The notes beneath the pieces are model-generated. The model did not search any database. It had not been told where the DNA came from and was given only the letters and a program-made list of their open reading frames with translations. This document shows positions 1 to 64,000 of a DNA stretch of 64,000 bases, in pieces; positions within the stretch are counted from its first letter, which is position 1; every line of letters begins with the position of its first letter. The translations under genes and the position numbers were made by a program. Origin of the DNA: Arcobacteraceae bacterium (GTDB taxonomy: Bacteria > Campylobacterota > Campylobacteria > Campylobacterales > Arcobacteraceae); assembly GCA_021107755.1 (NCBI GenBank), contig JAIOSF010000021.1, positions 1 through 64,000 of the forward strand. Reading direction: 5' to 3'.

Positions 1-1755
1 AGAATTCTGATATCTTTTTTTATCCTCTTTTGCAAATCTATAAGTGGTACCCTCAGCAGGTGTTGCTTCTAGATTATAAAGATTTCCCGTTTTTTCTTGG
101 TAGTGAACCATTCTTTCTCTCATATGATTTAAAATCTCAATTGCGAACTCTTCACCTTCTGAACTACTTATATCGTAACTATCACTGGTAAAGTTTCTTA
201 TCATCTCATTGATACCATTTACCCCTATAGTTGAAAAGTGATTATTAAAACCAGGTAGATATCTTTTTGTATAAGGGTATAAGCCTCTCTCAAACATATC
301 TTGGATAAAAACTCTTTTTTTCTCTAAGGTTGATGAAGCATAATCCATAAGCTGGTTAAGTCTTAGAAATAAAGCCTCTTTATCCCCTTTGTGCAAAAAT
401 CCAAGTCTTGCCATATTGATAGTAACAACACCAATACTTCCTGTCATCTCAGCCGAACCAAAAAGACCACCACCTCTTTTTAAGAGTTCTCGTAAATCAA
501 GTTGCAATCTACAACACATACTTCTAACATGACCTGGTTTATAGGCTTCTTCATTTAAGATTCGTTGATTGTTTTCATCTCTTTTATACTGGCTACCAAT
601 AAAGTTTTGGAAATAAGATGAGCCAATTTTTGCTGTATTTTCAAATAGCACATCAGTATTTTCTCCATACCAATCAAAATCTTCAGTTATATTCACTGTA
701 GGGATTGGGAAAGTAAAAGGTTGACCATCTTTATCCCCTTGGGTCATTATCTCATAATAGGCACGATTGATAAGGTTCATCTCTTTTTGAAATTTACAAT
801 ATGTCATATCTTCAAAATTATTACAACCTCTTTTTATAACCTCTTTTAGTAACTCTTCATCTTGAATACCTCTTAGCAGATGCGTTTGTTTTCTGGTTGG
901 AATTTGCTCTTTTAAATCTTCTGGTACTGTCCAGTCTATAGTGATATTTGTAAAAGGAGATTGTCCCCATCTTGCGGGGACATTTAAATTGTAGATAAAA
1001 CTTCTAATAGCTTTTTTTATCTCTTTATATTCAAGTTTATCTTTAAAAACATAAGGTGCAAGATAAGTATCAAAAGAGGAAAAAGCTTGTGCTCCTGCCC
1101 ATTCACTTTGTAAAATTCCAAGAAAATTTGCCATTTGTCCTAAAGCTTCTCTAAAATGTTTTGGGGCATCACTTTCAACTCTTCCTCTTACTCCATTAAA
1201 GCCTTCATCAAGTAAAGCTCTTAAACTCCAACCAGCACAATAACCAGTGAGACAATCTAAATCGTGAATATGATAGTCCCCATTTCTATGTGCATATCCT
1301 TCCTCTTTGCTGTAAATTTTATCTAACCAATAGTTTGCGATCACTTTTCCTGCTGAGTTATTGACTAAACCTGCATTTGAATATCCTGTATTTGAATTAG
1401 CTTTAATTCTCCAATCATTTCCATTGATATATTCTTCTATTGTTTGTGTTGAGTTTATATAAGTTGTATCTTCATCTAAAAAGTTATCTCTTTGCATCTT
1501 ATGGAGATGTCTGTAGAGAATAAAAGATCTCATAACATCAAAATATCTACTTTTGTAAAGTTCTTGCTCAATTAGGTCTTGTATATCTTCAACAGCTACA
1601 ATTCTTTTATTTTTTAATTTTTCTAATACATTAAAAAATATTGTATTATGATAAGTTGTATGTTCACTTTTAAAAGCTTTTTTAATTGCATCTTCAATTT
1701 TATAAGATGCAAACTCTTCAAAACTTCCATCTCTTTTTAAAATATTTTCAACCAT
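1..1755 (-). CDS. nrdD: Anaerobic (class III) ribonucleoside-triphosphate reductase, partial
   Basis: This enzyme reduces NTPs to dNTPs without oxygen, using a glycyl radical installed by NrdG. The frame is open to the window edge, so 585 N-terminal residues are visible and the C-terminal zinc and glycyl-radical region lies outside. Residues 1-90 look like an ATP-cone (MVENILKRDG...FEEFASYKIEDAI). The catalytic barrel begins around residue 95, with a HIHDLD motif near 163, the conserved Cys of GYCAGW at 173 and a Cys pair in RSMCCRLQL at 414-415, matching the family's two active-site cysteines. The ATG at 1755 follows AAAGGGA at good spacing. The gene is divergent from tpiA. It implies an organism able to make DNA under microaerobic or anoxic conditions. 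Identification is firm; only completeness is unknown. Confidence 0.95.
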   Translation of the reverse strand, partial: MVENILKRDGSFEEFASYKIEDAIKKAFKSEHTTYHNTIFFNVLEKLKNKRIVAVEDIQDLIEQELYKSRYFDVMRSFILYRHLHKMQRDNFLDEDTTYINSTQTIEEYINGNDWRIKANSNTGYSNAGLVNNSAGKVIANYWLDKIYSKEEGYAHRNGDYHIHDLDCLTGYCAGWSLRALLDEGFNGVRGRVESDAPKHFREALGQMANFLGILQSEWAGAQAFSSFDTYLAPYVFKDKLEYKEIKKAIRSFIYNLNVPARWGQSPFTNITIDWTVPEDLKEQIPTRKQTHLLRGIQDEELLKEVIKRGCNNFEDMTYCKFQKEMNLINRAYYEIMTQGDKDGQPFTFPIPTVNITEDFDWYGENTDVLFENTAKIGSSYFQNFIGSQYKRDENNQRILNEEAYKPGHVRSMCCRLQLDLRELLKRGGGLFGSAEMTGSIGVVTINMARLGFLHKGDKEALFLRLNQLMDYASSTLEKKRVFIQDMFERGLYPYTKRYLPGFNNHFSTIGVNGINEMIRNFTSDSYDISSSEGEEFAIEILNHMRERMVHYQEKTGNLYNLEATPAEGTTYRFAKEDKKRYQNS

Positions 1756-1875
1756 TTTTTCCCTTTATCTTGTTTAGCACTTTAGTTTCAATATTTGTAG
1801 TTTATAGGAATGATTGTTAAATAAATATGATGAAAATTGTCACGGAAAAGTCATAAATAGTTTTTAGTTAAATTA

Positions 1876-1907
1876 TATAATACTTTTTATATCTTTATGA
1901 TAGAATA
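1876..1907 (+). promoter_or_regulatory. Candidate promoter region of tpiA-fabI
   Basis: In the 183-base gap between divergent nrdD and tpiA there are two sigma70-type -10 candidates on the + strand: TATAAT at 1876-1881 and TATGATAGAAT at about 1897-1907. Campylobacterota promoters often lack a clear -35. The second places the start about 25 bases ahead of the tpiA ATG. I saw no convincing FNR-like box for nrdD. The call rests on motif and position only. Confidence 0.35.
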
Positions 1908-1938
1908 TCACTTTAAAATATAATAAAGGGTATTTATC

Positions 1939-2649
1939 ATGAAGATTATAGCAAGTAACTTTAAGACTAATCACACACGAAGTAGTACCAAATCTTTTAT
2001 AGATACTATCAATCAATTTCTAGAATCTAATCAAATAAAAAATGAAGTATTTGTATTTCCTACCGCAACATCTTTTGATAACTTTAATACAGTAAGTAAC
2101 CTAAAAATAGGTGCTCAAAATGCATACTACACTAAAAATGGTTCATTTACAGGTGAGATTGGGACAGAACAACTTGATGAATTTGATATAAAAACAATTT
2201 TAATTGGACATAGTGAAAGAAGACATATCTTAAAAGAGTCACAAAAAGATTTAACACTAAAATATAACTATTATAAATCTTTAGGATATACAATTATCTA
2301 TTGTGTTGGGGAGCCTTTAGAGGTAAGAGAAAAAGGTCTTACTGAAACTTTAGGATATATCTGGGAACAGTTTGAAGGTATAGATTTAAGTTATGACAAA
2401 CTAATTGTTGCTTATGAACCAGTTTGGGCTATAGGGACAGGTGTTGTAGCAACTGCCCAAGAGATAGCACAAGTGCATAAAAAAATTAAAAAGAAAATTT
2501 CACATCCACTTTTATATGGAGGAAGTGTTAAACCTGAGAATTTAGAAGAGATATTAAAAATAGACAATGTTGATGGTACTTTGATTGGGACAACATCTTG
2601 GGATGTAGAACAATTTAAACAGATGATTGAAATTACAAGTAAAAATTAA
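1939..2649 (+). CDS. tpiA: Triosephosphate isomerase
   Basis: It interconverts dihydroxyacetone phosphate and glyceraldehyde 3-phosphate in the cytosol (glycolysis/gluconeogenesis). All catalytic positions are visible: Lys9 in NFKTN, His91 in IGHSERR and Glu160 in AYEPVWAIGTG, plus the phosphate-binding YGGSV at 193-197. At 236 residues it matches the short Campylobacterota form rather than the roughly 250-residue enterobacterial one. The loop-6 hinge reads GTGVVAT instead of the usual GTGKTAT, a minor deviation. The start has AAAGGG upstream. fabI follows after 18 bases, a pairing I recall from Campylobacter, where gapA and pgk lie upstream; they are absent here. Confidence 0.97.
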   Translation: MKIIASNFKTNHTRSSTKSFIDTINQFLESNQIKNEVFVFPTATSFDNFNTVSNLKIGAQNAYYTKNGSFTGEIGTEQLDEFDIKTILIGHSERRHILKESQKDLTLKYNYYKSLGYTIIYCVGEPLEVREKGLTETLGYIWEQFEGIDLSYDKLIVAYEPVWAIGTGVVATAQEIAQVHKKIKKKISHPLLYGGSVKPENLEEILKIDNVDGTLIGTTSWDVEQFKQMIEITSKN

Positions 2650-3626
<977 letters not shown>

Positions 3627-3653
3627 TCAAAAATGTAAGTAGCAGTATAATTT

Positions 3654-4532
3654 ATGAAAGTTTTACTCCTAATCTTTTTCACCTTTTTATCTTTATTTGC
3701 TAAAGTAGATATTTCTCTATCTCATACAAATATAAAACACGGTACATCGTTTGCTGTGATACTTCAAAGTGATAAAAACTTATCACAAGCTCCAAATGTG
3801 ATTTTTAAAGACAAAACTTACCAGATGTTTACTATCAATGGAAGTATCCAAAACTATGAGGTTTTTCTTCCTGTTGATTATCATAATCCAAAACAAAAAG
3901 AGAATGTACAGGTAAGATACTTAGAAGATGAGCAGTTGGTAAAGAAAAATATATCTATAAATATCATTGATGGAAAATATCGACAAAATGAGATTATAAA
4001 AGTTGCCAAAGGGAAAGTAACTTTATCTGATAAAAACAAAGAAAAAACAGCACAAGAGTATAATAAAGTTTTTAAAAATGTTTATTCAGTGGTTACCTTA
4101 TATGATTTAACAAACAACTCAACTTTTCAACTTCCTATGGATAGTAAAATTACAAGTGCTTTTGGAAATGCTAGAGTTTATAATGGTGTTGCAAAAAGCT
4201 ATCATACTGGAACTGATTTTAGAGCAAGTGTAGGGGATGAGGTAAAAGCTTCAAATGACGGGAAAGTGGTTCTTACTATGGATAGATTTTATCTAGGTCA
4301 TGTTATCTACATAGACCATGGAAGAGGAGCTTATACCTACTACTCTCACTTGAGTAAGATATTAGTCAAAGAGGGTGATATAGTTAAAAAAGGGCAACTG
4401 ATAGCCAAAAGTGGAAAAACAGGAAGAATAACAGGTCCTCATCTACACTATGCAGTACGACTTTACAATACTACAGTTGATCCTTTACAATATACATCGT
4501 TGTATAATGAGATAGTGAAAAAATATCATTAG
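3654..4532 (+). CDS. M23-family (LytM) zinc peptidase, secreted
   Basis: Predicted periplasmic peptidoglycan endopeptidase that cleaves peptide cross-bridges. Residues 1-16 are a signal peptide (MKVLLLIFFTFLSLFA). Residues 18-150 are a beta-rich N-terminal region. The C-terminal LytM domain, about 155-285, has all metal and catalytic residues: His184 and Asp188 (YHTGTD), His232 (YSHLS) and His263/His265 (GPHLHY). Family knowledge suggests a role in cell-wall remodelling; Campylobacterota use M23 enzymes (Csd and Pgp proteins) for cell shape, but I cannot say which one this is. It stands alone, about 30 bases past the palindromic element, with no strong Shine-Dalgarno. Confidence 0.88.
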   Translation: MKVLLLIFFTFLSLFAKVDISLSHTNIKHGTSFAVILQSDKNLSQAPNVIFKDKTYQMFTINGSIQNYEVFLPVDYHNPKQKENVQVRYLEDEQLVKKNISINIIDGKYRQNEIIKVAKGKVTLSDKNKEKTAQEYNKVFKNVYSVVTLYDLTNNSTFQLPMDSKITSAFGNARVYNGVAKSYHTGTDFRASVGDEVKASNDGKVVLTMDRFYLGHVIYIDHGRGAYTYYSHLSKILVKEGDIVKKGQLIAKSGKTGRITGPHLHYAVRLYNTTVDPLQYTSLYNEIVKKYH

Positions 4533-4560
4533 TCTAAGTTAAAAATGTATACTTTAATAT

Positions 4561-4566
4561 TATAAT
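4561..4566 (+). promoter_or_regulatory. Candidate -10 element (TATAAT)
   Basis: A perfect TATAAT lies about 25 bases before the small gene starting at 4585, in the AT-rich gap after the M23 peptidase. No clear -35 was seen. Motif evidence only. Confidence 0.35.
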
Positions 4567-4584
4567 AAAACTCAAAGAAAGGAA

Positions 4585-4779
4585 ATGAAAATGGAAAATG
4601 AAAAAAACTTACAAGAAAGTATAATAAATGAAGATTTTCACATATATCTAAACTCTTTAAAAGAGATATATAATCAAAGTACATTGAAAGAAAAACACAA
4701 ATTAAATGAACATATTAAACATATTTTACAAACACATGGTAATGCTGATACAAAAACAATAGAAAAAGATTTAAAGTAA
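4585..4779 (+). CDS. Small hypothetical protein, 64 aa
   Basis: I do not recognise this protein. It is charged and predicted helical, without a signal peptide or membrane segment, and it contains no cysteines. AAAGG at about 4578-4582 fits either the ATG at 4585 or the second ATG at 4591 (MENEKNLQES), which has the better spacing. The stop is one base before the start region of the decayed kinase gene, so the two may once have formed an operon. With its neighbours it lies in an accessory patch between core genes. It may be real because it has a TATAAT and a ribosome-binding site, but expression is unproven. Confidence 0.5.
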   Translation: MKMENEKNLQESIINEDFHIYLNSLKEIYNQSTLKEKHKLNEHIKHILQTHGNADTKTIEKDLK

Positions 4780-4784
4780 AATGG

Positions 4785-5085
4785 ATGAAAAAAACTGGAA
4801 TATTGATATTCTTTTGTGGGAAGATGGGTGCAGGAAAATCAACTAAATCTAAAGAATTTGCTTTTGATAATAATGCAGTATTATTATCAGAAGATGAATG
4901 GCTATCAATTTTATATCCACAACAAATTTTATCTTTGTATAAAACAAATAAATAAAAGACGAGAGGAACAACCTGAGCGTTCTTCACTTGATACAGAAGA
5001 AATGTTTTATCATGTAACTAAATATTTTGAAATTCCCTTAGATAGTGAAGAATTGAATGTTAAAGTAGTTAATGAAAAGAGATAA
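4785..5085 (+). pseudogene. Decayed P-loop kinase / AAA-like ATPase gene
   Basis: Two pieces of one small P-loop protein lie in different frames. The first (4785-4955, 56 codons) begins MKKTGILIFF and carries a Walker A motif CGKMGAGKST followed by LLSEDEWLSILYPQQI, typical of the roughly 150-residue P-loop kinase-like ATPases that I recall with EDEWL and LYP motifs. It stops at 4953-4955. The second, in the +1 frame from about 4949, reads KRREEQPERSSLDTEEMFYHVTKYFEIP, which matches the C-terminal end of the same family. The roughly 60-70 residues expected in between, including the Walker B-like region, are missing, so this is an internal deletion with frameshift rather than a single-base error. 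It is most likely non-functional. Confidence 0.75.
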
Positions 5086-5103
5086 TACAATTTAAGTCCA
5101 AAA

Positions 5104-5361
5104 TTAGCCTATTGTACTATCATCAAAAAACTCACAAATATCAATATCTAAAATCTTTGCAATCTTTTGAAGTTGCACAATATTAAAATGTCTTTTATTT
5201 GTATATAGTTCAGCAGAACTAACAAGACTTGGAGATTTATTTCCCATCTCTAATGAGAGAGCTAATTGACTTAAATTAGCTTTTTTTCGCAGTTTTGCAA
5301 CATTGGCACCAATTAATTTATGCAATTCATCAGCAGTTAAATCATTAATTTTTTTATTCAT
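5104..5361 (-). CDS. XRE-family helix-turn-helix transcriptional regulator
   Basis: An 85-residue DNA-binding protein of the Cro/CI type. The HTH spans about residues 14-75 (GANVAKLRKKANLSQLALSLEMGNKSPSLVSSAE...IVQLQKIAKILDI), ending with the usual ICEFFDD tail. The frame stays open further upstream (to 5487), but the ATG at 5361 has AGGGTG in front of it and matches the family length, so the extension is rejected. It is divergent from the coiled-coil gene at 5444. Related palindromes in the shared gap (5369-5380 and 5416-5429) suggest that it regulates itself and perhaps its neighbour. The target is inferred, not shown. Confidence 0.85.
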   Translation of the reverse strand: MNKKINDLTADELHKLIGANVAKLRKKANLSQLALSLEMGNKSPSLVSSAELYTNKRHFNIVQLQKIAKILDIDICEFFDDSTIG

Positions 5362-5368
5362 ATTCACC

Positions 5369-5429
5369 CTACAATAGTAATGTGTAAGTATAGTTATGTA
5401 ATAATTCATAATCAAACTACAATTGTAGT
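5369..5429. promoter_or_regulatory. Putative operator sites of the divergent XRE / coiled-coil pair
   Basis: ACTACAATTGTAGT at 5416-5429 is a perfect 14-bp palindrome. A related half-conserved copy, CTACAATAGTAA, lies at 5369-5380, about 47 bases away, immediately upstream of the regulator's ribosome-binding site. Two similar palindromes in a divergent promoter next to a Cro/CI-type gene is the classic layout of an autoregulated operator. Binding is inferred. Confidence 0.5.
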
Positions 5430-5443
5430 GTATAAAAGTAATT

Positions 5444-5680
5444 ATGAAAAATAAAATAAAAAATCTAAAGCAAAGAATTAAAGACAATTATCAAGAACTA
5501 TATGATGAATATAGTGATAATTGTAAGCTAATAAAACCAACATTAGAGATGATAGATTTATTATTATCAGTTAATGCTTCTGATGAAATAATCAAAGAGT
5601 ATTTAGACAAAGTAAGTAATGCTATAAAAATAGTAGAAGAGAAACTGGAAAGAGTTGAAAAAAAGAAAAAACACCACTAA
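5444..5680 (+). CDS. Small coiled-coil hypothetical protein, 78 aa
   Basis: I do not recognise this protein. It is strongly helical and charged: an N-terminal basic helix (MKNKIKNLKQRIKDNYQEL), a middle section around LEMIDLLLSVNASDEII, and a C-terminal helix ending in a lysine and histidine tail (EKLERVEKKKKHH). There is no membrane segment. It starts 14 bases after the palindrome at 5416-5429, without an obvious Shine-Dalgarno, and is divergent from the XRE regulator, so it is probably that regulator's target. A toxin-antitoxin or phage-derived role is possible but unsupported by motifs. Confidence 0.5.
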   Translation: MKNKIKNLKQRIKDNYQELYDEYSDNCKLIKPTLEMIDLLLSVNASDEIIKEYLDKVSNAIKIVEEKLERVEKKKKHH

Positions 5681-5752
5681 TCTCCCATTAAGTCATTAAT
5701 TACAAATATTTAGCTATTATATATCTTAAATTTTAAAAAATAAGAGAAGATA

Positions 5753-6964
5753 ATGGGAATAAATTTTAAAGAACTTGCCGAAAAATATCAAACACCGTAT
5801 TATGTGTATGATTTTGACTATATTACAAAACAGTATCAAGAATTAAAAGGTGCTTTTAAAGCTAGAAAATCTTTGATATCGTATGCGGTAAAAGCAAATT
5901 CAAATTTAAGTGTTGTAAAACATCTTGGAGATCAAGGTAGTGGTGCAGATTGTGTGAGTATTGGTGAAGTTAAACGAGCATTAAAAGCTGGGATTCCAAA
6001 ATATAAGATTATATTTTCTGGTGTTGGGAAGATTGATGATGAGATTAGAGAAGCTTTACAACTTGATATTTTGATGATAAATGTTGAGAGTGAAGCAGAA
6101 CTAAAAAGAGTTGATATCATAGCCAAAGAACTTAAGGTAGAAGCTAGAATATCTATACGAGTAAATCCAAATGTAGATCCAAAAACCCATCCATATATTT
6201 CAACTGGACTCCATGAGAATAAATTTGGTGTAGATATTAATACTGCAAAAAGAATGTATATCTTTGCTAAACAAAGTGAAAACTTAGACCCTCTAGGTAT
6301 CCACTGTCACATAGGGAGTCAGCTTACAGAGTTAGCACCTATCAAAGAAGCTGTAAATATCGTTGCAGATTTAGTTAGAAATATAAAATCTGCACTAAAA
6401 ATTGAGTTAAAGTTTTTTGATGTTGGTGGTGGACTTGGTATTGTCTATGATGATGAGAAGCTTATAGATACTTACGAATATGCTCAAACTGTATTAGATG
6501 CTCTTTTTGGACTGGATATCACGGTAGTGTGTGAACCAGGAAGATTTATCGTTGGAAATAGCGGTGTATTTGTTACGAAAGTTTTATATGAAAAAGTAAA
6601 TGGTAGCAAAAGATTTGTTATCGTTGATGGGGCTATGAATGACTTGATTCGTCCAAGTTTATATGATGCATACCATAAGATTGAAGTGTTAGATAAAAAT
6701 GAAAACAAAAGTGACTGTAATGTGGTAGGCCCAGTTTGTGAAAGTGGTGACTTCTTTGCAAAAAACATAGAGCTACCACAAACAGAGCATAATGACTTGA
6801 TGGTTATATATAGTGCTGGGGCTTATGGATTTACAATGGCAAGTAACTACAATACAAGAGGAAAAGTTGCAGAAATAGCGCTTGAAAATGGGAAAGATAG
6901 ATTGATTAGAAGAAGAGAGACTTTTGAAGATTTAATCGCTTTAGAAGAGGAATATCTTAAATAG
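5753..6964 (+). CDS. lysA: Diaminopimelate decarboxylase
   Basis: This PLP enzyme converts meso-diaminopimelate to L-lysine. It is an alanine-racemase-fold type III decarboxylase of 403 residues. The PLP lysine is Lys47 in SYAVKANSN; HCHIGSQ, the glycine loop GGGLGI, EPGRFIVGNSG and the substrate-binding CESGDFF are all present, so it appears intact. ATG at 5753 follows AAGAGAAGA. It begins the run lysA-pheA-hisC, an order I recall from Campylobacter. The 3' spacing to pheA is 23 bases, consistent with one transcript. Confidence 0.97.
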   Translation: MGINFKELAEKYQTPYYVYDFDYITKQYQELKGAFKARKSLISYAVKANSNLSVVKHLGDQGSGADCVSIGEVKRALKAGIPKYKIIFSGVGKIDDEIREALQLDILMINVESEAELKRVDIIAKELKVEARISIRVNPNVDPKTHPYISTGLHENKFGVDINTAKRMYIFAKQSENLDPLGIHCHIGSQLTELAPIKEAVNIVADLVRNIKSALKIELKFFDVGGGLGIVYDDEKLIDTYEYAQTVLDALFGLDITVVCEPGRFIVGNSGVFVTKVLYEKVNGSKRFVIVDGAMNDLIRPSLYDAYHKIEVLDKNENKSDCNVVGPVCESGDFFAKNIELPQTEHNDLMVIYSAGAYGFTMASNYNTRGKVAEIALENGKDRLIRRRETFEDLIALEEEYLK

Positions 6965-6987
6965 ATATTGGAATTTAAGGAAATTAT

Positions 6988-8067
6988 ATGAATGAAGCAA
7001 TAGAATTACAGAAGTTACGAGATACTTTAGATAGTATTGATGATGAGCTTTTAAAACTTTTAAATAAAAGAATGGAAACTATCCATCAAGTGGGTAAAGT
7101 CAAAGCTGTAAGTGGTGGAGCGATATATAGACCAGAGCGAGAAAAATCAATAATAGATAGACTTCATAAACAATCTTTAGAAGCAAATGGTAGTTTAAAT
7201 AGAGCGGCTATTGAGGCATTGTTTTTAGAAATTTTTGCAATAAGTCGAAATCTTGAACTACCTGAAAATATAGCTTTTTTAGGACCTGAGGGAAGTTTTA
7301 CACATCAAGCAGCAGAGAGTAGATTTGGTGCTATGAGTGCTTATTTACCAATTAGCTCTATCTCTGGAGTATTTAGAGAAGTTGCTGCTAAAAAAGCAAA
7401 ATTTGGTGTAGTTCCTATCGAAAATAGTAGTAATGGAATTGTAAGTGATACTGTAACTTGTTTGAGTGAGTATGATTTAAAAATCATTGCTGAAGTTATG
7501 GTTGATATACATCATTGCTTAGCTACAACTTGTGATAATGTAAAGCAGATAAAAAAAATCTATTCAAAAGATATTGCTTTTGAACAGTGTCACAAATTTT
7601 TACAAGATTTAGGACTTGATGAGTGTGAGCTGATTCCTGTTGAAAGTACTGCAAAAGCTGCAAGATTAGCTATGATAGAGGAAAATTGTGCAGCTATTTG
7701 TTCACATGTGGGAGCAAAAATCTATAATCTTCCAGTTCTGTTTGAAAATATAGAAGATAAAGGGAACAATCGTACAAGATTTATTATCGTTTCAGATTTT
7801 GAAAATGGGGCAAGTGGAGATGATAAAACTTCAATACTTGTTCAACTTCCAAACGAACATGGTTCACTAGTAAGATTTTTAAATGATTTTGATACAGCAG
7901 ATATAAATCTTACAAAAATTAAGTCACATATTGTTGAGGGAATTTCAACATTTTTTATAGATTTTGATGGACATAAAGATGATGAGAAAATTCAAAAAAT
8001 ATTTCAAAAACATGAGAAAAGTATAAAGTTTTTGGGAAGCTATGTAAAGGAAGCAGATGACATTTAA
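6988..8067 (+). CDS. pheA: Bifunctional chorismate mutase / prephenate dehydratase
   Basis: It makes phenylpyruvate from chorismate in two steps for phenylalanine synthesis. Domains in order: an AroQ-type chorismate mutase at about 1-90 ([20 protein letters not shown]), a prephenate dehydratase at about 95-270 ([14 protein letters not shown], and the TRF motif in NRTRFIIVS), and an ACT domain at about 282-355. In the ACT domain the Phe-binding ESRP motif expected after LTKI reads KSHI here, while the GALV-like segment is GSLVRFL, so feedback inhibition may be altered (see findings). The gene overlaps hisC by 11 bases, suggesting translational coupling. Confidence 0.96.
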
Positions 8068-9154
8068 TAAAGTATTAGATAATGTAAATATCTATGAAGC
8101 AGGAAAACCAATTGAGTTGGTGGTTAGAGAGTATGGTATAGGTGAAAATGATATTATAAAATTAGCATCAAATGAAAATCCTTATGGTACATGTCAAACA
8201 GTGGTTGATGCGATTGCAAGAAAAGCTTGTAGTTCTTATGTATATCCAGATGATAGTATGTATGAATTAAAAGAAGCACTTGCATCAAAATTTGGTGTTG
8301 CTGATAAAAATGTAATAATTGGTGCTGGTAGTGATCAAGTTATTGAGTTTTGTGTACATGGGAAATGTGATGCAAACTCTAAAGTACTTATGGCAAAAAC
8401 AACATTTGCTATGTATGAGATATATTCAAAACAAACAGGTGCAACTATTTTAAAAACACCATCAGATGAGCATAACTTAGATGAGTTTAGAGAGATTTAT
8501 AAAAAAGAGGGTGCTGATATAATTTTTCTTTGTGTTCCAAATAATCCGCTAGGGGAATGTTTAGATGCAGCTGAAGTTTATAAGTTTTTGGATGAGGTTG
8601 ATAAAGATACTCTTGTAATACTTGATGGTGCTTATCAAGAGTATGCAAAATATAAAGATGGTGCGAAAGAGATAGTACCAAGTGAAGTGATAGCAAAATA
8701 TCCAAATGTTATCTATCTTGGAACATTTTCAAAAGCATATGCACTAGGTGGGATGAGAGTTGGATATGGTATAGCTTCACAAGAGATAATTACAACTCTA
8801 CACAAGTTAAGACCACCATTTAATATCACAACTTTATCTCTTGAAGGGGCAATTGAAGCTTTAAAACATGAAAAATATGTAGAAATGTGTATATCAAAAA
8901 ACTTTGACGAGATGAAAAGATATGAAGAATATGCTACAAACAAAGGATTTAAATATATCCCTTCATATACAAACTTTATAACAATGTATCTTGATGGGTA
9001 TGTTTCAAAAGAGATTGCACAAAAATTACTTGAAAAAGGTGTTATTGTACGAGATATGACAGGATATGCTTTTAATGCAATTAGAATAACAATTGGAACA
9101 AATGAGCAAAATACAAAAGTATTTAAAGTTCTTGATACTATTTTAGAAAAATAA
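8057..9154 (+). CDS. hisC: Histidinol-phosphate aminotransferase
   Basis: This PLP-dependent class I/II aminotransferase carries out the histidine-pathway transamination. In organisms with this gene order it may also act on aromatic keto acids, which would fit its place after pheA; that is inference. The 365-residue protein has the N-terminal LASNENPYG, the PLP-lysine motif [17 protein letters not shown] and a C-terminal RITIG. The start lies inside pheA (11-base overlap), downstream of a GGAAGCAG sequence. The protein appears full length and intact. Confidence 0.94.
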
Positions 9155-9166
9155 AAAGGGTTAAAG

Positions 9167-10465
9167 ATGGGTTCATACTTTAAACTAAAAGAGAATAATA
9201 CCACAGTAAAAACAGAGTTTCTTGCAGGATTTACAACATTTTTAACAATGATGTACATAGTTCCTGTAAATGGATTTATCCTAAGTGATGCAGGACTTCC
9301 TATGGGAGCAGTTATAACAGCAACAGCTCTTATAACAATACTTGCAACTGTATTTAATGGTTTATGGTCAAACACACCAATTGCTATGAGTGTTGGTATG
9401 GGACTAAATGCCTACTTCTCTTATGGCTTAGTTTTAGGTATGGGAATCGCTTGGCAAACTGCTTTAGGAATCGTTTTTTTAAGTGGTGTCATTTTTGTAA
9501 TCCTCTCTTTTACTCAGTTTAGAGTATGGCTTATGACCTCTATTCCTGTTGATTTAAGAAGGGCGATTAGTGCTGGTATTGGTGCTTTTATTGCTTTTAT
9601 TGGATTAAAACAGATGGGAATAATTGTTGAAAATAAAGCAACTTTAGTAGCACTTGGAGATTTAAGTAGTGCACCAATTATACTTGGATTATTTGGTTTA
9701 TTTATCACTTTAGCATTGTATACATATAGAGTAAAAGGTGCTTTTATCGTAGGTATTCTTATTACTTCAATTGTTGGTTGGATATTTGGAATAGGTGAGT
9801 TGCCAAAAGGGATAGTTGGTATGCCAGATTCTATCACTCCTATATTTATGCAACTTGATATTGTAAGTGCTTTATCTTTAGCACTATTACCCGTAATTAT
9901 CACTTTTTTAGTAACTGATATGTTTGATACACTTGGAACTTTAACAGGGGTTGGAACGCGTGCAAACCTTTTCCAAACAACTGAAAAAAATGATAAAGCC
10001 CTAGAAAAAACACTTGAAGCAGATGCAATAGCAACGGTGGGTGGAAGTTTATTAGGTGTTTCAACAACAACATCATTTATAGAAAGTGCAAGTGGAGTTG
10101 AAGAGGGTGGAAGGACAGGATTAACTTCTGTTTTTACTGGATTGTTTTTTATCCTTACACTATTTATGCTTCCATTGTTTAAATCAATACCTCCAAATGC
10201 TATCTATCCAGTTTTAGTGGTAGTGGGTGTTTTAATGTTTACAGAACTTGGAAATATAAATTTTAAGCAGAATGATTTAGCAATAGTGAGTGCTTCATTT
10301 TTAATTGTTATTTTAATGCCATTGACTTATTCAATAACAAATGGTTTTGCAGCAGGGTTTGTTGTATATACAGCATTAAAACTCTTAAAAGGTGAGTTTA
10401 AAGATATAAACCTAGGGCTTATAACGATTACGCTTATATCACTATTAGTTTTTATATTACATTAG
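9167..10465 (+). CDS. NCS2-family purine permease (AzgA/PbuG type)
   Basis: An inner-membrane transporter, predicted to take up hypoxanthine, guanine or adenine by proton symport. At 432 residues with about 12-13 hydrophobic segments it fits the AzgA/PbuG branch. Diagnostic stretches are GMGLNAYFSY near residue 78, TDMFDTLGTLTGVGTRA and STTTSFIESASGVEEGGRTGL. AAAGGG precedes the start. It is followed after 10 bases by a phosphoribosyltransferase, so the two probably form a purine salvage unit in which the base is imported and then trapped as the nucleotide. The exact base cannot be told from sequence. Confidence 0.9.
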   Translation: MGSYFKLKENNTTVKTEFLAGFTTFLTMMYIVPVNGFILSDAGLPMGAVITATALITILATVFNGLWSNTPIAMSVGMGLNAYFSYGLVLGMGIAWQTALGIVFLSGVIFVILSFTQFRVWLMTSIPVDLRRAISAGIGAFIAFIGLKQMGIIVENKATLVALGDLSSAPIILGLFGLFITLALYTYRVKGAFIVGILITSIVGWIFGIGELPKGIVGMPDSITPIFMQLDIVSALSLALLPVIITFLVTDMFDTLGTLTGVGTRANLFQTTEKNDKALEKTLEADAIATVGGSLLGVSTTTSFIESASGVEEGGRTGLTSVFTGLFFILTLFMLPLFKSIPPNAIYPVLVVVGVLMFTELGNINFKQNDLAIVSASFLIVILMPLTYSITNGFAAGFVVYTALKLLKGEFKDINLGLITITLISLLVFILH

Positions 10466-10475
10466 AGGAAGAAAA

Positions 10476-10931
10476 TTGAAAAAAGTTTATTATGGATATG
10501 ATGAGTGTTTAGAAGATTGTAAAGTTTTAATTCCTCAATTAAAAGAGTACAATCCCGATGCATTAGTAGCAATAGCAAGAGGTGGTTTACTTTTAGGGCA
10601 TCTTCTAAGTGAAGCACTTGATACACGAGAGATATATAGTTTAAATTCAATCCATTATGATGGAATAAAAAAGTTAGATACTTTTGAGATATTTAATATC
10701 CCTGATTTAACAAGAAAACATAAAATTGTTTTAATTGATGATATTGTAGATAGTGGAGAGAGTATTGTTGAGATTCTTAAAATATTAGAAGAAAAATATC
10801 CCCATTGTGAATTTAAAGTGGCTACTGTATTTTATAAAACAACAGCTTTAATGCAACCAGATTTTAGTGTAAAAGAAGCTAAACATTGGATAGAATTTTT
10901 TTGGGAAGTTGATTTATTAGAAAAGAGATAA
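10476..10931 (+). CDS. Purine phosphoribosyltransferase (xanthine/hypoxanthine type)
   Basis: It transfers phosphoribose from PRPP to a purine base. The type I PRTase fold of 151 residues carries the PRPP-binding signature IVLIDDIVDSGES at 84-96 and the PPi loop AIARGGLLLG at 33-41. The start is TTG at 10476 after GAGGAAG. The length, ARGGLLLG loop and IEFFWE end resemble Gpt-like enzymes, but substrate choice between xanthine, guanine and hypoxanthine is not decidable here. It follows the NCS2 permease, and dxs begins two bases after its stop. Confidence 0.88.
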   Translation: MKKVYYGYDECLEDCKVLIPQLKEYNPDALVAIARGGLLLGHLLSEALDTREIYSLNSIHYDGIKKLDTFEIFNIPDLTRKHKIVLIDDIVDSGESIVEILKILEEKYPHCEFKVATVFYKTTALMQPDFSVKEAKHWIEFFWEVDLLEKR

Positions 10932-10932
10932 T

Positions 10933-12750
10933 ATGGATATAAAAAATAAAAATATAAAAGAGTTAGAGCAAGTAGCACAAGATATAAGAGATAGAATTAT
11001 AGATGTAGTCTCTAGAAATGGGGGACATTTTAGTTCAACATTAGGTGCTGTTGAGTTAACTATAGGGATGCATAAAGTATTTGATTGTGAGTTTGATCCT
11101 TTTATATTTGATGTATCACATCAGTGTTACCCACATAAGCTTATCACTTCTAGATGGGAAGAGTTTGAAACTTTACGACAATTTAATGGAATAAGTGGAT
11201 TTACAAAACCAAAAGAATCAAAAGCAGACTATTTTGTAGCAGGTCATAGTTCAACTTCAATTTCACTAGCAGTTGGTGCAGCAAAAGCAGCACAGCTTGA
11301 ACAAAATGGAAAAGTGCCTGTTGTGATGATAGGTGATGGAAGTATGAGTGCTGGTATGGTATATGAAGCACTTAATGAGCTTGGGGATATAAAATTACCA
11401 GTTGTAATTATCCTTAATGACAATGAGATGAGTATCGCAAAACCAATTGGTGCAATATCAAAACATTTAAGTAAAGTTCTTGCAGGTAAAGGGTATCAAA
11501 AATTCAAAGATAGAGTTGATAAGTTTATAAAAAACAATATGCCAGAGGGTGCTACATATATAGCAAAAAGAATGGAGGAGAGTTTAAAACTTATAACTCC
11601 TGGAATCATCTTTGAAGAGATGGGAATAGATTATATAGGACCTATTGATGGGCATGACATAGCTGAAGTTATAGATACATTAGAGTTAGCTAAAAATTTT
11701 GGGAAACCAGTAATTGTTCATGCAAGAACAGTAAAAGGAAAAGGGTATAAAGTAGCTGAAGGACAGCATGAACATTGGCATGGTGTTGGTCCTTTTGATG
11801 TAGAAACAGGAGAATTTCAAAAAAAAGTTGATGTAAAAAGTGCAACTGCAGTATTTAGTGATGCATTATATAAGCTTGCAGTTGAAGATGAAAAAGTTGT
11901 TGGTGTAACAGCTGCCATGCCAAGTGGTACAGGTATGGATAAACTTATGAGTGCATTTCCAAATCGTTTTTGGGATGTGGCAATAGCAGAACAACACGCA
12001 GTAACCTCTATGGCTGCTATGGCCAAGGATGGCTTTAAACCATTTGTTACAATCTATTCTACATTTTTACAAAGAGGATTTGATCAAATAATTCATGATG
12101 TATGTTTGATGAATCTTCCTGTTACTTTTGCAATAGATAGAGCTGGAATAGTAGGAGCTGATGGTGAAACGCATCAAGGGCAATTTGATATAAGTTTTTT
12201 AAGATTTTTACCAAATATGACACTATGTGCACCTAGAGATTCTAAAACTTTAGAGTATAGCTTAGAGTTTGCAAAAGACTATATAAGTCCCTGTGCCATA
12301 AGATATCCACGAGGTGCTTTTGCTGAGTTGGAATATACACCTACTAAATTTGAGTTAGGAAAAGGTGAAGTTCTTAAACAAACTTCTAGCCAAATAGTTT
12401 TTATAGGATATGGTGCAGGAGTTAGTCGAGCAATAGCAACTGAAAAACTACATAAAGATGATATCACAATAGTTGACTTACGATTTGTAAAACCACTAGA
12501 TGAAGAGCTTTTAAAAGAGTTAGCAAAAACTACAAAAAAATGGTATATTTTTAGTGATTCACAAAGACAAGGTGGAGTTGGAAGTGCACTACTAGAATTT
12601 ATAAGCCAAAATGATTTGGATATAAAAGTAAAATCATTTGAATATGATGATATCTATATTCAACATGGAGATACAAAACTTCTTGAAGAAGATTTAGGAA
12701 TACTACCAGAACAGCTTATAACAAAGATTCAAATAGACCCATCAATATAA
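10933..12750 (+). CDS. dxs: 1-deoxy-D-xylulose-5-phosphate synthase
   Basis: It condenses pyruvate and glyceraldehyde 3-phosphate, the first step of the MEP isoprenoid pathway that supplies prenyl donors for enzymes such as MqnP and MiaA encoded just downstream. It is a 605-residue TPP enzyme: the N-terminal AGHSSTSISLAVGAA, the TPP/Mg motif GDGSMSAGMVYEALNE..NDNEMSI, the transketolase central domain with DRAGIVGADGETHQG, and a C-terminal swivel domain. The start is two bases after the upstream stop, with AAAAGAG as ribosome-binding site. The protein appears intact. Confidence 0.97.
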   Translation: MDIKNKNIKELEQVAQDIRDRIIDVVSRNGGHFSSTLGAVELTIGMHKVFDCEFDPFIFDVSHQCYPHKLITSRWEEFETLRQFNGISGFTKPKESKADYFVAGHSSTSISLAVGAAKAAQLEQNGKVPVVMIGDGSMSAGMVYEALNELGDIKLPVVIILNDNEMSIAKPIGAISKHLSKVLAGKGYQKFKDRVDKFIKNNMPEGATYIAKRMEESLKLITPGIIFEEMGIDYIGPIDGHDIAEVIDTLELAKNFGKPVIVHARTVKGKGYKVAEGQHEHWHGVGPFDVETGEFQKKVDVKSATAVFSDALYKLAVEDEKVVGVTAAMPSGTGMDKLMSAFPNRFWDVAIAEQHAVTSMAAMAKDGFKPFVTIYSTFLQRGFDQIIHDVCLMNLPVTFAIDRAGIVGADGETHQGQFDISFLRFLPNMTLCAPRDSKTLEYSLEFAKDYISPCAIRYPRGAFAELEYTPTKFELGKGEVLKQTSSQIVFIGYGAGVSRAIATEKLHKDDITIVDLRFVKPLDEELLKELAKTTKKWYIFSDSQRQGGVGSALLEFISQNDLDIKVKSFEYDDIYIQHGDTKLLEEDLGILPEQLITKIQIDPSI

Positions 12751-12820
12751 AGGGAGATTTATGCAGAATAATACACTTAAGTACTTTTTTGAAGTGGTAT
12801 CTCTTAACTTGTATGCATAA
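12751..12820 (+). other. Start region of the sensor kinase: strong SD/ATG out of frame
   Basis: AAGGGAGA at 12750-12757 is followed at 12761 by ATG, but that frame (MQNNTLKYFFEVVSLNLYA) stops after 19 codons. The kinase frame is entered only at a TTG (12789) inside TTTTTTG, which has no ribosome-binding site, or at ATG 12813. Losing one T from the six-T run at 12785-12790 would fuse the good start to the kinase (MQNNTLKYFLKWYLL). This could be a sequencing or real indel, a slippery site, or a short leader peptide. Confidence 0.5.
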
Positions 12821-14840
12821 CAAAAATAATATTTACATCATCTCTATATTTATATCATTAATTATATTTCAAATAGTATATTATATAAATAGCGAAAAAA
12901 ACTATAAAAATGTATATGAAGAGATGCTAGCTAATGAAGCAGGGATATATTTTGAGAATATAATGCTAAAAAAAGCACAAAAACTTGATCCAAATCGTAC
13001 GATTGCAAATACTCCTATGAATGTAAAGTTTGAACTTTTAGCAGAAGAGTTTGAGTTAATTGAGAAAATGAAAAGCCGAAGTAAAAATAAATATTATTAT
13101 CTGGATGATGAGGAAAAATATTTTTATTATTATGAGTTACTAAATATCAAACAAAGTTGCATTGAGTGTCATAATAAATATCAAGTTGGGGATGTTGCAG
13201 GGGTAGCAAAAATATCAATTCCAACAGATACATACTTGACAATTTATAAAGATATGCACAACTCAAAATATATTTATGTGTTATTGAATATATTTTTTCT
13301 TATTTTGATTGCTTTATTAATTTTATTTTTTAGAAGAAGAGCAAAAGCAAAACATCTTGAGCTTTTAAGAAGTCAGAGAAATTTAGAGAAAGCTGAAAAA
13401 ATGGCAGGACTTGGTCATTGGAGAATTGATAATAGAACTTTTGAAATAAGTTTTTCAAAAAATATGCTTAAAGTTATTGGTTTAGATGAATCACAAAAAA
13501 TTGATTTGAAGTTTATTATAAATAATGTTGTTTATTTTGAAGATAAATTAAAGCTGCTAAGAACTTTTAAAAATTCTCTTAAAACAACCAATGATATACA
13601 AATCGAATTTAGAATAATACACCAGCTTGATCAAAAAAAGAGGTATGTAAATTGTCATATTACTCACATAAAAGATAGTAGTAAAGGAAATTCGATTGTT
13701 TCCATTGGAACTGTATTGGATATAACAAGGTTTACCTCTTTAAGAGATAAGCTTTCAATATTAGAACAAGCTGTTGAACAAGCACCAATCTCAATCGTAA
13801 TAACAGATGAAAAAGCAAATATCGAATATGTTAATCCAACCTTTACAAATGTGACTGGATATACACTTTTAGAGGTTATGGGGAAAAGCCCTAGAATATT
13901 AAAATCAGAATATACAAATCAAGCAGAATATGAACATCTTTGGGAAACAATAACTTTAGGAAAAAACTGGAGTGGAACATTTAAAAATATTAAAAAGAAT
14001 GGAAATGAGTTTTGGGAAATGGCACTTATCTCCCCTGTTTTTTCACTTAATACAGATAAAATAATCAAATATATAGCAATAAAAGAGGAGATAACAAGTA
14101 AGCTGTATATGCAACAAAAGTTAAAGCATCAAGAAGAACTTATGATTTTCCAATCAAGACATGCAGCAATGGGTGAGATGATAAGTATGATAGCACATCA
14201 ATGGAGACAGCCTACTACAGTTATATCATTGTGTGCTAATAATATTTTAACCGATGTAGTTTTAGATGAGCTTGACTTAGATTCTCTTTTACGAAACTCA
14301 CAAGATATTATTGAACAGACAAAATATCTTTCTCAAACAATAGATGATTTTAGAAACTTTTTTAAACCAAATAAAGAAAAGTCTGAAGTAACTATCAAGG
14401 ATGTGATAGAAGAGGTAAAAAATATGATGCAAGCAACTTTATCTAATTGTGATATAGAACTGAGGGAAGATTATAGTTTTAATAAGAAGATAAAAACATA
14501 TAAAAAAGAGTTAGTTCAAGTTTTAATAAATTTTATTAAAAATGCAAAAGAGATGTTTGAAGAGAAAAAAAGTGGTAGTAAAATAATATTTATCAATGAA
14601 TATATTAAGAATAATAATGTTATCTTACAAATATGTGATAATGCAGGTGGAATTGAGCAAGAGAATATTCATAGGATATTTGAGCCTTATTTTACTACAA
14701 AAGATGAAAAAAATGGTACTGGACTTGGACTTTATATTTCAAAAGTGATAATTGAAAAACATTTAAATGGTACTATAAAAGCTTTCAATAAAGATCAAGG
14801 TGCATGCTTTGAGATTACTTTAAATTTTGAAAAGGGATAG
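12789..14840 (+). CDS. Sensor histidine kinase with CxxCH (heme c-type) sensor domain and two PAS domains
   Basis: A membrane sensor of 683 residues. TM1 spans about 15-33, an external domain about 35-158, and TM2 about 161-181. The external domain resembles the DUF3365/Tll0287 type and contains Cys124-x2-Cys127-His128 (SCIECHN), a covalent heme c signature; heme attachment is inferred. Two PAS regions follow (about 205-315, and about 325-440 with ITDEKANIEYVNPTF). The HisKA-like segment has the Campylobacterota motif GEMISMIAHQWRQP (His near 478). The HATPase has an N box in NFIKNAKEMF, DNAGGI and GTGLGLYISK. The partner response regulator follows immediately. The start is uncertain (see 12751-12820). 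Confidence 0.88.
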   Translation: MKWYLLTCMHNKNNIYIISIFISLIIFQIVYYINSEKNYKNVYEEMLANEAGIYFENIMLKKAQKLDPNRTIANTPMNVKFELLAEEFELIEKMKSRSKNKYYYLDDEEKYFYYYELLNIKQSCIECHNKYQVGDVAGVAKISIPTDTYLTIYKDMHNSKYIYVLLNIFFLILIALLILFFRRRAKAKHLELLRSQRNLEKAEKMAGLGHWRIDNRTFEISFSKNMLKVIGLDESQKIDLKFIINNVVYFEDKLKLLRTFKNSLKTTNDIQIEFRIIHQLDQKKRYVNCHITHIKDSSKGNSIVSIGTVLDITRFTSLRDKLSILEQAVEQAPISIVITDEKANIEYVNPTFTNVTGYTLLEVMGKSPRILKSEYTNQAEYEHLWETITLGKNWSGTFKNIKKNGNEFWEMALISPVFSLNTDKIIKYIAIKEEITSKLYMQQKLKHQEELMIFQSRHAAMGEMISMIAHQWRQPTTVISLCANNILTDVVLDELDLDSLLRNSQDIIEQTKYLSQTIDDFRNFFKPNKEKSEVTIKDVIEEVKNMMQATLSNCDIELREDYSFNKKIKTYKKELVQVLINFIKNAKEMFEEKKSGSKIIFINEYIKNNNVILQICDNAGGIEQENIHRIFEPYFTTKDEKNGTGLGLYISKVIIEKHLNGTIKAFNKDQGACFEITLNFEKG

Positions 14841-14841
14841 T

Positions 14842-15969
14842 TTGGAAAATATTATTTCATTAAAAAAGCTTGGATGCGATTATAATTTATTGGTTGTTGA
14901 AGATAGTAAACATGTCAATACAAAACTTGTAGAATACCTTAGTAAATTTTTTCTTGAGATAGATAGTGCAGAAGATGGTCAAGATGGGCTAACAAAATTT
15001 AATAACAAAAGATATGATATTGTTATAACTGATATAAATATGCCTAAAATGGATGGCACAAGTTTTATACAAAAGCTTATAGAAATTGACTCAAATGTGC
15101 AAATTATTGTTGCCTCTGCTTTTGGAAATGATGAAAATCTCCGTACACTTAATAAATTTGGTATTGTAGAATTTATGCAAAAGCCTATAGATAACTTAAA
15201 ACTTGTGGATGCACTTCTTGTTTGTATTGAAAATATTCAAACTATAATAAATAACTCAAATATAACATATACTCTTGATGATCCAGTGTATGAAATACTT
15301 TTAGAATTAAAAGATACTGAAAAAACAGTTGAACTTATAAATTCCTATCAAGGATTAACTATAATCCAAGAGGGATATATAAAAGATATAAATAGTAAAA
15401 CAATTACTATTGAGACAACAAATACTCAATATCATTTGATAAAAGGGGAAAAAAGAACTATAATTGTTATTGATAATATAGCAATAAGAGCAAATCTACA
15501 ATATGTTGATAAAGAAAACCGACAGTTGGTTTTAAAAAAATTTGAAACTCTTGATAGAACACCAAAAGATAGAAAAGTTTCACGAGTTATACCAGCTAAG
15601 GACTTTACCCTTTCAAGATATTATAAATGTGAAACTTTTAGTTATGATGTGCTTTCGTTATCAATTAATTCAATTTCAGTAAAAACTTCAGCACTTGATA
15701 AAAGTTTCAGTGATAATTCCCATGCAGATTTGATTTTAGGTTTTCAAGTTGGGTATTCTAAACACAATAACACTTCCCATAGAGAAAATTTATTAAAACC
15801 TGTAAAAATACGATCTAAATCTTTAATATATAAAATAGATAAACTTGTAGATGGTAGTACAAAAATCGTATTTGTTCTTGACTTAACGGCAGAGGGGAAA
15901 AAATTACTTGAACAGTATATTATTCAAAGAGAGATTGATATTTTAAATAAACTACAAGAGATAGCTTAA
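14842..15969 (+). CDS. Response regulator with C-terminal PilZ-like region
   Basis: The partner of the preceding kinase. The receiver domain covers about residues 8-130: acidic pair in LLVVEDSKH, phospho-acceptor Asp in VITDINMPKMDG, conserved Thr/Ser position in VASAFG and the Lys of MQKPID. The remaining roughly 230 residues carry no helix-turn-helix; parts (KDRKVSRVIPAKDF...LSLSINSISVKT) recall PilZ beta-barrels, which bind c-di-GMP, but this is weak. The frame is open from 14827, but TTG at 14842 sits five bases after AAAGGGAT and directly after the kinase stop, so I prefer it (375 aa). The output is probably protein interaction or c-di-GMP related, not DNA binding. Confidence 0.82.
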   Translation: MENIISLKKLGCDYNLLVVEDSKHVNTKLVEYLSKFFLEIDSAEDGQDGLTKFNNKRYDIVITDINMPKMDGTSFIQKLIEIDSNVQIIVASAFGNDENLRTLNKFGIVEFMQKPIDNLKLVDALLVCIENIQTIINNSNITYTLDDPVYEILLELKDTEKTVELINSYQGLTIIQEGYIKDINSKTITIETTNTQYHLIKGEKRTIIVIDNIAIRANLQYVDKENRQLVLKKFETLDRTPKDRKVSRVIPAKDFTLSRYYKCETFSYDVLSLSINSISVKTSALDKSFSDNSHADLILGFQVGYSKHNNTSHRENLLKPVKIRSKSLIYKIDKLVDGSTKIVFVLDLTAEGKKLLEQYIIQREIDILNKLQEIA

Positions 15970-15981
15970 TACAAAATAGTT

Positions 15982-16839
15982 TTATACAATATAATCTATC
16001 ACAATTAATATAAAAAATACAATACCTAAGTAACCATTTATAGTAAAAAAGGCTTTATCAATTTTAGTAAAATCTTTATGAACAATAATATGTTCAGTAG
16101 TTAACATTGCAATACTTACTAGAACTGCAAAATATCCAAAAATCCCCAAGTTAGCTTCCTCAACAAATGAAAGCCAAAAAATCACAGTAAGTATATGCAT
16201 GATTTTTGAAAAAAGCATAGTATTTTTTGCACCAAATTGAGAAGGTATTGAGTGAAGACCTAATTTTTTATCAACCTCAATATCTTGTAAAGAGTAAAGT
16301 AAATCAAAACCAGCAACCCAAAACAATACACCAATAGAGAGATAAATAGACCACAAAGGTATAGTTTCACTCACTGCTACAACACCAGCAATAGGTGCGA
16401 GTCCTAAAGAAACACCAAGAATAATATGTGCTAAAAATGAGAATCTTTTAAAATAGGAGTAGCTTCCAATAATAAGTAAAATAGGTACAGATAAGTAAAG
16501 TGCCAAATCATTTACAAAAAAAGCAACAATGATAAACCCAAAACCATTAAGAAGTGTAAAAGCTAATACTTGATTTGGTGCGATTCTTCCATCTACACTA
16601 GGTCGATTTATTGTTCTTGGATTGAGTGCATCTATATCTCTATCCATATATCTATTAAATCCCATAGCAAAATTTCTAGCTGTTAGTGCTGCTAATACAC
16701 CTAATAATAGTAGTTCAAAACCAAACCAACCTGAAGCTGCAACAACCATTGCTATAAATATAAAAGGTAATGAAAAGATAGAATGTTTAAACATTACCAG
16801 TTCATTGAAGTCATTAATTTTTTTAAGTATTTTTTCCAT
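15982..16839 (-). CDS. mqnP: UbiA-family prenyltransferase, probably menaquinone (futalosine) MqnP
   Basis: An inner-membrane enzyme that attaches a polyprenyl chain to an aromatic acceptor. It has 285 residues with about nine hydrophobic segments and both Asp-rich UbiA motifs: NRYMDRDIDALNPRT at about 62-76 and YSLQDIEVDKKLG at about 182-194. Campylobacterota make menaquinone by the futalosine route, where the UbiA homologue is MqnP; that assignment is by lineage, and 4-hydroxybenzoate or heme O activity is excluded only by context. It is convergent with the response regulator gene and divergent from miaA. The ATG at 16839 lacks a Shine-Dalgarno, having pyrimidines (TCCCCCTT) in front. Confidence 0.85.
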   Translation of the reverse strand: MEKILKKINDFNELVMFKHSIFSLPFIFIAMVVAASGWFGFELLLLGVLAALTARNFAMGFNRYMDRDIDALNPRTINRPSVDGRIAPNQVLAFTLLNGFGFIIVAFFVNDLALYLSVPILLIIGSYSYFKRFSFLAHIILGVSLGLAPIAGVVAVSETIPLWSIYLSIGVLFWVAGFDLLYSLQDIEVDKKLGLHSIPSQFGAKNTMLFSKIMHILTVIFWLSFVEEANLGIFGYFAVLVSIAMLTTEHIIVHKDFTKIDKAFFTINGYLGIVFFILIVIDYIV

Positions 16840-16887
16840 AAGGGGGATTTTACTATAATGTTAATTATAGTTACCCAAAGGATAGTC

Positions 16888-17781
16888 TTGTATAAAGAAG
16901 TAGCAATCATAGCACCAACAGCATCAGGGAAAACAGCTCTTTCTATAAAGTTAGCTCATAAGACAAATTCTGTGATACTTTCACTTGATAGTTTATCCGT
17001 GTATAAAGAGATAGACATAGCTTCTGCAAAACCAATTGTTGATGAGAGAGATGGTATTGTACACTTTGGTATTGATAGAGTATATCCAAATGAAAAGTTT
17101 GATGTGGTTGAGTTTATAGATGAGTACAATAAAGCAAAAAAATATGCACAACAAGAGGGGAAAAACCTTATTATTGTTGGTGGTACAAGTTTCTATTTGA
17201 AGTCTTTATGTGAAGGGCTTTCAAAAGTTCCTACAATCTCAGATAAAACAAAAAATATCGTTAAAAATGAACTTTCTAACATAACAAAAAGTTATGAGTA
17301 CTTACTAAGTATTGATAAGAACTATATGAGTAAAATTGATAAAAATGATAAGTATAGAATAGAAAAAGCATTGGAAATTTATTATGAGACAGGTTTATCT
17401 CCTAGTGAATTTTTTCAACAAAACAAGCCAGAACCTACTATAAAAGATTTACAAATTTTTCAAATAGATACGGAAGTTGAGCTTTTAAGAAAAAGGATAA
17501 CTCAAAGAACAAAATCGATGATAGAAAAAGGAATTATAGATGAGGTGATATATTTAGAAAAAAAATATACAAGAGCACCAAATTGTATGAAATCTATAGG
17601 AATTATCGAGGTATTAGAATATCTAGATGGGAAAATAGATAAAACAAAACTTGAAGAGCTTATCTCTATACATACAGCACAACTAGCTAAAAGGCAAAGA
17701 ACTTTTAACAAATCACAATTCACAAATATCACAAAAGATAACCTAGAAAATTTAGAAAACCTTATCCTAAAAGCATTTTAG
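16888..17781 (+). CDS. miaA: tRNA dimethylallyltransferase
   Basis: It transfers a dimethylallyl group to A37 of tRNAs reading UNN codons, using a product of the MEP pathway begun by Dxs. It has the P-loop APTASGKTAL near the N terminus, the substrate motif LSLDSLSVYKEIDIASAKP, GGTSFYLKSL, and a C-terminal KRQRTFNKSQF. The frame is open from 16783. TTG at 16888 (AAAGGA five bases upstream) gives an N terminus like other short MiaA proteins; ATG at 16858 (AGGGGGA ten bases upstream) would add ten residues and cannot be excluded. It is divergent from mqnP. Confidence 0.93.
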   Translation: MYKEVAIIAPTASGKTALSIKLAHKTNSVILSLDSLSVYKEIDIASAKPIVDERDGIVHFGIDRVYPNEKFDVVEFIDEYNKAKKYAQQEGKNLIIVGGTSFYLKSLCEGLSKVPTISDKTKNIVKNELSNITKSYEYLLSIDKNYMSKIDKNDKYRIEKALEIYYETGLSPSEFFQQNKPEPTIKDLQIFQIDTEVELLRKRITQRTKSMIEKGIIDEVIYLEKKYTRAPNCMKSIGIIEVLEYLDGKIDKTKLEELISIHTAQLAKRQRTFNKSQFTNITKDNLENLENLILKAF

Positions 17782-17864
17782 TTATAAATTAGACTGTTCC
17801 ATTTAGTTACAGTGAACTAGCTGTTTTATCACATCAATAGGGATATTGTAAGTTTATATTTAAT

Positions 17865-17870
17865 TATAAT
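17865..17870 (+). promoter_or_regulatory. Candidate -10 element of the nuo operon
   Basis: A perfect TATAAT in the 155-base gap before nuoA, about 65 bases ahead of the ATG. A second AT-rich candidate, TATTAT, is at 17875-17880. Nothing else is recognisable in the gap apart from a weak hairpin near 17804. The whole nuo operon (17.4 kb) seems to depend on this region because later gaps are 28 bases or less. Confidence 0.4.
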
Positions 17871-17936
17871 TGGCTATTATTTGTTCTATTACTGTCAGCT
17901 ATTTAAAATGAAAGCTATGACACACAAGGGGAAAAA

Positions 17937-18326
17937 ATGGAACATATGGATTTTGCACATCCTTATTTCGGTGCATTTATAATGTTTATAATAACATTTA
18001 CTGCATTTTTTGCGACAACAATGTTGTCAAGATTTATTGGTGGAAAACTTGCAAGAAAAGATACTGAAAAGTTAAAGTGTACACTGTATGAGTGTGGACC
18101 TGAGGTTACAAAACAGCCAAACACTATCTCTGTACAGTTTTATTTAATGGCTTTATTATTTATACTTTTTGATGTGGAGATTATATTTATGTTTCCATGG
18201 GCTGTTGATTTTGTAGTATTAGGTTGGTTCGGATTTATTGAGATGATTCTGTTTCTTCTTTTACTAACAATTGGATTTATCTACGCATGGAAAAAAGGAG
18301 CGCTTGAATGGCACAGCATAAAGTAA
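17937..18326 (+). CDS. nuoA: Complex I subunit NuoA
   Basis: A small membrane-arm subunit of the proton-pumping quinone reductase, contacting the quinone cavity. It has 129 residues with three hydrophobic helices (about 10-30, 66-88 and 95-117). The conserved loop [13 protein letters not shown] contains the family's E/D-C-G signature, and [17 protein letters not shown] is typical of the second helix. AAGGGGAAAAA precedes the ATG. It overlaps nuoB by 19 bases, which indicates coupled translation. First gene of the 14-gene operon. Confidence 0.97.
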
Positions 18327-18817
18327 ATTATTTAAAAGATGGTGGAGCACCAATTAAATTAACTACAGTGGATAAGATAGTTAATTTTGGACGAAGTAAT
18401 TCACTTTGGCCTATGACTTATGGTCTTGCTTGTTGTGCTATTGAGATGATGGCTTCTGGTGGATCTAGATTTGACTTCGATAGATTTGGTACTATTTTTA
18501 GAGCGAGTCCACGACAATCAGATGTTCTTGTAGTTGCTGGAACATTAACAAAAAAACATGCTGAGTTTATGAGAAGATTATACGATCAAATGCCTGATCC
18601 TAAATGGGTTATCTCTATGGGAAGTTGTGCAAATACAGGTGGTATGTTTAATACTTATGCAACAGTACAAGGTGTTGATAGAGTAATACCTGTTGATATC
18701 TATTTACCAGGTTGTGCCCCTAGACCTGAAACATTACAGTTCGCATTAATGATGTTACAACAAAAAATCAGAAGAGAGCCAGCTGGTATGGCTCAAAGAG
18801 CAAAAAGGTTAATATAA
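18308..18817 (+). CDS. nuoB: Complex I subunit NuoB (cluster N2)
   Basis: This peripheral-arm subunit carries the terminal [4Fe-4S] cluster N2 that reduces the quinone. The four ligands are visible: the tandem Cys pair in [10 protein letters not shown] (residues 38-39), the Cys of MGSCANTGG and that of PGCAPRPE. The length, 169 residues, is normal. All ligands are kept, so the quinone-reducing end of this complex I is canonical even though its electron-input end is not. GGAG in AAAAAAGGAGC before the ATG lies within nuoA. Confidence 0.97.
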
Positions 18818-18818
18818 T

Positions 18819-19640
18819 ATGAGAGCATATACACCAAAAGATGATGTACAAAAAAAATCTTATTATAATGATAGATTTTATATCACACCTACATTAAAAA
18901 AAGATTCGGTTTATAGTGATGGAGTTTTTAGTTCAGATATCTCTAGTTTAAAAAATATTGTTGAGGTATTGGATTGTTATATTCAAGCTGATCATTTAGT
19001 TATTGTTATTAATCCTGAAGATAACAAAAAAGCGATTATCCACTTAAAAGAGATTAGAGCTTATGATTTTATGATGGAGTTAACAGCCGTTGACTATATG
19101 GCTACTTGTGGAGGTTTTGAAGTAGTATATGAGATGTTATCTACAACAAAACACAAAAGAATCAGAGTAAAAGCTTTTATAAAACAAGGTGATGCTATTG
19201 AATCAGTTGAGTCTATTTTTAGAATGGCAAACTGGTCTGAAAGAGAGATGTATGATATGTATGGTATTTATGTAAATAACCATTCATTTCTTAAAAGAAT
19301 TCTTATGCCTTATGACTGGGTTGGACATCCATTATTAAAAACATATCCACTACAAGGTGATGAAGCAGCTAGCTGGTATGAAGTTGATAAAATATTTGGA
19401 AAAGAAGCTAGAGAGATAGTTGGACCAGAGCTTAGAGATGCAGCTTGTGTTGATAGATATGATACAGAGCGTTTTGCAAGACTTGGACATGAGGTACCAA
19501 AAGGTGTTGAGATAAGTGAGGGTAATGAGCCTGATACACCTATTAGATATCAAGAAGAGGGTGGAGTGAAACTATTTGGTGCAACACTTGTAACTCCATT
19601 TGATAAAAAAGAAAAAATACAACTGAAAGAGAGAAAGTAG
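18819..19640 (+). CDS. nuoC: Complex I subunit NuoC
   Basis: Structural 30-kDa-type subunit of the peripheral arm, holding NuoD. It has 273 residues. The conserved core is ELTAVDYMA...FEVVYEMLSTTKHKRIRVKAFI followed by the signature region NWSEREMYDMYGIYVNNH and RILMPYDWVGHPLLKTYPLQG. The N-terminal about 45 residues and C-terminal about 60 residues are lineage-specific extensions. It starts one base after the nuoB stop and ends directly before nuoD (no gap). In this lineage NuoC and NuoD are separate, unlike the NuoCD fusion of enterobacteria. Confidence 0.96.
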   Translation: MRAYTPKDDVQKKSYYNDRFYITPTLKKDSVYSDGVFSSDISSLKNIVEVLDCYIQADHLVIVINPEDNKKAIIHLKEIRAYDFMMELTAVDYMATCGGFEVVYEMLSTTKHKRIRVKAFIKQGDAIESVESIFRMANWSEREMYDMYGIYVNNHSFLKRILMPYDWVGHPLLKTYPLQGDEAASWYEVDKIFGKEAREIVGPELRDAACVDRYDTERFARLGHEVPKGVEISEGNEPDTPIRYQEEGGVKLFGATLVTPFDKKEKIQLKERK

Positions 19641-20867
19641 ATGCAAGTTTCAAATAGATTAAAACCTTTTTTTGAAAATATAACTTTCGAAAGAGAAGAT
19701 AATACAATGGTTGTGAACTTCGGTCCACAACACCCTTCTGCTCATGGTCAACTTAGACTTATGTTAGAGCTTCAAGGGGAAGAGGTAGTAAAAGCTCATC
19801 CAGATGTTGGATATCTTCATAGAGGTATTGAAAAAATGGGTGAGAATATGATATATAATGAGTTCTTACCAACAACGGATAGAATGGATTATATCGCTTC
19901 AACTTCAAATAACTATGGGTATGCTTTAGCAATTGAAAAACTAATTGGTATAGAAGCACCAAGGCGAGCAGAAGTAATAAGAACAATGCTTCTTGAGCTT
20001 AATAGAATCATCTCACATCTTTTTTGGCTTGCTACTCATGCTCTTGATGTTGGTGCTATGTCTATTTTTCTTTATGCCTTTAGAGAAAGAGAATTTGCAA
20101 TGGATTTAATGGAAGACTACTGTGGTGCTAGACTTACACATAGTGCTGTTAGAATTGGTGGAGTTCCTTTAGATTTACCAAAAGGTTGGATTGCAAGTTT
20201 AGAAAAATATATAGAAACTTTAACTTCTCAAATTCCAATTTATGAGGGATTATTAACAGAAAATAGAATCTGGAAAATGCGACTTGAGGATGTAGGTATT
20301 ATCCCTGTAGAGATGGCAAAATCTTGGGCTTGTTCTGGTATTACACTAAGAGGAAGTGGAGTTAAATGGGATTTACGAAAAGAGATGCCTTATGGATTAT
20401 ATCCTGAGTTAGATTTTGATATACCAATTTCTGATAAATGTGATTCTTATGGAAGATATAAGTGTTATATGGCAGAGATGTATGAGTCTATGAAAATATT
20501 AAAACAACTTATCCCTATGTATGAGGAGTCTGATACTCAACTTATGGCTCATAGTCCACAGTATATTTCATCTTCTAAAGAGGAGATGATGACTCAAAAC
20601 TACTCATTGATGCAACATTTTGTTCTTGTAACACAAGGTATGAGACCACCTGTTGGTGAAGTTTATGTAGCAACTGAATCACCAAAAGGTGAGTTAGGTT
20701 TTTATGTGGTTTCAGATGGTAGCCCATATCCATATAAATTAAAATGTAGAGCACCAAGTTTCTGGCATACAGGTATTTTACAAGATCTATTACCTGGACA
20801 TCAACTAGCCGATGTGGTTACTATTATTGGTAACTTGAATATTGTATTTGGGGAGATTGACAGATAA
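19641..20867 (+). CDS. nuoD: Complex I subunit NuoD
   Basis: The 49-kDa-type subunit forming the quinone-binding cavity with NuoB. At 408 residues it contains [19 protein letters not shown], whose His is the quinone headgroup ligand in the family, then [25 protein letters not shown] and the C-terminal [20 protein letters not shown], so the subunit is complete. It starts immediately after nuoC and overlaps the following small gene by one base (TAATGA). Confidence 0.97.
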
Positions 20868-21130
20868 TGAAACGATATGACCTAAGAGAACACAAAGAAA
20901 ACTTTATCCCTAGAATGGTAGAGTTGATGAAAAACGAAATAAATGATGGTGAAAATGGAATATTTTTATTTGAAATAGGTGATTTTTCAACAGTACAGCA
21001 AAGTGCCGATTGTGTAAAAGAGAACAATTGGACACTTATGAACTCATTAAAATTTAATGAAGTAGACTGGACAGTTGTAATCAAAAAAGAGAAACCACCA
21101 GTAGTAGAAACTACAGAGGTTGAGGAGTAG
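20867..21130 (+). CDS. Small complex I protein at the NuoE position (not canonical NuoE)
   Basis: An 87-residue protein encoded exactly where nuoE normally sits. Canonical NuoE is about 160 residues with a thioredoxin fold and four Cys for cluster N1a; this protein has a single Cys (SADCVKEN) and cannot hold that cluster. It is soluble, mixed alpha/beta, and ends in an acidic tail (VVETTEVEE). I recall a similar small gene (Cj1575c-like) at this position in Campylobacter nuo operons. It may be an adaptor for the unusual electron-input protein downstream; that role is inferred only from position. Confidence 0.8.
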   Translation: MKRYDLREHKENFIPRMVELMKNEINDGENGIFLFEIGDFSTVQQSADCVKENNWTLMNSLKFNEVDWTVVIKKEKPPVVETTEVEE

Positions 21131-21158
21131 AATTTCTACTCTTTAAAGGATGTAAATT

Positions 21159-23171
21159 TTGAGTAAAGTATATTTTTCTAATTGGCAAGGGGAAGTAGTA
21201 GATAATAGAGGTCTTGATGTTGAAAACTGGACTGAAGTATCTGTAAAACTCCCTGTTAATTATGATAGCGGAACCGAAACAAAAGCTTTTGTTGGTTGGG
21301 ATGGTTTTGCAATATTTCAAAGTGATGTTGATGTTGTAAAGTTAGCATTAAACTATGCAAGACAATACCAAGAATATAGTGAAGCCTGTGGTAGGTGTAC
21401 CCCTGGACGATGGGGTGGACAAATACTTTTTGATATGATTGATAAAATTGCCAGAGGTGAGGGTGAGTTTAGTGACTTATCACATATCAAAGAGGTAAGT
21501 TCAACTATGACCACAACTTCAAAATGTGAAATAGGAAAAACAGTACCTGTACCTATTTTAGGGATGATTGAGAATTTTGAAGAGCAGTTTGTAGAACTTA
21601 TTAAAGAAAAGAAAAAATCACCTTGGTATGAACAAGATACAGAAAAGTATATAGCAAATGTAACGGCACCTTGTACAGATATGTGTCCAAGTCATGTTGA
21701 TATTCCTGGATATATTGAGGGTGTTAGAGAGTTAGATTTTGAAAACTCACTTAAAGCAACTAGACAAACAATGCCATTAGCACATACTTGTGGAAGAGTT
21801 TGTCCACATCCTTGTGAAGACGCATGTAGAAGAGGAAATCTAGATGAACCAATCTCTATAATGGAATTAAAAAGAGTTGGTGCAGATTATGAAACAGATC
21901 ACAATCAAGATTGGTTTCATCCTATTAAGCCTAAAAAGCCTAGAAATGATGGGAAAAAAGTAGCTATTATAGGTGCTGGACCTGCTGGATTAACTACTGC
22001 ATATTATCTAGGACTTGAAGGGATTGCAGTAACAATTTTTGAAGAGTTACCAGTTCTTGGTGGTGAGGTTGCAGTTGGGGTACCTGAATATAGGATGCCA
22101 ATCGATAAATATAATAAAGATATTCAATTAGTTGCAGATTTACCAACTGTTGAGATTATCACAAACCATAGAGTAACAGCAGATCGCCTTAAAGAGATAG
22201 ATGAAGAGTTTGATGCTACTATGTTAGGATTTGGAGCAAGACTTTCAAAAGCAATAAGATGTGAAAATGAAAGAGAAGAGATGGAAGGATATTGGGGTGC
22301 AATATCTATGCTCGATAAAGTAAATCTATGGCATAAATATAAAATTGGAAGTCCTGCACAAGAGGATTTAAAAGATAAAATTGTAGTGTGTGTTGGTGGT
22401 GGATTTACCTCAATGGATGTTGTACGATGTAGTATCCGAGAGGGTGCAAAAAAAGTTATTATGCTTTATAGACGAGATGAAAAAACAATTATAAGAAATA
22501 CAACACTCGAAGAATACACAGAAGCAGTTGAAGAGGGTGTAGAATTTATATTTCATAGTGCTATTGAGAAACTTATAGACAAAGATAATAAACTAACTAG
22601 TATGATAGTAAATAAATATGAATTAGTACCAGATCCAGATGGTGGAAGACCTCAGTTAGTAAAAATAGAGGGTGCAGATATGGAGATTGAGTGTGACTAT
22701 GTTATCCCTGCAGTTTCTCAAGCTTGTGATCTTCAAATATTACCTAAAGAGTGGGAATTAGAGATGACCTCATGGGGAACTCTACAAACTAATGGGAAAG
22801 ATTATATGACAAGTCGTGAAGGTCTTTTTGCAGCTGGAGATTGTGAATATGGTCCAATGACTATTGTAAATGCAGTAGGACAAGCAAAAAGGGCAGCTTC
22901 AGTTATAAGTAGATATATCTATGATGGGAAAGTGTCACTTCTTGATGAAGAGATTATGGAAGACCATATGAATAGATTAAAAGTTTATAACAAAAATGAG
23001 AAAATCAAAGGTTGGATGCCAGGTCTTCCTCGAGAAGTAAGCGAAAAACTAGAAACAGAAATTAGAAAAGATAACAATAAAGAAGTAAATCTAGGATTTA
23101 CAGCAGTTGAAGCTCAAGCTGAAGCTGAGCGATGTATGCGATGTTATTATTTAGGGATGGTGTCAGTATGA
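21159..23171 (+). CDS. NuoF-like cluster domain fused to a GltD-like NAD(P)H oxidoreductase
   Basis: This 670-residue protein replaces NuoF. Residues about 60-140 match the C-terminal Fe-S domain of NuoF (EACGRCTPGRWGG, SKCEIGKTVPVPILGMIENF), with Cys77, Cys80 and Cys123, but the third ligand of the CxxCxxC motif is Gly83. The FMN/NADH fold of NuoF (GRGGAGFP) is absent. Residues about 168-245 form a GltD/DPD-type Fe-S domain (Cys172, 176, 211, 215, 219, 223). About 265-610 is a two-dinucleotide-binding flavoprotein (GAGPAG at 272-277; a second site in VCVGGGFTSMDV). A CMRC motif lies near the C terminus. It probably feeds electrons from NAD(P)H or another donor into NuoG. TTG start at 21159 after AAAGGATG; it overlaps nuoG by four bases. 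Confidence 0.88.
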   Translation: MSKVYFSNWQGEVVDNRGLDVENWTEVSVKLPVNYDSGTETKAFVGWDGFAIFQSDVDVVKLALNYARQYQEYSEACGRCTPGRWGGQILFDMIDKIARGEGEFSDLSHIKEVSSTMTTTSKCEIGKTVPVPILGMIENFEEQFVELIKEKKKSPWYEQDTEKYIANVTAPCTDMCPSHVDIPGYIEGVRELDFENSLKATRQTMPLAHTCGRVCPHPCEDACRRGNLDEPISIMELKRVGADYETDHNQDWFHPIKPKKPRNDGKKVAIIGAGPAGLTTAYYLGLEGIAVTIFEELPVLGGEVAVGVPEYRMPIDKYNKDIQLVADLPTVEIITNHRVTADRLKEIDEEFDATMLGFGARLSKAIRCENEREEMEGYWGAISMLDKVNLWHKYKIGSPAQEDLKDKIVVCVGGGFTSMDVVRCSIREGAKKVIMLYRRDEKTIIRNTTLEEYTEAVEEGVEFIFHSAIEKLIDKDNKLTSMIVNKYELVPDPDGGRPQLVKIEGADMEIECDYVIPAVSQACDLQILPKEWELEMTSWGTLQTNGKDYMTSREGLFAAGDCEYGPMTIVNAVGQAKRAASVISRYIYDGKVSLLDEEIMEDHMNRLKVYNKNEKIKGWMPGLPREVSEKLETEIRKDNNKEVNLGFTAVEAQAEAERCMRCYYLGMVSV

Positions 23172-25450
23172 GTGAAAGAATACAGCATAGAGGAAAACTG
23201 ATAACTGTTACTATTGATGGAGTGAGCTGTAAAGGTTCTTTTGGTCAAACAATATTAGAAATAGCAAGAGCAAATGATATCTATATCCCAACAATGTGTT
23301 ATCTTACAAAAGTATCTCCAATAACTGCATGTAGAATGTGTGTGGTTGATGTAGAGGGTGTTGATGGAACTGTTTTATCTTGTCAAGAAAAAGCAGTTGA
23401 TGGTGCAGTGGTTACTACGAATAATGAAGAGCTTTATAGACATAGACAAAATATTATGAAAATGTATGATGTAAATCATCCATTACAATGTGGAGTTTGT
23501 GATAAAAGTGGAGAGTGTGATCTACAAAATAAAACCTTAGAGTTTAGTGTAGATTCACAAGAGTTTGCAGTAAAAGAGCCAGCTAGAAAGAAAAAGAAAT
23601 GGGGTATCTTGGGATATGACCCAAGTCTTTGTATCATGTGTGAAAAGTGTGTACATACTTGTAATGAAGTTATAGGAAGTGCAGCACTGTATGTCAAACC
23701 AGGTGGATACAAATCAATCATCGATATGAAATTTTCAAGATGTGAGCAGTGTGGAGATTGTATCTCTGTTTGTCCTGTTGGAGCTTTAGTATCAAATGAA
23801 TTTAAATATACAGCAAATGCATGGGAGTCAAAAAAGATTCCAGCAACTTGTGCACACTGTAGTAGTGGATGTGCATTGTATTATAATGTAAAAAACTCAG
23901 AAATTGCAGATCCATATAATAAAAAAATTACAAGAGCAACAAACGATTTTGATTTTAATTACTTATGTGGTGCTGGAAGATTTGGATTTGAGTTTGAAAA
24001 TAAAGGGAGTGGAAAAAATCCACAAGAGTTACAAAAAGCTGTTGATGCTATTAAAAATAGTGATGCTATTAGATTTAATTCATTTATTACAAACGAAGAG
24101 GCAAAAATACTTCAAATTTTAAAAGAAAATACAGGTATCAAACTTATTAATGAAGATGCTTTTAACTACAAAAACTTTTTAGAAAATTATAAAAAAGCAA
24201 GTGGTAACTCACTTTATACAGCTGATTCAAAAGATATAGAAGCTAGTGATGCTATTATTATGATAGGCTCTAGAATTAGTAGAGATAATCCAGGAATTAA
24301 GTATGCTACTAACATTGCAACAAAGAAGCAAAGAGCAGAGTTTGTATATATGCATCCTATTGATGATATTGCTTTACAAAATAAATATACACAGTTTATT
24401 AAATATGAAGCTGGAAGTGAAGAGGGTGTGATAGCACTACTCGCTTCTTATCTTATTTCAAATGTACCAGATTCATTGAAAAAATATTTTGATGATTTAG
24501 ATATTGGATACTTAAGTGGTGAAACAAGTGTAGGGGAAGAGGAGTTAGAATTTCTAGTTACAAAATTAGCAAGAAGAAAAAATAAGACATTAATAATAGG
24601 TCAAGATCTCTATGGACACGAGAATGGTTCAAATATTGCAAAGCTTGTTGGATTAGTTGATAAATATACAGATTTTAATGTAATGATGATCCCATCTTCT
24701 ACAAATACACTGGGTGTTAGTTTGATATGTGATTTAGATGATATGGTTAGTGAAGACTCTAAAGTAGTTGGTTATAACGAAGTTGGAAATTTTGTAATAA
24801 GTAGTAATGGTGATGGTGATTTCCAAGTTCCTGCTTTAAACCAACAAGAGGGAACATTTGTTGATTTAAATAAAAAAGTTGTTAACACAAATGTTGCATT
24901 AACTTTTGATGGATATTGTTTCAATGATATTGCAAATGAATTACTAGGACGAAAAGTAAAAAATAGTATTGATTATACTTCACAATTACCAATTGAAAAG
25001 GGATTTGAAACTATTAGTTTTGATGAGCTTAAAAATGGATTTAATAAATATGGTGAGGACTTAAGAGGTTATTATTTAGACAACAACAATTGTGACGGGC
25101 AAGAATTTGTTTTAGATGATATTACAGATATCAATACATATAATGGAACAGTAATTTACAGATGTGAGCCACTTCATCAATTTAATAAAAGTACAGCAAA
25201 ATCTCTACAGCTACAGTCAAATGATAGTTTAAGAGGAAGTGCATCTTTTGCAACAGCTGCAAAGATAAAAGATGGAGATACAGTAAATATAGTATATAAT
25301 AATATTATTACAACTAAAAAGTTCAAAATTGATACAACTATAAAAGGTACAATAGCACTTTATCCTACATATAATGATGGACTAAATGATGACTTAATAC
25401 CGCAGGGGTATAGATTTAAGCAAGTACAAATTCAAAAGGTAGAAGCGTAA
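23168..25450 (+). CDS. nuoG: Complex I subunit NuoG, first copy (all cluster ligands kept)
   Basis: A 760-residue Fe-S subunit that wires electrons through the peripheral arm. The ligands are complete: [2Fe-2S] Cys44/55/58/72; His104 with Cys108/111/117 (HPLQCGVCDKSGEC); [4Fe-4S] Cys155/158/161/165 and Cys192/195/198/202; and the off-path N7 cluster in the molybdopterin-like domain, Cys228/231/235 and Cys267. The rest is a molybdopterin-oxidoreductase-like fold without visible cofactor motifs. ATG at 23168 overlaps the upstream stop (ATGA); an in-frame ATG 12 codons earlier is inside the previous gene and is rejected. A diverged second copy follows. Confidence 0.94.
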   Translation: MSERIQHRGKLITVTIDGVSCKGSFGQTILEIARANDIYIPTMCYLTKVSPITACRMCVVDVEGVDGTVLSCQEKAVDGAVVTTNNEELYRHRQNIMKMYDVNHPLQCGVCDKSGECDLQNKTLEFSVDSQEFAVKEPARKKKKWGILGYDPSLCIMCEKCVHTCNEVIGSAALYVKPGGYKSIIDMKFSRCEQCGDCISVCPVGALVSNEFKYTANAWESKKIPATCAHCSSGCALYYNVKNSEIADPYNKKITRATNDFDFNYLCGAGRFGFEFENKGSGKNPQELQKAVDAIKNSDAIRFNSFITNEEAKILQILKENTGIKLINEDAFNYKNFLENYKKASGNSLYTADSKDIEASDAIIMIGSRISRDNPGIKYATNIATKKQRAEFVYMHPIDDIALQNKYTQFIKYEAGSEEGVIALLASYLISNVPDSLKKYFDDLDIGYLSGETSVGEEELEFLVTKLARRKNKTLIIGQDLYGHENGSNIAKLVGLVDKYTDFNVMMIPSSTNTLGVSLICDLDDMVSEDSKVVGYNEVGNFVISSNGDGDFQVPALNQQEGTFVDLNKKVVNTNVALTFDGYCFNDIANELLGRKVKNSIDYTSQLPIEKGFETISFDELKNGFNKYGEDLRGYYLDNNNCDGQEFVLDDITDINTYNGTVIYRCEPLHQFNKSTAKSLQLQSNDSLRGSASFATAAKIKDGDTVNIVYNNIITTKKFKIDTTIKGTIALYPTYNDGLNDDLIPQGYRFKQVQIQKVEA

Positions 25451-27894
25451 TGGATAATATGATAAGTGTAACTATTGATGGCAAGCAATGTCAAGCAAAA
25501 GAGGGTGAATTTATATTAAATGTAGCAAGAGCAAATGGTATATTTGTTCCTGCAATTTGTTATCAAACAAAATGTTCACCAACATTGGCTTGTAGACTAT
25601 GTTTAGTAGAAGCAGATGGAAAACAAGTATATGCTTGTAATGCAAAAGCTAAAGATGGTATGCAAATTACAGTAAATACTCCAAATATAGAGAAAGAAAG
25701 ACGAGCTATAATGGAAGTTTATGATGTAAATCATCCATTACAGTGTGGTGTTTGTGATCAAAGTGGAGAGTGTGAACTACAAAACTACTCTTTATACATG
25801 AAAGTAGATGCTCAAAACTATGCGGTACAAGATGTAGATAGACCAGCATCAAATTGGGGAGTTATGAAATATGACCCAGGGTTATGTATAGTTTGTGAAA
25901 AGTGTGTAACTGTATGTAAAGATATGATAGGATCAAATGCCCTTAGCACTGTAAAAAGAGGTGCTGAAGCTCTTGATAAATCATATAAAGAAAATATGCC
26001 AAAAGATGCATATGCTATGTGGAATAAACTTAATAAAAACCTTATTGGATTTGAAGAGGAAAAATGTATTGATTGTGGAGAGTGTATTGCTGTATGTCCA
26101 GTTGGAGCACTTGTAAGTTCAGACTTCCAATACAAATCAAATGCTTGGGAGCTTACAAAAATACCTGCATCAAATCCTTATTCATCTGATTGTGCATTAA
26201 TGTACTATGATGTAAAACATGAGTCAGTTGAAAACAATACCGAGAAAAGAATTTATAGAGTTACAAATGATGCACACTATACATCTTTAAGTGGAGCTGC
26301 TAGATTTGGTTTTGATTTTGTAAATAAAGCTAGTAGAGATGAAAAAGCTTTCAAAGATGCAGTTGAAGCATTAAAAAATGCAGACTCAATTATATTTAAC
26401 TCTTTTATCACAAATGAAGAGGCTACGATACTACAAAATATTAAAACTGAAACAGGTGCAAAACTTATCAATATAGATGCGTTAAAATATCAAAACTTTT
26501 TAGAAAATTACTCAAGTATAACTGGAAAAAGTTTTTATAATGCAACACTAGAAGATATACATAATAGTAACTTTTTAATATCTGTTGGATCATTTTTAAA
26601 ATCAGATGCCCCTGCAGTTAAATATGCTTTTAATAATGCACTTACTATGAATAAAGGTGCAGGACTATATTTCCATCCAATGGGAGATACTCACATAAAA
26701 GGATTTAGTAAAAATATAGAAACAATAGCTTCAAATGTATTTAGTGAAGAGGCAATTTTATACTTTATCCTTGATAAGTTTGGAAAAGATTTACCAGCGT
26801 CAATTACAGAGTATTTATCATCACAAAATGAAACTAGAACAAAAACAGTTGTAGAGACTATCAAAGAAAAAGTTGTAGAAACTGTAACAGATGAAGAAAC
26901 TGGTGAGTCTAAAGAGGTAACTAAAATGGTACCTAAAAAAGTTTCAACAGAGGTAGAGTATGTATATACTAAATTACTAGAAGTAATAGGTGCAGATGAA
27001 TCACTTTTAGAAAAACTAGAGTCAATGTTAGACAAAAAAGATACTTATAGCTTGATTATTGGTGAAGATTGTATCACACATCCAAATAGTCAAAATATTG
27101 CAAAATTGGCTGCAATGGTAGAAAAATATACTGACTTTAAAGTATTGGTTGTACCTACACAAACAAATACATTAGGGGTAAGCTTATTATGTGACCTTGA
27201 TGTTATAGCAAGTGGAAAAACTGTGGGATATAATATGAAAGCAGATTTTCAATTAAGTGCTTTAGGTGATGGTGATATAGATATGCCAGTACTTTCGCAA
27301 CAAGAGGGAACATTTGTAAATATGAATAAAACAGTAGTTCCTACAAATGCTGCTGTATCTTATGATGGGTATGCACTAAGTGATTTAGCAAATGAAATTT
27401 TAGATATAAAAGTAAAAAATACTATAGATTATACAGCTACACTATTTAACAAAGTACCATTTGACTGTTTAGAAAATCATTATACAAATGATAGAGTTGA
27501 ACATAGAGGATATAAGTTAGAAGCACAAGCTGTTACATTGGATGAAGAAAATCTAAAAACAGAGTTTAAAACAATAAATTGTGAAGAAAATGAGTATATA
27601 GTTTACAGTGGTAATCCAATTAATCAATTTAATGAGTTTACAGCTGTATCAAATCAACTAAAAAATGATATAGTTGCTTTATATTTATCAGAAAGTTTAA
27701 AAGATAAACTACAATTAGAAGATAATAATAAAGTTGAAGTTGAGTCAAATGGAATTACGATTACTTTAGAAGTGAGAGTGGATAGTGATTTAGAGGGAGA
27801 TATCTCTTATATTCCAACATTTGATAAAAACATAGATACAAAAAATCTATTTGATAACTGTAGATACAGTAAAGCAAATTTAAGAAGGGTGTAA
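25450..27894 (+). CDS. nuoG: Complex I subunit NuoG, second copy (N7 cluster ligands lost)
   Basis: An 814-residue paralogue of the preceding gene, starting on the last base of its stop codon. It keeps the on-path ligands: Cys37/48/51/63, His95 and Cys99/102/108, Cys146/149/152/156, Cys206/209/212/216. The N7 site is gone: the region equivalent to CAHCSSGC reads NPYSSDC (only Cys248 left) and the fourth Cys is Ser in SLSGAARFG. It has an extra segment of about 33 residues between the two 4Fe-4S motifs (about 163-204) and a Val/Thr/Lys/Glu-rich repeat-like insert at about 458-504 (KTVVETIKEKVVETVTDEET). Long stretches still align with copy one (FNSFITNEEA, NTLGVSLLCDLD, LSQQEGTFV). Confidence 0.92.
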   Translation: MDNMISVTIDGKQCQAKEGEFILNVARANGIFVPAICYQTKCSPTLACRLCLVEADGKQVYACNAKAKDGMQITVNTPNIEKERRAIMEVYDVNHPLQCGVCDQSGECELQNYSLYMKVDAQNYAVQDVDRPASNWGVMKYDPGLCIVCEKCVTVCKDMIGSNALSTVKRGAEALDKSYKENMPKDAYAMWNKLNKNLIGFEEEKCIDCGECIAVCPVGALVSSDFQYKSNAWELTKIPASNPYSSDCALMYYDVKHESVENNTEKRIYRVTNDAHYTSLSGAARFGFDFVNKASRDEKAFKDAVEALKNADSIIFNSFITNEEATILQNIKTETGAKLINIDALKYQNFLENYSSITGKSFYNATLEDIHNSNFLISVGSFLKSDAPAVKYAFNNALTMNKGAGLYFHPMGDTHIKGFSKNIETIASNVFSEEAILYFILDKFGKDLPASITEYLSSQNETRTKTVVETIKEKVVETVTDEETGESKEVTKMVPKKVSTEVEYVYTKLLEVIGADESLLEKLESMLDKKDTYSLIIGEDCITHPNSQNIAKLAAMVEKYTDFKVLVVPTQTNTLGVSLLCDLDVIASGKTVGYNMKADFQLSALGDGDIDMPVLSQQEGTFVNMNKTVVPTNAAVSYDGYALSDLANEILDIKVKNTIDYTATLFNKVPFDCLENHYTNDRVEHRGYKLEAQAVTLDEENLKTEFKTINCEENEYIVYSGNPINQFNEFTAVSNQLKNDIVALYLSESLKDKLQLEDNNKVEVESNGITITLEVRVDSDLEGDISYIPTFDKNIDTKNLFDNCRYSKANLRRV

Positions 27895-27897
27895 AAG

Positions 27898-28857
27898 ATG
27901 GATAATGATATTATAATGACGGTAGTCAAAGTATTAGTTATTTTGCTTGTATTTTCTGCATTGGCAGGATTTACAACTTATATTGAGAGAAAAGTTTTAG
28001 CATTTATGCAACGAAGACCAGGACCACTTCATGTTGGACCTTTTGGTTTATTACAAATTTTAGCAGATGGTGCAAAGCTTTTTACAAAAGAAGATTTTAT
28101 ACCTCAAAATGCTAATAGATTGATATTTATGATTGCACCAGTTATAACTGCAGCAACTGCTTTTATTGCAATGACAGCAGTTCCTTTTGTACCAGGGGTG
28201 ATTGTATCTGATATTAATGTTGGTGTATTATTTGTACTTGGTGTTATGGCAACTGGATTATATGGACCATTACTTGGTGGTATGGCACAAGCAAACAAAT
28301 GGGGACTTCTTGGAGGAGCTAGAACTGCAATTCAACTTTTATCTTATGAGGTTGTTACAGGTTTATCTATATTGGCACCTTTAATGTTAGTTGGGAGTTT
28401 ATCTTTAATTGATATTAATAACTATCAAGCAGGTGGAGTGTCAAACTGGCTAATCTGGACACAACCGTTAGCATTTTTTCTATTTTTAATTGCAGGATAT
28501 GCTGAAACAAATAGAACACCATTTGACCTTTTAGAACATGAAGCTGAGGTAATTGCAGGATATGCTACAGAGTATTCTGGTATGAGATGGGGTATGTTCT
28601 TTATTGGTGAGTATGCAAATCTATTTACAATATCATTTTTAGTATCACTAATCTTCTTAGGTGGATTTAATGATTTATGGTTTATTCCAGGTGCTATTGC
28701 AATTTTATTAAAAGTTATGTTCTTAATATTCTTATTTTTATGGACAAGAGCATCTTGGCCACATGTAAGACCTGATCAACTTATGTGGTTATGTTGGAAA
28801 ATATTGATGCCTTTAGGTTTATTAAATATTTTAGTTACTGCAATAGTAATATTATAA
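27898..28857 (+). CDS. nuoH: Complex I subunit NuoH
   Basis: The membrane subunit that joins the peripheral arm to the pump modules and lines the quinone channel. It has 319 residues with about eight helices. Conserved stretches are TYIERKVLAFMQRRPGP near residues 25-41, ILADGAKLFTKEDFIP, and AETNRTPFDLLEHEAEVIAGYATEYSGMRWGMFFI near 200-235, which holds the acidic quinone-site loop. Three bases separate it from the second nuoG. Confidence 0.97.
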   Translation: MDNDIIMTVVKVLVILLVFSALAGFTTYIERKVLAFMQRRPGPLHVGPFGLLQILADGAKLFTKEDFIPQNANRLIFMIAPVITAATAFIAMTAVPFVPGVIVSDINVGVLFVLGVMATGLYGPLLGGMAQANKWGLLGGARTAIQLLSYEVVTGLSILAPLMLVGSLSLIDINNYQAGGVSNWLIWTQPLAFFLFLIAGYAETNRTPFDLLEHEAEVIAGYATEYSGMRWGMFFIGEYANLFTISFLVSLIFLGGFNDLWFIPGAIAILLKVMFLIFLFLWTRASWPHVRPDQLMWLCWKILMPLGLLNILVTAIVIL

Positions 28858-28867
28858 AGAGGTAGTT

Positions 28868-29491
28868 ATGAGTTTTAAAGAATTAAAAGATAGAAACATA
28901 GGGAGCCAAAACTATGTGATGATGGATATTGAAGAGTATCCAACATCAGGATGGGATAAATTCAAGCAAATCGTGGATAGAGGATTTAGTGTAGAGTTAT
29001 TTAAAGGGTTAGGGATAACTTTTAAAATAATGAAAGAGGTTTTGTTTAATGGACAGTCTCATAATACACAATATCCTATTGAAAAACTACCAATTAGTCC
29101 AAGATATAGAGCAGTACATAAGCTTTTAGGTCTTCTTGAAAGTGGAAATAATAGATGTATTGGTTGTGGACTTTGTGAAAAAATTTGTATCGCTAAATGT
29201 ATACGAATGGATACAAAGATTGATGAAAATTCAAGAAAAGAGGTTATGGAATATACTATTAATCTTGGTCGTTGTATTTTTTGTGGTTATTGTGCTGAAG
29301 TTTGTCCTGAGTTAGCTATCGTACATGGTGATAGATATGAAAATGCGAGTGAACAAAGAGAGCATTTTGTCTTAAAAGATGATCTACTTACACCATTTGC
29401 AGAACTTCAAAATCAACTTGAATATCAAGGATTTGGTGCAATATCTCCAGATGCTGATAAAAAAATTAAAAAAACGCCATTGGCTTATTAA
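28868..29491 (+). CDS. nuoI: Complex I subunit NuoI
   Basis: A ferredoxin-like subunit carrying clusters N6a and N6b between NuoG and NuoB. It has 207 residues, with two 4Fe-4S motifs: CIGCGLCEKICIAKCI at about 97-112 and CIFCGYCAEVCPELAI at about 137-152. Between them the protein reads MDTKIDENSRKEVMEYTINLGR. The N-terminal about 75 residues include the amphipathic helix seen in the family. AAAGAGGTAG precedes the ATG. All eight ligands are present, so the downstream electron path is conventional. Confidence 0.96.
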   Translation: MSFKELKDRNIGSQNYVMMDIEEYPTSGWDKFKQIVDRGFSVELFKGLGITFKIMKEVLFNGQSHNTQYPIEKLPISPRYRAVHKLLGLLESGNNRCIGCGLCEKICIAKCIRMDTKIDENSRKEVMEYTINLGRCIFCGYCAEVCPELAIVHGDRYENASEQREHFVLKDDLLTPFAELQNQLEYQGFGAISPDADKKIKKTPLAY

Positions 29492-29502
29492 AGGATGATG
29501 AT

Positions 29503-30102
29503 ATGTTTGAAGTAGTAGCTTTTTATCTGTTTGCTTTTTTAACAATAGCAATGTTTACTGTGACAGTGATAACGAAAAATGCACTGTATGCATTAAGTTC
29601 ACTAGCAGCTGGTATGATATTTATATCGGCATTTTTCTTCCTTTTAGGGGCTGAATTTTTAGGTGCTGTACAAATTGTAGTCTATACAGGAGCTGTTATG
29701 GCTTTATACGCATTTGGTATGATGTTTTTTGACTCAATTAATGATGTAAAAGAATCTGTAGCAAATCCAAGATTAACATTTATAATGACAGGAATAATCG
29801 CTTTATTAGTAGTTGCAATATTTGTAGCACCAATAGTTGGAGCAAATATCACTGCACAATATCCTGTAGGGATGGCGGCTAACTTATATGGTACAATTGA
29901 TGGAAATGCTCAAGATGTTGGGGTAGTTTTATTTACTAAGTATCTAGTACCTTTTGAGGTAGCTGCAGTTATGTTACTTGTAGCTATGATTGGTGGAATT
30001 ATACTTGCTGGTAAAAAAATGGATATCTCAATTACACAACTAAGTGAACAAGAGATTGATAATCATAAAACTGATACAGAGATAGCAAAGGATATTAAAT
30101 GA
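29503..30102 (+). CDS. nuoJ: Complex I subunit NuoJ
   Basis: A membrane-arm subunit of 199 residues with five predicted helices. The conserved third-helix stretch GAEFLGAVQIVVYTGAVMALYAFGMMFF (about 49-75) is the region with the pi-bulge that couples quinone chemistry to pumping. The hydrophilic tail (KKMDISITQLSEQEIDNHK) is cytoplasmic. It overlaps nuoK by four bases (ATGA). Confidence 0.95.
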   Translation: MFEVVAFYLFAFLTIAMFTVTVITKNALYALSSLAAGMIFISAFFFLLGAEFLGAVQIVVYTGAVMALYAFGMMFFDSINDVKESVANPRLTFIMTGIIALLVVAIFVAPIVGANITAQYPVGMAANLYGTIDGNAQDVGVVLFTKYLVPFEVAAVMLLVAMIGGIILAGKKMDISITQLSEQEIDNHKTDTEIAKDIK

Positions 30103-30413
30103 GCGATATGGGAATAACATTAAATGATTATTTAATCCTAAGTACCATTATATTTATGATAGGTATGTATGGAGCATTAAGAAGAAAAAATTTACTTATG
30201 CTATTTTTCTCAACAGAGATTATGTTAAATGCAGTAAATATAGGTATGGCAGCAATCTCTAAGTTTCATGGAGATTTAACAGGTCAAATGTTTGCATTCT
30301 TTATTATTGCAATTGCAGCAAGTGAAGTAGCAATAGGACTAGGATTATTAGTATTGTGGTATAAACGAAACAATAATATTAACTTAGATTCATTACAAAG
30401 TATGAAGGGATAG
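30099..30413 (+). CDS. nuoK: Complex I subunit NuoK
   Basis: A three-helix membrane subunit of 104 residues related to MrpC. The family glutamates are visible in LLMLFFSTEIMLNAVNI (helix 2) and IIAIAASEVAIGLGLLVLWY (helix 3), which lie on the proton path. It starts inside nuoJ (four-base overlap); nuoL follows after four bases. It is normal length and intact. Confidence 0.96.
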   Translation: MSDMGITLNDYLILSTIIFMIGMYGALRRKNLLMLFFSTEIMLNAVNIGMAAISKFHGDLTGQMFAFFIIAIAASEVAIGLGLLVLWYKRNNNINLDSLQSMKG

Positions 30414-30417
30414 AGGT

Positions 30418-32349
30418 ATGGAAAGTTATTTATATATTGCACTATTTGCTCCACTAGTTGGGTCATTATTTGCAACACTATTTTCTAATAGTCCAAAGAA
30501 ACTTTTTGTAGGTGTTATTACATCTGCATTATTAATAGTTTCATTAATCGCATCAATAACATTATTGATGGATGTGTATCTAACAGAAACTATCGTGCAT
30601 GTAAGAATGTTAGATTGGATTGTTATAGGTAATGTCGATATTCCATTTGGATTTGTAGTTGATCAGGTGAGTGTTGTGATGATGGTAGTTGTTACAATAG
30701 TTTCAGCAATGGTACATATTCACTCTATTGGATATATGGATCACGATAAAAGTTTTAATAGATTTTTTGCTTGGTTATCAGCATTTGTATTTTCTATGAT
30801 GATACTTGTTATGTCTGATAACTTTGCTGGATTATTTATTGGTTGGGAAGGTGTTGGTCTTTGTTCTTGGGGATTAATTGGATTTTGGTATCATAAAGAG
30901 GATATCAAAAGAAGTAAAAATATTGAAGAATCGCCATATTCAACACTTTCACCATATTCTTCAAAGTCACCATCATGGGCTGCAAATGAAGCTTTTATTA
31001 TGAATAGAGTTGCCGATTTAGGGATGCTGATTGGTATGTTCTTAATTTTTTGGAATATTGGTTCTTTACAATATAATGAAGTGTTTTCTAAAATTGGTAC
31101 ATTAGACCATGGATTAATAGTAGCTATTGCAGCATTCCTATTTATAGGTGCTATGGGTAAATCAGCACAGTTTCCATTTAATACTTGGCTTGCAAATGCA
31201 ATGGAGGGTCCAACTCCTGTTTCAGCACTAATTCATGCTGCTACAATGGTAACAGCTGGGGTTTATTTAGTAATTAGAGCAAACGAAATTTTTACAGTTG
31301 TACCAGAAGTTGGATACTTTATAGCAAGTCTTGGTGCATTTGTAGCACTAGGAGCTGCATCTATGGCACTTGTTGCTACAAATATGAAAAAGATTATCGC
31401 TTTTTCTACATTATCTCAACTTGGATATATGTTTGTTGCAGCTGGACTTGGTGCTTATTGGGTAGCATTATTCCACCTTGCAACTCATGCGTTCTTTAAA
31501 TCTGTATTATTCTTAGGTGCAGGAAATGTTATGCATGCTACAAATGATGAGATAAATATTAAGAAAATGGGTGGGCTTGCTAAACATATGCCTCAAACAG
31601 CACTTATTATGACAATAGCATCTGTAGCACTTGCTGGTATCTTCCCACTTGCTGGATTCTTCTCTAAAGATTTAATTCTTGAGGTTGCTTATGGAAGTCA
31701 TGCATATATTTTATGGACAGTGTTATGGATAACAGCAGGGTTAACTGCATTTTATTCATTTAGACTTGTTATGTATGTATTTCATGGAAAAGAAAACTAT
31801 GACCACAATAAAGTACATCCACATGAAACATATCCATTTGTAATAGCTGCTATGACACCATTAGCAATTCTTGCAATTTGTGCTGGTTGGTTTGAACATC
31901 AATTTGTAGAGATGGTTACAAAAGTATTACCACCACTTGATATCCATGTTAGTTCACTTACTTTTTACTCATTAATTGCTGTAACAACAGCTATTGCTTT
32001 AGGTGGAATTATATTTGCAGTTGTAAAATTCAAAAAAGATGGTACATATTATAGTGAACAGATGAAAGATAGACTATGTTATAAAATATTAGCAAATCAA
32101 TACTATTTACCGCATTTTTGGGAAGCGGCAGTAACGAAACCATATGCAAAACTTTCAGAATTTAGTTGGAAAGAGCTTGATTTAAAAATTATCGATGCTA
32201 TAGTAGATGGTATTGCAAAAGGTATCTATGGTGGTGGAGAAGCTGGTACTTCTATGCAATCAGGTAACTTATCAAAAGCTTTAAAATGGATGGGAATAGG
32301 TATATTTATTCTTGTTATATTAGTTGTTGCTTTTGGCAATTTGAAGTAA
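30418..32349 (+). CDS. nuoL: Complex I subunit NuoL
   Basis: An antiporter-like proton-pumping subunit at the distal end of the membrane arm. It has 643 residues with about 16 helices, including the C-terminal lateral helix region (VDGIAKGIYGGGEAG...) and final anchor. Pump motifs are LFIGWEGVGLCSWGLIGFW (helix 5 Glu), FNTWLANAMEGPTPVSALIHAATMVTAGVYLVIR and the KKIIAFSTLSQLGYM lysine helix. It is intact, with ribosome-binding site AAGGGATAGAGG. Confidence 0.97.
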   Translation: MESYLYIALFAPLVGSLFATLFSNSPKKLFVGVITSALLIVSLIASITLLMDVYLTETIVHVRMLDWIVIGNVDIPFGFVVDQVSVVMMVVVTIVSAMVHIHSIGYMDHDKSFNRFFAWLSAFVFSMMILVMSDNFAGLFIGWEGVGLCSWGLIGFWYHKEDIKRSKNIEESPYSTLSPYSSKSPSWAANEAFIMNRVADLGMLIGMFLIFWNIGSLQYNEVFSKIGTLDHGLIVAIAAFLFIGAMGKSAQFPFNTWLANAMEGPTPVSALIHAATMVTAGVYLVIRANEIFTVVPEVGYFIASLGAFVALGAASMALVATNMKKIIAFSTLSQLGYMFVAAGLGAYWVALFHLATHAFFKSVLFLGAGNVMHATNDEINIKKMGGLAKHMPQTALIMTIASVALAGIFPLAGFFSKDLILEVAYGSHAYILWTVLWITAGLTAFYSFRLVMYVFHGKENYDHNKVHPHETYPFVIAAMTPLAILAICAGWFEHQFVEMVTKVLPPLDIHVSSLTFYSLIAVTTAIALGGIIFAVVKFKKDGTYYSEQMKDRLCYKILANQYYLPHFWEAAVTKPYAKLSEFSWKELDLKIIDAIVDGIAKGIYGGGEAGTSMQSGNLSKALKWMGIGIFILVILVVAFGNLK

Positions 32350-32362
32350 GGAAGGAAGGTAA

Positions 32363-33889
32363 ATGGAACACATTTTATCAATTTTAATATTTTTCCCAGC
32401 TTTTGCAGCTGTTATGGGGTTTATGGTACATAAAGATGCAATAAGAACATATGGGATTACAGTTACAGCAATTGAGTTTCTACTTTCTTGCTTTTTATGG
32501 GCTAGTTTTGACTCAAATAATGCAGGGATGCAGTTTAGTGAGTTTATACCAGTTATTTCACAGTATGGTATAGCATATAATTTAGGTGTAGATGGTATCT
32601 CATTATTTTTAATTATAATGACAACATTTATGACTATGATATCAATCATTGGATTAACTGAAAAAAGAGATTTAAAAAATCTTATTTTAACAGTACTATT
32701 TTTAGAGATGACAATGGTTGGTGTATTTGTTGCTCTTGATGCAATAATCTTCTATGTATTTTGGGAGTTATCACTTGTACCTATGTTATATATTGTTGGT
32801 GCATGGGGTGGAAAACTTAGAATATATGCATCAATAAAATTCTTTTTATATACATTTACTGGTTCATTAGTGATGCTTGTTGGTATGTTATATTTAGGAT
32901 ATGTATATTTTCAAACAACAGGAAACTGGAGTTTTAGTCTTTTAGATTGGAATATGATGATGCTTCCGATTGATATGCAGATGTGGTTATTTGTAGCATT
33001 CTTCTTAGGGTTTGCAATCAAAGTACCAATGGTACCATTTCATACATGGCTCCCTTATGCACATGGTCAAGCACCAACAATTGGTTCTGTAATTCTTGCT
33101 GCTGTTTTACTTAAAATGGGTACATACGGATTTATTAGATTCTCACTTCCATTATTTCCTGATGCGAGTGTAGCAATGATGATACCTATGGCTATATTAG
33201 CTATTATAGCTATAGTGTATACAGCTATGGTAGCATATGCTCAAGAAGATATAAAACAAGTAATCGCTTACTCTTCTGTATCTCATATGGGTGTAATTAT
33301 TCTTGGTATATTTGCACTCAATGTTGAGGGTATTGGTGGGTCATTATTTTTAATGATATCTCATGGTATTGTTTCAGGGGCTCTGTTTATGTTGGTTGGT
33401 GTTATTTATGATAGAAGAGGCACTAAGATGATGAGTGAATTTGGAGGTCTAGCAAGAGTAATGCCAATGTATGCTACAGTATTTGGTATTATGCTTATGG
33501 CATCAGTTGGTTTACCACTTACAATTGGATTTGTTGGTGAATTCTTAAGTTTACTTGGATTTTTTGCTGTATCACCAGTACTTACAGCTATTGCAGGTAC
33601 TACAATTATTTTAGGTGCAGTATATATGTTAGTACTTTACAAAAAAACATTTTTTGGACCAATAACAAATCCAATCAATGAAAAGCTACAAGATATAAAA
33701 GGACGAGAGGTTGCAGCATTTGTACCTTTAGTTATGTTAGTTGTATATTTAGGTGTATATCCAAAACCTATATTAGATCCAGTTGATAAATCAGTTAAAC
33801 AATTAGTACAAGTTATGTATCTAAAATCTGTTACACCTGAAGCAAAAGCTAAAATTGCAACAGTAAATACAATAGGGGAGACAAAATAA
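32363..33889 (+). CDS. nuoM: Complex I subunit NuoM
   Basis: The second antiporter-like pump subunit, with 508 residues and about 14 helices. Conserved features are [19 protein letters not shown] (helix 5 Glu), [39 protein letters not shown] and the lysine helix [25 protein letters not shown] lies just upstream of the start. The stop shares a base with the nuoN start (TAATG). Confidence 0.97.
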
Positions 33890-35373
33890 TGATTCAGCCA
33901 ATTACAGTAGATATTGAAGCATTAAACCTACCATCATTAGTTCCAATGCTTGTTGCAATTATTGGTGCATTAGTGATATTATGTATAGATTTAGTTACTA
34001 AAAATTTACATAAATCATTATATGTTATGTTAACTATTTTGATTATACTTATAGATTTAGGTACATTAATTGGTTATAGTGGAGCTACAAGAGGATTTTT
34101 TGATGTTATGTTAATGGATGGTATCTCAATACTGTCTCAAATTATTATATTAGTTGCGTCTGGTTTATTTATTATACTTGCATTATCACAACAAAGATTT
34201 CATGAATACAGATACCCAGAGTACTTTGCACTGTTTTTATTTATGATAGCAGGTTTCCAGTTTATGGTTGCTTCAGATAACTTAATATTGATTTTTGTTG
34301 GACTAGAGACAGCTTCTATGTCACTGTATACTTTAATTGCGATGCACAATAGAGATAAGTCAACAGAAGCTGCTATTAAGTATTTTACAATGGGTGCATT
34401 AGCAGCTGGTTTCTTTGCATTTGGTTCTATGATATTTTATGGTTTAACAGGAAGTGTTGAACTTGGTCAAATATCAGCATCACTTGTTGCTTCTAATTTT
34501 GCAAACTATCCTATAATATTATTAGGTGTTGTGTTTATTATTGGGGGACTTGGATTTAAACTATCACTTGTACCATTTCATACATGGGCACCAGATGTAT
34601 ATGAGGGTTCAAGTTCTGCAATGGCAGGATATATGTCAATTGTTCCTAAAATTGCCGCATTTGTAGTAGCATTAAGATTTTTTGAAATATTTGTAAGTGC
34701 TGATAATGCTTGGGTAGAGATGGTATTATATATAATTGTAGTAACTACAATGACATTACCAAATATGGTAGCATTAGTACAAACAGATGTAAAAAGAATG
34801 TTAGCATACTCTTCAGTATCTCATGCAGGTTTTGTTATGGGTGCCATTTTAGTTGGTACTACACAAGCTACAGAAGGTTTGTTTTTATACTGGATATTAT
34901 TTACATTTACTAACCTTGGAGCATTTGCAATGTTATGGGTAAATAGAACTAAAAATGATCATGGTTTTCAAAGTGATCATCCATTTGAAAAGTTCTCGGG
35001 ACTTATTAAAATTGCTCCAATTCCAGCAACTATAATGGGATTATTCTTATTAAGTTTAGCAGGAATTCCTCCATTTAGTTTATTTTGGGGTAAAATGTAT
35101 TTAATAGGTGCAACAGTTAACGGTGGATATATTTTACTAGCATTAATAATGGCATTAAACTCGGCAATAGCTGCATACTATTACTTAAAACTAATAGTTT
35201 ATATGTTCTTAAAAGAGCCAAGAGAAGATGATAGAATTGAATTTATGGGGAATGCAAATAAACCTTTAAAAACAGTTATTGGGGTTTCTGCAATTATTAC
35301 AGTAACTTCTATAATATATATAGATCCACTTTTAGATATGATTTCAACATATGTACAAATGAGTGGTTTCTAA
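33889..35373 (+). CDS. nuoN: Complex I subunit NuoN
   Basis: The third antiporter-like pump subunit, with 494 residues and about 14 helices. It shows [19 protein letters not shown] (helix 5 Glu), [35 protein letters not shown] and the lysine helix [19 protein letters not shown]. Last gene of the nuo operon; an inverted repeat follows nine bases after the stop. Confidence 0.97.
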
Positions 35374-35381
35374 AAAATCCT

Positions 35382-35410
35382 AATAGAGTTAGTAAATTAC
35401 TAGCTCTATT
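35382..35410 (+). terminator. Hairpin after nuoN, probable nuo operon terminator
   Basis: AATAGAG-T-TAGTA, loop, TACTA-G-CTCTATT forms a 12-bp stem with one T/G mismatch right after the nuoN stop. The following bases (TTAAACTAATC) are not a good U-tract, so this may be an mRNA 3' stabilising or processing structure rather than a strong intrinsic terminator. Confidence 0.5.
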
Positions 35411-35489
35411 TAAACTAATCTTAATACAAATTTAATTACAATTCCTCTCTTCATTTAAGACAAGCATTGAGAATATAGATATATTTTGA

Positions 35490-35592
35490 CTGCTTCTCTT
35501 AGACCTTTACAACTGCTTTTAAGGGCAACTCCCCAGGGTAGGAATACAGCAAGGAACTTTTAACTGTAGTGTGTTTAGGTATCTGGGAGGAG
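35490..35592 (+). ncRNA. ffs: Signal recognition particle RNA (4.5S-type)
   Basis: This RNA binds Ffh and targets membrane-protein ribosomes. The universally conserved tip is clear at about 35534-35551: CAGG, then GTA, the GGAA tetraloop and TAC (GTA pairs with TAC), then AGCA. This is the symmetric and asymmetric internal-loop arrangement of bacterial SRP RNA. It is flanked by CTCC and GGAA pairing, and the outer strands (AGACCT at about 35501, AGGTATCTGGGAGG at about 35577) close an elongated hairpin. A TATATT -10 at 35480-35485 supports the 5' end. Both ends are approximate to a few bases. It lies in the 347-base gap between nuoN and mscS, which has no coding sequence. Confidence 0.82.
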
Positions 35593-35688
35593 TACTTCAC
35601 TCCAATTAACATAATAAATCATTTTTAATTCATTAAATAAAATATATAATTAGTAACTTTGCAATTTATTAATTTATCAAAATATAGG

Positions 35689-35694
35689 TATAAT
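35689..35694 (+). promoter_or_regulatory. Candidate -10 element of mscS
   Basis: A perfect TATAAT (within GGTATAATTAG) about 27 bases before the mscS start, downstream of the SRP RNA gene. Motif and position only. Confidence 0.4.
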
Positions 35695-35720
35695 TAGTTT
35701 AAATAAATAGGGGAAATAAG

Positions 35721-36515
35721 ATGATTACAGAATTTTTAATAAAAGTTGCTATTGCATTAGCGATATTTTTTATAGGGAAGAAAGTAGCTAGATGGATAAC
35801 TGATTTTAGTTTACAAAGTTTAAATAAAACAGGACAAATAGATAAAACGCTTGAAACATTTTTATCAAGTGTAATATATGGAATATTACTTGTTGTAGTG
35901 ATATTATCAGCATTGGGGCAACTAGGGGTTCAAACTACCTCATTTATAGCTATTTTAGGTGCAGTTGGTTTAGCGGTTGGTTTAGCATTTCAAAGTACCT
36001 TATCAAATATTAGTGCTGGTGTTATGATTATTATATTTAAGCCTATAAAAGTTGGAGAATTTGTTGAAGCTGGTGGTGCATCTGGTGTTGTTGAAGAGAT
36101 AAATATTTTTAATACAATGATGAAGACAGGTGATAATAAAATCATCATTGTTGCAAACTCAAGAGTTATTGGTGGGAATATTACCAATTACTCAAGAAAA
36201 GAGACAAGACGGGTTGATACAGTATTTGGTATTGGATATGATGATGATTTAAAATTAGCAAAAGAGACATTGATTGAGATATTAAATAATGATGAAAGAA
36301 TTTTAAAAGAGCCTGAACCATTTGTTGCTGTTTCAGAACTGGCAGATAGTAGTGTAAATTTTGTTACAAGAGCTTGGGTAAAAAGTGAAGATTATTGGGC
36401 AGTGAAATTTGATACAATTGAAAAAGTAAAATTAACATTTGATGAAAAAAACATCTCTATACCATATCCACAAATGGATATTCACATGAATAAAAGCGAA
36501 AATGATGGAAAATAG
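35721..36515 (+). CDS. Small-conductance mechanosensitive channel, MscS family
   Basis: An inner-membrane emergency valve that opens on hypo-osmotic stretch. It is a 264-residue minimal MscS. Two N-terminal helices (about 2-22 and 46-68) are followed by the pore helix region GAVGLAVGLAFQSTLSNISAGVMIIIF at about 78-105 and then the beta domain entry PIKVGEFVEAGGASGVVEEINIFNTM. The C-terminal alpha/beta domain ends around 255. AGGGGAAATAAG precedes the ATG. It overlaps the next gene by 14 bases, suggesting the two proteins are made together. Confidence 0.93.
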   Translation: MITEFLIKVAIALAIFFIGKKVARWITDFSLQSLNKTGQIDKTLETFLSSVIYGILLVVVILSALGQLGVQTTSFIAILGAVGLAVGLAFQSTLSNISAGVMIIIFKPIKVGEFVEAGGASGVVEEINIFNTMMKTGDNKIIIVANSRVIGGNITNYSRKETRRVDTVFGIGYDDDLKLAKETLIEILNNDERILKEPEPFVAVSELADSSVNFVTRAWVKSEDYWAVKFDTIEKVKLTFDEKNISIPYPQMDIHMNKSENDGK

Positions 36516-37182
36516 TTTCCCTAAAAATTTTAAAAAAGGTATTTCTACTTTTCAAATAATTATATTATTAATTGTTGGATATTATGTTTGGGGCTATGTT
36601 GAGGATAATTACCTTTATAAAGACACCCCAAAGTATTTAGTAGAGTTTAAAGATGCAATAAAAGATTTTTCAGAACAAAAAGATACAGTAAAAAAAACAT
36701 ATAAAGATGCGATTGAAGCAAAAGATGAAGCAAAAAAAGTAAAATATGTTTTTAAAAATGAATCAACTAAAGATTTTATTAGAAAATGGGAAACTACTCA
36801 AAGTGAAGTAGTTACATTAAAAGAGAAATTTGAAGTGTATAAAGAGGAAACTGAAAACTTTGTAGATAAACTTGATGAAAATTTAGATCAAATTAAAGAT
36901 GATGAAGCTCTAAAAGATAGAATGAGAGAGTTTAGTAAGAAAAAAGCGAAACTAATGGCAAAAAATATTATCAAAATAGAACAAAATATTGAAAAATTAG
37001 ACAGATCAATAACAAAAGGAAATAACCTTATTGTCGCACTTAAAACTGTAAGTTCATTTAATGTTTTATCCGATGATGCAAAAGAGTTTGATTCTATATT
37101 AAATGATTCTAGTGATGTCTTTGTATCAATTGACTCTTTGGTTGATGAAGGTATTAAAGTTCTTGATGACGAGCTTAAATAG
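36502..37182 (+). CDS. Membrane-anchored coiled-coil hypothetical protein, 226 aa
   Basis: I do not recognise this family. Near the N terminus one membrane helix is visible (about 14-33, FQIIILLIVGYYVWGYVEDNY). The rest is long charged helices (about 45-170) with heptad-like Lys/Glu/Asp patterns, and there are no cysteines. It starts within the mscS gene (ATG at 36502 or 36505). The most economical idea is a periplasmic or cytoplasmic partner of the channel or a cell-envelope spacer protein, but no motif supports a specific function. Confidence 0.75.
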   Translation: MMENSFPKNFKKGISTFQIIILLIVGYYVWGYVEDNYLYKDTPKYLVEFKDAIKDFSEQKDTVKKTYKDAIEAKDEAKKVKYVFKNESTKDFIRKWETTQSEVVTLKEKFEVYKEETENFVDKLDENLDQIKDDEALKDRMREFSKKKAKLMAKNIIKIEQNIEKLDRSITKGNNLIVALKTVSSFNVLSDDAKEFDSILNDSSDVFVSIDSLVDEGIKVLDDELK

Positions 37183-37213
37183 ATTCTCTAAGGAGTATTT
37201 TATAAATATTCCA

Positions 37214-37219
37214 TATAAT
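37214..37219 (+). promoter_or_regulatory. Candidate -10 element before the 99-residue gene
   Basis: TATAAT in CCATATAATTGC about 25 bases before the start at 37245. Just upstream, GGAGTATTTTATAAATATTCC is an imperfect palindrome that could be an operator or the 3' end hairpin of the preceding gene. Confidence 0.35.
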
Positions 37220-37244
37220 TGCTTTTTTATAAAGGGATAAGATA

Positions 37245-37544
37245 ATGAATTTATTAATACCAGTAGATGATAGTGATATTGAAGAAGCGCAAATAGTTTC
37301 AATTGATGATGTACAGTACTGGTTACTTTTAGAACTTACCGAAGGTAAAGTGTTAAAATCAGAGTTTTATCAATCAAGAGAAGAGATGAGTGATTGGGTT
37401 GATGTTATTATTGTAAATAGTCAAAAAGAGTATGTATGGCCTTTTATGGAAGAGGGGATAGCTGTTTTAGTTGCTCCACTACAAAAGTCTATAGATGATA
37501 TAGTAGAAGCGTATTTATTTAAAGAGCTTCATGATATAAATTAA
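37245..37544 (+). CDS. Small hypothetical protein, 99 aa (possibly NifX-like fold)
   Basis: The N terminus MNLLIPVDDSDI and the pattern of strands (DVQYWLLLELTEGKVL, WVDVIIVNSQKEY, GIAVLVAPLQKSIDDIVEAYL) loosely resemble the dinitrogenase iron-molybdenum cofactor-binding (NifX/NifB-like) fold, which occurs in small stand-alone proteins. The resemblance is weak and no ligand motif is seen. It is soluble. AAAGGGATAAG precedes the start, and the cyclophilin gene follows after 13 bases, probably in the same transcript. Confidence 0.7.
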   Translation: MNLLIPVDDSDIEEAQIVSIDDVQYWLLLELTEGKVLKSEFYQSREEMSDWVDVIIVNSQKEYVWPFMEEGIAVLVAPLQKSIDDIVEAYLFKELHDIN

Positions 37545-37557
37545 AAAAGGAAAAAAA

Positions 37558-38067
37558 ATGTTTGGATTTAGTAAAGAGTTAAAAGAGTATGATTTATCAC
37601 AAGAGGAATTAGATAAATTACAATATGCAAAATTTACAACCTCAAAAGGTATAATATGGGTAAAGTTAGCACCAGAAAATACACCTAATACAGTAGCAAA
37701 TTTTGCACACTTAGCGAATGATGGTTTTTATGATGGATTAAATTTTCATAGAGTAATTGCTGGATTCATGGCACAGGGGGGTTGTCCACAAAAAACTGGT
37801 ACAGGAGGTCCTGATTGGGCTATAGAGTGTGAAACACAATCAGAAGGTCAAGTACATAAAAAAGGGAGCCTTTCAATGGCTCATGCTGGACCAAATACAG
37901 GTGGAAGCCAGTTTTTTATCTGTTTTGTACCATGTCCACATCTTGATAGAGGTCATACTGTTTTTGGTGGAATTGAAGCAAATGATACAGAAAGTTTTGA
38001 AGTTCTTGATTCTATAACACAAGGTGATGATATAGAAAAAATTGAGATATTTGAAACGAAAGAGTAA
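37558..38067 (+). CDS. Cyclophilin-type peptidyl-prolyl cis-trans isomerase
   Basis: It accelerates proline isomerisation during protein folding. It is a single cyclophilin domain of 169 residues with no signal peptide, hence cytosolic. Active-site motifs are FHRVIAGFMAQGGCP (Arg of FHRVI), GSQFFICF and the HLDRGHTVFGG segment. AAAAAAGGAAAAAAA precedes the ATG. It ends against serS on the other strand with a shared hairpin between. Confidence 0.95.
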   Translation: MFGFSKELKEYDLSQEELDKLQYAKFTTSKGIIWVKLAPENTPNTVANFAHLANDGFYDGLNFHRVIAGFMAQGGCPQKTGTGGPDWAIECETQSEGQVHKKGSLSMAHAGPNTGGSQFFICFVPCPHLDRGHTVFGGIEANDTESFEVLDSITQGDDIEKIEIFETKE

Positions 38068-38071
38068 TGTT

Positions 38072-38104
38072 AAAAGTTAAGGTTTGATAACCTTGACTTT
38101 TTTT
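38072..38104. terminator. Bidirectional intrinsic terminator between the cyclophilin gene and serS
   Basis: AAAAGTTAAGGTT, loop TGAT, AACCTTGACTTTTTT: a 12-13-bp stem with a single mismatch, followed by T-runs on the + strand and preceded by A-runs that act as a U-tract on the - strand. It lies in the 35-base gap of a convergent pair and probably ends both transcripts. Confidence 0.75.
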
Positions 38105-39347
38105 ACATATATTTTTCTAAAACTTTAGGTATTTTGATACTACCGTCTTCTTGTTGATAATTTTCCATTATTGCAACTAATGTTCTTCCTACTGCTAAAC
38201 TTGAACCATTTAAAGTATGACAAAGAGTGTTTTTCTTCCCATCTTTGTATCTTATTTTTGCTCGTCTTGCTTGAAACTCTCTAGTATTTGATATAGAACT
38301 TATCTCTCTATAAGTATTTTGACCAGGTAACCACACTTCAAGGTCAATAGTTGTAGCAGCACTAAAACCTAAATCACCAGTACATAATTGAACTTTTTGA
38401 TGTGCTAACCCTAAAGAGCTCAGAAGATCACTCGCACATTGAACCATTTTCCCAAATATCTCTTGTGATTGTTCTGGTGTTGTTATTGCTACCATCTCAA
38501 CTTTGTCAAATTGATGTTGTCTAATCATACCTCTTGTATCTCTTCCTGCACTTCCTGCTTCTTTTCTAAAACAAGGTGTGTAAGAGGTAAGAAGAAGTGG
38601 TAATTCTGTAGAATCAATAATCTCATCATTATAAAGATTTGTTAGTTGTACTTCAGATGTTGGGATAAGATATAAGTCTTCCCCTTCTATTTTAAACAGA
38701 TCTTCTTCAAACTTTGGAAGCTGACCGGTTCCCTCTAACATATTTGTATTAGCCATAAAAGGAACATACCACTCTTCAAAACCCCGCTCACGGTTAAAAT
38801 CAAGGAAATAGTTGATTAAAGCTCTTTCAAGTCTAGCACCAATTCCTTTAAGTGCAGCAAATCTACTTTTTGCTAGTTTAACACCTCGTGTAAAATCAAT
38901 CATACCATTGTTTTCACCAAGTTCCCAATGCTCTTTAGGTTCAAAACTAAATGATGGTTTCTCCCCTATAATTTCTAAAATAACATTTTCACTTTCATCA
39001 ACACCCTCAGGTACAGAATCATCTGGCATATTTGGAATACCCATAATGATAGAATCAATTGCTAACTCATCAACTCTTACTTCTTCTTCTATTTTTTGTT
39101 TTGTGTCTTTTAGCTTATCAATTTCCTCTTTTAGTGGAGCAATATCTTTTCCCTCTTTTTTATAGGTACCAAATTGACTTGAAAGTTGTTTTTGTTCAGC
39201 TTGTAAAGACTCCATAGTTTGTCTTTTAGATTTTGTATCTATAGTTTTATTTTTTAAATCTTCTAATATCTCTTTTGAAACACCTTTTTTTTCTAAAGCA
39301 TTTGCAACTTTTTCAAACTCTTTCTCTAATAATTTTTTATCTATCAT
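38103..39347 (-). CDS. serS: Seryl-tRNA synthetase
   Basis: It charges tRNA-Ser. This class II synthetase of 414 residues has an N-terminal antiparallel coiled-coil arm (about 25-105, rich in Lys/Glu/Gln) that grips the tRNA long variable arm, and a catalytic domain with motif 2 [26 protein letters not shown] and motif 3 [16 protein letters not shown]. It appears complete. The start at 39347 lies within the end of the upstream DUF502 gene (11-base overlap), so the two are co-transcribed. Confidence 0.97.
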
Positions 39348-39957
39348 TTTCTAATCTTCCTTTATTTTTACAATCTTCATTAATAATTTGTGAAATTTCT
39401 TCTTTTTTTATAAAATCTGCTCCCATACTTACAATAAACTGGCTAGCCTGTGCTACAGTTAATGAGGTAGCTTTTATTTTCGCTTTATCTACAATTACTG
39501 TATAACCACTAGTTGGATTTGGGCTCGTTGGTACAAAAAGAACATAGATGTTTTCATGTTTACTTAATACATAAGATGGTACCCATAAATCTTCTTTTGG
39601 ATACTCTACTAGTACAACTTCCCTTTTCATATCTTTACTATTAGGTTTAAATAGTTCTGTTATTTTTTTTAAAATAGAATAAATCGTGCCAAGTGCAGGA
39701 ACTTTTTCTAATAATCTATCAATAGTAGATATTAGGAAAGACTTTCCAGCTTTTTCTATAGACGCACCTATAAATACAAGTAGTGAGATGATAATAATAA
39801 ATAGTGCAAAAGTATAAAGTCCACTATTTGTATAAGATGAAACAAAATCAAAGAGTTGTATTGTTAGTGATTTCACCCAAAATACAAGTTGAATAACCAC
39901 AAATAATGGTATCAACGCTAACGCACCTACAAAAAGGTACCTAAAAAATTGCTTCAT
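39337..39957 (-). CDS. DUF502 family membrane protein
   Basis: A conserved bacterial inner-membrane protein of unknown function. It has 206 residues with two helices (about 9-29 and 49-68) and a C-terminal soluble domain containing the DUF502 pattern [19 protein letters not shown] and [18 protein letters not shown], then [23 protein letters not shown] seven bases before ATG 39957 supports the start. It overlaps serS. It is divergent from trpS with a 54-base gap that includes an AT-rich promoter stretch (TATTATAT near 39982). Confidence 0.9.
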
Positions 39958-40011
39958 CTAATTCTCCATAAATTTTTGCTATTATATCAAAAATTTACTA
40001 AGGATTAATTT

Positions 40012-40977
40012 TTGCGAATATTAAGTGGAATACAACCAAGTGGTACAATACATATAGGTAATTATTTTGGTATGATTAAAAAGATGATAGAGTCTCAAAA
40101 TGATGGGGAATTATTTGCTTTTATTGCTTCATATCATGCATTAACTTCAGTTTCAAATAAAGAAGTATTACAGAAAAATATATTTGAAGCAGCTGTTAAT
40201 TTTTTAAGTTTAGGGATGGACCCTGAAAAATCGACATTTTGGGTACAAAGTGATGTCCCTGAAGTATTAGAATTATATTGGATATTATCAAATCATACCC
40301 CTATGGGATTATTAGAGCGAGCTCATAGTTATAAAGATAAGACTGCTAGAGGGATAGCTTCAAACCATGGACTACTTTCATATCCAGTTTTAATGGCTGC
40401 AGATATATTATTATTTGATTCAAATATTGTTCCAGTTGGGAAAGACCAAATTCAACATGTAGAGATAACAAGAGATATAGCCAATACTTTTAATAATGCA
40501 TATGGTGAGATATTAGTTATGCCAGAAGCAAAAGTAGATGAGATAGTTGCAACAGTTCCTGGAACTGATGGCGCTAAGATGTCCAAAAGCTATGGAAATA
40601 CTATTGATATGTTTGGTAGTGGCAAAACAACTAAAAAACAAGTTATGAAGATAGTAACAGACTCGAAAGAGTTACACGAAGTAAAAGAATACGCAACTTG
40701 TAATGTATATAAGCTATGTGAACTTTTTATGAACGAAGAGGAACTAGAACATATGCAAAAAAGATATACAACACCAGGAGAGGGATATGGTCACTTTAAA
40801 TTAGCACTTTTGGATAAAATAAATGAACATTTTGCACCTTATATAGATAAAAGAGAACATCTTTTAAATAATCCAAAAGAGGTAAAAGAGATATTAGCTC
40901 ATGGGGCTTCAAAAGCTAGAATTGTAGCACAAGAGAAACTAAGAGTTATTAGAGATGCTGTTGGTTTAAATTACTAA
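40012..40977 (+). CDS. trpS: Tryptophanyl-tRNA synthetase
   Basis: It charges tRNA-Trp. This class I synthetase of 321 residues has the HIGH-type motif HIGN at 14-17 (PSGTIHIGNYFG) and the KMSKS motif in DGAKMSKSYGNT at about 190-201. The start codon is TTG at 40012 after AAGGATT. It appears complete. It is followed after 13 bases by the transporter gene. Confidence 0.97.
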   Translation: MRILSGIQPSGTIHIGNYFGMIKKMIESQNDGELFAFIASYHALTSVSNKEVLQKNIFEAAVNFLSLGMDPEKSTFWVQSDVPEVLELYWILSNHTPMGLLERAHSYKDKTARGIASNHGLLSYPVLMAADILLFDSNIVPVGKDQIQHVEITRDIANTFNNAYGEILVMPEAKVDEIVATVPGTDGAKMSKSYGNTIDMFGSGKTTKKQVMKIVTDSKELHEVKEYATCNVYKLCELFMNEEELEHMQKRYTTPGEGYGHFKLALLDKINEHFAPYIDKREHLLNNPKEVKEILAHGASKARIVAQEKLRVIRDAVGLNY

Positions 40978-40990
40978 TAGAAGGATAGAA

Positions 40991-42301
40991 ATGGATAGTA
41001 GCTACAAAAATATTCTTATCTCAATAGTTATTGCACTATTGGGCTATTTTGGTGCTGGTTATATCTTTGATGAGATACAAGCTAGACTGATTGGTGTAGT
41101 GATATTTTTGGTAGCTATGTGGACAAATGAAGCATTACCTTTGGGTGTAGTTTCCCTTTTCCCTATTATCCTTTTCCCAGCTTTTGATATTCTTACTACC
41201 AATGCTACAACTGCAAACTATTCTAAATCGATAATATTTTTATTTCTAGGTGGATTTCTATTAGCAATAGCCGTTGAAAAAATAGGATTACATAAAGTAA
41301 TCGCACATAAACTTTTAAATATATTCCCACCGAGCGTAAGGGGAATTATCTTTGCATTAGCTGTAACATCAGCTTTTTTAAGTTCCTTATTATCTAATAC
41401 AACTACAGCATTATTACTTATGCCAATAGCATTATTTTTAACAGATACAATAAAATTAAAAATTAGATTTGTATTAGCAGTTGCATATGGGGCAAGTATA
41501 GGAGGAATTATAACACCAATAGGAACTCCCCCAAATTTAATCTTGATGGGATTTTTACAAGAGAACCAATTAGAAACTTTGACATTTATAACTTGGATGT
41601 TTAAAACACTTCCATTAGCTATGATTATGCTTATTATTGTCCCTTATATATTATCTTTAGGTGCAACACATTTAACCATTGAAAAAGAACTTACAAATAA
41701 AACTCTTGATTTTGAGCAAAAAAGATTATTAAAAATACTTGCTTTTCTTGTAGTGATTTTATTTATAAATTCTTTTTTTAAATTTAGTGAAGCCGGAATT
41801 CTTCTGAGTTTTGGTCTTTCAATGATGTTGCCAAAAATCGGATTTTTAGAGTGGAATGATAGTAGAAAAATACCATTTGATATTATGTTTTTATTTGGGG
41901 CTGGTTTTAGTATTGCAGCTGCATTTAGTGGAACAGGACTAGCTCAAACAATTTCAGAACTTCTTTTAGGATTAACACAGTTAAATCCAATTATACTCAT
42001 ATTGATTGTTGCATCTATGGTTACATTTACTACAGAAGTTACTAGTAATACAGCACTTATCTCAATAGCTTTGCCAATTATATATTCACTTGGACTAGCT
42101 TCAAATATCGATACAACACTTATACTAATGGTGGCAACTATTTGTGCAAGTTATGCGTTTATGCTTCCAATAGCGACACCACCAAATGCTATAGCTATGA
42201 GTAGTAAAGTATTGACAATAAAAGATATGGCTACTTATGGAATCTTATTTAATATATTAGCGATACTATCAACAGTATTTGTAGCTATGGTTTTGTGGTA
42301 A
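40991..42301 (+). CDS. DASS (SLC13) family anion transporter
   Basis: An inner-membrane symporter for dicarboxylates or sulfate. It has 436 residues with about 11-12 hydrophobic segments and two inverted repeat halves, each with the family's Ser-Asn-Thr signature: SSLLSNTTTALLLMPIAL near 135-152 and TEVTSNTALISIALPI near 352-367. SIGGIITPIGTPPNLILMG contains the conserved anion-binding TPIGTPPN. Coupling ion (sodium or proton) and substrate cannot be read from the sequence. AGAAGGATAG precedes the ATG. It converges with the flagellar cluster. Confidence 0.9.
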   Translation: MDSSYKNILISIVIALLGYFGAGYIFDEIQARLIGVVIFLVAMWTNEALPLGVVSLFPIILFPAFDILTTNATTANYSKSIIFLFLGGFLLAIAVEKIGLHKVIAHKLLNIFPPSVRGIIFALAVTSAFLSSLLSNTTTALLLMPIALFLTDTIKLKIRFVLAVAYGASIGGIITPIGTPPNLILMGFLQENQLETLTFITWMFKTLPLAMIMLIIVPYILSLGATHLTIEKELTNKTLDFEQKRLLKILAFLVVILFINSFFKFSEAGILLSFGLSMMLPKIGFLEWNDSRKIPFDIMFLFGAGFSIAAAFSGTGLAQTISELLLGLTQLNPIILILIVASMVTFTTEVTSNTALISIALPIIYSLGLASNIDTTLILMVATICASYAFMLPIATPPNAIAMSSKVLTIKDMATYGILFNILAILSTVFVAMVLW

Positions 42302-42325
42302 TATTTAGATGAGTGAAGAGAAAGT

Positions 42326-42592
42326 TTAAACTAAGAACTCTCTTATTTTTTTATGCTCATCTATTTGAGTTTTCATCTCTTCTCTATGTTGTTTTAGAAA
42401 AGAGATGTTTTTATAGAAAAGTTCAGATAAGTTTTCTAAATCTTTTAATTCAAGATTAAAATCTTCAATATGATTATCTACAAGATAGTCCTCTACCCAT
42501 TTTTGTAGAGAACTAGCTCTGAGTTCAGCATCAAGAGAATCAATGTATTGTAAGCTCTTAAGAGCTTTTATAGACCAGTTTCTTCTTTCCAC
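42326..42592 (-). CDS. FliT-like flagellar protein, 88 aa
   Basis: A small all-helical, charged protein that begins within the end of fliS (25-base overlap). A small helical protein directly after fliS is the usual place of the FliD export chaperone FliT, and the gene closes a fliD-fliS-x unit. No diagnostic motif identifies it, so the name is from position, size and helicity only. It has a possible Trp-rich start (MERRNWSIKALKSLQYIDSL). It converges with the DASS transporter gene. Confidence 0.65.
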   Translation of the reverse strand: MERRNWSIKALKSLQYIDSLDAELRASSLQKWVEDYLVDNHIEDFNLELKDLENLSELFYKNISFLKQHREEMKTQIDEHKKIREFLV

Positions 42593-42924
42593 GCTTCTAT
42601 TAATCCCGTTACAACTTTTTTAACTTGTGCTATAGCAGTTAAGTTATTATCAACTCCTGCACTAAATAAAGTTTCTATTTGATAAAGGTATAAACCATCA
42701 AGATAATACGCAACATCTCCACCATCAAAATCAAGAATATTTCTCAGTTCATCAAAAATAGCAATTGAGCGATTAATATAATCAAATTTATCTTCTACAT
42801 TATTTTCATCTATTGCTTTTTCAACGAATGCAAGATATTTCAATAAGCCTTCGTAAAGCTTCAGTATCAACATATACGGATCTTCTGTTGTTGCCGCCTG
42901 TTGGTTATATACATCTAGTCCCAT
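42568..42924 (-). CDS. fliS: Flagellin export chaperone FliS
   Basis: It binds flagellin C-termini in the cytosol and prevents polymerisation before export. It has 118 residues, four-helix type: MGLDVYNQQAA, then TEDPYMLILKLYEGLLKYL (the conserved P-x-x-L-I-x-x-L-Y-E-G core) and LDGLYLYQIETLFSAGVDNN. The frame extends upstream to 42936, but that ATG lies inside the GGAGATTTTA ribosome-binding stretch, so ATG 42924 is chosen. About 74 bases separate it from fliD, containing two short AT-rich palindromes. Confidence 0.93.
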   Translation of the reverse strand: MGLDVYNQQAATTEDPYMLILKLYEGLLKYLAFVEKAIDENNVEDKFDYINRSIAIFDELRNILDFDGGDVAYYLDGLYLYQIETLFSAGVDNNLTAIAQVKKVVTGLIEAWKEETGL

Positions 42925-42997
42925 TAAAATCTCCAAATATTTATATATTTGAAGATTATATGATATTAATACTTAAACTATATTAAGTGTATAACAA

Positions 42998-44359
42998 TTA
43001 GTTCCCGGAAGCAGATTGCTCAATCATCATTTTTAAACCACCAAATGATGCTTCCATTTGCGAAATGATGGATCCATAAGCCGCGAATTGTGCAGCCATC
43101 GTATCGTACTTAGTATCTAAATTTTTAACAGCTTGCTCTTTATCTTCTTCTAGTTTTGTTTTTCTACTGTCCATGTTTGTTGAATATGTGTCAAATAGTC
43201 CATTATAAGAGTTTAAGTCATCTAAACTTTCCTTTAGCATAGTACCAAAACCTTTATCTTCCGCAACACCTATAAACAAATCTTTTACACTATCAGGATC
43301 ATCAGTAAGAGCTTTTCCTAAAACAGTTGTATCAATTTCAAGTAAACCTGTCTTATCAAAAGAAAAACCAATATTTAGTAGACTACTATCATTTAGCCCA
43401 TACTCTTGAAACATCATATTTTTTATATCATTTACTATTGACTTTAAAGATGATTTATCTTGTACACTTGATTCTTCGGAATAAATTTCTTCTGTAATTA
43501 GTGCTAAAAGTTCATTATATTTTGTAGCCATTTCTTGAACAGCAGGGACTATTGAACTATCATCATTTGTGATACTTAATGTTGATGTACCAACTTCAGT
43601 TGCTGTTATTTTTAGATTTCCATCTACTTGAACACTATTTGATGATACATCATATGGTACACCATCAACGGTAGCTTTCATATTTTGAGCTACTAATGCA
43701 TGATTATCCGGTACTCCATCTAAATCTGTATCAGTTGCATCATCAAATCCTAATGTTGTTGCTGCTAATCCTCCAATTGTAAGAGCATTAGCAGTACCTG
43801 GTTCTGAACTTTTAAGTACTAGTCTATATGCATCATCTCCAGTTTGCTCAACTGAAGCAGATGCATATGATGAATATAAGTTTATCTGCTCAGCGAGTTC
43901 TTGTAAGGTTAGTCCATCTGTATTAAAATCTTCACCATTAATTGTTAGTGTCTCAGCTACCATTACAGTTTGTGATGCAGCTAAAGTTTGAGCATTAGAT
44001 TGCCATACATCTTTTTGAGCAAGTTGTGATATATTAACTTGGTATGTACCCTCTTTTAAAGCTCCTACATCAGCAGCATCAAAAACTGCAGAACTTCCTG
44101 TTGTTGTTGCTGAGATTTGTTCAAAAGCATTATTACCATTCACAAATAAATCAAAAGGTTTTACCGCTGTAATTAGCTCATTTACTTTTGTATTAATTTC
44201 AGCAATTTTTTCTTTTTCTGTATTCCATAATTCTAAACTTTTTTCTAATGGTTCTACTCTACTTTTTGCTTCTGCATCATAAAGTTTTTGGATTAAATCT
44301 CCATTTAATGATGCAGCACTTCCTGTTGCAAATGAACCTAAACTTGAATAGTCTGACAT
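42998..44359 (-). CDS. fliD: Flagellar filament cap protein FliD
   Basis: It caps the growing filament and guides flagellin assembly. It has 453 residues. The N-terminal part (SLGSFATGSAASLNGDLIQKLYDAEAKSRVEPLEKSLELW...) and C-terminal coiled coil (DTYSTNMDSRKTKLEEDKEQAVKNLDTKYDTMAAQFAAYGSIISQM) are typical export/assembly ends, with the variable D2/D3 domains between about 90 and 270. It is shorter than the roughly 640-residue Campylobacter FliD that I recall and close to the enterobacterial size. AAGGAGG precedes the ATG strongly. Confidence 0.95.
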   Translation of the reverse strand: MSDYSSLGSFATGSAASLNGDLIQKLYDAEAKSRVEPLEKSLELWNTEKEKIAEINTKVNELITAVKPFDLFVNGNNAFEQISATTTGSSAVFDAADVGALKEGTYQVNISQLAQKDVWQSNAQTLAASQTVMVAETLTINGEDFNTDGLTLQELAEQINLYSSYASASVEQTGDDAYRLVLKSSEPGTANALTIGGLAATTLGFDDATDTDLDGVPDNHALVAQNMKATVDGVPYDVSSNSVQVDGNLKITATEVGTSTLSITNDDSSIVPAVQEMATKYNELLALITEEIYSEESSVQDKSSLKSIVNDIKNMMFQEYGLNDSSLLNIGFSFDKTGLLEIDTTVLGKALTDDPDSVKDLFIGVAEDKGFGTMLKESLDDLNSYNGLFDTYSTNMDSRKTKLEEDKEQAVKNLDTKYDTMAAQFAAYGSIISQMEASFGGLKMMIEQSASGN

Positions 44360-44385
44360 AATATCCTCCTTATAATAGATTTACT

Positions 44386-46656
44386 CTATCTTTTTATCCC
44401 TAACAATGTTTGTAGCATCTCATCTACTACTGTTATAACTTTTGCATTTGCTTCATAAGCTGATTGAAATTTTATAAGATTAACCATCTCTTCATCTTTG
44501 TCAACTTTAGTAATTGCATCATATGTTGATTGTAAAGATTCTCTTACTGCCATAATAGAATCTTCGTTAAAAATTACTGTTTCTCTATCATCTGCTACAA
44601 TAACTCTTAGTGTTTGAAAATAACTTGAAAAAGATTGTGTATCAAGTCCAGTACCATTAAAGTCAATATCCTCTTTCCATTGTAAATCTGCTAAATAATC
44701 TAATTTCTCTTGTGTCATTATATTGAGTGACTCTTCATTAAATGTAAGCGTTTTTACATTAGCACCAGAAAATAAATTTATGCTTACACCTTTGTCTGCA
44801 TCTGCATTTAATTTTACATCATTAGAACCATATACATAAGTACCATCAGTATTTTCTATATATGATTCTGTATAGTTTGATAATGCATTAGCAAAGTTGT
44901 CAAGTATCTCTTTGTATTTATTAAAAAGATTATTTCCTGAATCTGTTTTTATATTTTCTAGCATTGCATTTAATGAACCACCACTTACATTAATTTCTTT
45001 ATCGTATATCTCTATATGAATATCATCAGTAGCTTCTATACTTACATTTTCATTATTAGTTATAATTGCCCGTGCGTTTGAATCAACACCATTTCCATCA
45101 TTGATTAACACTTCTCCAACAAATGCACCCTCTTCACCATCAATATTTGCTTCTATTACTAAATATCTATCTAGATAAGTTGTAGCTGTTGATGCTGGGG
45201 GAGTAGCCGTCGCTACAGGAGCTTGGTATTTTGAATGTAAGGGGTTATCCGTAAGTATTTTGTTACCCTTTGCATCAAGTTCATAGTTTCCATTATAGGC
45301 AGTTATTTTTCCACCTATATCTTTATGTTGGTTGATTTGATATACTAATGCTTGAATTATATTATCTGCAGTCACAATACTGTTTCCAAGACCATCTATA
45401 TCCACAGGTGTAACTCCATCTGCTTCAAAAATCTCTTCCCCTATGGTTACAGTAACTGAATGTGTCGCATCAAGAGTGTAAGTGATACTATCCCTTACTC
45501 CTTTTGTTGTCTCTAAACTACCTGTAAAAACTATACCGTTACTTTGGGTATTTCCAATAGCGGGCACATCGCCTTCAAAATCAGCATAAGTGATAACTAC
45601 TTGATCTCCTACACCTAGCGTGATATCTTGAATCTCTCGATCTGGATGAGATGCATTCCATGTATCAATGATATTCGTTTTATCAGCAATTATATTAGTT
45701 ATAGTTGTTGCTGCATCATCTCCTGCTAATGAACCCGCAATTGTAGTACCTAAAAAAACAACTGGTTCAGTTGCTGTACCAGATAAGTCCATTGTTTGCT
45801 CTTCTGCTACAAAACTATTAAATGATGAAAAACTATCTTTTATAGTACTTGTATAATCTTTAGTTACAGGATCAACATATGTAGTTCCATCAGAATTTTT
45901 AAGTGCATACACATCTTTTTGAGGTATATAGTTCTCTATAAGATTCAATTCATGTACATTTGTATCAAATCTTACAGCAGTAGCACCACCAATTTTAATT
46001 TGATAGCTATCTTCTCTAGAAATTTCCACATCTATATATTGTGCAAGTTCTAATTCTAGGGCATCTCTTTTATCTAATAAATCATTAGGAGTAGCACCTG
46101 TACTATCTTGTATCTTTTTACTAATAGTTCCTATACTCTTTAATAGACTATTAACTTTATCAACCACTTCTCTAGTTTCTAATAGTGTATTCTCTTTTTT
46201 AACTTCAATTGATTCATAAATTGTTTTAAGATCTAAAATAAGACTGTTAGCATTGTTAATAACATCATTTTTATAGATTTCATTTTGTGGACCAGTTCTG
46301 AGATTTTCAATTGAAGAAAAGTATCTATTTAAATCTGCAGAAAGACCAGAATCATCAGTCTCAGAAAATATTGACTCTATATCTCCTAACATAGAGTTTA
46401 ATGCTTTTGTATCAGAAAGCTTTGCTTCTTCCCGTATAATATTTTGATACATATAAACATTTGTTGATCGAGATATATTATCAATTGAAATACCCCGACC
46501 AGTAATTCTAGAGTCAGCATGTTCAATTTCTGAAACATTTACTGCTCTTTTTTTATAGCCTGGGGTGTTTTCATTTGCAATATTATTCATTACACCTTCA
46601 ACTTGTGTTTGTGAAGTTTTAAGTCCAGTTTGTGCTACATTTAATATGTTTAACAT
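44386..46656 (-). CDS. flgK: Flagellar hook-filament junction protein FlgK
   Basis: The first hook-associated protein (HAP1), linking hook and filament. The N terminus MLNILNVAQTGLKTSQTQVEGVMNNIANENTPGYKKR is the rod/hook signature and the C terminus DEEMVNLIKFQSAYEANAKVITVVDEMLQTLLGIKR is the matching helix, so the ends are intact. At 756 residues it exceeds the usual 550-610; the excess lies in the middle (about 225-560, Thr/Val/Asp/Gly-rich, few charged-residue motifs), the surface-exposed D2/D3 region. AGGGGTATAAA precedes the start. Confidence 0.95.
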   Translation of the reverse strand: MLNILNVAQTGLKTSQTQVEGVMNNIANENTPGYKKRAVNVSEIEHADSRITGRGISIDNISRSTNVYMYQNIIREEAKLSDTKALNSMLGDIESIFSETDDSGLSADLNRYFSSIENLRTGPQNEIYKNDVINNANSLILDLKTIYESIEVKKENTLLETREVVDKVNSLLKSIGTISKKIQDSTGATPNDLLDKRDALELELAQYIDVEISREDSYQIKIGGATAVRFDTNVHELNLIENYIPQKDVYALKNSDGTTYVDPVTKDYTSTIKDSFSSFNSFVAEEQTMDLSGTATEPVVFLGTTIAGSLAGDDAATTITNIIADKTNIIDTWNASHPDREIQDITLGVGDQVVITYADFEGDVPAIGNTQSNGIVFTGSLETTKGVRDSITYTLDATHSVTVTIGEEIFEADGVTPVDIDGLGNSIVTADNIIQALVYQINQHKDIGGKITAYNGNYELDAKGNKILTDNPLHSKYQAPVATATPPASTATTYLDRYLVIEANIDGEEGAFVGEVLINDGNGVDSNARAIITNNENVSIEATDDIHIEIYDKEINVSGGSLNAMLENIKTDSGNNLFNKYKEILDNFANALSNYTESYIENTDGTYVYGSNDVKLNADADKGVSINLFSGANVKTLTFNEESLNIMTQEKLDYLADLQWKEDIDFNGTGLDTQSFSSYFQTLRVIVADDRETVIFNEDSIMAVRESLQSTYDAITKVDKDEEMVNLIKFQSAYEANAKVITVVDEMLQTLLGIKR

Positions 46657-46709
46657 TTTATACCCCTATTTGATTATAACATCTTAATACAACAATTCTT
46701 AAAATTAGT

Positions 46710-47453
46710 TTAAAAAGGTGATATAGTTTCTACGATTTGAGTACCCCATGGTTTCTCCATAGCGTCTTGTTCATCACCATTTTTATAATACACCACTTTT
46801 AGATTTGCTAATTTATTAGAGCTAACAGTATTGTTAGCCTCAAGATCATAAGGACTCAGAACACCACTTAGTTTTAGTGTCTGTTTTTGTCCGTTTACAA
46901 TAACTTCTTTGGTACCTTGAATGAGAAAGTTTCCATTTTGGAATAGTTGTGTAACTATAGCTGATATATTATAACTAAACTCATCATTTACCTCACTTGA
47001 TGCTTCTGCTTTGAAAGTACCTGAACGGCTTGGTAGGGTGTACCCCATTCCTAAAACTTTATTAAGTACATTAGCTGAATTTTTAATTAAACTACCAACT
47101 ATAGGCATACTTGTTCCAGGTACATTATTTAAAGAACCACCTTCTTGTGTTGTTCCATCATCATTTAATTTTGTCTCTTTAATACTTTCAGTTTTAGCTG
47201 AAGTTGGACCTTCATTAATGGTAATATAAACTATATCACCAATTTGTAGGTTTTTTCTATCTGAAAAAAGTGAAGCACCTTGATTAGAAAAAAGTGAACC
47301 CTTGGCTTGAGGCCTTGGAGGGTCTATCTTTTTTGGAACCTGATATTTTGGTTTTTCATCAATTTTTACACTATTATTAATTGATTGTGTACTATTACTA
47401 CAACCTGTAAGAAGAATAGTTATTAATAGTATTGACAATAATTTAAGATTCAT
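46710..47453 (-). CDS. flgH: Flagellar L-ring lipoprotein FlgH
   Basis: It forms the outer-membrane ring around the rod. It has 247 residues with a lipoprotein signal peptide whose lipobox LLTGC places the acylated Cys at 18. Conserved FlgH stretches follow: GSLFSNQGASLFSDRKNLQIGDIVYITI, NGNFLIQGTKEVIVNGQKQTLKLSGVLSPYDL and a C-terminal GTQIVETISPF. The start overlaps the end of the upstream gene by 11 bases. Confidence 0.95.
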   Translation of the reverse strand: MNLKLLSILLITILLTGCSNSTQSINNSVKIDEKPKYQVPKKIDPPRPQAKGSLFSNQGASLFSDRKNLQIGDIVYITINEGPTSAKTESIKETKLNDDGTTQEGGSLNNVPGTSMPIVGSLIKNSANVLNKVLGMGYTLPSRSGTFKAEASSEVNDEFSYNISAIVTQLFQNGNFLIQGTKEVIVNGQKQTLKLSGVLSPYDLEANNTVSSNKLANLKVVYYKNGDEQDAMEKPWGTQIVETISPF

Positions 47454-47871
47454 ACTTATTCTCCACTATAGTTCTAATATCAAGAGCTATTTTTATATCT
47501 GTATCAGTACTTTTTAACATTGCATTTACCCCATATCGTATCATTACAGGCTCCATATTAGTTCCAAAATCACAAACGATAAGGAGTTTATCTTTTACTA
47601 TTTGTATCGATTGAATATTTTTTTGATTAATAAGTTTTGTTATTAAAACAGCTTCTTTATAGAGAAGGTTTTCTAGTTTTACAGTTTTAGAATTAAGCTT
47701 TTTTTCAATCTCTTTTTTAGTTGTTAGTTCAGTAGTGAGTTTCATATTTTCCTCTTGAAACTTACTACTCATATGTTGATAATAGAGCCAAAACATAGTG
47801 AATAAAGATAGTACAGCTATAGTTTTAACTAGAACTCTTTTATTGTTTTGATTTTGAACTATTATTAACAT
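47443..47871 (-). CDS. Hypothetical membrane-anchored protein in flagellar cluster, 142 aa
   Basis: I do not recognise this protein. One N-terminal membrane helix (about 14-31, VKTIAVLSLFTMFWLYYQ) is followed by a coiled-coil stretch (about 35-75) and a small alpha/beta domain (LLYKEAVLITKLINQKNIQSIQIVKDKLLIVCDFG...). The layout resembles assembly-platform proteins of the PilN/GspL kind, a resemblance of shape only. It lies between fliL and flgH and overlaps flgH, so co-expression and a flagellar or envelope role are likely by context. Confidence 0.72.
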   Translation of the reverse strand: MLIIVQNQNNKRVLVKTIAVLSLFTMFWLYYQHMSSKFQEENMKLTTELTTKKEIEKKLNSKTVKLENLLYKEAVLITKLINQKNIQSIQIVKDKLLIVCDFGTNMEPVMIRYGVNAMLKSTDTDIKIALDIRTIVENKYES

Positions 47872-47882
47872 TAATTACCTTT

Positions 47883-48425
47883 TTATTTAATTACGAATGA
47901 TGTGAAAAATATATCTACAACAGGATTTCTCTTTCTGTCATCATCACCTTCTGGAATTGCATCGTTAAGAATGTTATTAATCTCATCAATCATCTCCTCT
48001 TTTAACATTGCTTTTCCACCTACAGTTAAAAGCTCTTCACTACTTCTCGCACTAACTTGTCTAATTACAGAATCAATAATTTCAGCTTTTGTATCTTCTA
48101 ATATAGCTTCAATTGCAGGTTCAGTAGTTTTCATAGTAAAAGAAAGCTTCATAAGTTTTGCTCTACCTTTTGCATCAGTAATATTTAAAACTAAACTATC
48201 AATTTGTGCTTTAAATGTTTCACCAATATCCTCTTTTTTTGTAGTTTGTACTTGCTCAGTATTTGCTACTGGAGTATTTGTTTTTTCACCTAGCATACCT
48301 TTTGAATATAAGAAATATCCAATTCCCCCTACAGCAGCAAGTAAAACAACTATAAGTATTATTAAAATCATCATCATTGGATTTCCACCACTTTTTTTCT
48401 CTGCAACAACTTCTTCTTCAGTCAT
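47883..48425 (-). CDS. fliL: Flagellar basal-body protein FliL
   Basis: A membrane protein that surrounds the motor and supports stator function. It has 180 residues: a short cytoplasmic N terminus (MTEEEVVAEKKSGGNP), one membrane helix (about 17-40), a linker, and the periplasmic stomatin-like FliL domain from about 70 (FKAQIDSLVLNITDAKGRAKLMKLSFTMKTTEPAIE...). It ends with the family-typical DIFFTSFVIK. AGGAG precedes the start, and the preceding gene stops one base before it. Confidence 0.93.
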   Translation of the reverse strand: MTEEEVVAEKKSGGNPMMMILIILIVVLLAAVGGIGYFLYSKGMLGEKTNTPVANTEQVQTTKKEDIGETFKAQIDSLVLNITDAKGRAKLMKLSFTMKTTEPAIEAILEDTKAEIIDSVIRQVSARSSEELLTVGGKAMLKEEMIDEINNILNDAIPEGDDDRKRNPVVDIFFTSFVIK

Positions 48426-48426
48426 A

Positions 48427-48924
48427 TTAATTCTCCTCTTTATTTGTTTGTTCTTTTATTATTCTCATTTTTTTCATTATTAGAGTTGAAGTTTGAGTAT
48501 CTAGTTTTTTAAGTATCTTCATAACTCTTTTATCACTCATCCGTATCATTATATCAAATACTTCATCAATTTTACCGTTATTTATCATCTCATTAAAAAT
48601 ATTTATAACAACACCTAGTTTCATTTTATCATACATAGACATTGCTTTTGATGTTATTACTCTATTTATCTCATCTAATATTTTTTGGTTTTCACTTTTG
48701 AGTTTTTGAATATTTGCTTCAGATGCTTTAATACTCTTTTGTATATTTTCTAACTCTACTTTATTCTTTTGATACTCTAATTCTTTTTTCTCATAAAACT
48801 CATTAAGTTCATCTTTGATTGCAATGAGTTCTTGTTTCTCTTTATAAAGATCCCCTTGTTGTACATTGATTGCATAAAGTTGATTTATAAGAAGAAGTAA
48901 AAAAAGTATTTTTTTATGAAGCAT
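48427..48924 (-). CDS. MotE-like periplasmic flagellar protein (MgtE-N type domain)
   Basis: It has a signal peptide (about 1-18, LFLLLLINQLYA), a long coiled coil (about 28-95), and a C-terminal helical domain (about 100-160: YDKMKLGVVINIFNEMINNGKIDEVFDIMIRMSDKRVMKILKKLD) of the MgtE N-terminal type, as in MotE-like proteins. In Campylobacterota a homologue (Cj1496c by my recollection) is needed for motility, probably chaperoning the motor proteins in the periplasm. It overlaps fliJ upstream by 11 bases. Confidence 0.83.
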   Translation of the reverse strand: MLHKKILFLLLLINQLYAINVQQGDLYKEKQELIAIKDELNEFYEKKELEYQKNKVELENIQKSIKASEANIQKLKSENQKILDEINRVITSKAMSMYDKMKLGVVINIFNEMINNGKIDEVFDIMIRMSDKRVMKILKKLDTQTSTLIMKKMRIIKEQTNKEEN

Positions 48925-49339
48925 TTGTACCCTTTTTCTTTTGTATATGTTTTACTTGCATATATTCTGCTGAAGTTAACTCTTCTTGCTTTATAATTTG
49001 TTTTAATTTTTCTTTTTTCTGTTCTTGCAATATATAATTAAATTGTTCACTCTCTTTATTTAAATCAATTATTATATTGTTGTAGTGTTCAACTTGTTGT
49101 AAATAATGAAGTTTTTTTCTACCTAATTGAATCATATGTTCTTTCATTGTGTCTTTATGGATTTGCAAAACTCGAAAATCTGAGATAGCACCCATAACAT
49201 TAACACTTGCAGAGTTTAAATCATGATTTGTTTGAGACAACTCTTTATTAATATAATCTATTTTTGAAACAAGTTGCTGTTTTAATAATACTTGTTGATT
49301 TATCTGTTGTTGTTTTAACTTATAAATTTTTTCTATCAT
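48914..49339 (-). CDS. fliJ: FliJ-like flagellar export coiled-coil protein
   Basis: In flagellar export FliJ links the ATPase FliI to the gate FlhA. This 141-residue protein is almost entirely coiled coil (MIEKIYKLKQQQINQQVLLKQQLV...), with the heptad pattern and size of FliJ, and it is encoded between fliQ and a motE-like gene. Family sequence conservation is low, so the call rests on shape and context. ATG 49339 overlaps the fliQ stop (ATGA) and is preferred over the upstream ATG 49372 inside fliQ. Confidence 0.75.
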   Translation of the reverse strand: MIEKIYKLKQQQINQQVLLKQQLVSKIDYINKELSQTNHDLNSASVNVMGAISDFRVLQIHKDTMKEHMIQLGRKKLHYLQQVEHYNNIIIDLNKESEQFNYILQEQKKEKLKQIIKQEELTSAEYMQVKHIQKKKGTNAS

Positions 49340-49602
49340 TGTGTTTTTCCAAATGTGATTATAATATCCCAAAGCTCATAAGTATATTGTTCTATATGAT
49401 CCCCAACCCATGGAAGACTTACAACTATAAACACAGATACAATAATCATTTTAGGAACAAAAGCAAGTGAAGCATCACTAATTTGTGTAACGGCTTGAAA
49501 GATACTAATAATTAAACCAATAATCATACTAACAATTAGTGAAGGTAGTCCAAGAAGTAAAATGATTTTTACAGTGCTTTGAGATATTGCTATTAAATCC
49601 AT
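49336..49602 (-). CDS. fliQ: Flagellar type III export gate protein FliQ
   Basis: A two-helix membrane component of the export gate. It has 88 residues: MDLIAISQSTVKIILLLGLPSLIVSMIIGLIISIFQAVTQISDASLAFVPKMIIV includes the family core GLIISIFQAVTQI-x-D-x-x-L-x-F-x-P-K. It is intact, starts one base after the end of the acidic protein's gene, and overlaps fliJ. Confidence 0.95.
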   Translation of the reverse strand: MDLIAISQSTVKIILLLGLPSLIVSMIIGLIISIFQAVTQISDASLAFVPKMIIVSVFIVVSLPWVGDHIEQYTYELWDIIITFGKTQ

Positions 49603-49603
49603 A

Positions 49604-49969
49604 CTACTCTTTTATTTTAATTGTAATCTCAATAGTTTTGTTGTTTAACAATTCACTTAAAAGCTTAGATAAACTTGCACTACTCATATCTTGTTCTATA
49701 GATACTGAACTTTCCAAAGGTTCACTTGGAATTGGTTCATTTTCAATAGAATCTTCTTCCTCTAAGCTATTTACTTCTGATATGTTTTCTGTCTCTTGAT
49801 TATTATCTTCTTCCGAAGACTCATCATTAATCGTATCCTCAAAATGATCTTCAATAGTAATTCCATCTAGGTCAAAATCTTCACTTAAAGTATCATTAGG
49901 TTCTTTCCCTAAAGCATCTAGTACATCAGATTCAATGAGTGCATCTAATTGTGATAGTTCATTATCCAT
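49604..49969 (-). CDS. Highly acidic hypothetical protein in flagellar cluster, 121 aa
   Basis: I do not recognise this protein. Residues about 10-95 are extremely rich in Glu, Asp, Ser and Asn with hardly any basic residues, probably disordered. The last about 25 residues (SASLSKLLSELLNNKTIEITIKIKE) form a helix plus a basic strand, which could be a binding element. No cysteines, no signal peptide. The start has AAGGAATTATAAA upstream and the stop is one base before fliQ, so it is in the flagellar transcript; an adaptor or chaperone role is conjecture. Confidence 0.7.
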   Translation of the reverse strand: MDNELSQLDALIESDVLDALGKEPNDTLSEDFDLDGITIEDHFEDTINDESSEEDNNQETENISEVNSLEEEDSIENEPIPSEPLESSVSIEQDMSSASLSKLLSELLNNKTIEITIKIKE

Positions 49970-49987
49970 TTTATAATTCCTTATTCT

Positions 49988-50416
49988 CTAGTTAAGAGAT
50001 TTACTAATAGCCTCTAGAGTATCATCCTCTAACATATCCTCTATAGAAGTGATTTCATGTGCTTTAGGTTTTGAATTTTCTATAAATTCTAACCTTTTTT
50101 CTATATGAATCATAAGGTCTTTATAGGTTCTAATGCTAACATCCCCCATACCATAATGGTCTAAATATTTTTGTGTTATCCCATCTTTTGGTATTAAGAA
50201 TTTAAAGAGTTTAGTCGTTACACTGTCTTCTATAATTTTATTTTGATCGATTATAAATATTTGAGTAGGATCTTCTTCAATAAGCTCTTCAAGATCATAA
50301 AGGTACTCAACATCAATAACTTCACCATCTCCAATTTTAAACCGTATATTCCCATGGTCTAAAATTTTATGAATTTCCATTTTAAAAGATAGTTCACCGT
50401 AAATATATATATTCAA
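49988..50416 (-). CDS. Hypothetical protein at the head of the flagellar cluster, 142 aa
   Basis: I do not recognise this protein. It is soluble, mixed alpha/beta (MNIYIYGELSFKMEIHKIL, IFIIDQNKIIED, KLFKFLIPKDGITQKYLDHYGMGDVSIRTYKDLMIHIEKRLEFI), with an acidic C-terminal helix (SIEDMLEDDTLEAISKSL). That C-terminal segment resembles in character the N-terminal segment of the next gene product (LDALIESDVLDALG). First gene of the - strand flagellar operon, divergent from flgI across 99 bases. The function is inferred to be flagellar only by position. Confidence 0.7.
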   Translation of the reverse strand: MNIYIYGELSFKMEIHKILDHGNIRFKIGDGEVIDVEYLYDLEELIEEDPTQIFIIDQNKIIEDSVTTKLFKFLIPKDGITQKYLDHYGMGDVSIRTYKDLMIHIEKRLEFIENSKPKAHEITSIEDMLEDDTLEAISKSLN

Positions 50417-50515
50417 AATAAACCTTATTAAATTATTTTCAATTATTATATCTAGAATTTATTAAAGTTTAGATAAAATGTTTTCAATTACAAAAATAGT
50501 ATAGGGTGTTTAATT

Positions 50516-51589
50516 TTGAAAAATATTTTATTAGTTTTTTTTATATCGTTAACTATTTATGGTCAAACGATTAAAGATATATCAAACATTGTTGGGATAA
50601 GAGATAATCAGCTAGTTGGTTATGGTTTGGTAGTTGGGGCAAGAGCTGGTGGAGATGGTGATATCTCAAAACAAACATTACAAAATCTTTTGCGAAATGC
50701 CAATATAAAAATTGATGCTCCTGATGCTGGAGATACGGGTGCAGTTATTGTAACAGCTACTCTTCCCCCTTTTGCTAGACAAGGGGATAAGCTGAAAGTT
50801 GAAGTCTCTTCTTTAGATGGTGCAAATTTGGATGGTGCAAAACTTTTAGTAACTCAGCTTAAAGGAATCGACGGAAAAATCTATGCCTTAGCCCAAGGGA
50901 CAATTATTGGGGTTACTGATGAAAACACTAGGGGTAGAAGAGGTTCTGAGTCTAAAACTGGATATATCTATGATGGTGGTATTGTAGAAAATGAAGTTCT
51001 TTATAATTTAAGGGATGAAAAATCCATTACTCTTAGCTTGTTAGAACAAAATGCTAAAATAGCAGCACGAATTGAAGAAAAAATCAATGCTAAGTTTGGT
51101 AAAAATATCGCAATGGCTTACGATACAAGAACAATTGATGTTGTAAAACCAGAAGGTATTTCAATAGTTCGATTTATTGCTCAGATAGAGAGTATAGAAA
51201 TAGATAGTATGATGAAGAAAAAAGTGATTATTGATCCAGTAAAAGAGATAATAGTTGCTGGCTCTGATATAACTGTGAGTCCAGTTACTGTCTCCAGAGA
51301 AAATTTTACATTAAGAATTAAAAGATCGAATCTCAGTGATAAAGAGTGGGCAGATCCTGCTGTAAATATGGGAACTGATATAGGGGATGAAGCAAAGATT
51401 CAAAAAATTGATGGAGTACAAGAGGTTGACATAGACAATGCACTTATAAATTCAAAAAATCAACCTACTGTTTCAGATTTGATGAAAGCAATGAAAACTA
51501 TGAAATTAGACATAACTGAGATTATTGAAACTATTAAAATGATAGATGACCTTGGTGCAATTAATGCAGATGTAGAGATGGTGAAATGA
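50516..51589 (+). CDS. flgI: Flagellar P-ring protein FlgI
   Basis: It forms the ring in the peptidoglycan layer around the rod. It has 357 residues with a signal peptide (about 1-16, MKNILLVFFISLTIYG). Conserved stretches are NIVGIRDNQLVGYGLVVG, LPPFARQGDKLKVEVSSLDGANLDGAKLLVTQL, DAVNV-like IDVVKP, and a C-terminal NADVEMVK. The start is TTG at 50516 after ATAGGGTG. It is followed after one base by fliM, and flgJ, which I expect after flgI in Campylobacter, is absent here. Confidence 0.96.
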   Translation: MKNILLVFFISLTIYGQTIKDISNIVGIRDNQLVGYGLVVGARAGGDGDISKQTLQNLLRNANIKIDAPDAGDTGAVIVTATLPPFARQGDKLKVEVSSLDGANLDGAKLLVTQLKGIDGKIYALAQGTIIGVTDENTRGRRGSESKTGYIYDGGIVENEVLYNLRDEKSITLSLLEQNAKIAARIEEKINAKFGKNIAMAYDTRTIDVVKPEGISIVRFIAQIESIEIDSMMKKKVIIDPVKEIIVAGSDITVSPVTVSRENFTLRIKRSNLSDKEWADPAVNMGTDIGDEAKIQKIDGVQEVDIDNALINSKNQPTVSDLMKAMKTMKLDITEIIETIKMIDDLGAINADVEMVK

Positions 51590-51590
51590 T

Positions 51591-52691
51591 ATGGCAGAGT
51601 TTTTAAGTCAAGATGAAATTGATGCGCTATTAGACATAGCCGATGAAGATGGTGGTTTAGAAGAGATACCTGAAGATTCAGTTCCAACTTCTAAAGATAA
51701 AAGCTATGCTATTTATGACTTTAAAAAACCAAATAGGATATCAGCAGATCAGATGAAAGCTTTTAATGCGTTGCATGACAAAATGTTAAGAGCAACAATT
51801 ACTGATCTTTCTGCGATGTTAAGAAAAATTGTTGATGTAAAACTCTATAGTATTGAACAGATGACTTATGGGGAGTTTATTTTATCAATTCCTCAAATAA
51901 CAAGTTTAAATACTCTGTCAATAAGACCTTTAGAGGGTAGAATTGTTATGGAGTGTAACCCTGCAATTAGTCATAAAATTATTGCACATTTACTTGGAAA
52001 TGGTGATAGTACATTAACTGACTCTACAGAGAAAGAGTTAACGGAGATAGAACTAGAAGTATTTAATCATTTTTATCAACTTATTACAAAACATCTGAAA
52101 AAAGCTTGGGAAGATGTAGCAACAATCAATTTTAAAACAGAAAGTATGGATACAAATGCAAATGCTATTCAAATTATTTCAGATCATGAGATTGTTTTAT
52201 TGGTTGTTTTTGAGATAACAATTGATGATGAGTCTGGGTTTTTATCAATTTGTTATCCTATTTCTTACATAGAGTCTTTATTAAATGTAATCGTTGAAAA
52301 AATATTTGCTGAAGCAAAAAATAGAAAAGTAAGTAAGCAAAAAGATATTAATGCACTTATGTCTGGTTCAAAAATGAAAATTGATGCTATGTTAGCAGAA
52401 ACAGAACTTTCTATAAAAGACTTATTAAATTTAAAAGAGAATGATGTAATTGTATTTAGTAAAAATGCAAGTAGTTCATCTTCAAAAATTTATATTAATA
52501 ATAAAGAGAAATGGTCAGCAGTTTCTGGTTCATCAAATAATAGAAAAGCAATACAAATACAATCAAATATAGATCATGAAAAAATGGAAACATTGCGTTC
52601 ATTAAAAGGTTTACATGAAGAGCGTGTAGAGAAAACAAGACAGGCAAATGAAGCCATTGCAAGACTGATTGCTACACGGGATGAATTTTAG
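51591..52691 (+). CDS. fliM: Flagellar motor switch protein FliM
   Basis: The C-ring subunit that binds CheY-P and sets rotation direction. It has 366 residues. The N-terminal EFLSQDEIDALLDIADE is the CheY-binding peptide; the middle CheC-like domain spans about 50-240 (MLRATITDLSAMLRKIVDVKL...SIPQITSLNTLSIRPLEGRIVMECNP). The C-terminal SpoA domain is at about 255-325 (AMLAETELSIKDLLNLKENDVIVFSK), with a 40-residue tail. It starts one base after flgI. Confidence 0.96.
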   Translation: MAEFLSQDEIDALLDIADEDGGLEEIPEDSVPTSKDKSYAIYDFKKPNRISADQMKAFNALHDKMLRATITDLSAMLRKIVDVKLYSIEQMTYGEFILSIPQITSLNTLSIRPLEGRIVMECNPAISHKIIAHLLGNGDSTLTDSTEKELTEIELEVFNHFYQLITKHLKKAWEDVATINFKTESMDTNANAIQIISDHEIVLLVVFEITIDDESGFLSICYPISYIESLLNVIVEKIFAEAKNRKVSKQKDINALMSGSKMKIDAMLAETELSIKDLLNLKENDVIVFSKNASSSSSKIYINNKEKWSAVSGSSNNRKAIQIQSNIDHEKMETLRSLKGLHEERVEKTRQANEAIARLIATRDEF

Positions 52692-52737
52692 AGGTTTAAT
52701 AGAGATATAGTTTATTAGTTTTTTATAAAAATTTTAG

Positions 52738-52743
52738 TATAAT
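52738..52743 (+). promoter_or_regulatory. Candidate -10 element of the aminotransferase operon
   Basis: TATAAT within TTTTAGTATAATCG, about 35 bases before the start at 52778, in the gap after fliM. The following genes (aminotransferase to carA) are closely spaced, so this may serve them all down to the terminator at 57679. Confidence 0.45.
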
Positions 52744-52777
52744 CGCCTATAAATAATGAATAATTTAAAGGACAGAT

Positions 52778-53875
52778 ATGCTTTTAACTCCTGGCCCAAC
52801 CGCCGTACCTGAGTTTGTTCGAACTGCAATGTCAGGTGAAACACTTCACCATAGAACACCAGAGTTTGAAAATATATTTAAAAATACAAGAGAACTGCTT
52901 TTAGAGATGTTAGATATGCCAGAAGTTGTGATGTTAGCTTCTTCAGGAACAGGAGCTATGGAAGCTTGTGTTACAAACCTTACTCATAAAAAAGCTCTTA
53001 CAATAAATAGTGGGAAATTTGGTGAGAGATTTGGAAAAATAGCTCAAGCACATAATATCCCTTTTGTTGAATTAAAATACGAATGGAATACTCCAACTTC
53101 TGTAGAAGATGTTGTAAAAGTAATTTCAGGTGATAGTGATATTGATGCTGTATTTATACAAATATGTGAAAGTGCTGGGGGATTAAGACATCCAGTCGAA
53201 GCACTAGCAGAAGCAGTAAAAAAGATTAATAAAGATATTATGGTAGTTGCTGATGGGATTACTGCTGTTGGTGTTGAAAAAATAGATACAGCCAATATTG
53301 ATGCGCTTATTACTGGAAGCCAAAAAGCCCTTATGTTACCACCTGGACTTGCTATGATTGGTTTTAGTACTGTAGCAGTTAAGAAGATAGAGGCAAAAAG
53401 TTATGGATATTATTTTAATCTTGCAACAGAGATAAAAAAGCAAAGAGAAAATACAACAGCATGGACTGCTGCAACAACTCTTATAATAGGGCTAGGGGCT
53501 ATTTTAGAAAAATTGAAAGAAGATGGTTTTGATAAATTATATGAAAAAACTTCTTTAAGAGCTAAGGCTACAAGAGAGGCTTTATTAGCAATTGGACTAG
53601 AAGTTTATCCAGCAACTCCAGCAGATGCAATGACAACGATATATTCAGAAAAGTCAAATGAGATAAGAAAAATACTTAAAGAAGAATTTGATTTAAATAT
53701 TGCAGGTGGACAAGATCACTTAAAAGGGAAAATATTTAGAATTAATCATATGGGACTTGTTGCAGACTATGAAGCTGTATGGGCCGTGAATACTATTGAG
53801 AAAGCATTAGATAAATTAGGAATAAGAGATTTTGATGGTACGGCTAATAAAATATTTATGGAGATTAACTCTTAA
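52778..53875 (+). CDS. Class V aminotransferase (serine-pyruvate / alanine-glyoxylate type)
   Basis: A PLP-dependent aminotransferase of 365 residues. It opens with MLLTPGPTAVPEFV and has HHRTPEFENIF, ASSGTGAMEA (phosphate loop at 55-64), ADGITAVG with the cofactor Asp159, and the PLP lysine Lys183 in ALITGSQKALMLPPG. Family members use serine, alanine or phosphoserine as amino donor; a role in serine or glycine metabolism is likely but the substrate is not decidable. AAAGGACAG precedes the ATG. hisZ begins three bases after the stop. Confidence 0.9.
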   Translation: MLLTPGPTAVPEFVRTAMSGETLHHRTPEFENIFKNTRELLLEMLDMPEVVMLASSGTGAMEACVTNLTHKKALTINSGKFGERFGKIAQAHNIPFVELKYEWNTPTSVEDVVKVISGDSDIDAVFIQICESAGGLRHPVEALAEAVKKINKDIMVVADGITAVGVEKIDTANIDALITGSQKALMLPPGLAMIGFSTVAVKKIEAKSYGYYFNLATEIKKQRENTTAWTAATTLIIGLGAILEKLKEDGFDKLYEKTSLRAKATREALLAIGLEVYPATPADAMTTIYSEKSNEIRKILKEEFDLNIAGGQDHLKGKIFRINHMGLVADYEAVWAVNTIEKALDKLGIRDFDGTANKIFMEINS

Positions 53876-53878
53876 ATT

Positions 53879-55979
<2,101 letters not shown>

Positions 55980-55987
55980 GAAAAAAT

Positions 55988-56539
55988 ATGAAATTAAAAA
56001 AACAACATACTCCTTACATATCAAGAAAAATAACAAAAGATATAGTAAATGCAGATTTTATAGAAGTTAGAAAAGAAAAAAACAGTATAACGCAAGAGTG
56101 TGAGAGAATTTTAAATGAAGATATACAAAAAGAGATAGATCTTGATGAGGCGGTAAATGAACTTCTTGAAAATCAAGAAGATGAGATAGAGTTTTACAAA
56201 GCAGATTATAGACAGCTTTTTTGGATGACAAAAAAAAGAATGGCAAATGAATTTGGAGTAAATCTAAATTTTGAGGATAGATTTTCAAATATTGCACATA
56301 GTATTATGGATTATTTATATGAAGAAGATTTTATCCATTTTACTGTAAATGACAATCAAGTGAAAAATCTGATTGCAAATTCAATAAACGAATTTATAAA
56401 AGGGTATGATGAAGCAGATACTGCTGCATACGAAAAAATTAAAAGTTATAAGAGAAAACTTATACCAGGGACTGAAGATTATGATATAGTATTTAATAGA
56501 TTATATGAAGAAGAGTTAATGAAAAAAGGTTTGATATAA
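55988..56539 (+). CDS. DUF507 family protein
   Basis: A conserved protein of unknown function typical of Campylobacterota and some deltaproteobacteria. It has 183 residues, is soluble and helical, with two similar halves: each has a stretch of type ISRKITKDIVN...ECERIL and ANSINEFIKGYDE, consistent with the tandem DUF507 repeat. No catalytic motif is visible. AGGAAAAAAT precedes the ATG. Genes on both sides (purA, carA) concern nucleotide synthesis, but that may be chance. Confidence 0.85.
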   Translation: MKLKKQHTPYISRKITKDIVNADFIEVRKEKNSITQECERILNEDIQKEIDLDEAVNELLENQEDEIEFYKADYRQLFWMTKKRMANEFGVNLNFEDRFSNIAHSIMDYLYEEDFIHFTVNDNQVKNLIANSINEFIKGYDEADTAAYEKIKSYKRKLIPGTEDYDIVFNRLYEEELMKKGLI

Positions 56540-56550
56540 AAAGGGATAGT

Positions 56551-57672
56551 ATGGAAAACATTTATATATATTTTGAAAATGGCACATTTTTAAGCGGAAA
56601 ATCTTTTGGTGCTGCAGGGACTGCTGTAGGAGAGATAGTATTTAATACTTCTATGACAGGATATCAAGAGATCATTACAGATCCTAGTTATGCGGGACAA
56701 TTTGTAACTTTTACAGCTCCAGAGATTGGAAATGTAGGGGTAAATGAGAATGATAATGAAAGTAAAAAAGCACATTGTAAAGGTGTATTTGTAAGAAGTT
56801 ATAATGAATTTCATTCAAATTTTAGAGCAGAAAAAAGTTTAGCAGAGTTATTAAAAGAGAATAATACATTAGGTATTTGTGAAATTGATACAAGATATAT
56901 AACTAAAATGTTACGAGATGAAGGTGCTATGATGATGATAGCATCAACAGAAGTTTCATCAAAAGAGGAACTAAAATCAAAACTTGAACAAAGTCCAAGA
57001 ATTGAAGATATAAATTATATAGAGCAGGTAAGTACACAAGAATCATATATTCATAAATATGGTGCATGGAATATGGATACAATGTCATATAATAAAGCAA
57101 TGATGAGTGATAAAAAAGTAGTAGTTATAGATTTTGGTGTAAAGCGAAATATTTTAAACGAACTAGTAGAATCAGGACTAGAAGTTGAAGTTGTACCAAG
57201 TGATTTTAATGCAGATGATTTAATTCAAAGATTTGAGAATAAAGAGATAGGTGGAGTTTTTTTAAGTAATGGACCAGGTGATCCACTTACTTTAACAAAA
57301 GAAAAAGCTCAGGTGCAAAAACTAATAGATAAAGATATCCCAATGTTTGCTATATGTTTAGGACATCAAATGTTAAGTATAGCACATGGACATGACACAT
57401 ATAAGTTACCATTTGGACAACATGGTGGTAACCACCCAGTTCAAAATAGTACTAGTGTAGTTGAGATAACTGCCCAAAATCATAACTATAATGTACCAAC
57501 AAGTATAAAAGAGATTGCAGATGTAACACATATAAATCTTTTTGATAATACAATTGAGGGTGTAAAGTATAAAAATAAACCAATATTTTCAGTACAACAT
57601 CACCCCGAAGCAAGTCCTGGCCCACATGAAAGTAAATATGTATTTAAAGAGTTTGCATCACTCGTTAAATAG
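56551..57672 (+). CDS. carA: Carbamoyl-phosphate synthase small subunit (glutaminase)
   Basis: It hydrolyses glutamine and passes ammonia to CarB for arginine and pyrimidine synthesis. It has 373 residues. The N-terminal domain (GTAVGEIVFNTSMTGYQEIITDPSYAGQ) is followed by the class I glutamine amidotransferase domain with the nucleophile in FAICLGHQML (Cys near 269), GGNHPV and the His/Glu of HHPEASPGP. carB is not adjacent. AAAAGGGATAGT precedes the ATG, and a strong terminator follows. Confidence 0.97.
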   Translation: MENIYIYFENGTFLSGKSFGAAGTAVGEIVFNTSMTGYQEIITDPSYAGQFVTFTAPEIGNVGVNENDNESKKAHCKGVFVRSYNEFHSNFRAEKSLAELLKENNTLGICEIDTRYITKMLRDEGAMMMIASTEVSSKEELKSKLEQSPRIEDINYIEQVSTQESYIHKYGAWNMDTMSYNKAMMSDKKVVVIDFGVKRNILNELVESGLEVEVVPSDFNADDLIQRFENKEIGGVFLSNGPGDPLTLTKEKAQVQKLIDKDIPMFAICLGHQMLSIAHGHDTYKLPFGQHGGNHPVQNSTSVVEITAQNHNYNVPTSIKEIADVTHINLFDNTIEGVKYKNKPIFSVQHHPEASPGPHESKYVFKEFASLVK

Positions 57673-57678
57673 TTTTAT

Positions 57679-57709
57679 AAAAGGGCAACTGGTAAGTTGC
57701 CCTTTTTTT
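57679..57709 (+). terminator. Intrinsic terminator after carA
   Basis: AAAAGGGCAACT, loop GGTA, AGTTGCCCTTTTTTT: a perfect 12-bp stem and a U-tract, seven bases after the carA stop. It ends the aminotransferase-to-carA transcript and separates it from proC-proA. Confidence 0.92.
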
Positions 57710-57730
57710 ATAGAGATATAGGAGAAAAAT

Positions 57731-58495
57731 ATGAATAAAGAAACAGTGACATTTATAGGTAATGGAAATATGGCATTATCAATAGCACTTGGATTAAAAG
57801 AGATATTTAATATTGAGGTAGTAGGAAGAAGTAGAGAGAGCATAGAAAAGTTTGAAAAGAAGTTAGGTGTACAAGTAAAAAAACATCTTCTTGATGATTT
57901 TGATATAACAAATAAGGTAATAATACTTTGTGTGAAACCTGCAAATATTCAAGAGGTTGCAATACAATTAAGTGGAGTTGCAAGTGAGCTATACTCAGTA
58001 TTAGCAGGTACAACATTAGAGATGCTAAAAGAAAATATTAAATCTTATGCAACTGTAAGAGTTATGCCAAATTTAGCTGCGAGTGTAGGTGGGTCAATGA
58101 CAACTTTGACGGGTGATGAAAAGTTAAAAGAGAAATCATGTAAACTATTTGAATCAATAGGGGAAACATTGTGGTTACATTCTGAAAAAGAGTTAGATAT
58201 AGCAACCGGTGTAGCAGGAAGTGGTCCCGCGTATTTAGCACTTGTACATGAGGCTTTATGTGATGGTGCAGTGAAACAAGGTATGAAAAGAACAGATGCT
58301 ATTAAAGTAGCAAATGGTTTATTTAAAGGATTTGGAGACTTAGTAGCTATAACACCAGCAACACATATAAAAGATGGTGTAATGAGCCCTGGGGGAACAA
58401 CAGCAGCTGCATATGCAAGTTTAGAAAAAGGTAATGTTCGGTTTAGTTTTATAGATGCAGTTGAATCAGCTTTTAAAGTTACTCAAAAAAAATAG
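57731..58495 (+). CDS. proC: Pyrroline-5-carboxylate reductase
   Basis: The last step of proline synthesis, reducing pyrroline-5-carboxylate with NAD(P)H. It has 254 residues. The Rossmann start VTFIGNGNMALSIALGL lies near residues 5-21, VRVMPNLAASVGGSMT is in the middle, and the C-terminal signature VAGSGPAYLALVHEALCDGAVKQGM and SPGGTTAAAYASLE are present. GGAGAAAAAT precedes the ATG. It is followed after nine bases by proA; proB is not adjacent. Confidence 0.95.
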   Translation: MNKETVTFIGNGNMALSIALGLKEIFNIEVVGRSRESIEKFEKKLGVQVKKHLLDDFDITNKVIILCVKPANIQEVAIQLSGVASELYSVLAGTTLEMLKENIKSYATVRVMPNLAASVGGSMTTLTGDEKLKEKSCKLFESIGETLWLHSEKELDIATGVAGSGPAYLALVHEALCDGAVKQGMKRTDAIKVANGLFKGFGDLVAITPATHIKDGVMSPGGTTAAAYASLEKGNVRFSFIDAVESAFKVTQKK

Positions 58496-58504
58496 AGGAA
58501 AATT

Positions 58505-59737
58505 ATGGAAGAGTTTTTAATAAAATCAAAAGAAGCCACAAAAACAATTGCAAATCTAAGTGGTAAAGTAAAAAATGAGATACTTACTAAAATGTCAGTT
58601 GCACTTTTAGAAAATAGTGAGTATATAATTAGTGAAAATAAAAAAGATATGGAAGATGGGTTAAAGAATAATCTTACTTCAGCTCTAATGGATAGACTTC
58701 TTTTAAATGAAGATAGAGTACAAGGGATGGCTACAGCAATTAAAGAGATAGCAGCTTTAAAAAATCCAGTAGGAAGAACACATGAGGGTTGGATAGTTGA
58801 TAATGGTATGAATATACAAAAGGTATCGGTACCTATTGGAGTAATTGGAATTATTTATGAAAGTCGACCAAATGTAACGAGTGATACAGCAGCTTTATGT
58901 TTTAAAAGTGGAAATATTTGTATCTTAAAAGGTGGGAAAGAAGCTGAAAATTCAAATAAAGCAATTGCTAAAATACTTCAAGAGGTATTAGAAAAAAACA
59001 ATCTCCCTAAAGAGGCAATTTCTCTTTTACCAGATAGTAGTAGAGAGGGTGTTGCAAATTTAATTAAACAAGATAAATATGTAGATTTGATTATCCCAAG
59101 AGGTGGAGAAGCTTTAATAAAATTTGTAAGTTCAAATGCTAGTGTGCCAGTTGTAAAACATGATAAAGGGCTATGTCATACATATATAGATAAAGATGCA
59201 AATATACAAAAAGCAATAAAAGTCTCTTTAAATGCAAAATGTAGAAGAGTTGGAATTTGTGGTGCAATGGAAACAATGCTTGTTCATGAAGAGATTGCAA
59301 ATGAAATCTTACCACTATTACAAAAAGAGTTTAAAGTTTTTGAAACAGAATTAAGAGGTTGTGAAAATACACAAAAAATTATTGATGTAAATATTGCGAA
59401 AGAGGAAGATTTTAATCGTGAGTATCTAGATAATATTTTATCTATAAAAATTGTATCGAGTGTAGAAGATGTATGTTCTCATATCTCAAAATATGGTTCT
59501 GGACATAGTGACGCAATTATTACAGAAAATCATACTACAGCAGAAATATTCTTAAATAGTGTAGATAGTGCCTGTGTATATCTTAATGCTAGTACACAGT
59601 TTACAGATGGTGGAGAGTTTGGATTTGGTGCAGAGGTTGGAATTAGTACAAATAAACTTCATGCTAGAGGTCCAATGGGGATAAATGAACTAACAACTTA
59701 TAAATATAAAATTTATGGAGATGGGCAAATACGATAG
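58505..59737 (+). CDS. proA: Gamma-glutamyl phosphate reductase
   Basis: It reduces gamma-glutamyl phosphate to the semialdehyde in proline synthesis. This ALDH-fold enzyme of 410 residues has IGVIGIIYESRPNVTSDTAALCFKSGN, LPRGG-like IIPRGGEALI, the catalytic Cys in RRVGICGAMETML (about 258) and the C-terminal GEFGFGAEVGISTNKLHARGPMG. AGAGGAAAATT precedes the ATG. It appears intact. Confidence 0.96.
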   Translation: MEEFLIKSKEATKTIANLSGKVKNEILTKMSVALLENSEYIISENKKDMEDGLKNNLTSALMDRLLLNEDRVQGMATAIKEIAALKNPVGRTHEGWIVDNGMNIQKVSVPIGVIGIIYESRPNVTSDTAALCFKSGNICILKGGKEAENSNKAIAKILQEVLEKNNLPKEAISLLPDSSREGVANLIKQDKYVDLIIPRGGEALIKFVSSNASVPVVKHDKGLCHTYIDKDANIQKAIKVSLNAKCRRVGICGAMETMLVHEEIANEILPLLQKEFKVFETELRGCENTQKIIDVNIAKEEDFNREYLDNILSIKIVSSVEDVCSHISKYGSGHSDAIITENHTTAEIFLNSVDSACVYLNASTQFTDGGEFGFGAEVGISTNKLHARGPMGINELTTYKYKIYGDGQIR

Positions 59738-59830
59738 TAAAAAATAAATATTAATCTATTTATGAAAATTTTAAAGATAGTTTTATTTTTTCTATGATAA
59801 AGTTATCGAAATAAAATTAGGAGAATTAAT

Positions 59831-60091
59831 ATGGCAGTAATTATTACAGATACATGTATATCTTGTGATGCTTGTTTAGATGAGTGTCCAACTGAATCAA
59901 TTGTTGATAACGATGAAAACCCAACAGGAGAGGATATCTATTATGTAAATCCTGAAACTTGTACTGAGTGTGCAGGAGATCATGATCAACCAGCATGTGC
60001 TGAAGCATGTCCTACTGAAGGATGTATCGTATGGGGAGAAAATCCTACAACAGAAGGTGCAGTTGCAGGACAACCTTGTATAGAAGACTAA
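59831..60091 (+). CDS. 2[4Fe-4S] ferredoxin, Allochromatium type
   Basis: A low-potential electron carrier of 86 residues. Cluster 1 has CISCDACLDECP. Cluster 2 has an eight-residue loop between its second and third Cys (C-TE-C-AGDHDQPA-C-AEA-CP) and a further Cys (TEGC), as in Alvin-type ferredoxins, which have unusually low and separated potentials. It is a candidate partner for 2-oxoacid oxidoreductases or, speculatively, for the odd complex I input arm. It is monocistronic: its own AT-rich upstream gap with AGGAGAAT, and a strong terminator after it. Confidence 0.93.
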   Translation: MAVIITDTCISCDACLDECPTESIVDNDENPTGEDIYYVNPETCTECAGDHDQPACAEACPTEGCIVWGENPTTEGAVAGQPCIED

Positions 60092-60113
60092 TCTAAATCT
60101 AGATTGATTTTAG

Positions 60114-60150
60114 AAAAAAAGGCAAGAGATTCAATTCTCTTGCCTTTTTT
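60114..60150 (+). terminator. Intrinsic terminator after the ferredoxin gene
   Basis: GGCAAGAGA, loop TTCAAT, TCTCTTGCC forms a perfect 9-bp GC-richer stem (60121-60144), extended by an A-run on the left and TTTTTT on the right. It could work in both directions. Confidence 0.9.
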
Positions 60151-60162
60151 CATTTTTTTAGC

Positions 60163-60168
60163 TATAAT
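60163..60168 (+). promoter_or_regulatory. Candidate -10 element of ndk
   Basis: TATAAT in AGCTATAATCCGC, about 33 bases before the ndk ATG and directly after the ferredoxin terminator, preceded by a T-rich stretch as is usual for Campylobacterota promoters. Confidence 0.5.
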
Positions 60169-60200
60169 CCGCAACTTTAATTAATATACAGGAGAATATA

Positions 60201-60614
60201 ATGGAACAAACATTATCAATCATCAAACCAGATGCAGTTGCAAAGAATGTTGTAGGTAAAATCTTAGATAGATTTGAAACAGCAGGTTTAAGAATAGCAG
60301 CAACAAAAAAAATTCAATTAAGTCGTGCAGAAGCAGAAGCTTTTTATGCAGTACACGCACAAAGACCTTTCTTTGGTGAATTAGTTGAATTTATGATTTC
60401 AGGACCAGTTGTAGTATCTGTTCTTGAAGGTGAAAATGCTATGACAAAAAATAGAGATCTTATGGGTGCAACAAATCCAAAAGAGGCAGAAGCTGGAACA
60501 ATCAGAGCTGATTTTGCTGAGTCTATTGATGCAAATGCAGTACATGGTTCAGATTCTTTAGAAAATGCGAGCATCGAGATAAACTTCTTTTTTGCTCAAA
60601 AAGATATTTGTTAA
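60201..60614 (+). CDS. ndk: Nucleoside diphosphate kinase
   Basis: It equalises NTP pools by phosphotransfer through a histidine. It has 137 residues: [13 protein letters not shown] at the start, [13 protein letters not shown] in the middle and the active-site segment [12 protein letters not shown], with His near 115. AGGAGAATATA precedes the ATG. It is intact. The DUF177 gene follows after nine bases. Confidence 0.97.
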
Positions 60615-60623
60615 TATTAATTA

Positions 60624-61001
60624 ATGAAAATAGAGTTTCGAAAGATACCATTAAATTCAAGTGAATTTGAAATAGATTCAAATTCAGTGAAGTTTTTAGG
60701 AACTTTCTGTAAAATATCATCAAAACTTGCTAAAATTGAGGGAGATATCAAAGGGACATTAGATGTTGATTGCTGTAAATGTGGTCAATCATTTAATATA
60801 TCTTTAGATGAAACAATAAAATTTTTAGTTAGTGATGGTGTATACTCTAGTGAAGATGAAGAGAATGTAGTAATAGAAGTTGAAAATCATACATTGGATT
60901 TTAATGAAGTACTACAAAGTGAATTAGAGTCACTAAAATCAGAGTATTATATTTGTGATACTTGTAAAAAAAATAACGACTACGTCGAAATAGAATATTA
61001 A
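60624..61001 (+). CDS. DUF177 (YceD-like) protein
   Basis: A conserved protein nearly always next to rpmF; it has been linked to 23S rRNA or L32 handling in other organisms. It has 125 residues. Two Cys pairs (DCCKCGQSF near 50 and YICDTCKKN near 114) could bind zinc, matching the family's C-x-x-C usage. DFNEVLQSELESLKSEY is the typical C-terminal part. It is followed after nine bases by rpmF. Confidence 0.88.
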   Translation: MKIEFRKIPLNSSEFEIDSNSVKFLGTFCKISSKLAKIEGDIKGTLDVDCCKCGQSFNISLDETIKFLVSDGVYSSEDEENVVIEVENHTLDFNEVLQSELESLKSEYYICDTCKKNNDYVEIEY

Positions 61002-61010
61002 GGATAAAAA

Positions 61011-61163
61011 ATGGCAGTACCAAAAAGACGAGTGAGTCACTCAAGAAGTGCAAAAAGAAGAACACACTACAAAATTACTTTAAAAAGACCAGTAAAAGAT
61101 ACAGATGGGACATGGAAAATGCCTCACAATGTAAACCCAACTACAGGTGAATATAAAAACTAA
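61011..61163 (+). CDS. rpmF: 50S ribosomal protein L32
   Basis: A 50-residue ribosomal protein. It starts [20 protein letters not shown], the conserved L32 N terminus, and ends [10 protein letters not shown]. The zinc-binding Cys motif of some L32 proteins is absent, so this is the Cys-less form. AAGGATAAAAA precedes the ATG. Its stop shares one base with the plsX start (TAATG). The DUF177-rpmF-plsX-fabH order is the common one. Confidence 0.97.
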
Positions 61164-62155
61164 TGCTTAAAATAGCAATAGATGCAATGGGTGGGGACAT
61201 AGGTCCAGCACCCATTATAGATGGCTTAATTTTAGCACTGAAAAAAGATAGACATTTTAATGCTATTTTAGTAGGTAAAAAAGAAGAGCTTCTACCTTTA
61301 ATTCCTCAAAAATTTGATAATCGTATAACAATACATGATACTCATGATGTTATAAGTATGCATGATCATGCTACAGATGCTCTTAAAAGAAAAGAGAGTA
61401 GTGCTTATGTTGCTATTGATTTAGTAAAACAAGGGCTTGCTGATGCATATGTAAGTGCAGGACATAGTGGTGCTTCTATGAGTTTAGCAACACTTAAAAT
61501 AGGAAGAATTAAAGGTGTAAGCAGACCGGCTATTGCTACATTAATGCCTACAGTTAGTGGTACAACTCTTGTATTAGATGTAGGTGCAAATGTAGATTGT
61601 GATGCTAAAAACCTTTTAGAGTTTGGTATTATGGGAAGAATATATGCTGAGGATGTTCTTGGAGTAGATAATCCTTTAGTTGGACTATTAAGTAATGGTG
61701 AAGAAGAATCAAAAGGGAATGAAGTAACAAAGAGTGCATTTAAACTTTTAGAAAAAACACCAAATTTTGTTGGAAATGTTGAAGGTAACGATATTTTTAA
61801 CGGCAATGTTGATGTTGTAATTTGTGATGGTTTTGTTGGAAATATTCTTCTTAAAACAGCTGAAGGTGTAGCAGATACTATTGGTAAAATTATTAAAGAC
61901 AATTTAAGACGCTCATTAGTATCTATTACGGGGGCTGTTCTAATGAGAAAAGTTTTTAAGAAATTAAAACTTAAAGTTGATTATGCAGAATATGGTGGGG
62001 CTCCTTTAATTGGGGTAAAAGCACCTGTTATTATAGCTCATGGAAAATCAAATTCAAAAGCAATTCAAAATGCAATATTTCAGGCTATATCTGCAGCTGA
62101 CTCGAATCTAAATATTCATATTGAAGAAAAACTAAGTCATATTAAGGATCACTAG
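61163..62155 (+). CDS. plsX: Phosphate acyltransferase PlsX
   Basis: It makes acyl-phosphate from acyl-ACP to start phospholipid synthesis with PlsY. It has 330 residues, with the conserved N terminus [38 protein letters not shown], and [19 protein letters not shown] near 220. The start overlaps rpmF by one base and the end overlaps fabH by one base, so translation is coupled. Confidence 0.97.
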
Positions 62156-63117
62156 TGATATACGCTTCGTTTAAATCAATTGGTGCTTATATACCTACAG
62201 AAGTTCGTTCAAATCAATGGTTTATTGATAGAATGGATACAAATGATGAGTGGATTACAAAGCGAACAGGTATAAAAGAGCGAAGAATTGCTTCAAGTGA
62301 AGAAGAGACAAGTGATCTTGGTGCAAAGGCAGCAAAAATAGCTATGAATCGAGCTGGAATTTCAAGTGCAGATATTGATTTAATTATTTGTGCGACAATC
62401 AGTCCAGATTATATGTGTATGCCTTCAACGGCTTGTTTAATAGCCGAGAAACTAGATAGACGAGATGTAATGGCACTTGATATAAGTGCTGCTTGTACAG
62501 GATTTATCTATGCATTAAGTGTTGCAAAAGCATTTATAGAATCAGGAATGAAAAAAAATGTCTTGATAATTGGTGCAGAAAAGCTTAGTAATATTGTTGA
62601 TTATACAGATAGAACAACTTGTATGTTATTTGGTGATGGTGCAGGAGCAGCAATTATAAGTGCAACCCAAAATAAAGATGAAGCAATAGTAGATATTCAG
62701 TGTAGTGCGGATGGAAGCCAAAAAGATCTACTTTTAACACCAAGTGTTCAAAGTAGCGAAGCCTCTTTTATGCAAATGAAGGGGAATGAAACTTTTAAAA
62801 TAGCAGTACGAACATTGACTTCAGATGTACAAAAAATTATGGAAAAGAATAGTTATAAAAATGAAGATATAGATCTTTTTATACCACACCAAGCAAATTA
62901 TAGAATTATAAAAGCTGTTGGTGATGCATTAAAATTTGAAGATAAACAAAAAGTATTAACAGTTGAAAAATATGGAAATACTTCTTCTGCTTCAATCCCT
63001 ATGGCTATTAATGAGTGTTTCGAAGATGGTCGACTTGTAAAAGGGAAAACAATGCTTCTTGATGCCTTTGGTGGTGGGTTAACTTGGGGTTCAGCAATTA
63101 TTAAATTTAATGGTTAA
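62155..63117 (+). CDS. fabH: Beta-ketoacyl-ACP synthase III
   Basis: It condenses acetyl-CoA with malonyl-ACP to start fatty-acid chains. It has 320 residues. The nucleophile Cys114 is in DISAACTGFIYAL; the His of FIPHQANYRII and the Asn of YGNTSSASIP complete the triad. The start codon is GTG at 62155. It is the last gene of the DUF177-rpmF-plsX-fabH unit; no clear terminator is seen before the riboswitch that begins about 20 bases later. Confidence 0.97.
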   Translation: MIYASFKSIGAYIPTEVRSNQWFIDRMDTNDEWITKRTGIKERRIASSEEETSDLGAKAAKIAMNRAGISSADIDLIICATISPDYMCMPSTACLIAEKLDRRDVMALDISAACTGFIYALSVAKAFIESGMKKNVLIIGAEKLSNIVDYTDRTTCMLFGDGAGAAIISATQNKDEAIVDIQCSADGSQKDLLLTPSVQSSEASFMQMKGNETFKIAVRTLTSDVQKIMEKNSYKNEDIDLFIPHQANYRIIKAVGDALKFEDKQKVLTVEKYGNTSSASIPMAINECFEDGRLVKGKTMLLDAFGGGLTWGSAIIKFNG

Positions 63118-63134
63118 GCTTTAGTTAAATAAAC

Positions 63135-63247
63135 TATTGTTACAATGATACAAATAGCCAAACTTACTGTGAAGTAAGGACGGAAAGCTACGGATCTTGA
63201 TTTAAAGATGGCCGAGTTGCAACTTACAATACAACTCTCAATTTTTT
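63135..63247 (+). promoter_or_regulatory. Cyclic-di-GMP-I (GEMM) riboswitch with overlapping terminator
   Basis: The aptamer core is clear: CCAAAC then a hairpin CTTAC-TGTGA-AGTAAG (63162-63178), then GGACGGAAAGCTACGG (63178-63193; class consensus GGACGCAAAGCYACGG), a second hairpin around GATCTT-GATTT-AAAGAT, and the 3' strand GGCCGAGTTGC (63210-63220; consensus AGCCGGGUUGCC). GAGTTG (63214-63219) is also the 5' arm of a hairpin with CAACTC (63232-63237), followed by TTTTTT at 63242-63247. Because terminator formation takes the aptamer's 3' strand, ligand binding should prevent termination: predicted ON switch. The 5' boundary is approximate. It controls the two small genes downstream. Confidence 0.85.
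63214..63247 (+). terminator. Riboswitch-controlled terminator
   Basis: The hairpin GAGTTG / CAACTC (6 bp, 12-base loop) with a six-T tract ends 34 bases before the first small gene. The stem is short but it is the only terminator-like structure between the aptamer and the coding region, and its 5' arm is part of the aptamer, the usual design of a transcription-attenuating riboswitch. Confidence 0.65.
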
Positions 63248-63280
63248 AATCAAATCAATTTTAAATTTATAGGACAAGAA

Positions 63281-63529
63281 ATGACAAAGAATCACAAAAG
63301 TGCTAGAATAAATTTTAAAATGATTTTGATTGTAACATTAATCCTAGCAGGTTTTATTTTATATTGGTATAAAACTAAAGATTCTTTAGATGAAACTTAT
63401 AAAATTAAAGCTGCAGGCGGTGATTTTGGATATAAGCAAACTTTTATCAATCGAACTGGGAAAGATGTTGAAGAGAAAAAAATTAATCTATCTGATGATT
63501 ACTGGACGGGTGGAAAGTTTGGCTTTTAA
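63281..63529 (+). CDS. Small membrane-anchored protein, C-terminal YWTGGKFGF, 82 aa
   Basis: I do not recognise the family. Basic N terminus (MTKNHKSARINFK), one membrane helix at about 14-33 (MILIVTLILAGFILYWY), then an extracytoplasmic tail of about 50 residues. The last 29 residues (from TFINRTG to YWTGGKFGF) match the end of the next protein, with the pattern T-[FY]-I-N-x-T-G-x-x-V-x-x-x-K-I-x-L-S-x-x-Y-W-x-G-G-K-F-x-F. No cysteines. AGGACAAGAA precedes the ATG. Expression is predicted to rise with c-di-GMP through the riboswitch, so a surface or biofilm-related role is plausible but only inferred. Confidence 0.8.
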   Translation: MTKNHKSARINFKMILIVTLILAGFILYWYKTKDSLDETYKIKAAGGDFGYKQTFINRTGKDVEEKKINLSDDYWTGGKFGF

Positions 63530-63549
63530 TTTATAATTAGGAGTATATT

Positions 63550-63762
63550 ATGAATAAAAAAATAACATCAATCGTTGCAATTATAGCAGCATTAAGTGTA
63601 ATAGTAATAACAAATATAGACAGTATGTCAAAGACAAGTGATGAAAAATATGTGATTAAAAAATGGGAATCAACATATATAAACTCAACAGGTCAAAAAG
63701 TAAAAGATAATAAAATACATTTATCAAATAGTTACTGGGAAGGTGGAAAGTTTAGTTTTTAA
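63550..63762 (+). CDS. Small membrane-anchored or secreted paralogue, C-terminal YWEGGKFSF, 70 aa
   Basis: A shorter paralogue of the preceding protein: hydrophobic N-terminal segment at about 5-22 (ITSIVAIIAALSVIVITN; anchor or uncleaved signal), a short spacer, then the shared C-terminal module TYINSTGQKV...IHLSNSYWEGGKFSF. The tandem duplication with a diverged N terminus but conserved C terminus shows that the C-terminal module is the functional part. AGGAGTATATT precedes the ATG, and the gap to the first gene is 20 bases, so both share the riboswitch. The stop overlaps the clpA stop region on the other strand by four bases. Confidence 0.8.
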   Translation: MNKKITSIVAIIAALSVIVITNIDSMSKTSDEKYVIKKWESTYINSTGQKVKDNKIHLSNSYWEGGKFSF

Positions 63763-64000
63763 CTATAGTTAAAAATAAACTCCTCTTTTTTGTAATCAAT
63801 AGTTACTTCCCCACCGTCTTTTAAAGAACCAAATAGTATCTCATCAGTAAGTGGTGTCTTGATATGTTCTGTTATAACTCTTTGTAGCGGTCTTGCACCC
63901 ATGAGTTTGTCATAACCTTTATTTGCTAAAGCTTTTTTTGCACTGTTTGTAATATTTATAGTAATATTTTTATCAGCTAAATTAGCTTCTAAATCTTTGA
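63759..64000 (-). CDS. clpA: ATP-dependent Clp protease ATP-binding subunit ClpA, 3' end
   Basis: Only the last about 80 residues lie in the window. GYDKLMGARPLQRVI is the D2 small-domain signature of Clp/Hsp100 ATPases, and EHIKTPLTDEILFGSLKDGGEVTIDY is the typical ClpA end (ClpB and ClpC end differently). ClpA unfolds substrates for ClpP, with ClpS as adaptor. The stop (TAA at 63761-63759) overlaps the end of the small YW-GGKF gene on the + strand, so the two transcripts converge with no spacer. Confidence 0.88.
   Translation of the reverse strand, partial: KDLEANLADKNITINITNSAKKALANKGYDKLMGARPLQRVITEHIKTPLTDEILFGSLKDGGEVTIDYKKEEFIFNYS

Follow-up and report, generated by a model that had tools for sequence, protein, structure and literature searches.

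A two-part gene ahead of fliQ in Arcobacteraceae as a probable divergent ChePep

ChePep is described, in the accessible parts of PMC11237671 and PMC9665402, as specific to the Campylobacterota and as needed for the polar localisation and function of CheZ; its deletion leads to hyper-reversal, and the Campylobacter jejuni deletion mutant also hyper-reverses. In Helicobacter pylori the localisation of CheZ depends on ChePep and the reverse is also true (PMC5447363, in part), loss of ChePep makes reversals frequent, and the poly-E-rich protein HP0322 is ChePep (PMC3561388, in part).

The Arcobacteraceae, according to the accessible part of PMC9321776, exchanged one chemosensory system for another and rearranged their flagellar genes; only cheY and cheZ were kept from the old system, and the two are inferred there to be remnants of a lost F3 system. 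ChePep is not among the chemosensory components in the methods of PMC9321776 as far as accessible, the accessible part of PMC5447363 has Arcobacter only in a reference, and no description of ChePep in Arcobacter was found in the literature searched, which was available in part and did not take in the original ChePep papers. Here two ORFs that precede fliQ in a member of this family were analysed. They are probably the halves of a divergent ChePep that was moved into the fliQ operon of the Arcobacteraceae and may hold CheZ at the pole.

The gene pair ahead of fliQ and its fused relatives

The window, as the whole 64,000-nucleotide stretch of DNA analysed is called here, contains the following features at this locus.

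50516..51589, plus strand: flgI, the divergent neighbour (PF02119, E = 8.2e-78)
49988..50416, minus strand: orf1, N-terminal half, 142 aa, TTG start, short acidic tail; residues 1-117 receiver-like in the model
49970..49987, minus strand: spacer of 18 nt between the TAG of orf1 and the ATG of orf2, which are in the same frame
49604..49969, minus strand: orf2, C-terminal half, 121 aa, very acidic, ATG start, ChePep-like by profile
49898..49963, minus strand: orf2 residues 3-24, acidic helix signature in common with ChePep, of LDxLxExDIxxALGE type (hhalign columns)
49607..49687, minus strand: orf2 residues 95-121, conserved C-terminal helix and predicted strand (SKLLSELLNNKTIEITIKIKE; alignment)
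49336..49602, minus strand: fliQ, directly downstream of orf2 (PF01313, E = 3.2e-23)

A sequence-only reading of this DNA had placed two ORFs of 142 and 121 residues ahead of fliQ and had called the second product extremely acidic. Both ORFs are present at the coordinates listed above, on the minus strand, and orf2 has 37 D+E against 5 K+R and a pI of 4.05 (orf1, pI 4.64). Within the spacer, AAGGAA at 49977-49982 is a ribosome-binding site with a duplex energy of -5.1 kcal/mol, and 1 nt separates the end of orf2 from fliQ. Such close packing would fit the single transcript proposed in the sequence-only reading. Pfam also named fliM and fliL among the neighbours, and fliD was named in a separate search. 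Neither orf1 nor orf2 had a Pfam match, even at E ≤ 10; in NCBIfam orf1 had no match and orf2 a chance-level one (E = 0.12, far below the family cut-off). Profiles built without the window's genus found orf1 at E = 2.4e-34 and orf2 at E = 5.3e-12, far above the other 776 of the 778 window ORFs of at least 30 codons, so orf1 and orf2 are genuine conserved genes and not chance ORFs. A promoter and terminator scan of the locus was uninformative, its 31 promoter sites being hardly above the 25.2 found in shuffles (sd 4.3).

Three more ORFs on the minus strand were also noted. Those at 48427-48924 and 48914-49372 had no Pfam match at cut-off and are, presumably, MotE- and FliJ-like, judged by position; the latter overlaps the end of fliQ. 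Between fliL and flgH lies an ORF of 142 aa (47443-47871) that matched no family; its N-terminal stretch is hydrophobic, and it looks like a protein with a single TM segment.

The acidic segments of the two proteins had also been described as similar. The likeness exists in the window and is modest: the best 14-mer pair scored 33 against a shuffle mean of 24.6, a score reached by 41 of 1000 shuffles. The test took in six of the seven split loci, L065 being left out, and in the five others the pair score was reached by 0, 3, 43, 363 and 701 of 1000 shuffles.

When relatives were searched (n = 41), orf1 was found in 22, all in the window's family. Most relatives have one frame of 231-488 aa before fliQ, made up of the orf1 part, a long acidic stretch of variable length and an orf2-like C-terminus. 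A scan of the genome collection gave 44 loci, nearly all labelled Arcobacter or relatives. The gene is fused in one frame in 36 of 43 Arcobacteraceae-type loci and split in the other seven, the window among them; this count leaves out, from 45 loci, L051 and L066, where the contig ends inside the gene. The N-terminal half was present in 94 family genomes, and 82 of these have an open frame of at least 230 codons there, the remaining 12 being split, on contig ends or, in genome G115, a short fused gene. The two parts of a split gene are in frame in the window (one TAG, 18 nt), L024 (15 nt) and L055 (0 nt) and out of frame in L023, L060 and L063. Read in this way, orf1 and orf2 represent one gene, orf1 its N-terminal and orf2 its C-terminal half. 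The place beside fliQ is conserved, contrary to the refuting outcome named in the sequence-only reading: fliQ lies 2-14 nt past the stop in 27 of the 36 fused loci, and the search pattern missed fliQ in the other nine.

The history of the two states was followed on a FlgI tree made quickly from 61 rows, with 20 outgroup rows to root it, from which the near copies L042, L046, L049, L078 and L079 and the short L043 were left out, and L023, which had no FlgI, was absent. The split loci fall near the base. A single clade (97, starred) unites 31 fused rows with one row of unknown state, and the fused L062 is sister to the split L055 (98, starred). The window's row is long and, as the program warned, its placement is unsure. 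As the split loci are basal and two changes suffice for the whole pattern, two genes are likely to be the older state, with at least two fusions, so far as one gene tree can indicate. A MAG contig labelled Helicobacter pylori PMSS1 (L066, CAMCYD010000086.1) groups with the Arcobacteraceae in this tree, as sister to L065, and is likely to be mislabelled or contaminated.

The N-terminal half occurs in 94 of 104 Arcobacteraceae genomes and FlgI in 93: 91 have both, eight neither, two FlgI only and three the N-terminal half only. One of the FlgI-only genomes, G084, has flgI at a contig end; in the other, G081, FliM was the sole member of the FliM/N family seen and FlhA was not found. Two of the genomes with the N-terminal half only are incomplete assemblies (84% and 54%); the third is G115 (88% complete, also L059), in which no FlgI, FliM/N or FlhA was found and yet the fused gene is kept. 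Of the eight genomes with neither, G003 (61% complete) does carry FliM/N and FlhA. There is one match per genome in 92 of 94, and two, which are contig-end pieces, in G006 and G023. In a draw of 298 Campylobacterota genomes, strong matches to the N-terminal half (E ≤ 2e-33) were confined to 20, all Arcobacteraceae and making up 20 of the 21 family members listed; 27 further genomes gave E values of 0.002-0.05 only. Across the searches, which covered Campylobacterota genomes, Pfam, NCBIfam and PDB, the counts support the view that the gene follows flagella and is restricted to this lineage, and to that extent the lineage-specific flagellar link proposed earlier holds. In G115 (L059/L075) the fused gene is directly followed by a likely relative, recognised by eye, of the window ORF 47443-47871, and both neighbours that separate the two in the window are gone.

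Comparison of the two halves with ChePep and with receivers

A profile of the C-terminal half gave 12 weak matches (E 0.001-0.05) in 277 genomes outside the family, and nine of these fell in one gene. In eight of the nine, a long acidic middle is followed by the signature helix seen here and by a C-terminal strand, and those visible over their full length have an N-domain whose receiver end reads Lys-Pro-Phe; the seven with flanks examined sit, by reading of the sequences, beside guanylate kinase, tatA and argS. The ninth, in G337, is the same gene by coordinates, with its frame broken by stops. We take this gene to be ChePep from its architecture and gene order, no tool having named it. The other three matches were rejected as not being that gene; two read as polynucleotide phosphorylase and an ABC ATPase.

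At E ≤ 0.01, a profile built from eight ChePep C-termini had hits in 200 of 298 Campylobacterota genomes. Comparison of the C-terminal half with ChePep C-terminal profiles by hhalign gave P = 1.3e-7 and 1.6e-7, and P = 1e-5 with 20 ChePep C-termini that the C-half profile had not found. As offered, hhalign reports only 21-22 columns; with gappy columns trimmed, 69 columns align with a 28-row ChePep profile, up to the C-terminal strand, and orf2 residues 95-121 fall within this match. Scored on the trimmed alignments, the match reached 37.1, whereas 150 column shuffles gave 16.1 at most and reversal 14.2. The Glu/Asp-rich middle is also present, as the acidic stretch of the fused relatives and in the 37 D+E among the 121 residues of orf2.

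In the reverse direction, the 28-row ChePep profile, which was built from sequences outside the family, found 72 of the 104 family genomes at E ≤ 1 and 59 at E ≤ 0.01, 57 of them in this frame. At E ≤ 1e-3, the match was in this gene in 46 of 47 genomes, and the remaining one was on the second contig of a broken assembly; in G083 the best match lies elsewhere. Within the window the ChePep C-terminal profile ranks orf2 first of 778 ORFs (E = 0.0028); a non-circular 20-row profile also puts it first, but at E = 0.084, and against the window's whole genome the ChePep C-terminal profile finds nothing at E ≤ 1. A PDB search with the N- and C-terminal profiles gave chance matches only (best E 1.3 and 0.48), and an AF2 model of the fused relative L062 (mean pLDDT 66) did not resolve the C-terminal half. 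Taken as a whole, a relationship between the C-terminal half and ChePep is well supported by profile comparison, the name ChePep being taken from architecture and gene order.

Two observations concern ChePep itself. Several matches contain in-frame stops (G337:C1:488025-488330 and others in G214, G231, G200, G324 and G358), which may be broken genes, phase variation or assembly errors, and the Campylobacter ChePep genes L155 and L156 have long, near-perfect IEEN repeats in the acidic middle.

The N-terminal helix of FliM and the C-terminal helix of CheZ are CheY-binding peptides. The signature helix could be read in another way, in which the gene encodes a lineage-specific adaptor of the C-ring or export apparatus. 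Its acidic helices, which resemble the EIDALL helix at the N-terminus of FliM, would then bind CheY-P or proteins of the switch or of export, and no more than a short common motif would link it to ChePep. The gene does sit with fliQ, the FliM of the same loci begins MAEFLSQDEIDALL (a start matching the pattern in 42 of 45 loci), and LDDLL-like motifs number 17 in the linkers and 5.8 in shuffles, a count that comes from related rows. The Arcobacteraceae are, moreover, without FliO according to the accessible part of PMC12403147, so a stand-in may exist. We consider this reading quite improbable: the ChePep match extends over the 69 trimmed columns to the C-terminal strand (21-22 as offered by hhalign), the weak matches outside the family concentrate in a single gene (9 of 12), and the genus-excluded C-half profile puts FliM only tenth in the window, at E = 4.4. 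The original proposal of two separate, undescribed flagellar adaptors or chaperones is not supported, the two being halves of one protein whose C-terminal half is related to a chemotaxis regulator. More specific candidates were also set aside: a FliO stand-in had neither transmembrane-type evidence nor a family match, an export chaperone found no support, and a CheY-binding peptide of the FliM/CheZ type does not tell the whole story, on the grounds just given against the adaptor.

The N-terminal half gave a different picture. The AF2 model of orf1 (pLDDT 83.0) is receiver-like. Its best Foldseek matches were receivers, with DivK first at E = 0.039 and none at ≤ 0.001, and VIA-align gave Z up to 8.5 over 94 residues, nearly all of the 50 rows shown being response regulators; by the tool's own scale, matches of this level possibly mean only a common arrangement. 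An invariant aspartate, D57, occupies the expected phospho-acceptor position. In the orf1-family alignment the acidic pair after strand 1 and the conserved Lys near strand 5 are absent, and Gly7 is invariant. Membership of the receiver family was rejected for orf1, which lacks the active-site pair and has no profile support. Comparison of the N-terminal half with the ChePep N-domain by hhalign gave a probability below 1% and a score of 14.96, within the range of column shuffles (maximum 20.2), and the ChePep N-profile does not single out orf1 (E = 1.9, tied seventh in the window). No sequence link to the 28 receivers of its own genome was found; ChePep's own N-domain does match receivers (95.7%). 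The N-terminal half thus models as a receiver-like fold, and its kinship to the ChePep receiver is not supported by sequence.

This last result could mean that only the C-terminal half comes from ChePep and that an unrelated receiver-shaped domain was recruited in the Arcobacteraceae ancestor, with the split state tracing the joining. Such a chimera would fit the missing sequence link to either the ChePep receiver or the 28 receivers of the genome and the place of the split loci near the base of the FlgI tree. It is nevertheless rather doubtful, as the parts follow one another as they do in ChePep (a receiver-like domain, then an acidic stretch, the signature helix and lastly the C-terminal strand), the model is nearest to receivers (Z 8.5 over 94 residues), and high divergence alone could mask kinship. 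Descent of both halves from ChePep is the reading followed below.

The internal start of the fused genes

In 35 of the 36 fused genes an in-frame ATG is present at the old start of the second half, 67-85 codons before the stop. This ATG was picked by protein motif and not by binding site. The duplex at its ribosome-binding site was ≤ -6 kcal/mol in 33 of 35 (mean -8.0), against a mean of -0.8 for the other in-frame ATGs of the fused ORFs, among which 1 of 98 reached -6. The two weak sites are those of L052 (-4.5) and L056 (-5.5). A sign at the nucleotide level is the glycine codon in the internal site, which ends in a purine (GGA or GGG) every time (33 of 33), compared with 177 of 354 across these ORFs. 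Synonymous resampling of the site gave -6.1 against the observed -8.0 (mean quantile 0.35), and the strength of the site is, for this reason, largely implied by the encoded residues. Nor is a strong binding site the rule for true starts here, since the fliQ starts have weak sites (mean -1.7, 0 of 37 at ≤ -6).

The fused genes are predicted from these features to give two products, full-length and C-terminal, from two starts, the shorter one beginning with a sequence of MSDEFSELD type, and we infer that both forms are translated. The ATG and its binding site might instead be an unused relic of recent fusion: the downstream gene once had its own start, two of the 35 sites are weak, and the encoded residues account for much of the site. 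We think this unlikely. The ATG has been retained in 35 of 36 fused genes, over the 31-row clade and in the second fused lineage (L062); in L056, where the glycine was lost, its replacement AGG keeps the purine run; and the only fused gene without the ATG (L059/G115) sits in a genome in which FlgI, FliM/N and FlhA were not detected.

A strong site before an in-frame ATG near the signature helix was also seen in canonical ChePep genes outside the family, in 3 of 28 loci (L198, L203 and L205) and 3 of 45 ATGs, so the internal start may not be confined to the Arcobacteraceae. The long frame itself starts with TTG in 44 of 45 loci and GTG in one, at weaker sites (mean -3.6); for a weak start codon, the TTG of the N-terminal half is unusually constant across the 45 loci.

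Proposed role and comparison with known systems

The pair is better explained as a variant of ChePep than as a new kind of adaptor, the C-terminal half being well supported and the function inferred. Kinship of the C-terminal half with ChePep makes CheZ and the reversal of the motor likelier targets than the C-ring or the gate for export. In the window's genome a CheZ is found beside CheY in the large flagellar locus (NCBIfam E = 1.2e-33, 116.6 bits, below the curated cut-off of 350; no Pfam match). Because the dependence between ChePep and CheZ is known and both CheY and CheZ are present, the pair may well hold CheZ at the pole; binding of CheZ, polar location and an effect on reversals are all proposed by analogy.

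By analogy with the ChePep of Helicobacter and Campylobacter, the protein would gather at the flagellar pole, hold the CheY phosphatase CheZ there and so lower the rate of motor reversal. The C-terminal half would be the conserved partner-binding part, and the receiver-like N-terminal half, which is without the usual acidic pair, would serve as a non-phosphorylated docking domain. Deep-branching members, the window's genus included, carry the halves as two adjacent genes, and in such species the halves would act as separate chains, which may bind each other, unless one end suffices for each task.

A fuller scenario is offered tentatively, as something short of probable. ChePep and the F3-remnant cheY-cheZ would together have entered the flagellar operon that the ancestor of the Arcobacteraceae had rebuilt, and ChePep would there have become a system of two parts, a phosphorylation-dead receiver and a separately translated CheZ-binding tail; the two would have been fused at least twice, with the second start always kept, and the ratio of full-length to short form would set how much CheZ is held at the pole. 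If a hidden ChePep is indeed present, it would be a third survivor of the old system and would explain how CheZ keeps its place at the pole. With the two ends of ChePep naturally parted into two proteins, the CheZ-binding end and the role of the receiver become directly testable.

Several known systems share something with this gene. Like the N-terminal helix of FliM and the C-terminal helix of CheZ, its signature is a short acidic amphipathic helix of xDIxxALxx type, but the conserved register is different and the helix lies within a ChePep-type C-terminal region. With receivers (REC domains), orf1 has in common the fold of its model and the invariant D57; it differs in the invariant G7 where the acidic pair is expected, in having no conserved Lys-Pro and in the lack of profile support.

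In outline, the fused gene is also like SctQ/SpaO of injectisomes, where one gene gives a full-length and a C-terminal product by way of an in-frame internal start; the accessible part of PMC13059759 describes an internal translation start that yields the short C-terminal form. There is no sequence relation here and no SpoA domain was found (no Pfam match to FliMN_C in orf1 or orf2 at E ≤ 10, PF01052 being present only in three other genes of the genome), and in the window and the other split lineages the long form is absent altogether. If a short C-terminal form has been kept across most of the family, it would amount to a new level of regulation in a chemotaxis protein, in form like the internal start of SctQ/SpaO.

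The closest system is ChePep itself (H. pylori HP0322; C. jejuni CJJ81176_1193). The Arcobacteraceae gene lies beside fliQ, whereas the ChePep genes read sit before gmk-tatA-argS; its N-domain is without the Lys-Pro pair that is invariant in the aligned ChePep N-domains and has no sequence link to them; and it is either split in two or provided with a conserved internal start. In common with ChePep it has, by profile comparison, the C-terminal signature helix and strand, and also an acidic middle, an N-domain that is receiver-shaped in the model, what is apparently a single copy per genome, occurrence in the Campylobacterota and a CheZ in the same genome.

Follow-up and report, generated by a model that had tools for sequence, protein, structure and literature searches.

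Small proteins of an undescribed family, with putative membrane anchors, lie behind a c-di-GMP-I riboswitch in Arcobacteraceae

Introduction

What are the two short open reading frames that stand in tandem near the end of a 64,000 nucleotide stretch of Arcobacteraceae DNA (the window), and what might the C terminus that they share recognise? The original prediction, made from the letters alone, took them for a new small-protein family with unrelated membrane-anchoring N termini, a common 29-residue C-terminal module and a GEMM riboswitch in front. Here we compare the two proteins, A and B, with each other, with related genomes and with known families, and consider what a tail of this kind would do in a membrane protein under c-di-GMP control.

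Results and Discussion

Layout of the locus

Both open reading frames exist as predicted, 20 nt apart and each preceded by a Shine-Dalgarno-like AGGA or AGGAG, and the riboswitch is real (Table 1). The stop codons of B and of the convergent clpA-type gene overlap by 4 nt (63759-63762), an arrangement also found in one related genome, G072 (locus L042), while in another, G074, the convergent gene downstream of the small gene is pyrE-type, not clpA-type. A consensus promoter scan gave only chance-level results, and TACAAT at 63141-63146 is a candidate -10 box only. Elsewhere on the plus strand of the window lies a bacterial small SRP RNA (RF00169, 50.3 bits, 35496-35592).

Table 1. Positions of the features discussed, numbered from the first letter of the window
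Feature	Coordinates	Strand	Description
fabH-type gene	62155..63117	+	Encodes, by inspection, a beta-ketoacyl-ACP synthase III; lies next to the cassette on its upstream side
c-di-GMP-I (GEMM-I) riboswitch aptamer	63147..63224	+	RF01051, 60.3 bits, E = 2.6e-9
Predicted expression platform	63214..63247	+	Predicted fold: GAGTTG of the aptamer 3' strand (63214-63219) can pair with CAACTC (63232-63237), followed by T6 (63242-63247)
Small protein A	63281..63529	+	82 aa; K/R-rich N terminus, TM at about 10-31, presumed periplasmic tail, C-terminal module
C-terminal module of A	63440..63526	+	TFINRTGKDVEEKKINLSDDYWTGGKFGF
Small protein B	63550..63762	+	70 aa; paralogue of A; Shine-Dalgarno AGGAG upstream
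C-terminal module of B	63673..63759	+	TYINSTGQKVKDNKIHLSNSYWEGGKFSF
clpA-type gene, 3' end	63759..63998	-	Convergent; ClpB_D2-small, E = 1.3e-22

A shared module at the C terminus

BLASTP aligns A with B over 74 aa (E = 3e-13), and nearly all of the similarity comes from the last 29 residues. Compared by itself, the module reaches a score of 100, where shuffles average 19, and none of 5000 shuffles scored as high. The transmembrane (TM) stretches compared by themselves show no significant similarity (733 of 5000 shuffles did as well), and the linker between anchor and module, "DE.Y.IK", is weakly similar (87 of 5000). The claim of unrelated N termini is therefore too strong, as the linker retains some likeness and in all four proteins compared, A, B and two orthologues, a TM anchor and an E.Y linker accompany the module. 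A and B are the only copies of the family in their own genome.

An alignment of the four proteins has 18 invariant columns, including E.Y, IN.TG, I.LS, YW and GKF. In the module codons every pairwise comparison shows 3-9 synonymous differences, with the third positions varying most. Conserved residues combined with synonymous codon differences across four proteins indicate that these are conserved genes and not chance open reading frames. As judged from the alignments, A and B are paralogues of an undescribed family in which the anchors evolve fast. Conservation of the module was said to end exactly at the C terminus, and this is so in three of the four members; the orthologue from G074 ends ...YWEGGKFK and has no final aromatic residue.

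Distribution of the family

A protein search of 104 Arcobacteraceae genomes found true homologues only in G074 and G072, which belong to the same genus as the window, and an independent scan of one genome per species, covering 84,980 species, matched the same two genomes (JAONGR010000001.1, Arcobacteraceae bacterium AH-541-O20, and JAGYNS010000031.1, MAG M55B150). The family thus occurs outside the window strain, in two other species, and in the genomes searched it is confined to one genus rather than spread across Campylobacterota. Samples of 399 genomes from the order and 397 from the phylum gave only weak matches that we judged to be chance. They included a response-regulator linker in G250 (E = 3e-4, the best of the 399 genomes), a short open reading frame in G546 that stops before any module, and a match in G011 to the N-terminal TM part only.

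In each of the three genomes with the cassette, the upstream neighbour is a fabH gene. This gene is also present in G073, a fourth genome of the genus, which has neither the riboswitch nor a protein match. No positional homologues follow fabH in sister genera, where the downstream genes differ.

No family in Pfam or NCBIfam was matched above its curated cut-off (best 15.7 bits against 25, DUF3386), PHROGs gave weak scores only, the PDB gave no convincing match, and the absence of matches in phages or plasmids led us to reject a viral, phage or plasmid origin. The family is real, narrowly distributed and undescribed, as the original prediction had supposed, and it is under a known kind of riboswitch. 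The narrow distribution and the lack of the cassette in G073 would also fit non-functional open reading frames whose conservation is a duplication relic or chance. This we regard as very improbable, since the frames are intact in three species with many synonymous changes, Shine-Dalgarno sites are present and a riboswitch stands in front in each of the three genomes.

Predicted topology of the small proteins

All four proteins have a 19-residue hydrophobic stretch after two to four K/R residues, followed by a polar tail of 47-55 residues. On the simplest reading they look like proteins with a single TM anchor in N-in/C-out orientation and a periplasmic tail, a topology that we infer from sequence. 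The AlphaFold model has a mean pLDDT of 54 and is confident for the TM helix only, leaving the tail unstructured at low confidence. We found no beta-barrel domain: the proteins are too short, and beyond the TM helix this low-confidence model has only an unstructured tail. Membership of the type IV or Flp pilins was considered and rejected, as by inspection the four sequences have no prepilin peptidase cleavage motif ahead of the hydrophobic stretch, and there was no Pfam match.

The hydrophobic N terminus could instead be a cleaved signal peptide, in which case the products would be secreted or surface peptides of the sessile state with roles in matrix, adhesion or antagonism. A part in matrix or adhesion would suit control by c-di-GMP, a structural or dosage role would suit the tandem copy in the window species, and in B, by inspection, no aromatic belt follows the hydrophobic stretch. 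The other three proteins, however, show by inspection an aromatic boundary (Y[WF]Y.T[KE]) just past the TM stretch and no A-x-A cleavage site, the pattern expected of an uncleaved anchor, and no secretion genes were seen nearby. We think secreted products improbable.

The riboswitch and its predicted switching

The window aptamer lies well within family RF01051, for which the gathering cut-off is 35 bits. On the sub-family model RF03167 (c-di-GMP-I-GGC, cut-off 59) the window copy falls just under the threshold at 58.4 bits, with the copies in G072 and G074 at 59.3 and 63.6. The window genome (G000), G072 and G074 each contain exactly one c-di-GMP-I riboswitch, and in each it is directly upstream of the small gene. 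The expectation that homologues always follow such a riboswitch is thus borne out in three of three genomes, by a protein search and an RNA-family search that are independent of each other.

The aptamer stops 56 nt short of the A start codon. Downstream of it, CAACTC can form a hairpin with GAGTTG in the 3' strand of the aptamer, a predicted terminator-like alternative to the aptamer; a complement with a T-run arose in 31 of 20000 shuffles of the leader. A generic terminator scan, in which loops are limited to 8, found none. Bound ligand would hold GAGTTG within the aptamer, which predicts an ON switch, that is, c-di-GMP turning the window genes on. In the leaders of G072 and G074 alternative pairs are possible, but without a T-run. 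A common platform mechanism for all 28 c-di-GMP-I riboswitches of the Arcobacteraceae was rejected: complementary strands are common under loose rules, but T-runs follow in few cases, and the ON prediction is therefore limited to the window copy.

The locus resembles known c-di-GMP-I regulons in its clear aptamer, its position directly upstream of genes and its alternative hairpin with a T-run, but differs in that the genes controlled form an undescribed family of small membrane proteins. A literature search found no paper linking c-di-GMP riboswitches to such proteins in Campylobacterota.

Resemblance of the C terminus to the outer-membrane beta-signal

The published consensus for the beta-signal of outer-membrane proteins (OMPs) ends in G-x-x-[aromatic/hydrophobic]-x-[aromatic/hydrophobic] (PMC10945584). 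For comparison we took the last ten residues of TonB-dependent receptors and BamA from the window genome and its relatives, and built a position matrix from 34 such ends, which are almost only TonB-receptor ends. Receptors of the window genome end, for example, in GRVFYMGLQYKF, PRAFYAGVKYSF and GRYYFAGMNVSF, and the small proteins end in DDYWTGGKFGF and NSYWEGGKFSF. With its last ten residues A reaches 7.2 on this matrix and B 11.3; the leave-one-out median of real ends is 15.8, and A exceeds 15% and B 18% of the 34 real ends. The best of 58 other protein ends in the window scores -0.5. Among 201 further C-terminal ends from all loci only one lies above A, that of a 230-aa protein ending SIGVVYKF, which is probably an outer-membrane protein itself; its length matches that of the probable OMP found behind a riboswitch in G051.

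The orthologues score lower on the same matrix, with a marginal 1.5 in G072 and a failing -19 in G074, the one that ends GGKFK. The last three residues are FGF, FSF and FDF in three members and KFK in the fourth. The three full-length ends have Gly at position -5 and Glu or Thr at -7, where the real beta-signals of this set are mostly hydrophobic. Loss of the last Phe in G074 may stem from the rearrangement by which its downstream neighbour is pyrE-type. The whole module gave no significant match to C-terminal domains of OMPs when searched as an HMM (best E = 0.31).

These comparisons of short peptides are suggestive of a tail that resembles the OMP beta-signal. They make the proposed recognition end plausible and more concrete, but the G074 orthologue is missing the terminal Phe. 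A signal of this kind cannot be the whole function, because residues well upstream (IN.TG, I.LS) show conservation equal to that of the end. Over their final ten residues A and B lie within the score range of Arcobacteraceae OMPs, the substrates of the BAM complex, but the small proteins differ from these in being 70-84 aa long with an inner-membrane-type anchor, which leaves no room for a beta-barrel.

Possible partners of the tail

As the best-supported model we tentatively propose that these are c-di-GMP-induced, membrane-tethered peptides with a tail that would engage a reader of beta-signals and so modulate outer-membrane assembly or envelope signalling. The locus would then be a cassette under c-di-GMP control that encodes one or two small, bitopic proteins of the inner membrane. 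At high c-di-GMP the folded aptamer would make its 3' strand unavailable for the terminator-like hairpin, allowing read-through into the small genes. The proteins would insert N-in/C-out and hold the tail in the periplasm, where its end would mimic the beta-signal (aromatic-aromatic-x-G-x-K-aromatic-x-F). The reader might be the assembly machine formed by BamA and BamD, or else an HtrA-type protease acting through its PDZ domain, as AlgW does with MucE, and outer-membrane assembly or envelope signalling would be modulated during the switch between sessile and motile states.

BamA is present in the window genome, and in the related Helicobacter pylori the BAM complex consists of BamA and BamD only (PMC5727368). 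The complex can be inhibited by beta-signal-type peptides (PMC10945584). In Pseudomonas aeruginosa the C-terminal WVF of MucE, a periplasmic protein, is a ligand of the PDZ domain of AlgW (PMC8545111). MucE, an activator of this HtrA protease, acts through an OMP-like C-terminal peptide with an aromatic-x-Phe end (PMC8545111), and A and B, which end in the same pattern, may do likewise. It differs from them in its tail, SVRDELRWVF, which in a comparison with the published decapeptide only has no evident similarity to the module past the last three residues, and in that one window-family orthologue has no aromatic end.

We rate another reading about as likely as a beta-signal reader, and it may well be correct without our considering it probable: that the module is a short tail for oligomerisation or for binding a partner peculiar to the genus, in the inner membrane or the periplasm, such as a chemoreceptor, a diguanylate cyclase or a part of a pilus or flagellar motor, and that the resemblance to OMPs is coincidental. 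The conserved residues span the whole tail (E.Y, IN.TG, I.LS) and not just the last ten positions, and the G074 orthologue does without the final Phe. Small membrane proteins often regulate larger membrane complexes, and behind other riboswitches in the Arcobacteraceae there are Flp-type pilin-like and flagellin-like proteins as well as other small membrane proteins. Against a genus-specific partner, few if any protein ends come above those of A and B on the beta-signal matrix, and besides fabH no candidate partner adjoins the gene in all three genomes.

Other small membrane proteins behind c-di-GMP-I riboswitches

Among the 28 c-di-GMP-I riboswitches in Arcobacteraceae the next gene belongs to the window family in 3 cases, to two other small membrane families in 4 and 6, and is Flp-pilin-like in 6; the others precede a flagellin-like gene, a probable outer-membrane protein and further genes. 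When 104 genomes were searched, all 4 that have the first of the two other families, A2 ("WSFxK"), had it immediately downstream of a c-di-GMP-I riboswitch, as did 6 of the 7 with the second, A3 ("two-helix KKEYHKxxL"). Both sets were first collected at riboswitches, so the independent evidence for the association is only the near-absence of copies elsewhere. They are like the window proteins in being short, hydrophobic and directly behind a c-di-GMP-I riboswitch, but have no evident similarity to them, with a hydrophobic C terminus or two helices and no such C-terminal module.

The A2 proteins have an NWSF.K-type motif and a C-terminal hydrophobic stretch, and come from three genera (L014, L036, L013 and L015, in G047, G051, G102 and G100). 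The A3 proteins, from genus g10 (L026, L028-L031, L120), have two hydrophobic helices and mostly end in KKEYHKxxL; in G057 (L122) the A3 gene has no detectable riboswitch. At six further loci (L016, L019, L034, L035, L037, L038) a riboswitch precedes a short hydrophobic protein (MLxFLKRRLKSEKGAMDK...) adjoining a type IV prepilin peptidase-like gene, suggesting that Flp/Tad-type pili in Arcobacteraceae are under riboswitch control. One region of G051 (C18:5383-5837; L017, L032, L040) has three c-di-GMP-I aptamers within 460 bp, of which one faces a flagellin-like gene and two in tandem face a secreted protein and a lipoprotein-like gene.

More speculatively, and in our view unlikely as a whole, an inner-membrane-tethered decoy beta-signal might let c-di-GMP directly tune the outer-membrane assembly machine or a beta-signal-sensing protease, in which case c-di-GMP would repeatedly act in Arcobacteraceae through small membrane proteins under riboswitch control.

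Conclusion

Riboswitches for c-di-GMP show what cells alter as they pass from a swimming to a sessile state or back. Three genomes of this genus each devote their sole c-di-GMP-I riboswitch to a small membrane protein that is undescribed, and in related genera the same riboswitch position is occupied by two other families of small membrane proteins. If the tail is truly a mimic of the beta-signal, it would offer a directly testable link from second-messenger signalling to the assembly of the outer membrane or the sensing of stress, both of them poorly known in this phylum.
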